Assembly: GCA_937125475.1 (NCBI GenBank)
Contig: CAKZLL010000042.1
Span: 1 to 34,107, forward strand
Source of the DNA: an uncultured Saprospiraceae bacterium
Lineage (GTDB): Bacteria; Bacteroidota; Bacteroidia; Chitinophagales; Saprospiraceae
Reading direction: 5' to 3'
Length of the DNA stretch: 34,107 nt
Numbering within the stretch: the first letter of the stretch is position 1; every line of letters starts with the position of its first letter. This document shows positions 1 through 34,107 of the stretch, piece after piece. The translations under genes and the position numbers were made by a program. The notes beneath the pieces were generated by a model. That model searched no databases. It was not told where the DNA came from and worked only from the letters and a program-made list of their open reading frames with translations.

Positions 1-79
1 CGACCACATAAAATCATAAAGAACCAGACTTTTCAATACTTTTAATTAATGAAGCGAGCATTTTTAATAAAATAACCTT

Positions 80-565
80 ATGGCAAAAGAACTAACTAAG
101 CAACAGGCATTAGACAAATTGCAACATTATTGTGCTTATCAAGATAGATGTCATCAAGAAGTACGATCTAAATTATTGGATTTGGGCATGCGAGGCTATG
201 ATTTGGAAGATATTATGGCAAGCCTGATTATAGATAAATTTTTGGATGAAGAACGATATGCGCGGTCTTTTGTAAGAGGAAAATTTAGAATAAAAAAATG
301 GGGGCGTGTCAAAATCAAACAAGAACTTTGGAGTAAACATTTAACGCCTTATTGCCTAAAAAAAGGATTTGAAGAGATCGACGAAGAGGAATATGAAGCA
401 ACATTAATAAGCATTTTAAACAAAAAAAATAAGCTATTAAGAGAAAAAAATCCTTATGAAAGAAAAGGGAAGTTAGCTAGATATGCCATTGGTCGGGGTT
501 TTGAAAGTCATTTAGTTTGGCATATTTTGAATGAAGAAGGCATTATTGATATTTTAAAGAAATAG
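80..565 (+). CDS. recX: Regulatory protein RecX
   Basis: The 161-residue product looks like RecX, the small helical protein that binds RecA filaments and limits RecA activity in recombination and the SOS response. The sequence shows the family's repeated three-helix pattern: an N-terminal copy with a Tyr-Cys-x-Tyr-Gln-x-Arg-x-x-x-Glu-Val core near residues 17-28, and a middle copy with the hallmark Phe-Leu-Asp-Glu-x-Arg-Tyr-Ala-x-Ser-Phe-Val-Arg around residues 54-66, followed by a lysine-rich stretch. Length is normal for the family. The ATG at 80 fits the usual N-terminus and there is no Shine-Dalgarno site, as is normal in Bacteroidota. recA is not in the window. The gene ends 234 nt before prfA, which appears to have its own promoter. 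Confidence 0.88.
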   Translation: MAKELTKQQALDKLQHYCAYQDRCHQEVRSKLLDLGMRGYDLEDIMASLIIDKFLDEERYARSFVRGKFRIKKWGRVKIKQELWSKHLTPYCLKKGFEEIDEEEYEATLISILNKKNKLLREKNPYERKGKLARYAIGRGFESHLVWHILNEEGIIDILKK

Positions 566-648
566 TATTTTTCATAAGGTTTATTCTAAAAAAAGCAAGA
601 AAACCAAGTAAGTCATTACTCAAATCCCAATTCCAGCAAATAAATTTG

Positions 649-656
649 TAACTTTG
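649..656 (+). promoter_or_regulatory. Probable -7 element of the prfA promoter
   Basis: TAACTTTG matches the Bacteroidota -7 consensus TAnnTTTG and is followed by a G/C-rich initiating stretch (cccgcg). A convincing -33 TTG at the usual distance is not visible. It would give a 5' leader of roughly 135 nt for prfA-nadD. Confidence 0.5.
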
Positions 657-691
657 CCCGCGAATTTAGCATTTTTATGCAAATGAAACTT

Positions 692-733
692 TATTCCAGT
701 GAATAGGATTAATGATAAAAAATCATTCTATTC
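692..733 (+). promoter_or_regulatory. Two mutually exclusive hairpins in the prfA leader
   Basis: Hairpin A pairs tattc (692-696) with gaata (701-705) around the loop cagt. Hairpin B pairs gaatag (701-706) with ctattc (728-733), enclosing a second stem aatgat (711-716)/atcatt (722-727) with an aaaaa loop. Both use bases 701-705, so only one can form. No U-tract follows, so this is not an intrinsic terminator. A regulatory role is a guess. Confidence 0.3.
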
Positions 734-799
734 AAAAAAGACTATTAGCAACAGCAAAATAAGCTGCTTTCTACTAAATTATAGCAAACGACAGGAATT

Positions 800-1870
800 A
801 TGTTAAATAAACTCATAGCGATTAAGGAGCGATATATACGATTGGAAGAACAATTGTCTGACCCAGAAGTCATTCAAGATATGTCTCGCTATAAGAAAAT
901 CAATAAAGGATATAAAGACCTTCAACCTCTTGTAGAGGCACATAATAAATATAAAGATCTATTGGATCGTCAAGCAGAAGCGAAGGAAATCATTGCAAAT
1001 GAAACAGATGAGGAGTTCATTGAAATGGCTGAAATGGAGCTAGACGAAATCAAAGAAAGCATTCCGCCATTAGAGGAAGAAATCAAAATTTTGTTGATCC
1101 CGAAAGATCCAGAAGACGATAAAGACGTTGTGATGGAAATTCGATCAGGAACTGGAGGAGATGAAGCTTGTATTTTTGCAGGGGATTTGTACCGAATGTA
1201 TGTTCGTTACTTTGATAATAAAAAATGGAAATACGAGGTTGTTTCTGAAAATGAAGGAACTTCTGGAGGTTACAATAAAATAGAACTTGAAGTTTTTGGA
1301 CAAGATGTATTTGGTACATTAAAGTTTGAATCTGGCGCTCATCGTGTTCAACGCGTTCCTAAAACGGAATCACAAGGACGAGTTCACACGTCTGCCGCTA
1401 CGGTCGTCGTGATGCCACAATTACAAATGGAAGATGTAAATATCAAAAAATCTGACCTAAAAATAGATACTTACCGAGCAAGTGGCGCGGGTGGTCAGCA
1501 CGTCAATAAGACGGAATCGGCGGTTCGGATCACGCATTTACCTACCAATACTGTTTCTGAAAGTCAAGATGGTCGTTCTCAGACGAAAAACCGTGAAACG
1601 GCATTGAAACGTTTGTACATCAAAATCATGGAAAAACAACGAGCAGCACACAATAATAAAGTGTCTTCTGCTCGTAAATCTTTGGTCGGTACTGGCGATC
1701 GTTCTGGTAAAGTTAGAACGTATAATTATCCTCAAAATCGTGTGACAGACCATAGAATCGGCTATACAACACACAATTTGACTTCTTTTGTTGATGGGGA
1801 TATTCAAGAATGTATAGACAGATTGACAATGGCAGAAAACGCCGAAAAATTAAAAGAAGCAGGTAATTAA
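800..1870 (+). CDS. prfA: Peptide chain release factor 1
   Basis: This is class I release factor RF1, which recognises UAA and UAG in the ribosomal A site and triggers peptidyl-tRNA hydrolysis. The 356-residue length is typical. The GGQ catalytic motif is at residues 231-233 within Ala-Ser-Gly-Ala-Gly-Gly-Gln-His-Val-Asn. The tripeptide at the codon-reading position is Pro187-Lys-Thr in the context RVQRVPKTESQGRVHTSAA, which identifies RF1 rather than RF2 (RF2 has SPF). No programmed frameshift is present, again unlike RF2. nadD starts 6 nt after the stop codon, so the two are probably co-transcribed. Minus-strand open frames inside this gene are shadows. Confidence 0.97.
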   Translation: MLNKLIAIKERYIRLEEQLSDPEVIQDMSRYKKINKGYKDLQPLVEAHNKYKDLLDRQAEAKEIIANETDEEFIEMAEMELDEIKESIPPLEEEIKILLIPKDPEDDKDVVMEIRSGTGGDEACIFAGDLYRMYVRYFDNKKWKYEVVSENEGTSGGYNKIELEVFGQDVFGTLKFESGAHRVQRVPKTESQGRVHTSAATVVVMPQLQMEDVNIKKSDLKIDTYRASGAGGQHVNKTESAVRITHLPTNTVSESQDGRSQTKNRETALKRLYIKIMEKQRAAHNNKVSSARKSLVGTGDRSGKVRTYNYPQNRVTDHRIGYTTHNLTSFVDGDIQECIDRLTMAENAEKLKEAGN

Positions 1871-1876
1871 TCAAGT

Positions 1877-2449
1877 ATGAAAATAGGTTTATTTTTCGGT
1901 TCTTTTAATCCCATACACGTCGGACACGCGATTATTGCCAATTTTATGGTCGAGCATACTGACCTAAAACAGGTTTGGCTCGTCGTGTCTCCGCACAATC
2001 CACACAAAAAAAAATCAACGCTCGCCAATGATTATGAGCGATTGCATTTAGTCAATTTAGCGATTGAAGATAACTCGAATTTAAAGGCTTCTAATATTGA
2101 ATTTAGTTTGCCTCAGCCTTCTTATACCATTGACACGCTGACTTATTTGACAGAAAAACACCCCGATAAAGAGTTTGTTTTAATCATGGGAGGTGATAAT
2201 TTAGGGACGCTTCACAAGTGGAAAAACTACGAATTGTTGCTAAAACATCATCAAATATACGTCTATCAACGACCTTCTTATGATCTTGGCGAATTAGTAA
2301 CACATCCTAGTATTCAACTATTTGAAGCGCCATTAATGCAAATTTCAGCTAGTTTTATTAGAAAAAACATCAAAAATCAAAAATCCATTCGATATCTTGT
2401 TCCAGATAAAGTTTTTCAATATTTGGAAGGAAGTAGCCTTTATAAATAA
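1877..2449 (+). CDS. nadD: Nicotinate-nucleotide adenylyltransferase
   Basis: The 190-residue protein transfers AMP from ATP to nicotinate mononucleotide, giving deamido-NAD, the step before NAD synthetase in cytoplasmic NAD synthesis. It has the nucleotidyltransferase signature GSFNPIHVGH at residues 8-17 (the (T/H)xGH class ATP site) and the C-terminal ISASFIRKN motif, which corresponds to the family's ISSTxIR. Start at 1877 gives the canonical N-terminus MKIGLFFGSF. It lies 6 nt behind prfA and probably shares its transcript. It converges with the ypdA-like gene, and a hairpin-forming repeat lies between them. Confidence 0.95.
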   Translation: MKIGLFFGSFNPIHVGHAIIANFMVEHTDLKQVWLVVSPHNPHKKKSTLANDYERLHLVNLAIEDNSNLKASNIEFSLPQPSYTIDTLTYLTEKHPDKEFVLIMGGDNLGTLHKWKNYELLLKHHQIYVYQRPSYDLGELVTHPSIQLFEAPLMQISASFIRKNIKNQKSIRYLVPDKVFQYLEGSSLYK

Positions 2450-2458
2450 ATCATTAAG

Positions 2459-2530
2459 GTCAGGTGTCAGGCTAATACCGCTTTATCTGACACCTGACAC
2501 CTGACACCTCGCCCCTGACACCTCATACCT
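2459..2530. repeat. GTGTCAGG-type short repeat with a 12-bp hairpin
   Basis: The gap between convergent nadD and the ypdA-like gene holds about five degenerate copies of tgacacc, one in inverted orientation. The stem gtcaggtgtcag (2459-2470) pairs perfectly with ctgacacctgac (2487-2498) over a 16-nt loop. A related sequence (gaggtgtcgggggcgagg) lies at 25545-25562 between argG and argC. The hairpin could help end transcription from both sides, but no U-tract follows it. The repeat overlaps the last codons of the ypdA-like gene. Confidence 0.7.
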
Positions 2531-3488
2531 CAGCTCGCTCCGCAATGGTATTCATAATATTTTCTGCGTGAAATCTTGTATTTTCAATAAACCAAAGGTT
2601 GGTTTTTAGCCCGCCACAAATCACGCCTGCAATGAATAAATTATCTACATTCGTTTCAAATGTTTTTCTGCTGTGAATGGGGGTTTTTGCTCCATCTTCT
2701 TCATATTTAATACCTAAAGCACTTAGAAAATCAAAATCTGGATGATAACCCGTCAAGGCTAAAACGAAATCATTTTCAAGCGTTTGAATGCCATCGGGCG
2801 TTTGAATATCAACTTCTTTCTCTCGAATTTCTATCACTTCACTATTGAAAAATGCCTTAATCGAGCCTTCTTTAATTCGATTGTCAATATTGGGTTTGAT
2901 CCAATACTTTATCTTCGATTTCAGAACTGGTTTTCTGACGACAAGTGTTACTTTCGCACTTTTATAATAGGTTTCTAAAGCTGCATCCGCCGCAGAATTT
3001 CCAGCTCCTACAATGATCACTCGCTGGTCTTCATACAAATGCGGATCCTCAAAATAGTGGCGAACTTTCGGAAGCTCTTCTCCTTTTATATTCAAAGAAT
3101 TGGGCTGATCATAAAATCCCGTTGCAGCGATTACGTTCTTTGCTTGATACGTATTTTTAGAAGTCTTAATAGTAAAAAAGCCTTCCATTTTCTCTATACC
3201 TAGTACCTTTTCATAGGTATTAACATTTAACTTACAATGCTTTTTTACTCTTCGATAATATTCTAATGCTTCTTTTCTAGTTGGTTTGTCGCTATGCGCC
3301 ACAAAAGGCACATTTCCAATTTCTATTTTTTCGCAAGTAGAAAAAAATGTCATATTCGATGGAAAATGATAAATCGAATTCACCAAACAACCTTTTTCTA
3401 CAATCAAATGCGTTAATCCTCGCTTTCCAGCCTCTATTCCACACGCCAAACCTATCGGTCCACTTCCTATAATTAATGTATCTAACAT
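2523..3488 (-). CDS. ypdA: YpdA-family flavin disulfide reductase (putative bacillithiol disulfide reductase)
   Basis: A 321-residue FAD/NAD(P)H pyridine nucleotide reductase of the YpdA/Bdr group, which in Firmicutes recycles bacillithiol disulfide through bacilliredoxins. It has an FAD-binding GSGPIG (residues 8-13), an NAD(P)-binding GAGNSAADAA near residue 162, the ATGFYDQ and LTGYHPD segments and a C-terminal FIAGVICGG FAD motif. There is no CxxC, unlike thioredoxin reductase. The cysteine that follows GGGP in Firmicutes YpdA is Ile here; the nearest cysteine is Cys16, four residues further on. The gene is monocistronic and converges with nadD. No bacillithiol synthesis genes are in the window, so the substrate is inferred from family only. 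Confidence 0.85.
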   Translation of the reverse strand: MLDTLIIGSGPIGLACGIEAGKRGLTHLIVEKGCLVNSIYHFPSNMTFFSTCEKIEIGNVPFVAHSDKPTRKEALEYYRRVKKHCKLNVNTYEKVLGIEKMEGFFTIKTSKNTYQAKNVIAATGFYDQPNSLNIKGEELPKVRHYFEDPHLYEDQRVIIVGAGNSAADAALETYYKSAKVTLVVRKPVLKSKIKYWIKPNIDNRIKEGSIKAFFNSEVIEIREKEVDIQTPDGIQTLENDFVLALTGYHPDFDFLSALGIKYEEDGAKTPIHSRKTFETNVDNLFIAGVICGGLKTNLWFIENTRFHAENIMNTIAERAEV

Positions 3489-3591
3489 TTTTATTGTTGT
3501 ATTTTTTTAGTCTTATAAAAATACAACAAGCTATTGATTATCATAGTTTAAATATTTTATTCTCTTTCTAAAATAGATGATTATTTACTGT

Positions 3592-3599
3592 TACTTTTG
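3592..3599 (+). promoter_or_regulatory. Possible -7 element for the 5'-nucleotidase gene
   Basis: TACTTTTG matches TAnnTTTG and lies 117 nt before the 3717 start. No TTG is present at the expected -33 distance, so support is moderate. The rest of the 228-nt gap from 3489 is plain AT-rich DNA between divergent genes. Confidence 0.4.
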
Positions 3600-3716
3600 T
3601 AAAATTCTCCAATCCATACCAATATTTCAAAATCAAAAGGCGCTGTTGCCTCTTTCCCAAAGATATTACATAAAATTGTGTAGCAGAAATACACTCAAAC
3701 TGAAAAAATAAAACTA

Positions 3717-5279
3717 ATGATGAAAAAATCTATTCAATTACTAAGCTTATTATTGATTATCACACTATTTATTTCTAGCTGTGATCCATCGAAAAAAACC
3801 TCCAAAAATGATAATGGTCAAATTGAATTTACCATTTTACAAACCAATGATGTTTATGAAATTGGCACATTAGAAGGCGGAGCAGTGGGCGGAATGGCAC
3901 GTGTAGCTCAAGTTAGGCAAGAATTAGCCGCTCAAAACCCTAATATTCTGTCTATTATGGCTGGAGATTTTTTAAATCCTTCTGTGATTGGAACATTAAA
4001 ACACGAAGGCAAACGAATTAAAGGAAAACAAATGGTCGATGTCATGAATGTTGCAGGCATTGATTTAGTTACTTTCGGAAATCATGAGTTTGATTTAAAG
4101 GAGGAGGAGCTACTTGCACGAATCAACGAAAGTAAATTTCAATGGGTCGTTTCTAATACTTACCATAAAAAAGGTAACAAAATTCAACCTTTCCAGCAAA
4201 ATGGTAAAGATATTCCTGCCTATTGGGTCAAGGAATTTCAAGATGCAGATGGGACGACCGTTAAAGTTGGTTTCATTGGAATTTGTTTAAATTCTAATAA
4301 ACCTGAATTTGTTCATTATGATTATCCAGCCGATAATAAATTTATGAAGTTTAAAGAAACTTACGAAAAAATAAAAAATAAGGTCGATATCGTTATTGGG
4401 TTGACGCATCAAGCTATTGCAGATGATAAATTACTTGCCGCAGAATTTCCGAATATTCCGTTAATTATTGGAGGACATGAGCATCACAATATGAAACATA
4501 AAATTGGTAATGTAATTATTACCAAAGCAGATGCTAATGCTAAAACTGCTTATATTCATCGATTTAAATTTAATAAAAAAGGCAAAAAAGTATCATTCAC
4601 TTCTGAATTAAAAAATATAGATAAGACGGTAAAAAGTGAGGCAAAAACTGCTGCTGCTGTTACTAAATGGCAAAATATTGCCAATAAGGTGTTAAGAATT
4701 AGTGGAATTGATCCAGATGCGACAGTCGTTGATTTGGCTGAACCGATTGACGCAACTGAACACATCACTCGTCATAAACCATCTGTTATTGGCAAAATCA
4801 TTGTCGAATCTATTTCACAAGCTTGCCCTACTGCTCAAGGAGCTATTCTAAATACAGGAAGTATTCGCATCGATGATGTGCTGAGAGGTAGAATTACGGA
4901 ATATGATGTAGTTAGAATTTTACCTTTTGGAGGCGGAATGCTTGTTGCAGAAATGAGCGGCGAATTATTATTACAAGCATTGCATGCTGGTGTTGTTGAG
5001 AATGTAGGAAATGGAGGTTATTTTGCATTAAGCAATATTACCTATGATGGAGAAAACAGAATTGGTGAAGTGAATGGATCTGCTATTGAAATAGAAAGAA
5101 AATACAAAATTGCGGTTCCAACCTTTTTATTATCTGGTTTAGAAAGTAACTTGAGCTTTTTTAAAAAGGATAGTCCACAGATTTTTGAAATAACCGATCC
5201 TAAAACAGACGCACAAGCTGATATTAGAATTGCTGTGATTAATTTTTTAAAAAATAACTCAATCCCTAAAGCTGAATAA
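3717..5279 (+). CDS. Lipoprotein 5'-nucleotidase / metallophosphatase (UshA-like)
   Basis: A 520-residue exported 5'-nucleotidase-family enzyme that likely releases phosphate from nucleotides at the cell envelope. It starts with a lipoprotein signal, with the lipobox ending Ile-Ser-Ser-Cys22. The N-terminal calcineurin-type metallophosphatase domain shows LQTNDVYEI (metal-binding Asp), GDFLNP, GNHEFD, GLTHQ and GGHEHH, the full two-metal set. The C-terminal 5'-nucleotidase domain shows NTGSIRIDDVLRG and LPFGGGM. The usual D-x-H of the first motif is D-x-Y (Asp-Val-Tyr), a variant seen in part of the family. Two adjacent ATG codons (3717, 3720) make the exact start ambiguous by one residue. 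Which nucleotides or sugar nucleotides it cleaves cannot be read from the sequence. Confidence 0.87.
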   Translation: MMKKSIQLLSLLLIITLFISSCDPSKKTSKNDNGQIEFTILQTNDVYEIGTLEGGAVGGMARVAQVRQELAAQNPNILSIMAGDFLNPSVIGTLKHEGKRIKGKQMVDVMNVAGIDLVTFGNHEFDLKEEELLARINESKFQWVVSNTYHKKGNKIQPFQQNGKDIPAYWVKEFQDADGTTVKVGFIGICLNSNKPEFVHYDYPADNKFMKFKETYEKIKNKVDIVIGLTHQAIADDKLLAAEFPNIPLIIGGHEHHNMKHKIGNVIITKADANAKTAYIHRFKFNKKGKKVSFTSELKNIDKTVKSEAKTAAAVTKWQNIANKVLRISGIDPDATVVDLAEPIDATEHITRHKPSVIGKIIVESISQACPTAQGAILNTGSIRIDDVLRGRITEYDVVRILPFGGGMLVAEMSGELLLQALHAGVVENVGNGGYFALSNITYDGENRIGEVNGSAIEIERKYKIAVPTFLLSGLESNLSFFKKDSPQIFEITDPKTDAQADIRIAVINFLKNNSIPKAE

Positions 5280-5292
5280 TTGAGCTTTTTTG
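5268..5292 (+). terminator. Intrinsic terminator at the end of the 5'-nucleotidase gene
   Basis: The 6-bp stem aaagct (5268-5273)/agcttt (5283-5288) overlaps the last codons and stop, and runs straight into a U-tract of about six residues. Short stem, so moderate confidence. Confidence 0.5.
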
Positions 5293-5316
5293 TGGGTTCC
5301 AAGTTTTGATAATCAT

Positions 5317-5337
5317 TAGCCGCCGTACAAGTCTATT
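5317..5337 (-). repeat. Dispersed repeat, copy 1 (tagacttgtacggcggct family)
   Basis: In minus orientation this reads aatagacttgtacggcggct plus one more A, identical over 21 nt to 18371-18391. It is flanked by a 7-bp inverted pair, tgggttc (5293-5299) and gaaccca (5349-5355), in the gap between two plus-strand genes. See also 17602-17647, 18371-18435 and 34075-34095. Confidence 0.8.
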
Positions 5338-5422
5338 ATCCGAACTCAGAACCCATCATTCACAATATGCAATTTCGTCACATCCCTGTTCGTTTGTCAT
5401 ATATTAATAAAAACGATACAAA

Positions 5423-7147
5423 ATGAAATCAATATATTCTATTCTAATTTTATTTATTTCAATCAATCAACTTGCTTTAGCACAGCCATGTTCTTCTTTG
5501 CGATATCAATCAGGGATTTTTCCTGAAGTGAATGTTTATGAAGATATTGCTTATTCTACGGCTATTCCTTACAGCAAAAAAAATAATGCTAAAGCAACAG
5601 AATACAGTTTTGATTTCTATGAACCATTGAATGATGAAGCAACTAAACGTCCTTTGGTGCTTATGTTTTGTGGTGGAGATTTTCAAAATGGAGATAAAAA
5701 AGATAGTGATATTCGAACTTGGTGCGATAGTTTGGCGAGTTATGGATTTACTTGTGCTGCGATTAATTATCGTTTAGGTTATAATCCTGAAAATAAAGAA
5801 AGTGCAGAAAGAGCGATTTATAGAGGTGTTCAAGATGCCAAAGCGGCTATTCGCTATTTTAAGGAATTTCATCATACTTATAAAGTAGATACGAATCATA
5901 TTTATTTGGGTGGTGATGAGGCAGGAGCTGTTGCTGTGCTTCACGCTATTTTTATGACAGAAGAAAAACAACGAGCAAGGGCAACTTATGGAATTAAAGA
6001 CGAAAGACAGGATTTGGGCTGTTTAAATTGTTCAGGAAATCCTTATAAACATAATACAAATGTAGCTGGTTTGATCAATATGCGTGGAAAAATTACCTCG
6101 TTAGATTTGATCAATGCTCGAAAGAAAATCCCGATGATTCATATCGAAGATAGGAGTAATGATATTATTACAGACGAAAATCCTCTCAAAGATTTGAATA
6201 TGAAAAGTGTCACGGCTATACATCAGAAAATGGATAGACTGGGCTATGAGACAGAAATGGAAGACGCGAGCTTATTTAATTCTTCTGGCGTAACCAATTC
6301 TATTGAGGCTAATTCGATTTGGAATGCTGCGTGGAAACAAATTAGCACTTTTTTGTATAATACCATGACTTTCGCTTCTCCTACACCAAAAGGACGAGAA
6401 GTAGCTTGCGCAGGAAAACCCACAACCTATTCGATCGAAGATATACCAAATGGTAAATATTGCTGGGAAGTTGTAGGCGGAAGAATTATTCGTGATAATG
6501 GTACATCCGTTGAAATTGCTTGGGATTATGATAATGATGAAGGATATATTCGTGTCACTGCAACGAATGAAATCGGTATTACAGGAGCAACGTCAATACC
6601 ATTAACGGTCAAGTTAAGAGAAACTGCCGTTTCAGATTTTAGTTTTCAAAAACTTGATGATAATGTGATTGAGTTCAAAGATGAATCTTCTTATGGAACA
6701 TTTTTTATGATTGATTTTGGTGATGGTAGTAGTCCTAGAAGCGGTAAACCAGGCTCTACACTTATTCATACTTTTGATTTAAAAGGCGATTATACCATTT
6801 CCCAAATTTTAGAAAATAGTTGCGGCACGGCGGTTAGTACGCAGTCGATGAGTATCAAAAAAATTACTATTGATTCTTGGGTTGAACTTAAAAAAGCCAT
6901 TGTCTTATCTTCGGATGTTTTTAACTATGGGACAGCAGTTGAGATTGGTTTAAGTAATGATCTTTTTTATTCAGAAGTTCGTATTGTCATTAATCATTCT
7001 GACGAGCAAAAAATATTTGATAAAACAGTCAACTTAAATAAGGAAAAATCTATTAAATTGACAGCAAGTGATTTGAAACGTGGAAAATACACCATTGCCA
7101 TCAATGCAGACGGTAATACGGTGAAGAAATATTTTACCATTGAATAA
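5423..7147 (+). CDS. Secreted alpha/beta-hydrolase-like protein with PKD domain; catalytic serine replaced
   Basis: A 574-residue exported protein. A signal peptide ends near Ala20. Residues about 45-340 look like an esterase-type alpha/beta hydrolase (the lipase/feruloyl-esterase-like group), with the family's PLVLMF strand and IYLGGDxAGAVAVLHA nucleophile elbow. However, the nucleophile position is Glu166 (codon GAG, 5918-5920) instead of Ser, and the oxyanion motif HGGGF is CGGDF. Residues about 340-400 look Ig-like, and about 400-480 contain the PKD hallmark IDFGDGSSPRSG. The last 90 residues end in GKYTIAINADGNTVKKYFTIE-type sequence, like a type IX secretion sorting domain. I infer a surface or secreted protein that has lost hydrolase activity and may bind ligand. 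The start at 5423 gives the signal peptide directly. Confidence 0.72.
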   Translation: MKSIYSILILFISINQLALAQPCSSLRYQSGIFPEVNVYEDIAYSTAIPYSKKNNAKATEYSFDFYEPLNDEATKRPLVLMFCGGDFQNGDKKDSDIRTWCDSLASYGFTCAAINYRLGYNPENKESAERAIYRGVQDAKAAIRYFKEFHHTYKVDTNHIYLGGDEAGAVAVLHAIFMTEEKQRARATYGIKDERQDLGCLNCSGNPYKHNTNVAGLINMRGKITSLDLINARKKIPMIHIEDRSNDIITDENPLKDLNMKSVTAIHQKMDRLGYETEMEDASLFNSSGVTNSIEANSIWNAAWKQISTFLYNTMTFASPTPKGREVACAGKPTTYSIEDIPNGKYCWEVVGGRIIRDNGTSVEIAWDYDNDEGYIRVTATNEIGITGATSIPLTVKLRETAVSDFSFQKLDDNVIEFKDESSYGTFFMIDFGDGSSPRSGKPGSTLIHTFDLKGDYTISQILENSCGTAVSTQSMSIKKITIDSWVELKKAIVLSSDVFNYGTAVEIGLSNDLFYSEVRIVINHSDEQKIFDKTVNLNKEKSIKLTASDLKRGKYTIAINADGNTVKKYFTIE

Positions 7148-7197
7148 ATACACTATTTTCTTATTTTTTAAATAAAAAAATCTAAATATTAATAGAT

Positions 7198-7407
7198 ATG
7201 ACAACTTTAAAATTCTCGACTAATATCAATTGTGGTAATTGTGTCCGAAGTGTAACAGGTTTTTTAAATGAGGTAGAAAATATAACTACATGGGAAGTAG
7301 ATACGACTGTTAAAGAAAAAATACTAACGGTCAAAGGCACAAATTTGCAAGCCGAGGCCGTTATTGAAGCGGTTGAAGATGCAGGATTTGATATTCAATT
7401 GAATTAA
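7198..7407 (+). CDS. Heavy-metal-associated (HMA) domain protein
   Basis: A 69-residue single-domain protein of the HMA/CopZ fold. It has an N-terminal beta strand, then Asn-Cys-Gly-Asn-Cys (CxxC at about residues 12-15), and the typical ending VIEAVEDAGFDIQ. The usual GMxCxxC methionine loop is replaced by ININCGNC-type sequence. It probably binds or moves Cu(I) or another soft metal in the cytoplasm. It has no adjoining P-type ATPase, so its partner is unknown. It begins 50 nt after the hydrolase-like gene and ends just before a very strong hairpin terminator. Confidence 0.8.
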   Translation: MTTLKFSTNINCGNCVRSVTGFLNEVENITTWEVDTTVKEKILTVKGTNLQAEAVIEAVEDAGFDIQLN

Positions 7408-7414
7408 ATAACCA

Positions 7415-7472
7415 ACTGAATCAAAAGAGCCTATTAATACATTCAAGTATTAATAGGCTCTTTTGATTCAGT
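7415..7472. terminator. Perfect 26-bp hairpin between convergent genes
   Basis: Left arm 7415-7440 and right arm 7447-7472 are exact reverse complements around the 6-nt loop attcaa. The arms contain gaatcaaaagagcctattaa and its complement. Symmetrical A/T-rich parts at both ends let it work as a bidirectional terminator for the HMA gene and the TPR gene. The stem is unusually long and perfect. Confidence 0.85.
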
Positions 7473-7489
7473 GTAAGAACTAATTTTTA

Positions 7490-8878
7490 TTAATTCTTAA
7501 CCCTTACTTTTTCATTGATCCAAGAACCTAATTTATAGGTTTTTCCTTTAAAACGACTACGCGCTAAAAATAATTCAGATTTAGTGGGCAAGTAATTTTT
7601 ATATTTTGCAATACGATCTGCCGCTTTATCTGCTACAGAATTATCTACTTTAGCCGCTTTTTTCCATTTATCAATAGCTGCATAAATCACCATTTTTTGA
7701 TCAAAAGGATCAGTCGGAAAACATTCGCCTGCTGCTGCTATATATATATCACCTAATAAAACATAAGCATGTCCATTATTAGGTTCATATTTTAAAGTTT
7801 GTAAAATTTGTTTTTTAGCAGTCGATTTATCATCCAATTTAGAATATAGAATTTTAGCAATTTGAAAATGATAAACTGCTTTCTTTTTACTATCTGTTGT
7901 TTCATCAATTGCTACATTATACAATTCAACTGATTTTTCATAATCACCGTTTTTGAATGCAAAATTTGCATTAGCAACAGTATTACCAGATTTTGAAGCG
8001 ATATAATTGCCGTCCATTTTTTCCCTCATGCGCTTATCTTGCAATGCTAATAAAGTAGTAGCATATTTGCTAGCATCTTTACAATTCAAGTTTTTCAACT
8101 CATTGATTGCCTTCATAATCAAACGCTCATCGTTAGGCTTATTGCTGATATTTTTCTTATAAGTTCTCGTAACTTTCGCACAATCACTCATATCAATATC
8201 GGCTAACATTCCATTATTATTAGGTGAAACGGCTTTTTTGAATGTTCTTTTTACATTCACTAATGCTGCATAATAATTATCTTTATCCTCTGCTGCATCA
8301 ATATTTCCTTGTGCTATTTTTAACAAGTTAGCTTCAATTCCTAGCTTTTCTTCTTCAGATATTTTTTTATCAATATACAATTTAGCCGCAAGATCTGCAT
8401 AAGGTACTAATGCAAAACTAGGTGTTTTTTCTTGGCATCTATCCACTAAATTTTTAAATAAATTAGCCGTTATCCGTGGATCAGTTTCCTCTAATTTATA
8501 AAATTCAATCGCTTTACGTGCTAAAATATTTGGTAAATCATCAGTGTAACAGGTTGCACGTTGATCATAAATATCTAGAATTTTTTGAATGCATTTCTTT
8601 CTATTATCGGCATCTCTATCTGTTAAATAAATATTTTTATAGATTTTAATACCATCTAAATAAACATTCTTTGTTGCTCCTGGTGCTTTTCTAAATACAA
8701 AATCCCAGAAATAAACAGCATCTTTATAATTATTTGTTTCGACTAATTTTTGATATTCTTCGTAATAACGGTAGGTCTTGATACTATCAATACCTTTTCC
8801 CCAGCCAGAACAATTATCCTGAGCAATGATAGTGTTACTTGAAAGTAAAATGAGGATTGAAAAAATTAAATATCTCAT
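7490..8878 (-). CDS. Exported TPR-repeat protein of unknown function
   Basis: A 462-residue protein with an N-terminal signal peptide (hydrophobic residues about 3-15, cleavage probable after Ile-Ala-Gln near residue 20). The middle and C-terminal parts are helical. Residues about 295-385 show TPR-like repeats: ANANFAFKNGDYEKSVELY, then AVYHFQIAKILYSKLDDKS, then a third ending in GHAYVLLGDIYIAAAGECF. TPR arrays mediate protein-protein contacts, and exported TPR proteins of this type are common in Bacteroidota envelopes. No catalytic motif, lipobox or sorting domain is visible. The gene is alone on its strand. I do not recognise a specific function. Confidence 0.75.
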   Translation of the reverse strand: MRYLIFSILILLSSNTIIAQDNCSGWGKGIDSIKTYRYYEEYQKLVETNNYKDAVYFWDFVFRKAPGATKNVYLDGIKIYKNIYLTDRDADNRKKCIQKILDIYDQRATCYTDDLPNILARKAIEFYKLEETDPRITANLFKNLVDRCQEKTPSFALVPYADLAAKLYIDKKISEEEKLGIEANLLKIAQGNIDAAEDKDNYYAALVNVKRTFKKAVSPNNNGMLADIDMSDCAKVTRTYKKNISNKPNDERLIMKAINELKNLNCKDASKYATTLLALQDKRMREKMDGNYIASKSGNTVANANFAFKNGDYEKSVELYNVAIDETTDSKKKAVYHFQIAKILYSKLDDKSTAKKQILQTLKYEPNNGHAYVLLGDIYIAAAGECFPTDPFDQKMVIYAAIDKWKKAAKVDNSVADKAADRIAKYKNYLPTKSELFLARSRFKGKTYKLGSWINEKVRVKN

Positions 8879-9189
8879 TTGTTTGGTTTTTGTTAAACTT
8901 AAAAGGGTTAATTATGGGTCTTTATTTTATCTTATTATTATGTTACCTTTGTTGGAACAAGAAACAAGCCAAATAAACCACTCTAAATTGATGTCACAAA
9001 TAAAAGGGATTTAAAAGCTTTTTTTGATAAAAAAACAATCTATGGCTTATTCATTTTAAAATAGAAAAACAGCTATAAATCAGCTTAATAGGCATTTATT
9101 TTTTCAATAAACAACAATAAAGCAACCATATATATATATGTCATTTTTTTGAAATATTTTTCTGAATGCTTATAACAGATATTAATACA
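8879..9189. other. 311-nt intergenic region upstream of the TPR gene and of purine nucleoside phosphorylase
   Basis: This divergent AT-rich gap contains TACCTTTG at 8944-8951, a fair -7 element pointing to the purine nucleoside phosphorylase gene but without a -33 TTG, and the palindrome catatatatatatg near 9127-9140. Short open frames here have no coding character. I see no RNA gene. Confidence 0.5.
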
Positions 9190-10023
9190 ATGAAAAACCT
9201 TTATGAACAAGTCGAAGAAACAGTTGAATTTCTTCAATCTGTGACAGACTTTAAGCCTAAATATGGCATTATATTAGGCACAGGGCTTAATAAATTAGCA
9301 GATGATGTTGAAGTGATTACAACTATTAAGTACAAAGACATTATTAATTTTCCGATTTCTACGGTTCAGTCTCACAAGGGCGAATTGATATTTGGAACGC
9401 TCGAAGGCATTCCGATTGTCGCAATGGCTGGTCGATTTCATTATTATGAAGGTTATTCGATGACTGAGGTAACTTTTCCTGTTCGAGTTTTAAAAATGTT
9501 AGGTATTGAACGCCTATTTATTTCTAATGTATCGGGTAGTACAAATGAAAATATCCATGCTGGGGATGTTGTTTTTGTAAAAGATCATATCAATTTGCAG
9601 CCAGAAAATCCGCTTAGAGGCGTAAACGATGAGCGATTAGGACCAAGATTTCCCGATATGTTGAAGACTTATGATGCTGATTTGAATGCGAAAGCAATGG
9701 AAATTGCGGCAGCTTCTGATATTCGCGCTCATACTGGCGTTTATGTTTCTTTGCCTGGTCCAAATTTAGAAACACCAGCAGAATATACTTTTTTACATCG
9801 AATTGGTGGTGATATTGTCGGTATGTCAACTGTTCCCGAAGTACTTGTTGCAAGACATTCTGGTTTGCCAATTTTCGTCTTATCGGTAGTTTCTAATCAA
9901 AGCTATCCGCCAGAAAAAATTGTAGAAGTAACTGTTGATGAAGTGATTGCACTCGCAAACTCCGTACAACCTAAGATGACCTTTATAGTTAAGGAGTTAT
10001 TGAAACATTTGGAAGAGGTGTGA
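9190..10023 (+). CDS. Purine nucleoside phosphorylase (PNP, trimeric family)
   Basis: It catalyses phosphorolysis of purine nucleosides to the base and ribose-1-phosphate in purine salvage. The protein shows the phosphate-binding GIILGTGL near residue 22, the SHKGEL segment, MAGRFHYYEGYSM, SNVSGSTN (a variant of SNAAGG), GDVVFVKDHINL and GMSTVPEVLVARHSGL, the order found in class II (trimeric) PNPs. I chose the ATG at 9190, giving 277 residues and the usual start MKNLYEQVEETV. An upstream in-frame ATG at 9166 would add eight residues without family support. The gene is monocistronic, followed by repeats and a decayed gene. Confidence 0.9.
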   Translation: MKNLYEQVEETVEFLQSVTDFKPKYGIILGTGLNKLADDVEVITTIKYKDIINFPISTVQSHKGELIFGTLEGIPIVAMAGRFHYYEGYSMTEVTFPVRVLKMLGIERLFISNVSGSTNENIHAGDVVFVKDHINLQPENPLRGVNDERLGPRFPDMLKTYDADLNAKAMEIAAASDIRAHTGVYVSLPGPNLETPAEYTFLHRIGGDIVGMSTVPEVLVARHSGLPIFVLSVVSNQSYPPEKIVEVTVDEVIALANSVQPKMTFIVKELLKHLEEV

Positions 10024-10094
10024 TTGTTAATCATTTACTATAAAGCTTATATTTTGTTGCAATTCAATCTCACAATCTTTGCAATCATACAATC

Positions 10095-10133
10095 AGCCGA
10101 AGGCGACACAATCAGCGAAGCGACACAATCATA
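10095..10133. repeat. Short tandem repeat, cgacacaatcagcgaag unit
   Basis: One full 17-nt unit (10104-10120), a preceding variant (cagccgaagg) and a following partial copy (cgacacaatc, 10121-10130) abut the 3' end of the decayed ATP-grasp-like gene. The surrounding 50 nt are rich in caatc. Confidence 0.6.
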
Positions 10134-10508
10134 ACAATCTCTCATTCGTTGCCGCTTGAAATACTTGAGCTTTGAATAATTTTGGAATAACGGATTTTAT
10201 AAATATAGGGAAATCCATACTTTTCAAGAACTGAAAAGTATGGATTTCGATATTTCTCTTGAGATATTTACTTGATATTTTTGCAATATCCTCATCTTTC
10301 ACACTTACTAGCTCCAAGTCTAAAACCTGAGCAAGCACTAAACAAAAGTATCAAAACCATAGATTGAAACACGTTTATTATCGACTATCGGTTTGATCCA
10401 AAATTTGCCAATTCTTTTCACTTCTCCGCCTCTCCGTTTCCAATCAATCGCCAATTGATCTCTTTCTACATCTGCTTTATCTGGAATTAGTAAGAGTTCA
10501 TTTTTCAT
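10129..10508 (-). pseudogene. Frameshifted, truncated remnant of an ATP-grasp-like gene
   Basis: Reading minus from the ATG at 10508, 56 codons (MKNELLLIPDKADVERDQLA at the start, ending YGFDTFV) run to a TAG at 10340-10338. In the next frame the sequence continues without a gap as LAQVLDLELVSVKDEDIAKI and SMDFPIFIKSVIPKLFKAQVF, then stops at 10129. One lost base in the short T/A run at the junction (restoring V-L-V-L-A) would join both parts. The pattern IPD...W.R...FIK.V.PKLFKAQVF resembles the N-terminal half of the small ATP-grasp (DUF4343/R2K-type) proteins, which are about 250 residues long; the ATP-binding C-terminal half is missing here. It is probably a dead gene. A programmed frameshift is unlikely given the truncation. 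Confidence 0.6.
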
Positions 10509-10539
10509 GTTTTTAGGTCATTTTATTACTTGATCTACT

Positions 10540-11148
10540 TTAACAAATATCCCAAACCGTTACATATTTTTCGCTGTGTAAGCTTTTGAAAAGATAAACT
10601 AACATAGGGAAATTATTACTCAGTGCTACGGTTTTGATCTGCTTATCGGGTAAAGTTCTCCAAATCGCATCAACATCCGTGAACTCGTGCAATTCTTCAA
10701 TAATTGATTCTGTTAATAGTTTTTTTCCATCGCCATCAGCCGCTAATTTATTATAATCTTGCTTCGAAGCAAAACAAACAAACTGGCAATAATCGCCATC
10801 TATTGCAGGGAATTTCCATTCTTGCCAAGAAACTAAAGGAGGTGTTCGAAGCTCTATTTCATCTGTTTTAGCTTTAGCTTCTTTGAGTAATTCTTCGATC
10901 TTTTTATCTGGAAACAATGCTTCTAATTGATCAAAAAGCTGCTCTACATCTGCATCATTAGCACAAGCTCCTATTTCGGACAAACGCCCGCCTTTCAAAC
11001 AATCTTCACAAATTGCATCTATGTCATCTTCGCTATAAAAAGGAGTAGTTTCTAAACAAGTTTTGGTTTGTTTACAAATGGTACAGGCGTGATCTTCATC
11101 CTGAAATACCGCGTATCGAGCAGGATATTTAAAATATTTATAAGCCAT
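10540..11148 (-). CDS. CbrC-family (UPF0167) protein
   Basis: A 202-residue cytoplasmic protein of the CbrC/UPF0167 family, named for an E. coli gene linked to colicin E2 tolerance; the biochemical role is unknown. The visible hallmarks are the N-terminal YFKYPARYAVF, two cysteine pairs that could bind zinc (Cys22-x-x-Cys25 in CTICKQT and Cys47-x-x-Cys50 in AICEDC), the TTPFYSED segment, the RTPPLVSWQEW motif and a Cys-rich DYCQFVCF stretch. The family's usual order is kept and the length is normal. It lies 31 nt after the start of the decayed ATP-grasp-like gene on the same strand and 61 nt downstream of the ABC transporter. Confidence 0.8.
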   Translation of the reverse strand: MAYKYFKYPARYAVFQDEDHACTICKQTKTCLETTPFYSEDDIDAICEDCLKGGRLSEIGACANDADVEQLFDQLEALFPDKKIEELLKEAKAKTDEIELRTPPLVSWQEWKFPAIDGDYCQFVCFASKQDYNKLAADGDGKKLLTESIIEELHEFTDVDAIWRTLPDKQIKTVALSNNFPMLVYLFKSLHSEKYVTVWDIC

Positions 11149-11209
11149 TTTTTATTTATAAAAAGGTTATCAACATTCGTTTTGAATTGAATAATTGACC
11201 TTTAATTTT

Positions 11210-12988
11210 TTATTTTTCAACGGTTTCTCTTTGTGTGAATTGCATCTCATACAACTCCCGATAATGTCCGTCTTCAATTTTTAATAAAGATTCATGTGAA
11301 CCGATTTCTTGAATTTCTCCTTTTTGTAATACCATAATTTGATTGGCATGACGAATAGTTGAAAGGCGATGCGCAATGATAATTGACGTTCTTTTGGCAA
11401 TTAATTTTTCAATTGCAAATTGTATAACCGACTCCGTTTCTGGGTCAATTGAAGAAGTAGCTTCATCCAAAATCAAAATATCTGGATCAAAAACTAAAGC
11501 TCTTACAAACGAAATCAATTGTCTTTGCCCCATCGAAAGCGTCGCGCCTCGTTCCATCACTTCATAATCATAACTCTTAGGTAATTTTTGGATAAACTCG
11601 TGTGCACCGATCATTTTAGCGGCTTCGATTACGCGTTCTCTTGAAATACTTTCGTCTCGAAGCGTAATATTATCCAATACAGAACCTGAAAAAAGGAAAA
11701 CATCTTGCAAAACCATCGCGATTCGATGTCTCATCGCATTGAGTTCAAAATCACGAATATTGGTATTATCAATTAAAATTTCGCCTTCTTGAATTTCATA
11801 AAAACGATTAAGTATATTAATAATAGTCGATTTGCCTGATCCTGTACTACCTACAATTGCAAGCGTTTCGCCTTTTGGCAATTCAAAACTAATATTTTTC
11901 AATACCCAATCTTCTTCTATATAAGCGAATTTTACATTTTTAAATTCAATATGTCCATCTAATTTTTCGGGCTGTACTGTACCAATATTTTTAATTTTGT
12001 CGGTTCTATCCAATACATCAAAAACACGTTGAGCCGCAATTAATCCCATTTGGAGGGTATTAAATTTATCTGCTAATTGTCGCATCGGACGAAACAACAT
12101 ATTTAAATATAAAGGGAAAGCGATCAAAAGCCCTAACGTAACTTCTCCACTAATCGCACCTCTTGCACCATACCAAACCATCAAACCCAAAGCTGCTGCC
12201 GAAATAATTTCGATAACAGGAAAAAAGATCGCGTAATATAAAATCGCGTCTAAATTTGCTTGAGTATAAGTTTTATTAATTTTTTTGAACCGCTTGAGTT
12301 CTCTGTCTTCTGCTCCAAATATTTGCACCATTCGCATTCCTGTAATCCGTTCTTGCAAGAAAGCATTCATTTTAGAAATCTGTGTTCTGACCTTTTGGAA
12401 AGCGACTTTTACCCTTTCTTTAAAAATATAAGTACTAATCAATAGCAATGGAAACGTCACTAATGAAACCAAAGTCAACCGCCAACTCGTAGACATCATA
12501 ATTGCAAAAACGACAATCATAGATAAAACATCTGCGATAATTGTAATTACACCTTGAGAAAAAACACTATTAATAGTTTCAATATCATTAATGGTTCGAG
12601 TGGTAGAAGTACCAATTGGTGTTTTATCAAAATATTGAAGTTGGAGGCTAGAAATCTGATTAAATACTCTGATTCTCAGGTCTTTAATCACGGACTGCCC
12701 CAATAGATTTGTAATATAAATGAAAATATATTTTAGAATGGCTTCAACGATTAGAACACTTATCAGAACCATCATCATATATACTAAACCATCAATATCT
12801 AGCCCTAAGATATGTTTATCGACGGTTTGTTGAATTAGATAAGGTTTTAATACACCGATTGGAGCAAGGACAACTACCAAAATTCCTGAGAATAGAAATA
12901 TTGTTTGGTAGGGCTTTGCTAATCGCAATACTCGTTTTAGGAGTACGAAGTCTATTTTATTCTTGCTTTTTTTTTGATCTTGACTCAT
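11210..12988 (-). CDS. ABC exporter, fused membrane and ATPase domains (MsbA/multidrug type)
   Basis: A 592-residue half-transporter that should dimerise in the inner membrane and export a lipid, drug or other hydrophobic compound. Six transmembrane helices occupy residues about 25-310. The nucleotide-binding domain has Walker A GSTGSGKST (380-388), a Q-loop VLQDVFLFSG, the signature LSMGQRQ (484-490), Walker B ILILDEATSS (504-513) and the H-loop IIAHRLSTI, all intact. I chose the ATG at 12988 (MSQDQKKSK), since an upstream in-frame ATG at 13060 adds an atypical 24-residue extension. The gene follows a membrane fusion protein and a TolC homologue on the same strand, so it may drive export through them. 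Usually such fusion proteins pair with MacB-type permeases, so this pairing is inferred. Confidence 0.92.
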   Translation of the reverse strand: MSQDQKKSKNKIDFVLLKRVLRLAKPYQTIFLFSGILVVVLAPIGVLKPYLIQQTVDKHILGLDIDGLVYMMMVLISVLIVEAILKYIFIYITNLLGQSVIKDLRIRVFNQISSLQLQYFDKTPIGTSTTRTINDIETINSVFSQGVITIIADVLSMIVVFAIMMSTSWRLTLVSLVTFPLLLISTYIFKERVKVAFQKVRTQISKMNAFLQERITGMRMVQIFGAEDRELKRFKKINKTYTQANLDAILYYAIFFPVIEIISAAALGLMVWYGARGAISGEVTLGLLIAFPLYLNMLFRPMRQLADKFNTLQMGLIAAQRVFDVLDRTDKIKNIGTVQPEKLDGHIEFKNVKFAYIEEDWVLKNISFELPKGETLAIVGSTGSGKSTIINILNRFYEIQEGEILIDNTNIRDFELNAMRHRIAMVLQDVFLFSGSVLDNITLRDESISRERVIEAAKMIGAHEFIQKLPKSYDYEVMERGATLSMGQRQLISFVRALVFDPDILILDEATSSIDPETESVIQFAIEKLIAKRTSIIIAHRLSTIRHANQIMVLQKGEIQEIGSHESLLKIEDGHYRELYEMQFTQRETVEK

Positions 12989-13106
12989 TCTTTTGCTCGT
13001 TATCATGTTCAACATACTTAACACTATGTTGAGATTAATGTTGAACGACGACAAATACAAAAGTCGTTATTTTTTATGGAATATAAAAGCAAGAGGCGAT
13101 TGACGC

Positions 13107-13159
13107 TAAACGGTTGACGATGAACAGCACAAATACCGTTGAAATCCGTCAACCGTTTA
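13107..13159. repeat. 13-bp inverted repeat between exporter genes
   Basis: taaacggttgacg (13107-13119) and cgtcaaccgttta (13147-13159) are exact reverse complements with a 27-nt loop, in the 192-nt gap between the fusion protein and the ABC transporter. No U-tract follows on the minus strand. It could be an intergenic repeat or an attenuating/processing hairpin. Confidence 0.7.
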
Positions 13160-13180
13160 TGATCAATTCTTTATCCTGTT

Positions 13181-14569
13181 TTACTCTTTTTTCTTTTTAC
13201 GTCCGTAAAGCTCATCTTTATCTACTTTTTGGACTTTTTTACCTGTTTTCAATTTGCGAGCTACTTCTTGATATGGCCCAACAACAACCTCTTCACCTTC
13301 TTTCACGCCAGACGTGATTTGAATGAATTCATCATCTTGAATACCGACTTCGACTTCTCTCAAAGAAACGGAATCATTGGCATACATAAATACGACGGTT
13401 CTTACATCATCTCCAGTATTTGTCGCTTTTTTCTTATTGGTCTTATCTTTATTCTTTTTCTCCTTTTCACGACTAGTCACAGCAGGTACAGGCAAACTTA
13501 ATGCCTCCGTAATTGTATTAGTTTTAATATCAACTGTTGCTGACATTCCTGGGCGGAACGGGTATTTTCTTCGTTTTGAAATCAAGTGCTGATAAGAATT
13601 TCTATTGACGCGAACCTTTACGGTAAAGTTAGTCACTTGATCCGCAGAAAAACCTCCAGCCGCATTTTCTTGCGCGGTATTCGCAATTTCCATGACTGTA
13701 CCTTTGAATTTTTTATCTGCGTAAGCATCAACCTCAATATTCGCTTCATCTCCGACCGAAACACGCAATACATCATTTTCACTCACATCAACTTGGACTT
13801 CCATGAATTTCATATTTGCAATACGCAAAATCTCCGTACCAGACATTTGCAACGTTCCTACAACGCGCTCGCCTTGCTCAATATTCAATTTTGAAATAAT
13901 CCCGCTTGTTGGTGCGTAAATAGAGGTTTGATTCAAGTTCGTTGTTGCTTCTTTAACTGTTGCCTCTGAACTCTTGACAGAAAATCTTGCTGCTTCCGAA
14001 GATTGCTTCGCGCCTTCAAGACTAGCTTCGGCAGCTTTCTTATTCGCCGAAGTTGTTTTCACATTGGCTAACGAATTATCAAACTCTACTTGTGCAATTG
14101 CTCCATCTTTCAATAATTTAATATTACGATTATGGACAGTTTGAGCATTTTCATACTGCGCTTGCATTTGTAAAAGATTAGCTTCTACTTGTTTGATTTG
14201 AGCATTTGCATTCGCTAATTGTGCTTTTGAAGAGTTTTGAGCAGCAATTGCTCTTTCTAATGCTGATTGATACACATCAGGCTTAATTCTACATAATAAT
14301 TTCCCTGCTGTTACAGAATCGCCCTCCTCTACAAACAACGCTACGACCTCGCCTGATACATCCGACGCGATTTTGACTTCTATTTCTGGAAAAATCCGAC
14401 CTGCGGCAGATACTTCTTCCGTAATTACTCGTTTTGTTACTTTTTCCACAACGACCTTTGTACCGAGGTCTTTCTCTTTGCGCGTCATTGAAGCTACGAC
14501 AGCTAAAATGACAATCACGCCAATCATACCAAATATTAATAGTCGATTTCTACTCTTTTTTTTAGCCAT
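13181..14569 (-). CDS. Periplasmic membrane fusion protein (HlyD/MacA-like efflux adaptor)
   Basis: A 462-residue adaptor that bridges an inner-membrane exporter and an outer-membrane channel. One N-terminal membrane helix (residues about 9-27) is followed by a biotinyl-lipoyl-like half-domain with KIASDVSGEVVALFVEEGDSV, a long Ala/Gln-rich coiled-coil hairpin (about 100-215), the returning lipoyl half ISKLNIEQGERVVG, a beta-barrel domain and a Lys-rich membrane-proximal C-terminus. The charged stretch EKEKKNKDKTNKKKATNTGDD near residue 385 is an unusually polar insert. It sits between the TolC-like gene (117 nt upstream) and the ABC exporter (192 nt downstream) on the same strand, which supports one tripartite system. 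Confidence 0.9.
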   Translation of the reverse strand: MAKKKSRNRLLIFGMIGVIVILAVVASMTRKEKDLGTKVVVEKVTKRVITEEVSAAGRIFPEIEVKIASDVSGEVVALFVEEGDSVTAGKLLCRIKPDVYQSALERAIAAQNSSKAQLANANAQIKQVEANLLQMQAQYENAQTVHNRNIKLLKDGAIAQVEFDNSLANVKTTSANKKAAEASLEGAKQSSEAARFSVKSSEATVKEATTNLNQTSIYAPTSGIISKLNIEQGERVVGTLQMSGTEILRIANMKFMEVQVDVSENDVLRVSVGDEANIEVDAYADKKFKGTVMEIANTAQENAAGGFSADQVTNFTVKVRVNRNSYQHLISKRRKYPFRPGMSATVDIKTNTITEALSLPVPAVTSREKEKKNKDKTNKKKATNTGDDVRTVVFMYANDSVSLREVEVGIQDDEFIQITSGVKEGEEVVVGPYQEVARKLKTGKKVQKVDKDELYGRKKKKE

Positions 14570-14686
14570 GATGTTAAATATTTAATAATATTGATTCTTT
14601 GTTATTTTTATTTTTTTAGTTTGGAATTATATTTTTTTCAACTTTTTTTAATACAAACAAGTATTTAAATATCAAAAAACACTAAA

Positions 14687-16135
14687 TTATTTATCCAAAG
14701 AAATAGATTTTCCTTGATAGAAATCAATGATTTTTAATTTAAAAATATAATCATACTTAGCTAATATTGCCAATGTTTTGGCAGAATCAAGGTTATTTCT
14801 AGCTGTATTTAATTCAAAACTATTGGCTGTTCCTACCTCAAAACGACGTTGCGTATTAGCGAAAGCTGCTTCTTGTGCTTTAATACTTTTTTCGGAAGCT
14901 TCCAATTGTTTGGCAGCAGCTTTTGCATCGGCTATCGCGCGTAGAAGTTCTGACTTTAAGCCTTGGCGCAAAATGCGATTCGTATATTGTGTATTAATTA
15001 CATTCAATTTGGCTCTTTCAATTGAAATTTCTGTGAGACCTTTATTATAAATCGGAATATTAACTTGCAAGCCGATGAAAGCACTAAGGTTTGTACCTAA
15101 TTGTTTAAAGTAGCTCGATTTTGGAATATTAAGATCAAAAGTAGGATTGACAATGCCAAGATTTTGAGAAACACCATTAAATATAACTTGCGTATTTGTC
15201 GTATCAAAACCCGTTGGAATAACCTGCGCATTTGCTTGATCCAAAGCAATATTCGAATAATTAGTATTCAAACCACCGCCCACACTAACCGTCGGATAAT
15301 AAGCACTTCTAGCAATATCAATACCTTTTTCAGCACTTTTTCTACGAAGTTCGCCTGCTGCAATATTGGGTTGATTTTCTACTGCAACATCAAACAAAGA
15401 AGTAACAGACAATGCGCCAATTTGATCCGCACTTGGCACATCAATCGTTGGTTTTTCAATTTTAAATTCCGCAGCAGGTTCTAACATCAACAACAACTTC
15501 AAATTGAGGTAAGAAATATCTACATTATTTTGATTAGCTACTAAAGTTTGTTCGCTTGTCGCAATTTGCGCTTCGATATCTAAGCGATTATTGGCGGGAA
15601 GCGTTCCAGCTCTAATCAATTTATTGGTTTGTGCGAGTTGATCTTCCAATTGTTTGATAGAGAGTTGACCGTTTGCCAGTTGCTCTTCTGCTAATAAAAT
15701 TTGCAAATAAGCCCGAGCGACTTGAAGACCAATATCGTTTTTGGTGTCCTGCATATCCAGTTTTGCCGCTTCAATATTAAATTCGCTTTGCTGAATGGTG
15801 CTTGGTACTCTTCCTCCACTATAGATTAAAGCGCCAGCAGAAACAGAAAAACCATTAGAATGAATAGATCGACTAACGAAATCATTAGAAGTCGGATCGA
15901 CCGAGCGACCAATATTAAAATTATAAGAAACCGAGCCATTCACGCTCGGATGATACTCTCTTTTGTTACCCTTCAAATTCAATTCCGATTGTTTCACAGC
16001 AACACTGGATTGCTGAATATTTAGATTATTTTGTTGAGCATGAGTGATACAACGTTCGAGCGACCAAAGAGAATTTTGAGCAGTCGAAAAACTAGCAAGA
16101 CCAACTATAAAAAGTAATGTATATATATATTTCAT
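14687..16135 (-). CDS. TolC-family outer membrane efflux channel
   Basis: A 482-residue TolC-like protein, expected to form a trimeric outer-membrane channel with a periplasmic alpha barrel. A signal peptide is cleaved near residue 19 (SFSTAQ). The protein shows the two-fold repeat of the family: each half has long Ala/Gln/Leu-rich helices (for example LQVARAYLQILLAEEQLANG and LLRAIADAKAAAKQLEASEK) and amphipathic strands with alternating polar residues (VSYNFNIGRSVDP, SVGGGLNTNYSN). The second half ends with the typical AFANTQRRFEVGTANSFELN helix. It is the first gene of the minus-strand exporter set. Confidence 0.93.
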   Translation of the reverse strand: MKYIYTLLFIVGLASFSTAQNSLWSLERCITHAQQNNLNIQQSSVAVKQSELNLKGNKREYHPSVNGSVSYNFNIGRSVDPTSNDFVSRSIHSNGFSVSAGALIYSGGRVPSTIQQSEFNIEAAKLDMQDTKNDIGLQVARAYLQILLAEEQLANGQLSIKQLEDQLAQTNKLIRAGTLPANNRLDIEAQIATSEQTLVANQNNVDISYLNLKLLLMLEPAAEFKIEKPTIDVPSADQIGALSVTSLFDVAVENQPNIAAGELRRKSAEKGIDIARSAYYPTVSVGGGLNTNYSNIALDQANAQVIPTGFDTTNTQVIFNGVSQNLGIVNPTFDLNIPKSSYFKQLGTNLSAFIGLQVNIPIYNKGLTEISIERAKLNVINTQYTNRILRQGLKSELLRAIADAKAAAKQLEASEKSIKAQEAAFANTQRRFEVGTANSFELNTARNNLDSAKTLAILAKYDYIFKLKIIDFYQGKSISLDK

Positions 16136-16177
16136 CGTGGCTGATATTTTGTCAAATGGACGAATGACTTACTTTCA

Positions 16178-16206
16178 CAATAGTAAAAAAGAAGGTTGGA
16201 AATCAA
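16178..16206 (-). promoter_or_regulatory. Possible promoter of the tolC-fusion protein-ABC operon
   Basis: On the minus strand TTG (16206-16204) is followed after 18 nt by TACTATTG (16185-16178), one mismatch from TAnnTTTG. It lies 43 nt before the TolC-family start. The remaining 299-nt gap between 16136 and 16434 is AT-rich, with a short accgttaatcgtt stretch near 16389, and shows no gene. Confidence 0.4.
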
Positions 16207-16434
16207 GAATTATTTATATCAAAAGAAAGTATTCATGGATAAAGATAATGTTTTGATGGTCGGTAGGTCAGTAGGTACAATTATATAGAAAAAAGATTTC
16301 TAAGAAAGGAAAAAGTTGAAATTGAATTATCTACACAAAAAATAAGTCTAATGAACATGCTTTTTTCTAACTAGAAATAAATACCTTACCGTTAATCGTT
16401 AAAAAATTTGATTATTCAATTGTAAATAAAAACT

Positions 16435-16791
16435 ATGAAAGTATTTATTCTAATTATGGGAGTTATAGAATTATTAGCAGGTTTATTGCTTTTTCTTGCT
16501 CCAACAGTTGCTCCAGGTTTGGAAGATCTAAGCATTACAGGAATTACCTTAGCTAGAATGTATGGTGGAGCAGCTTTAGCCGTTGGTTGGTTTGCAATAC
16601 AAACATGGAAAAATATGGTTCTTGTCTTGGTTCAAAGTTGTTTAAAAACCTTTGCTGTGTTTCATATTGGCGTTTCTATAGCTACTTTTTTAGGATATAA
16701 TGCTGGTATGCAAGATTTTTTACCCGTTAGTATTTTACATGGTCTTTTAGCCGTTCTTTCTGTGTATTTTTTAGTACAGAAAAAAGGTTAG
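16435..16791 (+). CDS. Small four-helix membrane protein, unknown function
   Basis: A 118-residue protein that is almost entirely hydrophobic, with four likely transmembrane helices at about residues 3-25, 40-58, 63-85 and 95-114. Short polar connectors include GLEDLSITG and the motif ARMYGGAALAVGWFA. It has no signal for cleavage and no catalytic motif. The Arg-Met-Tyr-Gly-Gly motif and topology recall the small DUF4345-like membrane proteins, but I cannot assign a family with confidence. A clear terminator follows, so it is a single-gene unit. The ATG at 16435 is the only good start. Confidence 0.72.
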   Translation: MKVFILIMGVIELLAGLLLFLAPTVAPGLEDLSITGITLARMYGGAALAVGWFAIQTWKNMVLVLVQSCLKTFAVFHIGVSIATFLGYNAGMQDFLPVSILHGLLAVLSVYFLVQKKG

Positions 16792-16816
16792 GTGAAAATA
16801 TAGATCTATTAAATCA

Positions 16817-16860
16817 AGCTTTCAGGCGATATTAAATTCAACGCCTGAAAGCTATTTTTC
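16817..16860 (+). terminator. Intrinsic terminator after the small membrane protein gene
   Basis: A perfect 12-bp stem agctttcaggcg (16817-16828)/cgcctgaaagct (16842-16853), a 13-nt loop and the U-tract attttt immediately after. Confidence 0.85.
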
Positions 16861-17028
16861 TGAATTTTCATACTAAGAACGTTATTCAAGTCACACCAAT
16901 ATCAAATTAAAAACAAACTAGCTCAACCTACATTTTTGAATTTCATTTTGACAAACGATGATAAGTTTCTTTCTCAAAAAACAACTCAATATTTAGTGGC
17001 AATCAGCCAAAAACTCTAGTTTCAAAAA

Positions 17029-17487
17029 CTAAGAAGATATGCTATTCCAAATATCTAAATAAATTTTCCAATCTCCTTCGATTTTTTTCCAAACAATAAC
17101 ATATTTTCCGCGCCATTTTGAGGTAGTATTATCTGATAATTTTAATGATTCTCCTTCGTAATAGCCATAATCATAGGCTTCATTTCCTAAAATTTTTATT
17201 TCGGAAGGCGTTACTTTATGATAGGTTGTTTTATAAAATGGACTAGGTGTCCAATATTTTTCAAGAACTTGACTGCCTTCCATAATATCCTGATTTTCTG
17301 GAAAAATTTTGCCATCCGTTGTATAAGCTGCTGCAATCGCTTTTGCATCGCCGTTCATAACATGTTTTGAAAATGCTGCTACATTTTTTAGTATGATTTC
17401 TTTTTCTGCGTCAACATTAACCTCTTTGGGCGGAATAGTGCAAGCAGAAAATAAAAAGATAGCAGCAATGAAAAATGAATATTTCAT
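17029..17487 (-). CDS. SnoaL/DUF4440-like lipoprotein
   Basis: A 152-residue exported protein. The signal ends in the lipobox Phe-Ser-Ala-Cys16. The remaining 135 residues fit the NTF2-like cone fold of the SnoaL/DUF4440 group: an N-terminal helix pair with HVMNGDAKAIAAAYTTDGKIFPEN, then strands YDYGYYEGE, WRGKYVIVWKKIEGDWKIYLDIWNS. Proteins of this group bind small ligands and sometimes have enzyme activity. No substrate can be inferred. It is transcribed alone, divergent from pcm, with a hairpin repeat between them. Confidence 0.75.
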   Translation of the reverse strand: MKYSFFIAAIFLFSACTIPPKEVNVDAEKEIILKNVAAFSKHVMNGDAKAIAAAYTTDGKIFPENQDIMEGSQVLEKYWTPSPFYKTTYHKVTPSEIKILGNEAYDYGYYEGESLKLSDNTTSKWRGKYVIVWKKIEGDWKIYLDIWNSISS

Positions 17488-17601
17488 AGAAATTGATATT
17501 TTATAAGTTGCGAATTTTATTTCACTTAAAAATAAACATAAAATCCAAAAGTATTTGTTTTTGAAGATAGACTTCCTTATTTTCCATTTTCATAAAAACA
17601 T

Positions 17602-17647
17602 TAGACTTGCACATTGCAGCCCATTAAGCTGCCGCTAAACAAGTCTA
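17602..17647. repeat. Hairpin repeat, diverged copy 2 (tagacttg/caagtcta)
   Basis: tagacttg (17602-17609) pairs with caagtcta (17640-17647), and an inner stem gcagc (17616-17620)/gctgc (17628-17632) closes around ccattaa. The outer arms are the same tagacttg as in the other dispersed copies, so this is a diverged member. It lies 28 nt before the pcm start and could be in its leader. Confidence 0.65.
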
Positions 17648-17674
17648 TTCATTCATCAAGGAAATAAAAAATCA

Positions 17675-18325
17675 TTGCAAGATACGTATAGACATAAAGG
17701 GCTTCGTCGCAGATTAGTGGATGAACTCCAAACAATGGGCATTCAAGACGAAAAAGTATTACAAGCCATTGCGACAGTGCCGCGTCATTTTTTCTTTGAA
17801 AGAACTTTTGTCCAGTTTGCGTATGAAAATGCAGCTTATCCAATTGATAAAAATCAAACAATTTCTCAGCCTTATACTGTTGCTTTTCAAACAACTTTGC
17901 TACAAGTAAAAAAACGCGAAAAAATACTAGAAGTCGGAACAGGTTCTGGTTATCAAGCGGCTGTTTTGGGTGTTTTGGGGGCGCGTGTCTATTCGGTCGA
18001 ACGCATTAAATCTTTATATCAAAGTGCGAAAGTGCTTTTTGAAGCATTAGGAATGAGAAATGTCCGAAATTATTATCGAGATGGACACAAAGGCATGGGA
18101 GAATTTGCCCCTTTTGATAAAATTCTAGTGACCGCCGCCGCTAAAGAAATTCCAATCAAGTTATTAGAACAATTAAAAATAGGCGGCTTTTTGGTTATTC
18201 CAGTCGGAAAAGGACGACAACAACAAATGCTACGCATCCAGAAAACATCAGAAGATAACGAATATATAGAAGAGAATTTCGGTGGATTTAGTTTTGTGCC
18301 AATGCTCGACGGTCGAGAAGTTTAA
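17675..18325 (+). CDS. pcm: Protein-L-isoaspartate O-methyltransferase
   Basis: A 216-residue SAM-dependent enzyme that methylates isoaspartyl residues so damaged proteins can be repaired. The PCMT hallmarks are all present: the N-terminal YRHKGLRRRLVDEL, VPRHFFFE, the substrate motif NQTISQPYTVA, SAM motif I ILEVGTGSGYQAAVLG, the post-I acidic VYSVER, YRDGHKG and a C-terminal GGFLVIPVG. The frame has no ATG that keeps these features; the start is a TTG at 17675, giving MQDTYRHKGL, which matches the usual N-terminus. AAGGA 12 nt upstream is weak support for this rare start. It is monocistronic. Confidence 0.93.
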   Translation: MQDTYRHKGLRRRLVDELQTMGIQDEKVLQAIATVPRHFFFERTFVQFAYENAAYPIDKNQTISQPYTVAFQTTLLQVKKREKILEVGTGSGYQAAVLGVLGARVYSVERIKSLYQSAKVLFEALGMRNVRNYYRDGHKGMGEFAPFDKILVTAAAKEIPIKLLEQLKIGGFLVIPVGKGRQQQMLRIQKTSEDNEYIEENFGGFSFVPMLDGREV

Positions 18326-18370
18326 ATACTAATATTCAATTTCATTTTTTCGTAAAAAAAGTAAGTTAAC

Positions 18371-18435
18371 AATAGACTTGTACGGCGGCTACTTAATTTT
18401 TTGCCATAGATCACTAGCCACCGTACAGGTATAAT
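18371..18435. repeat. Dispersed hairpin repeat, copy 3
   Basis: Left arm aatagacttgtacggcggct (18371-18390) and right arm tagccaccgtacaggtata (18415-18433) form an imperfect inverted repeat with a loop of about 24 nt. The left arm is identical to copy 1 at 5317-5337. The element lies between the convergent pcm and MltA-like genes. A second small stem, aacaatc/gattgtt, follows near 18437-18461. Confidence 0.8.
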
Positions 18436-18541
18436 AAACAATCCTAAAATTTGAGATTGTTATTGATAACTTGCCTTTTTCTATAAAATCTGACTTTTGA
18501 AAAAACAAAAATCGTGACGAATAAATGAAAACCTAATCTGT

Positions 18542-19705
18542 TCAATCCTTAGCCAACAATAGCCATACTTCTCCATAATGATGCAAAGCATTTGCTATAT
18601 TTTCGCCTGCTAAACCTGTTCCACTAAAGAAATCTATATGCCCTTTTTTGATCGCTCCTCCCACATCATGCGCAAACAAAATTCGATAATCATGACGCAC
18701 TAAAACGCCTTCACTATTCAAAACAGGCACTTTTCCTAGCATCACACTACCTAAAGGAATCAAGGATTTATCAACTGCCACAGAATGTTGAGCCACTAAA
18801 GGAACGCCTGCCGCGCCCGAAGGTTTGCCGCTATTTTCTTTAAAAAACACATACGATTCATTTTGATTCAAAGTTTTTTGTAAATCATTAGGATTTTCTG
18901 CTGCCCATTTTCTAATCGCATCTAATGAAATTTTATCCGCTGGTACAAGCCCTTCCGCCACTAAATATTTGCCTAAACTCTTGTATGCATAACCATTTTT
19001 ACCACCAAAACTCAATAGTTTTTGATCGCCATTTCGGTATTCTACCACGCCAGAACCTTGTACTTGCATCGTATAAATTTCGAGTAAACTAGACGAATAA
19101 CAAATCTCTAAACCTTTGCCAGCTAGTGCTTTTTTATTATCAATATCTTCACGCGTTGGCTTTTTTCCATTCCAACTTTTAGGCTTGCGATAAAGCGGAT
19201 ATTTATAAATATCGGTCTTTTTTTTGCTCACTTGCAAAACAGGAATATAATAGCCTGTAAAATGCATATTGCCTCGATTATCCTCTCCATCCATTTGATG
19301 AAACTCCACAAAATCGCCTAAATCACCGCCTTCTGCTTGCCATTTTTTCACGGCTTTTATCGTTTTTTTGATTTGAAGATCAGAAACAGTCAATTCATCT
19401 GAAAGTTGATGTGTTCGTTTTTTTCTTTTCAAATATCGCTCTGTTCCTGCTATCGCTTCGCTCAATTCATTGGATTTGGGCGGTCTAATACCTTTCAAAT
19501 CCGTTTTGGTATAACTTTCTTTTAGAAGAGGCGCGTCATGATCTTTTCCATTGTTTTCAAACTCATACCCCAAACCTGGCGTTTGATTAAGGTTTTTGTT
19601 TTGATTAGCATCGGAAGCCGCTTGTCTTTTTTCGGATCTATCACTTTGGCAACTCAATAATAAACTAAAACAAAGGATAGATAATACGATAGTCGTTTTT
19701 TTCAT
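18542..19705 (-). CDS. mltA: Membrane-bound lytic murein transglycosylase A-like lipoprotein
   Basis: A 387-residue lipoprotein, with the lipobox ending Leu-Leu-Ser-Cys19, predicted to cleave peptidoglycan glycan strands with formation of 1,6-anhydro-muramic acid. The MltA domain covers about residues 110-290 (FTGYYIPVLQVS, GKGLEICYSSSLLEIYTMQVQGSGVVEYRNG). The C-terminal 3D domain shows SLIPLGSVMLGKVPV, LFAHDVGGAIKKGHIDFFSG and GEVWLLL; the Asp-Val-Gly and Asp-Phe-Phe aspartates match the catalytic region of MltA. The first 80 residues after the lipobox are polar and probably a spacer. It is monocistronic. Confidence 0.88.
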   Translation of the reverse strand: MKKTTIVLSILCFSLLLSCQSDRSEKRQAASDANQNKNLNQTPGLGYEFENNGKDHDAPLLKESYTKTDLKGIRPPKSNELSEAIAGTERYLKRKKRTHQLSDELTVSDLQIKKTIKAVKKWQAEGGDLGDFVEFHQMDGEDNRGNMHFTGYYIPVLQVSKKKTDIYKYPLYRKPKSWNGKKPTREDIDNKKALAGKGLEICYSSSLLEIYTMQVQGSGVVEYRNGDQKLLSFGGKNGYAYKSLGKYLVAEGLVPADKISLDAIRKWAAENPNDLQKTLNQNESYVFFKENSGKPSGAAGVPLVAQHSVAVDKSLIPLGSVMLGKVPVLNSEGVLVRHDYRILFAHDVGGAIKKGHIDFFSGTGLAGENIANALHHYGEVWLLLAKD

Positions 19706-19770
19706 CAGATTATTAATAATGATTTTATAAATAGGTTTTTATGATTATTGAACCGTTTTAATAACTTTTC

Positions 19771-20760
19771 TTATGCTTTCAATTTAGATAATAATAGTTG
19801 TTTTTGGTCTTCTGACATTCCATAAATTGGCTGATGCCAATTGAGATCACGATAATAATCAATAGTTTGCTTGATACTTGTTTTTAAATCAATGATTGAA
19901 ATATCGAAATCATTCAATAGTTTTTCATTACTATAAGTATAATAATCAGAATTTAGCCATAAGGGCATATCTGCCCATTGTTTGATTTCATTAGCCATTA
20001 AAAAATCGGACGGTGCATTAACAGTTTCAATTTTTTTATTTAAAATCTTAACTGTTGCTTTTATTATTTCTCTGATAGAAACTAGTGGATGACTCGTAAC
20101 AGTATAGATATTTCGATGTTCAGAAATAGTCAAAGATTGAAGAATTACATTGACTAAATCTTTAACATAAGTCAATGAAAGCGTGCGTTTCCCTTCTTCT
20201 GGAACTAATACTTGCTCATATTTTTGGACTTGATACAACCAATAATACAACCGATCTGTATGATCAAATGCGCCATAAACTCAAGCTGGTCTTAATATGA
20301 TATGATCAAAACCTGAGGTCTGTAAGAGACGTTCACAAGCAGCTTTTTTATTACCATAATGGACATACATACTCGATTCAGCCGCTTGCTCTGCCGTACA
20401 ATCCATTATTGGCGTATCTTCTTTTCTGAGTATGGATTGCTCTTTTTCATTATCATAAACCGAGCAAGTCGAAACGAAAATATAGCGCTTTAAATCTTGA
20501 TTAACTACTTTTAAAATTCGCTCCAAAGAATGCGGCAAATACCCCGAAAGATCAATAATATAATCCCATTTTTGCTGACCAATAATAGCTACTTCATCCG
20601 TATTTCTATCGCCTTTCAGCCTTTTCAAATCGGGAAAAACATCAGCATTAGTAATGCCTCGATTAAAAAGTGTCACTTCATATTCTTCTAATTTTGTTAA
20701 GGATTGAAGTAAATTTCGACCAATAAAATTAGTCCCACCAATGACAAGGAGTTGTTTCAT
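19771..20760 (-). pseudogene. NAD-dependent epimerase/dehydratase gene interrupted by one in-frame TGA
   Basis: Minus from 20760, 159 codons encode a Rossmann-type SDR N-terminus (VIGGTNFIGRNLLQSL, then YIFVSTCSVYDNEK and MYVHYGNKKAACERLL). The frame then meets TGA at 20283-20281 within ILRPA-stop-VYGAFDHTDRLYYW and continues in the same frame for 169 codons, giving a normal family length of about 329 residues. The residue after Arg-Pro-Ala is variable in the family; a single substitution from CGA (Arg), GGA (Gly) or TGG (Trp) would give this TGA. UGA is a normal stop in this genome (for example at the end of the PNP gene), so it is not reassigned. Either a recent nonsense mutation or a sequencing error. 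The downstream part could start internally but lacks the NAD-binding site. Confidence 0.85.
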
Positions 20761-20771
20761 AAGAGTATTTT

Positions 20772-20830
20772 TTTGATGATGATGTTCTATCTTATCTTTG
20801 CCTAAGATAATAAATTAGGCATTATTTTTT
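20772..20830 (+). promoter_or_regulatory. Possible aroA promoter overlapped by a hairpin with U-tract
   Basis: TTTG (20772-20775) and TATCTTTG (20793-20800), 17 nt apart, fit the Bacteroidota promoter form. A 7-bp stem tgcctaa (20799-20805)/ttaggca (20815-20821) followed by ttatttttt (20822-20830) looks like a plus-strand terminator, yet no plus-strand gene lies upstream within 2.4 kb. The two readings compete. The rest of the 230-nt gap to 20990 is AT-rich leader. Confidence 0.35.
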
Positions 20831-20990
20831 AGATAGAAAAATCATATTTTCTGAATTTTAACGGCTCATTATTTATCTTTTTTATAAATGTTTTGAACAA
20901 AAATTAGTAGTTCTTTTATGATTTTACTAACATTGTTGTTTATTTTTTACAAATTTTATTACAAGAAGATCATTTTTTTAAAAAATAGCT

Positions 20991-22223
20991 ATGGAAAGCA
21001 TTCAAGTATTTAAAAAAGATAAAAGCATTCAAGGAGAAATCACCTTAACTGGCTCAAAAAGTATTAGTAATCGAGCTTTATTGATTCGAGCTTTATGCCA
21101 AGATGATTTTGAAATTCAGCCATTAGCAGCAGCTCAAGACACACAAACGATGGTGGAATTGCTAGAATCAAACGAGCAAATCTTAGATGCCGGTCCTGCA
21201 GGAACGACCTATCGTTTCCTCACTGCCTATTTATCTTTGCAGGAAGGCGAGCAAATCCTAACTGGTTCGGAGCGAATGAAACAACGACCAATAGGTATTT
21301 TGGCGGAAGCCCTCAAAAAGCTAGGCGCGAATATCGAATACATGGAAAATGAAGGTTATCCGCCATTAAAAATAGGTTCGCCGACAGCCGATTTTGGAAA
21401 AAATAACCGCATAGAAATCCCTGCAAATGTAAGTAGTCAATATATTTCAGCCCTATTAATGATCGCGCCTAATTTGCCAAATGGCATTGAACTGGTCTTA
21501 ACTGGCAATATTGTTTCAAGACCTTATATTCAAATGACTTTGAATTTGATGGCTTATTTTGGTATTAAATACGATTGGTCTGGACAGATTATTTTGATCA
21601 AAAATCAAGCTTATCAAGCTGAAAAATTTACAGTTGAGGCGGATTGGTCAGCCGCTTCTTATTATTATACTTTAGCTGCTTTCGCGGATGATTGTGATTT
21701 GCAATTGAATGGTTTATTTGAAAATAGTGTGCAAGGAGATTCTGCATTAGTCAAAATGACAACTCATTTTGGTGTACAAACGACCTTCAATGAAAAAGGT
21801 ATTCATTTATCAAAATCGACTCCCAAAACAGGGCAGTTTATATATGATTTTTTGGAATGCCCTGATTTAGCGCAAGCTATTGCCGTGACTTGTGGTGGTC
21901 TTGGTATAGAAGGTTTATTTTCTGGTTTGGAAACGTTAAAAATCAAAGAAACAGACAGAGTCGCAGCACTTTATAATGAATTAAAAAAAGTAGGTGTTGA
22001 TTTTATTGAGCAAGAAAATGGCGCTTGTATCGTCAATAAAAAAGCAATAAAGCCAGCACTTATACCAAGTTTTGCGACTTACGAAGATCATCGAATGGCA
22101 ATGGCTTTTGCACCTTTAGCAATGTTACTTGATGTGGTTCAGATAGAAGAACCGAAAGTAGTTGGCAAATCTTATCCACATTTTTGGGAAGATTTAGAAA
22201 AAATAGGATTTCATTCTAAATAA
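20991..22223 (+). CDS. aroA: 3-phosphoshikimate 1-carboxyvinyltransferase (EPSP synthase)
   Basis: A 410-residue enzyme that joins shikimate-3-phosphate and phosphoenolpyruvate in the sixth step of the shikimate pathway. It shows the N-terminal LTGSKSISNRALLIRAL (PEP and S3P-binding Lys and Ser-Arg), DAGPAGTTYRFLTA (the variant of the NAGTAMRPL loop common in this phylum), RMKQRPIGILAEAL, VSSQYISALL, a C-terminal KETDRVAALYNEL and EDHRMAMAFAPLAML. It is slightly shorter than the E. coli enzyme but both domains are complete. The gene stands alone: other aro genes are absent, and the complex inverted repeat at 22228 follows immediately. Confidence 0.96.
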   Translation: MESIQVFKKDKSIQGEITLTGSKSISNRALLIRALCQDDFEIQPLAAAQDTQTMVELLESNEQILDAGPAGTTYRFLTAYLSLQEGEQILTGSERMKQRPIGILAEALKKLGANIEYMENEGYPPLKIGSPTADFGKNNRIEIPANVSSQYISALLMIAPNLPNGIELVLTGNIVSRPYIQMTLNLMAYFGIKYDWSGQIILIKNQAYQAEKFTVEADWSAASYYYTLAAFADDCDLQLNGLFENSVQGDSALVKMTTHFGVQTTFNEKGIHLSKSTPKTGQFIYDFLECPDLAQAIAVTCGGLGIEGLFSGLETLKIKETDRVAALYNELKKVGVDFIEQENGACIVNKKAIKPALIPSFATYEDHRMAMAFAPLAMLLDVVQIEEPKVVGKSYPHFWEDLEKIGFHSK

Positions 22224-22227
22224 TAGA

Positions 22228-22405
22228 AAATAGGTAGGCATAGAAAAAAAGGTTCATTGACAATTTTTGCCAAAGATAGGAGGCACTTTGAAAGTGCCTC
22301 CTATCTAACCTTTGATTTTCAAACAATTATACATTTGTTTTAATTGATAAAATTCAGTTCTGGCAAAAATTGTCAAAGAACCTTTTTTCTATGCCTACCT
22401 ATTTT
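22228..22405. repeat. 178-bp element with 45-bp terminal inverted repeats and a nested hairpin (MITE-like)
   Basis: Arms 22228-22272 and 22361-22405 are reverse complements with one mismatch in 45 (starting aaaataggtaggcatagaaa). Inside, agataggaggcacttt (22274-22289) and aaagtgcctcctatct (22291-22306) form a second perfect hairpin, leaving about 54 nt of unique AT-rich DNA. There is no open frame. I see no clear target-site duplication. It begins 5 nt after the aroA stop codon. It could be a non-autonomous mobile element or a large structured 3' end for aroA; a long perfect stem of this kind would stop or stabilise the transcript. Confidence 0.8.
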
Positions 22406-22599
22406 AATTTTGAAATAAAATAAATGAGCTATTTATCTTTTACAAATCATTAAACTCAACACATTATAAATCAAATTTCATTTTTAATAATATAATAGTG
22501 TTACAACTTTAAAGTAGAAAAAAAATAATTTTTTCATTTTATTATTGCGAATTTAAAAAATATAACATACATTTGTTAGTATAATTGAAACAGTAAGTA
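22406..22599 (+). promoter_or_regulatory. Region upstream of the arginine leader, with promoter at 22545-22575
   Basis: About 140 nt of AT-rich DNA precede a strong Bacteroidota promoter: TTG (22545-22547), a 20-nt spacer and TACATTTG (22568-22575), which matches TAnnTTTG exactly. Transcription should begin near 22580, leaving a 5' end of roughly 20 nt before the leader ATG at 22600. No repressor palindrome is obvious around the promoter. Confidence 0.75.
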
Positions 22600-22698
22600 A
22601 TGAAACAATCTTTCAACATACATTCTTTAACAACTTTTATTGTGACTCCTCGTCGCAATACTACTGCTGTTTTCCCACGTCGCTTTAGGCGTGTATAA
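22600..22698 (+). CDS. Arginine-rich leader peptide (putative attenuator peptide of the arginine cluster)
   Basis: A 32-codon frame, too short for usual gene calls, starts ATG 22600 and ends TAA 22698. It begins MKQSFNIHSLTTFIVT and continues PRRNTTAVFPRRFRRV. Arginine takes 6 of the 14 positions from 18 to 31, as three Arg-Arg pairs with codons CGT CGC, CGT CGC and AGG CGT; AGG is uncommon in the window. It lies 25 nt after a good promoter and 172 nt before proC, the first gene of the arginine cluster. A hairpin cacgtc (22676-22681)/ggcgtg (22688-22693) covers the distal arginine codons. By analogy with the his, trp and ilv leaders, ribosome stalling at Arg codons when charged arginine tRNA is scarce would alter folding of the downstream leader. 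The reading frame is seen; the mechanism is inferred. Confidence 0.75.
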   Translation: MKQSFNIHSLTTFIVTPRRNTTAVFPRRFRRV

Positions 22699-22768
22699 TT
22701 ATATTTTTCCGAGCAACGGGCATTTCGTCCCCTATTTGATTTCAATATCAATTTATTCAACTTTTGGC

Positions 22769-22804
22769 AATCAGTAATACTTACTGGTTACAGCTTATTT
22801 TTTT
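22769..22804 (+). promoter_or_regulatory. Alternative hairpin in the arginine leader followed by a delayed U-tract
   Basis: aatcagtaa (22769-22777) pairs with ttactggtt (22781-22789), nine pairs including one G-U, around the loop tac. A run of seven T residues (22798-22804) follows after 8 nt, which is too far for a classic terminator. The descending arm tacttactg (22778-22786) is also the exact complement of cagtaagta (22591-22599), just before the leader ATG, so competing folds are possible. Confidence 0.45.
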
Positions 22805-22832
22805 AATCATTTTTCAAAATAAAAGAAAAATG

Positions 22833-22857
22833 AAAAGGTACTTCTATACCTTTTTTT
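22833..22857 (+). terminator. Candidate attenuator terminator just upstream of proC
   Basis: aaaaggta (22833-22840) pairs exactly with tacctttt (22847-22854) around the loop cttcta, followed by further T residues (seven T in a row, 22851-22857). The stem has only two G-C pairs, so it is weak alone. It lies after the leader peptide and 13 nt before the proC ATG, the position expected of a regulated terminator; it could alternatively hide the translation start region. Confidence 0.55.
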
Positions 22858-22870
22858 ATAAAATCAACTC

Positions 22871-23668
22871 ATGAATATATTAATCATCGGCGGTGGAAAT
22901 ATGGGATTAACTTTTGCCAAATCGTTTATCAATTCTCACGTCGTTACACCTGAACAACTGATTATTCTTGAAAAATCACAAGAAAGAGCCGCTCATCTCA
23001 AAACACTAAAAATTGCAAGGGTTTTTGATGATCCTATCTGTGTAAAAGCTGCGGCTCTAATCGTTTTGGCGGTCAAGCCACAAAATGCAAAAGATCTTTT
23101 TGAAGAGATGACAAAGTATGTTGATAATGATCAAGTTGTGCTAAGTATTATGGCAGGCGTTAAGATTGAAACGATCAAAAAACATCTAAAACTTGGGAAA
23201 GTTATCCGTGCAATGCCTAACCTTCCAGCTCAAATTGGTTTAGGAATGACTGGTTTTACTGCAACAGATGCCGTTTCAAGATTTGAACTTGGAGCTATCC
23301 AAAATCTACTTTCCACCACAGGAAAAACCCTTCATGTGGATAATGAAGAAGCCATCGACAAAATCACTGCTATTTCTGGTTCTGGTCCTGCTTATATGTT
23401 TTATTTCTTAGATGCAATGATTACTGCTGCCAAAGAAATGGGCTTTAATAAAGGTGAAGCAGAACTTTTAGTTGTACAAACTTTCAAAGGTGCACTCCAA
23501 CTTTTCCAACAAAATAGCTTCACTTGCCAAGATTGGATTAATAAAGTGGCTTCAAAAGGCGGAACAACCGAAGCCGCAATTCAAGCTTTTAATAATAAAG
23601 CAGTTCGACAACATATTGTTGATGGAGCAAATACAGCATGGAAACGCGCAGTAGAATTAGGAAATTAA
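22871..23668 (+). CDS. proC: Pyrroline-5-carboxylate reductase
   Basis: A 265-residue enzyme that reduces pyrroline-5-carboxylate to proline with NAD(P)H. It has the Rossmann GGGNMGLTFAKSF at residues 6-18, the LAVKPQNAKDL strand, MAGVKIETI, RAMPNLPAQIG, the catalytic/signature SGSGPAYMFYFLDAM and KVASKGGTTEAAI at the C-terminus. It is the first gene of the arginine cluster and, if the leader model is right, would be under arginine control, linking proline and arginine/ornithine metabolism, which share glutamate-derived intermediates. A 78-nt gap with a strong hairpin separates it from the acetyltransferase gene. Confidence 0.95.
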   Translation: MNILIIGGGNMGLTFAKSFINSHVVTPEQLIILEKSQERAAHLKTLKIARVFDDPICVKAAALIVLAVKPQNAKDLFEEMTKYVDNDQVVLSIMAGVKIETIKKHLKLGKVIRAMPNLPAQIGLGMTGFTATDAVSRFELGAIQNLLSTTGKTLHVDNEEAIDKITAISGSGPAYMFYFLDAMITAAKEMGFNKGEAELLVVQTFKGALQLFQQNSFTCQDWINKVASKGGTTEAAIQAFNNKAVRQHIVDGANTAWKRAVELGN

Positions 23669-23687
23669 ATTGCAACAATAGGAAAAC

Positions 23688-23715
23688 GTAGGGCAAAGAC
23701 ATGCCTTTGCCCTAC
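23688..23715. repeat. Perfect 11-bp hairpin between proC and the GNAT gene
   Basis: gtagggcaaag (23688-23698) and ctttgccctac (23705-23715) pair perfectly around acatgc. The composition is more G/C-rich than its surroundings and no U-tract follows, so it is not an intrinsic terminator. It may be an intergenic palindromic repeat or an mRNA processing or stability element within the operon. Confidence 0.75.
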
Positions 23716-23746
23716 ATTGTCCCATAGCGATCAAAACCAAAAAAAT

Positions 23747-24325
23747 ATGGAAATCAGAATTGAAATAGGTAATAAAAACCATGAAAAATATGCGCAAGCC
23801 GTCTGTGATATGATAGACGATGCAGCTAAAAAACGAGGAACAGGAATCGCAAAACGCAAGACGGAATATATTGCAGAAAAACTGATAGATGGGAAAGCTA
23901 TAATTGCACTTCGAGGCGAAGAAGTAGCTGGTTTTAGTTATATAGAATCTTGGGAACATGGAAAATATGTAGCTAATTCAGGATTAATTGTTTCGCCTAA
24001 TTTTCGCAAAATGGGCCTAGCTAAACGCATCAAAGAAAATGTGTTTAAGCTATCTAGAGATAAATACCCTAGCGCCAAAATATTTGGTATTACAACGAGT
24101 TTAGCGGTTTTGAAAATAAATTCAGAGTTGGGATATAAGCCTGTTACTTTTTCTGAATTGCCACAAGAAGAGGCTTTTTGGAAAGGTTGTTCGACGTGTC
24201 CAAATTTTGATATTCTGACCCGAACAAATCGAAAAATGTGCCTTTGTACTGGCATGTTAGCGCCTTCTAAAATTGAGGTAGAGATGAAATTAAATTTAAC
24301 AAAATTAATCATTAACAATAAATAA
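23747..24325 (+). CDS. GNAT-family acetyltransferase, probable N-acylglutamate synthase of the pathway
   Basis: A 192-residue GNAT-fold protein. The acetyl-CoA-binding region is around SGLIVSPNFRKMGLAKRIKE (residues 78-97), a variant of the R/Q-x-x-G-x-G/A loop, followed by IFGITTS and the helix VLKINSELGYK. The C-terminal region holds four cysteines arranged Cys148-x2-Cys151-x13-Cys165-x-Cys167, which could bind a metal. The window has no argA or argJ, so this gene, 6 nt ahead of argG inside the cluster, is the best candidate for acylating glutamate in the first step. Whether it uses acetyl- or succinyl-CoA is unknown. I start it at ATG 23747 because a TTG at 23717 lies in the preceding hairpin region. 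Confidence 0.8.
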   Translation: MEIRIEIGNKNHEKYAQAVCDMIDDAAKKRGTGIAKRKTEYIAEKLIDGKAIIALRGEEVAGFSYIESWEHGKYVANSGLIVSPNFRKMGLAKRIKENVFKLSRDKYPSAKIFGITTSLAVLKINSELGYKPVTFSELPQEEAFWKGCSTCPNFDILTRTNRKMCLCTGMLAPSKIEVEMKLNLTKLIINNK

Positions 24326-24331
24326 GTAACT

Positions 24332-25531
24332 ATGAAAAACAATGAAAAGGAAAAAGTAGTGTTAGCCTATAGCGGCGGTTTGGATACCTCATTTTGTATC
24401 AAACATTTAACGCTTGATCGAGGTTTGGAAGTTCATGCAGTCATGGTCGATACAGGCGGTTTTTCGGAAGAAGAAGTAATTGTTGCTAAAGAAAAAGCTT
24501 TCAATCTAGGAGCAGTGTCTTTTGAAAAGATTGATGCAGTAGAGGATTATTATGATAAATGTATCAAATACTTAGTATTTGGAAATGTATTAAGAAATAA
24601 CACTTATCCACTTTCTGTAAGTGCGGAACGCATTGTTCAGGCGGTTGGTGTAGTTGAATATGCGAATAAAGTAGGGGCAAAATACGTTGCTCATGGTAGT
24701 ACAGGCGCAGGAAATGATCAAGTTCGTTTTGATTTGATGATCCAAATTCTTGGAAAAAACTTAGAAATTATTACGCCAATTAGGGATTTACAATTGTCTC
24801 GTCAAGCGGAAATTGAATATTTGAAAAAACATGGTGTTCATCTAAGTTGGGAAAAAGCGCAATATTCAGTTAATAAAGGAATTTGGGGAACAAGCGTTGG
24901 TGGTGCGGAAACATTAACTTCCGATCAAGCTTTGCCTTCAAGTGCTTATCCAACACAATTATCAAAAGAAACGCCAGAAAAAGTAACGCTTCATTTTCAA
25001 AAAGGAGAATTTGTAGGTATCAATGACAAGACTTTCGATCATCCTACACAAGCAATTGCTGCACTTCAAAACCTTGCAGGCGCATTTGCCATTGGTCGAG
25101 ATATTCATGTAGGCGATACGATTATAGGTATAAAAGGTCGAGTCGGTTTTGAGGCTGCCGCGCCTTTGGTCATCATCAAAGCCCATCATTTATTAGAAAA
25201 ACACACTTTAACAAAGTGGCAACAATATTGGAAAGAACAGCTCGCAAATTGGTTTGGAATGCTATTGCATGAAGGGCAATATCTAGATCCTGTGATGCGA
25301 AATATCGAAACTTTCTTAACCGATACACAAGAAAATGTTACTGGAAAAGTCTTTGTTCAATTACATCCTTATCGTTTTGAATTATTAGGAATTGAATCGG
25401 CTCACGATTTAAAAAATCCTGATTATGGCGATTATGGTGAGATGAATAAAGGTTGGTCTGCCGAAGAAGCTAAAGGATTTATTAAACTAATTGGTCAGCA
25501 AAGTAAGATTCATAGATTAGTGAATGCTTAG
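24332..25531 (+). CDS. argG: Argininosuccinate synthase
   Basis: A 399-residue enzyme that condenses citrulline and aspartate using ATP, giving argininosuccinate. It has the N-type ATP pyrophosphatase P-loop LAYSGGLDTSFCIKHL at residues 11-26, the YPLSVSAERIVQA and VAHGSTGAGNDQVRFDL segments that bind citrulline and ATP/aspartate, and KGIWGTSVGGAETL. It begins 6 nt after the acetyltransferase gene. The gap to argC (90 nt) contains GTGTCAGG-type repeat DNA. Confidence 0.96.
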   Translation: MKNNEKEKVVLAYSGGLDTSFCIKHLTLDRGLEVHAVMVDTGGFSEEEVIVAKEKAFNLGAVSFEKIDAVEDYYDKCIKYLVFGNVLRNNTYPLSVSAERIVQAVGVVEYANKVGAKYVAHGSTGAGNDQVRFDLMIQILGKNLEIITPIRDLQLSRQAEIEYLKKHGVHLSWEKAQYSVNKGIWGTSVGGAETLTSDQALPSSAYPTQLSKETPEKVTLHFQKGEFVGINDKTFDHPTQAIAALQNLAGAFAIGRDIHVGDTIIGIKGRVGFEAAAPLVIIKAHHLLEKHTLTKWQQYWKEQLANWFGMLLHEGQYLDPVMRNIETFLTDTQENVTGKVFVQLHPYRFELLGIESAHDLKNPDYGDYGEMNKGWSAEEAKGFIKLIGQQSKIHRLVNA

Positions 25532-25565
25532 TCAGGAGCGAGGAGCGAGGTGTCGGGGGCGAGGC
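25531..25565. repeat. GTGTCAGG-type short repeat, second site
   Basis: Directly after the argG stop codon, the sequence ggagcgaggagcgaggtgtc continues into gggggcgagg. The reverse complement of 2459-2530 contains the closely similar gaggtgtcaggggcgagg. The G-rich composition differs from the AT-rich surroundings. It has inserted or expanded in an operon gap without harming either frame. Confidence 0.65.
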
Positions 25566-25621
25566 AAATTTAAATGCCTAGCACCTTGTTTTTAATAAGA
25601 AATTATACAATTAATAAAATA

Positions 25622-26587
25622 ATGATAAAGGTTGGAATTATAGGTGGTGCAGGCTATACGGCAGGCGAATTGATACGAATTTTGTTGTATCATCCAAAAG
25701 TGGAAATCGGTTTTATTCATAGCACAAGTAATGCAGGAAATTCGATTAGCGATGTTCATACTGATTTAGTCGGCGAAACAAATATCGTGTTTACCAATAT
25801 CTTGCAAGATGATGTAAATGTGATTTTCTTATGTATGGGACATGGAAAATCTAAGGTGTTTTTAGAAAAAAATACGATTGCTAGTTCGATCAAAATCATA
25901 GATTTAAGTCGCGATTTTCGATTAAAAGCGGATAGCCATAATTATGTTTATGGTTTGCCTGAATTGAATAAAAGCGCGATTCAAGCGTCTAATTATATTG
26001 CTAATTGTGGCTGTTTTGCCACGGCTATTCAATTAGCATTATTGCCTTTGGCGAAAGCACAAAAATTGACAAATGCCGTTCATGTTCATGCAATAACTGG
26101 CTCTACAGGCGCAGGTCAAAAACCAGGTCGAACGACACATTTTAGCTGGAGAAATAATAATGTTTCGATTTATAAAGCATTCACACATCAGCATTTAGGC
26201 GAGATCAAACAGAGTTTGCAGCAGTTACAACCGAGTTTTGATAAAGCCATTCATTTCTTGCCTGTACGTGGTAATTTTTCGAGAGGAATTTACGCAAGTG
26301 CTTATTTAACAAGTGATTTGACTGCCGAAGAAGCCACTGAATTATATCAAGATTTTTATAAAAATGAGCCATTTGTGGTCATTACTTCTAAAGATCCGCA
26401 TTTGAAACAAGTTGTTAATACCAACAAAGCGGTGCTTCATATCAAAAAGCAAGATGATCAATTATTAATCATTTCTATGATTGACAATTTGATAAAAGGC
26501 GCGTCGGGTCAAGCCGTTCAGAATATGAACTTAATATTTGGATTGGAGGAAACATTGGGATTGAATCTGAAAGCAACATATTTTTAA
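25622..26587 (+). CDS. argC: N-acyl-gamma-glutamyl-phosphate reductase
   Basis: A 321-residue NADPH enzyme that reduces N-acylglutamyl phosphate to the semialdehyde. The N-terminal Rossmann motif is GIIGGAGYTAGELIRIL, the active-site cysteine lies in NYIANCGCFATAIQLALLPL (the Cys-Phe-Ala-Thr form of the family's CYPT motif), and PVRGNFSRGIYASAY fits the conserved substrate loop. I start at ATG 25622, which gives MIKVGIIGGAGYT; an upstream in-frame ATG at 25574 adds 16 residues lying on repeat-derived sequence. It follows argG in the same direction and acts on the ArgB product. Confidence 0.94.
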   Translation: MIKVGIIGGAGYTAGELIRILLYHPKVEIGFIHSTSNAGNSISDVHTDLVGETNIVFTNILQDDVNVIFLCMGHGKSKVFLEKNTIASSIKIIDLSRDFRLKADSHNYVYGLPELNKSAIQASNYIANCGCFATAIQLALLPLAKAQKLTNAVHVHAITGSTGAGQKPGRTTHFSWRNNNVSIYKAFTHQHLGEIKQSLQQLQPSFDKAIHFLPVRGNFSRGIYASAYLTSDLTAEEATELYQDFYKNEPFVVITSKDPHLKQVVNTNKAVLHIKKQDDQLLIISMIDNLIKGASGQAVQNMNLIFGLEETLGLNLKATYF

Positions 26588-26699
26588 ATTAAGGGACAAG
26601 GAAATAAATAAGCTACCCAAGATTGCGTAATGAATTTTATTTTTTGCACGCTCCCTAAAAAAGTAAATCTTTTATAAGTTCATCAAACTAGAATAAACA

Positions 26700-27839
26700 A
26701 TGAAAAATAATCTATTTGACGTATATCCTTTATTTGAAATCGAGCCTGTAAAAGGGAAAGGATGTCATGTTTATGATAAAAACGGACAGAAATATTTAGA
26801 CCTATATGGTGGTCATGCCGTTATTTCCGTTGGGCATAGTCATCCGTATTATGTTGAGAAAATTAGCCATCAATTACAGCAGTTAGGATTTTATTCCAAT
26901 TCTGTTCAAAATAGTTTGCAAGTAGAACTCGCGGAAAAGTTAGTCGAACTTTCGGGCTGTACTGATTATCAATTATTCTTATGTAATTCAGGTGCAGAAG
27001 CTAATGAAAATGCTTTGAAATTAGCCTCTTTCACAACAGGAAAAACAAAGGTCATTTCTTTTAAAAAAGGCTTTCATGGAAGGACTTCCGCTGCGGTCAA
27101 CGTGACAGACATTGATAAAATAAAAGCACCAATCAATAAGACTTTTGAAGCAGAAATCCACGAATGGAACAATTTTAATACAGTTAAAGCCAGTCTAGAA
27201 AAAGGTGATGTTTGTGCAGTTATTATTGAAGGTATTCAAGGAATTGGCGGTATTCATGTGCCGAATCGCGCTTTTTTGCAAGCTGTCGCACAATTGTGTC
27301 AAACCCATGAAGCTATTTTAATTTTAGATGAAGTGCAATCAGGGTATGCGCGAAGGGGTCATTTTTTTGGGTATCAATTCACTGATATTCAACCAGATAT
27401 CATTTCTATGGCAAAAGGAATGGGGAATGGTTTTCCAATAGGTGGAATTTTAATACATCCAAAACATAAAGCAAAATACGGGATTTTAGGATCTACGTTT
27501 GGTGGTAATCATTTAGCATGTGCGGCAGGCATTGCGGTTTTGGATATTATTAAAAATGAAAATCTACTGGAACATGCTACGGAATTAGGCGAATATTTCA
27601 TGAACGAACTCGGCGCTATTCCGCAAGTAAAAGAAGTTCGTGGAAGAGGCTTGATGATCGGTATTGATATGGGAAAATCAATCAAAGCATTGCGCAGTAA
27701 ATTATTATATGAAGACCATATTTTTACGGGTTCTTCTTCTGATCCTAATACGATCCGTATGCTTCCGCCATTGAATGTGACCAAGCAAGAAATTGATTAT
27801 TTTTTAGATAAATTTAAAGCAGCTATTCTTGATTTTTAA
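26700..27839 (+). CDS. argD: N-acylornithine aminotransferase
   Basis: A 379-residue class III PLP-dependent aminotransferase that converts N-acylglutamate semialdehyde to N-acylornithine with glutamate as donor. It shows DLYGGHAVISVGHSHP, the NSGAEANENALKLA PLP-phosphate segment, GFHGRTSAAV, the Asp-bearing LILDEVQSGYARRG and the Schiff-base lysine in ISMAKGMGNGFPIGG. The C-terminal RMLPPLNVT helps bind the substrate carboxylate. argF' begins 19 nt after its stop, so the four genes from argD to argE are tightly coupled. Confidence 0.95.
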   Translation: MKNNLFDVYPLFEIEPVKGKGCHVYDKNGQKYLDLYGGHAVISVGHSHPYYVEKISHQLQQLGFYSNSVQNSLQVELAEKLVELSGCTDYQLFLCNSGAEANENALKLASFTTGKTKVISFKKGFHGRTSAAVNVTDIDKIKAPINKTFEAEIHEWNNFNTVKASLEKGDVCAVIIEGIQGIGGIHVPNRAFLQAVAQLCQTHEAILILDEVQSGYARRGHFFGYQFTDIQPDIISMAKGMGNGFPIGGILIHPKHKAKYGILGSTFGGNHLACAAGIAVLDIIKNENLLEHATELGEYFMNELGAIPQVKEVRGRGLMIGIDMGKSIKALRSKLLYEDHIFTGSSSDPNTIRMLPPLNVTKQEIDYFLDKFKAAILDF

Positions 27840-27858
27840 ATAAAAAACCTTCTCTTCT

Positions 27859-28800
27859 ATGAAACAGTTTGTTAGTGTAAATGATGTTAAAAATGTGACG
27901 CAATTAGTCCAAGATGCGCTTGATTCTAAAGCTAATCCCTTCGGGGAAAAGAAAATTGGACAAAACAAAACGCTGGGTTTGCTCTTTTTTAATCCGAGTT
28001 TACGCACTCGATTAAGCACTCAAAAAGCAGCTAAAAATCTGGGAATGTCTGTGATGTCAATGGATTTAAATACGCATGGTTGGCGATTAGAATTTGAAGA
28101 TGGCGCAATCATGAACAGCGATAAAGCGGAACACATCAAAGAAGGCGCGGCAGTAATTAGTCAGTATTGTGATATAATTGGCGTGCGAACTTTTCCAAGT
28201 CTAACCGATCAAGAAAAAGATTATCAAGAAACGATTTTAAGTCAATTTATAAAACACGCCTCCGTTCCAGTGATTAGTTTGGAATCGGCTACGCGTCACC
28301 CGTTGCAATCATTGACTGATTTAATTACTATTAAAGAACATCAAAAAACAAACCGCCCTAAAATTGTGCTTTCTTGGGCACCGCACCCGAAAGCCTTGCC
28401 TCAAGCTGTCGCCAATTCTTTTTCAGAATGGATGATTGCCGCTGATATGGATTTGACGATTACCCACCCAAAAGGCTATGAATTATCACCCGATTTTATC
28501 AAAAATACGCCTATCGAATACGATCAAAAAAAGGCTTTTGAAGGAGCAGATTTCATTTATACCAAAAATTGGTCTTCCTTCAATGACTATGGAAAAATCA
28601 TTCAACCCAAATCAAATTGGATGATTACCGCTGAAAAAATGGCTTGGACACATGAAGCTTATTTCATGCATTGCTTGCCTGTCCGTAGAAATGTGGTCGT
28701 TGCTGATGAAGTACTTGATAGCGAAAAATCGTTAACTATCAAGCAAGCGAATAATCGAACATATGCCGCGCAAGCCGTTTTGAAAAATATTTTAAAATAA
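27859..28800 (+). CDS. argF': N-acylornithine carbamoyltransferase (ArgF'), Ala at the acyl-specificity position
   Basis: A 313-residue transcarbamylase that acts on N-acylornithine rather than ornithine, as in Bacteroides fragilis and Xanthomonas. It aligns well with the B. fragilis N-succinylornithine enzyme: carbamoyl-phosphate loop FFNPSLRTRLSTQKAAKNLG, the tryptophan region HGWRLE, ESATRHPLQSLTDLITI, WAPHPKALPQAVANSF and FMHCLPVRRN. The B. fragilis enzyme has Pro90 and the N-acetyl-specific X. campestris enzyme has Glu at the matching site; here the residue is Ala90 (codon GCG, 28126-28128, in NSDKAEHIKEG). The pathway's acyl group therefore cannot be assigned by that rule. argB starts 5 nt after the stop. 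Confidence 0.92.
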   Translation: MKQFVSVNDVKNVTQLVQDALDSKANPFGEKKIGQNKTLGLLFFNPSLRTRLSTQKAAKNLGMSVMSMDLNTHGWRLEFEDGAIMNSDKAEHIKEGAAVISQYCDIIGVRTFPSLTDQEKDYQETILSQFIKHASVPVISLESATRHPLQSLTDLITIKEHQKTNRPKIVLSWAPHPKALPQAVANSFSEWMIAADMDLTITHPKGYELSPDFIKNTPIEYDQKKAFEGADFIYTKNWSSFNDYGKIIQPKSNWMITAEKMAWTHEAYFMHCLPVRRNVVVADEVLDSEKSLTIKQANNRTYAAQAVLKNILK

Positions 28801-28805
28801 GCGTT

Positions 28806-29582
28806 ATGAAGCAACTAAACATTATAAAAATAGGCGGAAATATTATCAATAATCCAGCCGTATTAACGGAAGTTTTGACCGACTTTTCGAATATGGAAGG
28901 ATTGAAAATATTGGTACACGGCGGAGGTAGAAAAGCCAGTCAAGTGCTCAAAAGCATGGGCATCGAACCCAAAATGATCAACGGTAGACGCGTAACAGAT
29001 GAAACAACACTCGAAGTCGTAACGATGGTTTATGCAGGTTTGATTAATAAAAATGTCGTGGCACAATTGCAGGCTTTGGATTGTATGTCGATTGGGATGA
29101 CTGGCGCAGATTTGAACAGCATTCAATCGCATAAACGAATAGTGAAAGACATTGATTATGGTTTTGCTGGCGATATTGACAAAGTAAATGGAAAGGCTAT
29201 TTCCGCTTTACTTAGTGCTAATTTTACGCCTGTTTTTTGTTCTATTACACATAATAAAAACGGCTTACTACTCAATACAAACGCTGATACGATTGCTTCG
29301 ACTTTGGCAGTTGCATTGTCTGATTTTTATAAAGTGTCCTTAAAATTTTGTTTTGAAAAGGATGGTGTTTTGTTGGATGTGACGGATGATAGCTCTGTGA
29401 TTGTTGAATTAGACAAGGCAAAATATGCCACTTATAAAAATGAAAATAAGATATTCGATGGCATGCTTCCGAAAATTGATAATGCTTTTGATGCACTGAA
29501 TGCTGGCGTGCAAGAAGTATTTATTTGTAGTACGAATGCTTTGAAAGCCGATTATTTTAAAGGAACAGCTCTAGTACATTAA
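28806..29582 (+). CDS. argB: N-acylglutamate kinase
   Basis: A 258-residue amino acid kinase that phosphorylates the gamma-carboxyl of N-acylglutamate. Motifs: IKIGGNIINN (phosphate-binding Lys-Ile-Gly-Gly), LVHGGGRKASQVLKSMGIEP, NGRRVTDETTLEVVTMV, GMTGADLNSI and the C-terminal DGMLPKIDNAFDALNAGVQEVFI. It lacks the N-terminal helix of arginine-inhibited hexameric kinases, which suggests a dimer that is not feedback-inhibited by arginine; transcription or leader control would then matter more. It lies 5 nt after argF' and 2 nt before argE. Confidence 0.94.
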   Translation: MKQLNIIKIGGNIINNPAVLTEVLTDFSNMEGLKILVHGGGRKASQVLKSMGIEPKMINGRRVTDETTLEVVTMVYAGLINKNVVAQLQALDCMSIGMTGADLNSIQSHKRIVKDIDYGFAGDIDKVNGKAISALLSANFTPVFCSITHNKNGLLLNTNADTIASTLAVALSDFYKVSLKFCFEKDGVLLDVTDDSSVIVELDKAKYATYKNENKIFDGMLPKIDNAFDALNAGVQEVFICSTNALKADYFKGTALVH

Positions 29583-29584
29583 TT

Positions 29585-30634
29585 ATGAATAAGTATATAA
29601 CATTACTACAAAATCTAATTTCTACGCCATCTTTTTCAAGAAAAGAAGCCGAAACAGCCGAATTAATCAATAATTTCTTCAAAAACGAAGATATTCCGAC
29701 TAATCGAAAATGGAATAACATTTGGGCAAAATCTAAATATTGGGCGGAAAACAAGCCGACTATTTTGCTCAATTCTCATCACGATACCGTCAAACCTGCT
29801 AAAGGTTATACGCGAAATCCGTTTGAACCAACGATTGAAAAAGGCATTTTGTATGGCTTAGGAAGTAATGACGCTGGCGGTTCGCTGGTCGCATTGATAG
29901 CGGTTTTTGTACATTTTTATAATAGAAAGAATTTGCCTTTTAATTTGATTATTGCAGCGACAGCGGAAGAGGAAATTTCAGGTAAAAATGGAATTGCAAG
30001 TATTTTAGGCGATTTAGGACAATTGGATTTGGGCATTATTGGCGAACCTACTCAAATGCGCATGGCAATTGCGGAAAAAGGTTTGATGGTTATTGATGGC
30101 TATGCCAAAGGAAAATCTGGACACGCTGCGCGAGAAGAAGGTATTAATGCCCTTTATATCGCGATGGAAGATATTCAGCGAATCAAAAATTATGAATTGG
30201 ATTTGGTCTCTAATTTATTAGGAAAAACTAAAATGTCTGTGACGCAAGTGACGGCTGGTACGCAACATAATGTCGTTCCTGATAATTGTCATTTCGTGAT
30301 TGATGTCCGAACAAATGAGCATTATAGTAATGAAGCCGTTTTTGAAATTTTACAAAAAAACACTGATTCTGAGCTAAAAGCGCGTTCTTTTCGCCTCAAT
30401 TCTTCAGGAATTTCGTTAGATCATCCGATTGTAAAAAAGGGTTTGAAAATGGCATTGCCTTATTATGGTTCTCCAACTTTGTCGGATCAAGCCTTAATTA
30501 ATGGTATTCCGACGATCAAAATCGGTTGTGGAAAATCCGAGCGTTCTCATACGGCTGATGAATTTATTTACATTTCAGAAATAGAAAAAGGCATTGAGAT
30601 TTATATTGATTTATTAGAAGGATTATTTTTATAA
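29585..30634 (+). CDS. argE: N-acylornithine/N-acylcitrulline deacylase (M20 metallopeptidase family)
   Basis: A 349-residue zinc deacylase. It shows the M20 metal and catalytic residues: LLNSHHDTVKPAKGY (His-x-Asp), LGSNDAGGSLVALIAV (metal-bridging Asp), ATAEEEISGKNG (catalytic Glu-Glu), GEPTQMRMAIAEKG and RSHTADEFIYIS (C-terminal metal His). With a transcarbamylase that works on N-acylornithine, its true substrate is most likely N-acylcitrulline, releasing citrulline for ArgG. Its start lies 2 nt after argB. Confidence 0.92.
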   Translation: MNKYITLLQNLISTPSFSRKEAETAELINNFFKNEDIPTNRKWNNIWAKSKYWAENKPTILLNSHHDTVKPAKGYTRNPFEPTIEKGILYGLGSNDAGGSLVALIAVFVHFYNRKNLPFNLIIAATAEEEISGKNGIASILGDLGQLDLGIIGEPTQMRMAIAEKGLMVIDGYAKGKSGHAAREEGINALYIAMEDIQRIKNYELDLVSNLLGKTKMSVTQVTAGTQHNVVPDNCHFVIDVRTNEHYSNEAVFEILQKNTDSELKARSFRLNSSGISLDHPIVKKGLKMALPYYGSPTLSDQALINGIPTIKIGCGKSERSHTADEFIYISEIEKGIEIYIDLLEGLFL

Positions 30635-30680
30635 AAGATAACATTCTAAGAAATTACCTAATTTTGTTGAAAACATTAAT

Positions 30681-31382
30681 ATGATAAATCGACTAAACAT
30701 AGGGTGGTTTTTATTAGTTATAGGCTTGTTTTCTTGCTCGTCGAAAGTAGAAAAACAAGACAAAATAGCTGATGAGAACTTAATACATAAAGAAATAACG
30801 AAGGATACAGTCAGTGTTTCTTTGCCAGAAAAAGTAGTTGAGAATAAGATATTAACAGAAGAGGATACGATTGATTTATTAATACCTTTCGTTGCAGAAA
30901 ACTTTCCAGAAATGAGGTTTTCACATTATCAAAGTGGAAATTTAGATAAAGACGATCAAAATGATCTCGTTATTGTTTTAGAAAGAGAATGTAAGGAAGA
31001 AGAAGAAAAAACAACAGATGAATCAATGTGCAATAAAGTTGTTTTTTTGAAAAATAAAACTTTTCCCAATTATGAAATTGTAGCAATGAATGATTACATA
31101 ATTACTTGTTCGGATTGTGGAATGCGAAGTATTCCGCAAATTGTGATCAATAATGGCTATATCTCATTTGAAAACCTAATTGGCAGCTTTGAGAGAACAT
31201 TTGAGGTCATTACTTTTAAATATAATACTGTTGAAAAAGATTGGTTTTTGCATCGAATTGGTACAGAAAATTATAGTTCTAGAGCAAAAAATAATCCAGA
31301 TGGCGAAATTAAAGTAAGAACACAAATAAGAACAAAAGAAGATTTTGGAATAGTTAGATTTAAGGATTTTAATGATGAGTAA
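30681..31382 (+). CDS. Lipoprotein of unknown function inside the arginine cluster
   Basis: A 233-residue protein with an N-terminal lipoprotein signal ending Leu-Phe-Ser-Cys19. A charged linker (to about 70) is followed by a globular domain with the acidic Asp-rich segment GNLDKDDQNDLVIVLE, which resembles a DxDxDxxxD calcium loop, a cysteine-containing Glu-rich loop (RECKEEEEKTTDESMC) and a CSDC motif (ITCSDCGMRS). The C-terminal half is rich in beta-type sequence (FERTFEVITFKYN, DWFLHRIGTENYSS). I do not recognise the family. It lies between argE (46 nt) and argH (53 nt) on the same strand. It has no visible link to arginine synthesis and is probably a later insertion. The secreted protein at 33355 has a similar Asp-rich loop. 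Confidence 0.72.
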   Translation: MINRLNIGWFLLVIGLFSCSSKVEKQDKIADENLIHKEITKDTVSVSLPEKVVENKILTEEDTIDLLIPFVAENFPEMRFSHYQSGNLDKDDQNDLVIVLERECKEEEEKTTDESMCNKVVFLKNKTFPNYEIVAMNDYIITCSDCGMRSIPQIVINNGYISFENLIGSFERTFEVITFKYNTVEKDWFLHRIGTENYSSRAKNNPDGEIKVRTQIRTKEDFGIVRFKDFNDE

Positions 31383-31435
31383 GTGATTATATTAATTTTT
31401 TTAAACCAAAAAATAAGTAATATAAAATAAGAATT

Positions 31436-32767
31436 ATGAAATTGTGGCAGAAGGATTTTCAGATAGAAAAAACGATTGAAAACTTTACAGTTGGACAAGA
31501 TAGAGCATTAGATTTATGGCTCGCCAAATATGATATTCAAGGTTCATTAGCTCATATTAAAATGCTGGAAAGTATTGGGTTATTGACGAAAGAAGAATTG
31601 ATTGCTTTGGAAAAAACGTTGAAAATTATTTATCAAACGGCTAAAAATAAGACGTTTATCATTGAGGAAGGTATGGAAGATGTGCATTCTCAAGTGGAAT
31701 ATATGCTCACCAAAACATTGGGTGATATTGGTAAAAAAATTCATAGTGGACGTTCTCGAAATGATCAAGTCTTAGTTGATTTGCGTTTGTTTATTCGAGC
31801 TGAAATTAGAGAAATTACTAGTTTGACCAAAGCTTTATTTGATACATTAATTCAATTGAGTGAAACGCACAAGGACAAACTAATGCCTGGTTATACGCAT
31901 ACTCAAATTGCGATGGTTTCCTCTTTTGGATTGTGGTTTGGTGCATATGCGGAGAGTTTGGTGGACGATTTGACGCTTTTGCAGTCCGTTTATAAGATTA
32001 ATAATCAAAATCCGTTAGGTTCTGCGGCTGGTTTCGGTAGTTCTTTTCCTTTGAATAGGACTTTAACAACGGAACTTTTGGGTTTTGATAATTTGAATTA
32101 TAATGTCATTCATGCACAATTAGGACGTGGCAAAACAGAGCGTTTTTTGAGTTATGCAATGGCTTCTGTCGCTTCTACTTTGGGAAAATTAGCGGCTGAT
32201 GTATGTTTGTATATTAATCAAAATTTCGGTTTTATTGCTTTTCCGAATGAATTGACAACAGGATCGAGCATTATGCCACACAAGAAAAATCCTGATGTTT
32301 TCGAACTTATTCGAGCGCGTTGTAATCAATTACAGGCTTTACCAAATGAAATTTCTTTATTAACCACCAACTTAATTTCGGGTTATCATCGCGATTTTCA
32401 ATTAACGAAAGAAACACTTTTTCCAGCTATTGAAAATTTGAAATCGTGTTTGAAAATTACAGATTTCGCACTTAAAAATATCATTATCAAAACCGATATT
32501 TTGAATGATGATAAATATAATTATTTGTATAGTGTGGAAGAAGTCAATCGTTTGGTTCTGAGCGGTATTCCGTTTCGAGATGCTTACAAAATAGTGGGAG
32601 AAGCGATTGAAAAAGGCGATTTTAACCCAGAAACGGCCGTTAATCATACGCATGAAGGCAGTTTAGGTAATTTGTGCAATGACGAAATTAATGCTAAAAT
32701 GGAAAAGGTTTGGCAGGGTTTTAATTTTGAAAAAGTAGATAAAATAATCGAAGAATTATTAGCTTAA
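31436..32767 (+). CDS. argH: Argininosuccinate lyase
   Basis: A 443-residue enzyme of the fumarase/aspartase superfamily that splits argininosuccinate into arginine and fumarate, the last step of the pathway. It shows the substrate-binding MEDVHSQVEYMLTK, HSGRSRNDQVLVDLRLFIR, MPGYTHTQIAM, NPLGSAAGFGSSFPLNR and the superfamily signature with catalytic Ser in GSSIMPHKKNPDVFELIR. The length is normal. It is the last gene of the cluster and ends before a strong bidirectional terminator. Confidence 0.96.
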   Translation: MKLWQKDFQIEKTIENFTVGQDRALDLWLAKYDIQGSLAHIKMLESIGLLTKEELIALEKTLKIIYQTAKNKTFIIEEGMEDVHSQVEYMLTKTLGDIGKKIHSGRSRNDQVLVDLRLFIRAEIREITSLTKALFDTLIQLSETHKDKLMPGYTHTQIAMVSSFGLWFGAYAESLVDDLTLLQSVYKINNQNPLGSAAGFGSSFPLNRTLTTELLGFDNLNYNVIHAQLGRGKTERFLSYAMASVASTLGKLAADVCLYINQNFGFIAFPNELTTGSSIMPHKKNPDVFELIRARCNQLQALPNEISLLTTNLISGYHRDFQLTKETLFPAIENLKSCLKITDFALKNIIIKTDILNDDKYNYLYSVEEVNRLVLSGIPFRDAYKIVGEAIEKGDFNPETAVNHTHEGSLGNLCNDEINAKMEKVWQGFNFEKVDKIIEELLA

Positions 32768-32773
32768 TAATTG

Positions 32774-32817
32774 AAAAGCACGTTTCTAATTTTTTTAGAA
32801 ACGTGCTTTTTTTGTTT
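32774..32817. terminator. Bidirectional terminator between argH and the NADAR gene
   Basis: aaaagcacgtttcta (32774-32788) and tagaaacgtgctttt (32796-32810) form a perfect 15-bp stem with a 7-nt loop. The plus strand continues with T residues to 32813; the minus strand also has an A-flanked stem followed by T residues, serving both convergent genes. Confidence 0.88.
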
Positions 32818-33259
32818 AATTTCTTAATTCTTCACGAAGCTTTACGAGTAATATTCCGAGCATATTTTTGCCGCTCCCGTCTCCACCATCGCCCCAATAA
32901 CTATCATTTACAGTATGTTCAATAATTTTTTGATCGCCCGTTTGGAGCAATAACTCTTTCAATTCTGGATATTGAGTAAATTTTGCTTTGAGTGCATCAT
33001 ACATTATATTATCTTTTATTTTGTTCCAATTTTTTCTAATTGGAACACTTCTCATTCTACCCAGCTTTGCGGCTTTCATTGGGCTTTTAGCTTTCTGTAT
33101 TTTATATTCATGCTCCATTCCTACAAATTTCTGGGCTTGAAAATAATGCTCCGAAGTGGGCCAGGTTTTGCCTTTCAATTTGATAGGAAATAAAGCAAAG
33201 TTGGAAAATTCACCATATTTATCATTAACAGAATAGAATTTTATTGCTTGATTATTCAT
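32816..33259 (-). CDS. NADAR-domain protein (YbiA-like)
   Basis: A 147-residue protein of the NADAR/YbiA group. YbiA-type members are N-glycosidases acting on riboflavin-pathway intermediates, and other NADAR proteins act on ADP-ribose-related substrates. Typical motifs are FYSVNDKYGEFSNFALFPIKL, TWPTSEHYFQAQKF (the conserved Glu), APIRKNWNxIKDNIM-like KNWNKIKDNIMYDALKAKF, and the C-terminal WGDGGDGSGKNMLG. The length fits a single domain. The gene converges with argH. Its precise substrate cannot be read here. Confidence 0.85.
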   Translation of the reverse strand: MNNQAIKFYSVNDKYGEFSNFALFPIKLKGKTWPTSEHYFQAQKFVGMEHEYKIQKAKSPMKAAKLGRMRSVPIRKNWNKIKDNIMYDALKAKFTQYPELKELLLQTGDQKIIEHTVNDSYWGDGGDGSGKNMLGILLVKLREELRN

Positions 33260-33354
33260 CGTTTTATAGTTTAGTACTTATTACCTTTTTGCTTTTGTTT
33301 TAGTTCCATAAACGACGTATTAACAATAATTTCTACCCAATTTTTTACCTTTTT

Positions 33355-33876
33355 TTATTCTAAAGAATAATCCTTAACAAGAAGTTTTCCTTTTTCAAAA
33401 TTCAAAATAACCCGCTTGGATTTCACGCCTTGTTTTTTCCATTCAGTTGGAATTTGATAAGAATCATCATACAAGTCTTCATAAAAATTAAGGTAAATTT
33501 CATCTTTTTTATCTCCATCAAGATCATCAATCATCAATTGAGGAAAACAAGCAGAGGCTTTTTTAGTTAGTTTTTGTTTTGTTTCTGGATAAGGAAAATC
33601 AATTTGAGCAGTTGGGAAAGCCCAAGTTTTTTGATCCGAACTTGTTACTATTTTTAAATAATAATAAACGTGAGCTCCGCCATTACCAATAAATAATAAA
33701 GAATCTTTTTTTCCATCGCCATCTAAATCATAAAGATCAGAATAATCATAAGAACTATTGATTGTTTGTGTATATGGATTATAAATTTGAACATAATTTT
33801 CATCGAAAGGAATGGTTTGAGCATAACCAATTTCAAAAAACAAAAGAAGAAGGATGATTAAGTGTAATTGTTTCAT
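33355..33876 (-). CDS. Small exported protein with Asp-rich calcium-loop-like motifs
   Basis: A 173-residue protein with a signal peptide cleaved near residue 19 (GYAQ). Two Asp-rich loops, YDLDGDGKKDSLLF and DDLDGDKKDEIYLN, have the DxDxDGxxD pattern of calcium-binding or FG-GAP/EF-like loops, separated by a beta-rich part (NGGAHVYYYLKIV). No lipobox or sorting domain is visible. It resembles XAC2610-type or FG-GAP-like secreted proteins, but I cannot assign a family. The lipoprotein at 30681 has a similar loop. It is transcribed on the minus strand, 95 nt upstream of the NADAR gene. Confidence 0.72.
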   Translation of the reverse strand: MKQLHLIILLLLFFEIGYAQTIPFDENYVQIYNPYTQTINSSYDYSDLYDLDGDGKKDSLLFIGNGGAHVYYYLKIVTSSDQKTWAFPTAQIDFPYPETKQKLTKKASACFPQLMIDDLDGDKKDEIYLNFYEDLYDDSYQIPTEWKKQGVKSKRVILNFEKGKLLVKDYSLE

Positions 33877-34074
33877 TTTTATGTTTTTATCTTATACACC
33901 TATGATAAGATATTTTTATAAAAAACCAAACTAAAGCGGCTGCTATTATTCCTTCTACAATCTGTGTAAGTCTACTATTTTGAATATTTGCATCTTTGTA
34001 TTAAAAAATTACTTATCCTTTAGACTTTAACTAACAGTACTATAACTAATATAGTGTATCAAAATTTCATAAAA

Positions 34075-34095
34075 AATAGACTTGTATGGCGGTTA
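34075..34095 (+). repeat. Dispersed repeat, copy 4 (tagacttgtacggcggct family)
   Basis: aatagacttgtatggcggtt plus a final A differs from copies 1 and 3 by two C-to-T changes, and shares the following cttaa with copy 3. The right arm, if present, lies beyond the window. The preceding 33877-34074 stretch is AT-rich and holds no gene I can support. Confidence 0.75.
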
Positions 34096-34107
34096 CTTAA
34101 CAACTCG

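Follow-up and report, generated by a model that had tools for sequence, protein, structure and literature searches.

The window considered here, a stretch of 34,107 nucleotides from an uncultured Saprospiraceae bacterium, contains a series of genes on the forward strand that begins with proC (22871-23668; TIGR00112) and continues with a GNAT acetyltransferase gene (23747-24325; PF00583), argG (24332-25531; TIGR00032), argC (25574-26587; TIGR01850), an argD-type transaminase gene (26700-27839), the N-acetylornithine carbamoyltransferase gene argF' (27859-28800; NF003384), argB (28806-29582; TIGR00761), a gene for an argE/dapE-type deacylase (29585-30634) and argH (31436-32767; TIGR00838). The profile matches lie above their cut-offs except for the argD-type and argE/dapE-type genes, whose best matches, to TIGR00707 and TIGR01910 respectively, fall below. 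These matches bear out the claim of a preliminary description of this DNA that the operon makes arginine. By inference, the GNAT protein is probably an N-acetylglutamate synthase. In relatives its gene is the first one behind the leader described below, the place taken by proC in the lineage of the window. A 28-bp palindrome, GTAGGGCAAAGACATGCCTTTGCCCTAC, is found between proC and the GNAT gene at 23688-23715. It is very stable as RNA (-22 kcal/mol) and belongs to a family of about 57 copies dispersed over this genome; this repeat could affect the cotranscription of proC with the arg genes.

The intergenic region upstream of proC, which has a G+C content of 26%, contains a frame for an Arg-rich leader peptide of 32 codons followed by TAA (22600-22698, forward strand). 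Its translation, MKQSFNIHSLTTFIVTPRRNTTAVFPRRFRRV, has Arg at codons 18, 19, 27, 28, 30 and 31. The three Arg-Arg pairs, CGT CGC at 22651-22656, CGT CGC at 22678-22683 and AGG CGT at 22687-22692, stand exactly at the codons that had been claimed for them, and a frame of this kind is unlikely to arise by chance. When the 647-nt intergenic region was shuffled 5,000 times with its dinucleotides preserved, only 7 shuffles produced an ATG-initiated frame of 15-60 codons holding six or more Arg, and none had six Arg packed within 14 codons. A Bacteroidota -7 box (TAnnTTTG), TACATTTG, is present on the same strand at 22568-22575, 24 nt from the leader start. The TTG at 22544-22546, 21 nt before this box, may be the -33 element that goes with it, an inference from the known pattern of Bacteroidota promoters for which the evidence is weak. 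The -7 box is shared with relatives: in 36 of 45 leader loci of the family it ends a median of 8 nt 5' of the leader start, so that the 5' end of the message would there nearly coincide with the start codon. A scan of the window for E. coli-type promoters found no excess (9 sites against 10.2 expected). The good promoter that had been proposed is consequently upheld by the Bacteroidota -7 box but not by the E. coli-type scan.

Several hairpins are predicted on the forward strand in and behind the leader. Hairpin A (CACGTC/GGCGTG; 22676-22693) is formed over the last Arg codons, and codons 18-19 fall outside it. It is followed by two weak candidates of 4 bp each, which are mutually exclusive: hairpin B (TCCG..CGGG; 22708-22720), identified by eye against the nearest relative, L032, and alignment A1, and hairpin C (GGGC..GTCC; 22718-22730), identified from folds as the counterpart of a covarying hairpin of the relatives. 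Farther along, folding predicts a hairpin AATCAGTAA-TAC-TTACTGGTT (22769-22789) with a T-rich run a few nucleotides later, and a hairpin TCATTTTTC/GAAAAATGA (22807-22833) directly 5' of a terminator-like hairpin with a run of seven T (22833-22857). In the last of these, AAAAGGTA-CTTCTA-TACCTTTT occupies 22833-22854 and the T7 tract 22851-22857; its energy when folded alone is -7.6 kcal/mol, the fold of 22800-22868 is more stable than those of 199 of 200 shuffles, and 13 nt separate its end from proC. As a separate observation, AAACAGTAAGTA (22588-22599), before the leader start, is complementary at 11 of 12 positions to TACTTACTGGTT (22778-22789); the latter is the right arm of the local hairpin at 22769-22789 and could pair instead with 22588-22599. 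Searches against Rfam, both strict and permissive, gave no match; at the gathering score neither the window nor 14 related loci matched any Rfam family, the T-box included.

The hairpin with a U-tract that had been described just before the first gene is thus present at 22833-22857, but it is not conserved in relatives. A loose scan for U-tract terminators gave candidates in 35 of 87 related loci, many of them expected by chance and without a common position, and the most stable hairpins of the relatives seldom bear a T-run. No conserved U-tract terminator was found, the candidates standing at unrelated places.

Leaders of the same kind are found upstream of GNAT-argG in many related genomes. 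Under a strict rule that requires an ATG frame of 10-60 codons with at least four Arg in 12 codons, within 400 nt, an Arg leader was recognized in 45 of 65 loci of the same family (Saprospiraceae). The controls gave 41 of 1,300 shuffles (3%), 5 of 28 regions upstream of proC and 16 of 65 loci searched on the opposite strand. The opposite-strand value is appreciable and probably stems from adjacent genes and CG-rich hairpin sequence, which makes the shuffles and the remaining amino acids the cleaner comparison; Ser, the next after Arg, passed the rule in 10 of 65 loci, a number that none of the others exceeded. That relatives might lack a conserved Arg-rich frame at this position had been named beforehand as a finding that would refute the attenuator, and the interpretation survived that test. 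About one third of the family loci fail the strict rule, some having a GTG start or a long gap and others apparently having no leader. Examples of the leaders upstream of the relatives' GNAT-argG are MTTTTTYQLFTSLAASLRRRNRRRRP, MTKAFFTYYPIINIRRRRRVSRRRP and MNASYSTYYPSISTMSPRRNSAVVVRRRRLGRIL, each ending at a stop codon. Comparable leaders stand 5' of GNAT-argG in several other Bacteroidota families, and leaders are present in Aquimarina, Maribacter, Croceivirga, Flagellimonas, Pricia, Poritiphilus, Sinomicrobium and Mucilaginibacter as well as in Saprospiraceae assemblies. The same-family locus L045 and the Saprospiraceae record L197 have identical leaders, from which it is inferred that the family of the window is most likely Saprospiraceae.

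No Arg leader of the window kind was recognized upstream of the relatives' proC genes, because proC lies outside the arg operon in those genomes. For the same reason proC was rejected as the anchor for the leaders of relatives, GNAT-argG being the correct one. proC in the window lineage has come to sit between the leader and the GNAT gene, the leader remaining at the head of the operon. It heads the operon whether the first gene is proC, as in the window, or GNAT, as in the relatives.

The suggestion that the rare codons AGG and CGC sharpen the response was not sustained. CGT and CGC make up 218 of the 262 Arg codons in the family's leaders, compared with 176 of 356 in the argG genes of these genomes, and the single AGG is not conserved. 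A different choice is made in Flavobacterium, where the leader type is MNKISLHITSLSRTNSPVTSPEVRILSL followed by a stop codon. In 30 loci (L062-L076, L176-L182 and others) two CGG codons are invariant and enclose a small hairpin, and CGG accounts for 60 of 69 Arg codons in the Flavobacterium leaders versus none of 233 in Flavobacterium argG. This could represent tuning to the scarcest tRNA, or it could be an RNA motif in which the CGG reading is incidental.

In all 16 of 16 aligned sequences of the relatives the last Arg codon and the Pro codon pair with bases behind the stop codon, CGCCC-(stop)-GGGCG, to form hairpin A, and hairpin A of the window is inferred to be its counterpart, by eye, through the nearest relative L032. 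Three segments follow 3' of hairpin A, the middle one of which can pair to the left (hairpin B) or to the right (hairpin C). A covariance model, R1, built from hairpins A and C of the 16 relatives finds the module in about 40 family loci, and the resulting alignment holds 45 distinct sequences. In hairpin C all six pairs have changed on both sides, with 34 double-change cells versus 7.7 in shuffles, and 96.8% of the cells are paired versus 37-62% when the pairing is slid by 1-3 columns. The 45-sequence alignment leans towards its own model; the first alignment, made with MAFFT and without structure, gives the same covariation trend for hairpin C. Hairpin B is less regular, with 82% of cells paired in the larger set, and has weaker support than C. 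When R1 was run against 61 whole genomes, its matches were mostly arg leaders, and the nearest relative L032, whose ArgG is 83% identical, matched at 3e-5. In the window R1 found no match up to E = 1, the candidate hairpins B and C included. The relatives thus have hairpins that overlap the regulatory codons and exclude one another, but the counterparts of these in the window are weak and are missed by the model. As to the check on hairpin covariation that had been proposed, covariation is strong in hairpin C of the relatives, and the U-tract hairpin of the window is not conserved. The leader, the clustering of its Arg codons, its place at the operon head and the promoter box, and in the relatives the invariant hairpin A and the competing hairpins B and C, are all shown by comparison of sequences.

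Other elements were observed in these 5' regions. An ACATAT motif lies about 15-18 nt behind the leader start in L055, L037, L058, the Flavobacterium loci and others, and it recurs before hairpin B in many Saprospiraceae loci; the window has a diverged version at about 22618-22625. In family f25 (L077, L078, L081, L084, L085, L089, L132 and L157) the leader stop is followed by a hairpin whose loop, AGGTGAGTCC, is fixed while its stem varies. AGGTGA is complementary to the tail of 16S rRNA, although these bacteria hardly use Shine-Dalgarno sites. In family f21 (L137, L145, L158, L160 and L161) the UGA stop codon of the leader is base-paired in a long hairpin, and the stem differs between species (TGATAGG/CCTATCA, TGATATTCC/GGAATATCA).

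Control by a repressor is the textbook picture for arginine operons. However, no match to ArgR (PF02863) was found in the window's own genome or in 60 relatives (0 of 61), while 8 of 14 control genomes were positive. The window's genome is 92% complete, and the absence of ArgR from it alone is thus not proof. In a sample of the phylum, ArgR was present in 138 of 395 genomes. Five of these, which belong to the same class as the window (L252-L256), have argR directly 5' of GNAT-argG, and no leader of the window kind was found before argR-GNAT-argG in these five. Because argR occurs there without the leader, and the leader elsewhere without ArgR, repressor and leader seem to stand in for one another at the head of this operon. 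ArgR/AhrC likewise controls arginine operons, but it is a protein and is absent from the 61 genomes. The same genome also has a His-rich leader, ending in PTHHHHIYHPHHIH and a stop codon, about 240 nt 5' of hisG (L171, G000:C110). It shares host, logic and position with the Arg leader and differs in its amino acid, histidine, and its presence suggests that ribosome-mediated attenuation is at home in this organism.

Based on the current evidence, the best explanation, and one in which considerable confidence seems justified, is a ribosome-mediated attenuator that senses charged tRNA-Arg. The conserved leaders, the absence of ArgR and the His-rich leader of hisG support this core reading of the preliminary description. 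Against it stand the lack of a conserved U-tract terminator, the failure of R1 to match the window, whose hairpins B and C have only 4 bp each, and the third or so of family loci that fall outside the strict leader rule. Translation and stalling, the hairpin that corresponds to the off state and the off-step itself are inferred, as is any response to arginine. Transcription would begin near 22580, as inferred from the -7 box, and a ribosome would initiate at 22600, translating the leader while RNA polymerase is still extending the RNA in front of it. With ample arginine, the ribosome is predicted to pass the Arg codons, reach the stop codon and cover hairpin A, upon which the downstream RNA would adopt a form that stops expression of proC and the arg genes. 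When arginine is scarce, the ribosome would instead stall at the Arg codons of 22651-22692 and leave the 3' half of hairpin A free. Hairpin A would not form, the pairing behind it would shift, and RNA polymerase or the message could proceed, such that the operon is expressed. The putative off-step is the U-tract hairpin at 22833-22857 in the window genome, and possibly a Rho-dependent or other stop in the relatives.

This last step is where the most serious alternative departs from the attenuator. As in Salmonella speF, translation of the leader may control Rho-dependent termination or mRNA decay without an intrinsic terminator, with stalled or completed translation exposing or hiding a C-rich, G-poor stretch behind the hairpins. 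The Arg-codon sensor is common to both explanations, which differ in the off-step, and the confidence placed in one overlaps with that placed in the other; as a distinct explanation, control of the speF type remains possible but somewhat doubtful. It would account for the lack of a conserved U-tract in the relatives, and the ratio of C to G behind the hairpins, 1.43 in the family and 5.8 in f25 versus 1.16 upstream of proC, would suit Rho. That comparison rests on a single, thin control set, however, G-poor 5' regions are common in Bacteroidota, and the window does possess the T7 hairpin before proC. The precedent is Salmonella orf34/speFL, a leader of 34 codons that likewise has two consecutive Arg codons and in which arginine starvation alters the folding of the mRNA (PMC6386406). 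It controls ornithine decarboxylase through Rho, RNase G and unfolding of the ribosome-binding site, but it is gammaproteobacterial and unrelated in sequence (PMC6386406). Nor does the leader of the window stand before an ornithine decarboxylase gene, the genes behind it being proC and arg.

Two further explanations seem improbable. In the first, the Arg-rich peptide, often ending in RRP and a stop codon, would bind arginine or ornithine in the ribosomal tunnel and stall at the stop codon like TnaC and SpeFL. Many leaders do terminate in Arg-Pro-stop, as does TnaC, but the peptide drifts in sequence outside the Arg cluster, leaders in other families end in VFIPRV, YMPRV, LGRIL and the like, and the terminal CGC-CC is accounted for by the invariant RNA hairpin A. 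The second, which we consider no better placed, is an element of RNA only, protein-binding or riboswitch-like, in which the Arg codons merely result from CG-rich pairing. The near invariance of hairpin A in the alignment and the fixed pair of CGG triplets with its intervening hairpin in Flavobacterium are consistent with such an element. In contrast, the Arg clusters reach well 5' of hairpin A in frame (RRRxxRRRP), vary in codon and are present in families with quite different RNA; moreover, Arg codons 18-19 of the window lie outside the hairpin, and Rfam holds no match. That the frame arose by chance, in a 5' region either unregulated or under ArgR/AhrC control, is scarcely credible, as ArgR is absent, the frame is rare in shuffles, the leader is conserved and no point was found in its favour.

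The attenuator preferred here resembles hisL of the enterobacteria and the trp, ilv, leu, thr and phe attenuators in opening the operon with a short frame rich in end-product codons and, in the relatives, in having competing hairpins that overlap those codons. Unlike them, it would sense arginine, its U-tract terminator is not conserved, and its leader is nearly leaderless in Bacteroidota. Other devices that respond to arginine are more distant. The rbfL leader of S. aureus likewise senses arginine shortage through Arg codons, but it has 8 codons with rare AGA/AGG, and it acts translationally, blocking the ribosome-binding site of a biofilm regulator (PMC13009471). The Arg T-box of Firmicutes also senses the charging of tRNA-Arg at the RNA level for arginine genes (PMC1262725), but there the RNA binds the tRNA directly without a leader peptide, and the window has no T-box match. 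Arginine is listed as T-box-controlled in bacteria other than Actinobacteria, for which no conserved RNA element was seen before the arginine operons (PMC1262725). Within the phylum, a structured 5' region of hisG has been reported in flavobacteria, and leader-peptide attenuation of amino-acid operons in Flavobacterium psychrophilum, with hisG and pheA among the conserved structured 5' regions; arginine operons are not named in the main text of that paper (PMC9723704). No earlier leader attenuator of an arginine operon was found in the open literature, a search that did not extend to closed papers, to the supplement on flavobacterial leaders of PMC9723704 or to Lopatovskaya et al. (2010). Within the open papers, the statement that no Arg-codon leader has been described for the arginine cluster of Bacteroidota consequently stands. 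The Arg-codon leaders that are known, those of Salmonella speF and S. aureus rbfL, do not serve arginine synthesis.

Overall, leader-peptide attenuation appears to serve in place of ArgR in a large part of the phylum from which the repressor is missing. Only tentatively, and in the awareness that it may well prove wrong, can this be extended to an ancient and undescribed arginine attenuator of Bacteroidota that replaces ArgR at the head of GNAT-argG, stops expression in a Rho-dependent or other manner without a conserved U-tract terminator and has been tuned to the almost unused CGG in the Flavobacterium branch. If true, the finding would pose the problem of how an attenuator without a conserved U-tract brings transcription to an end. 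It would then also allow theories on how attenuators choose their codons to be tested cleanly, given the six Arg codons, the several tRNAs and the use of CGU/CGC versus the CGG of Flavobacterium, and it would answer how these bacteria control the synthesis of arginine.
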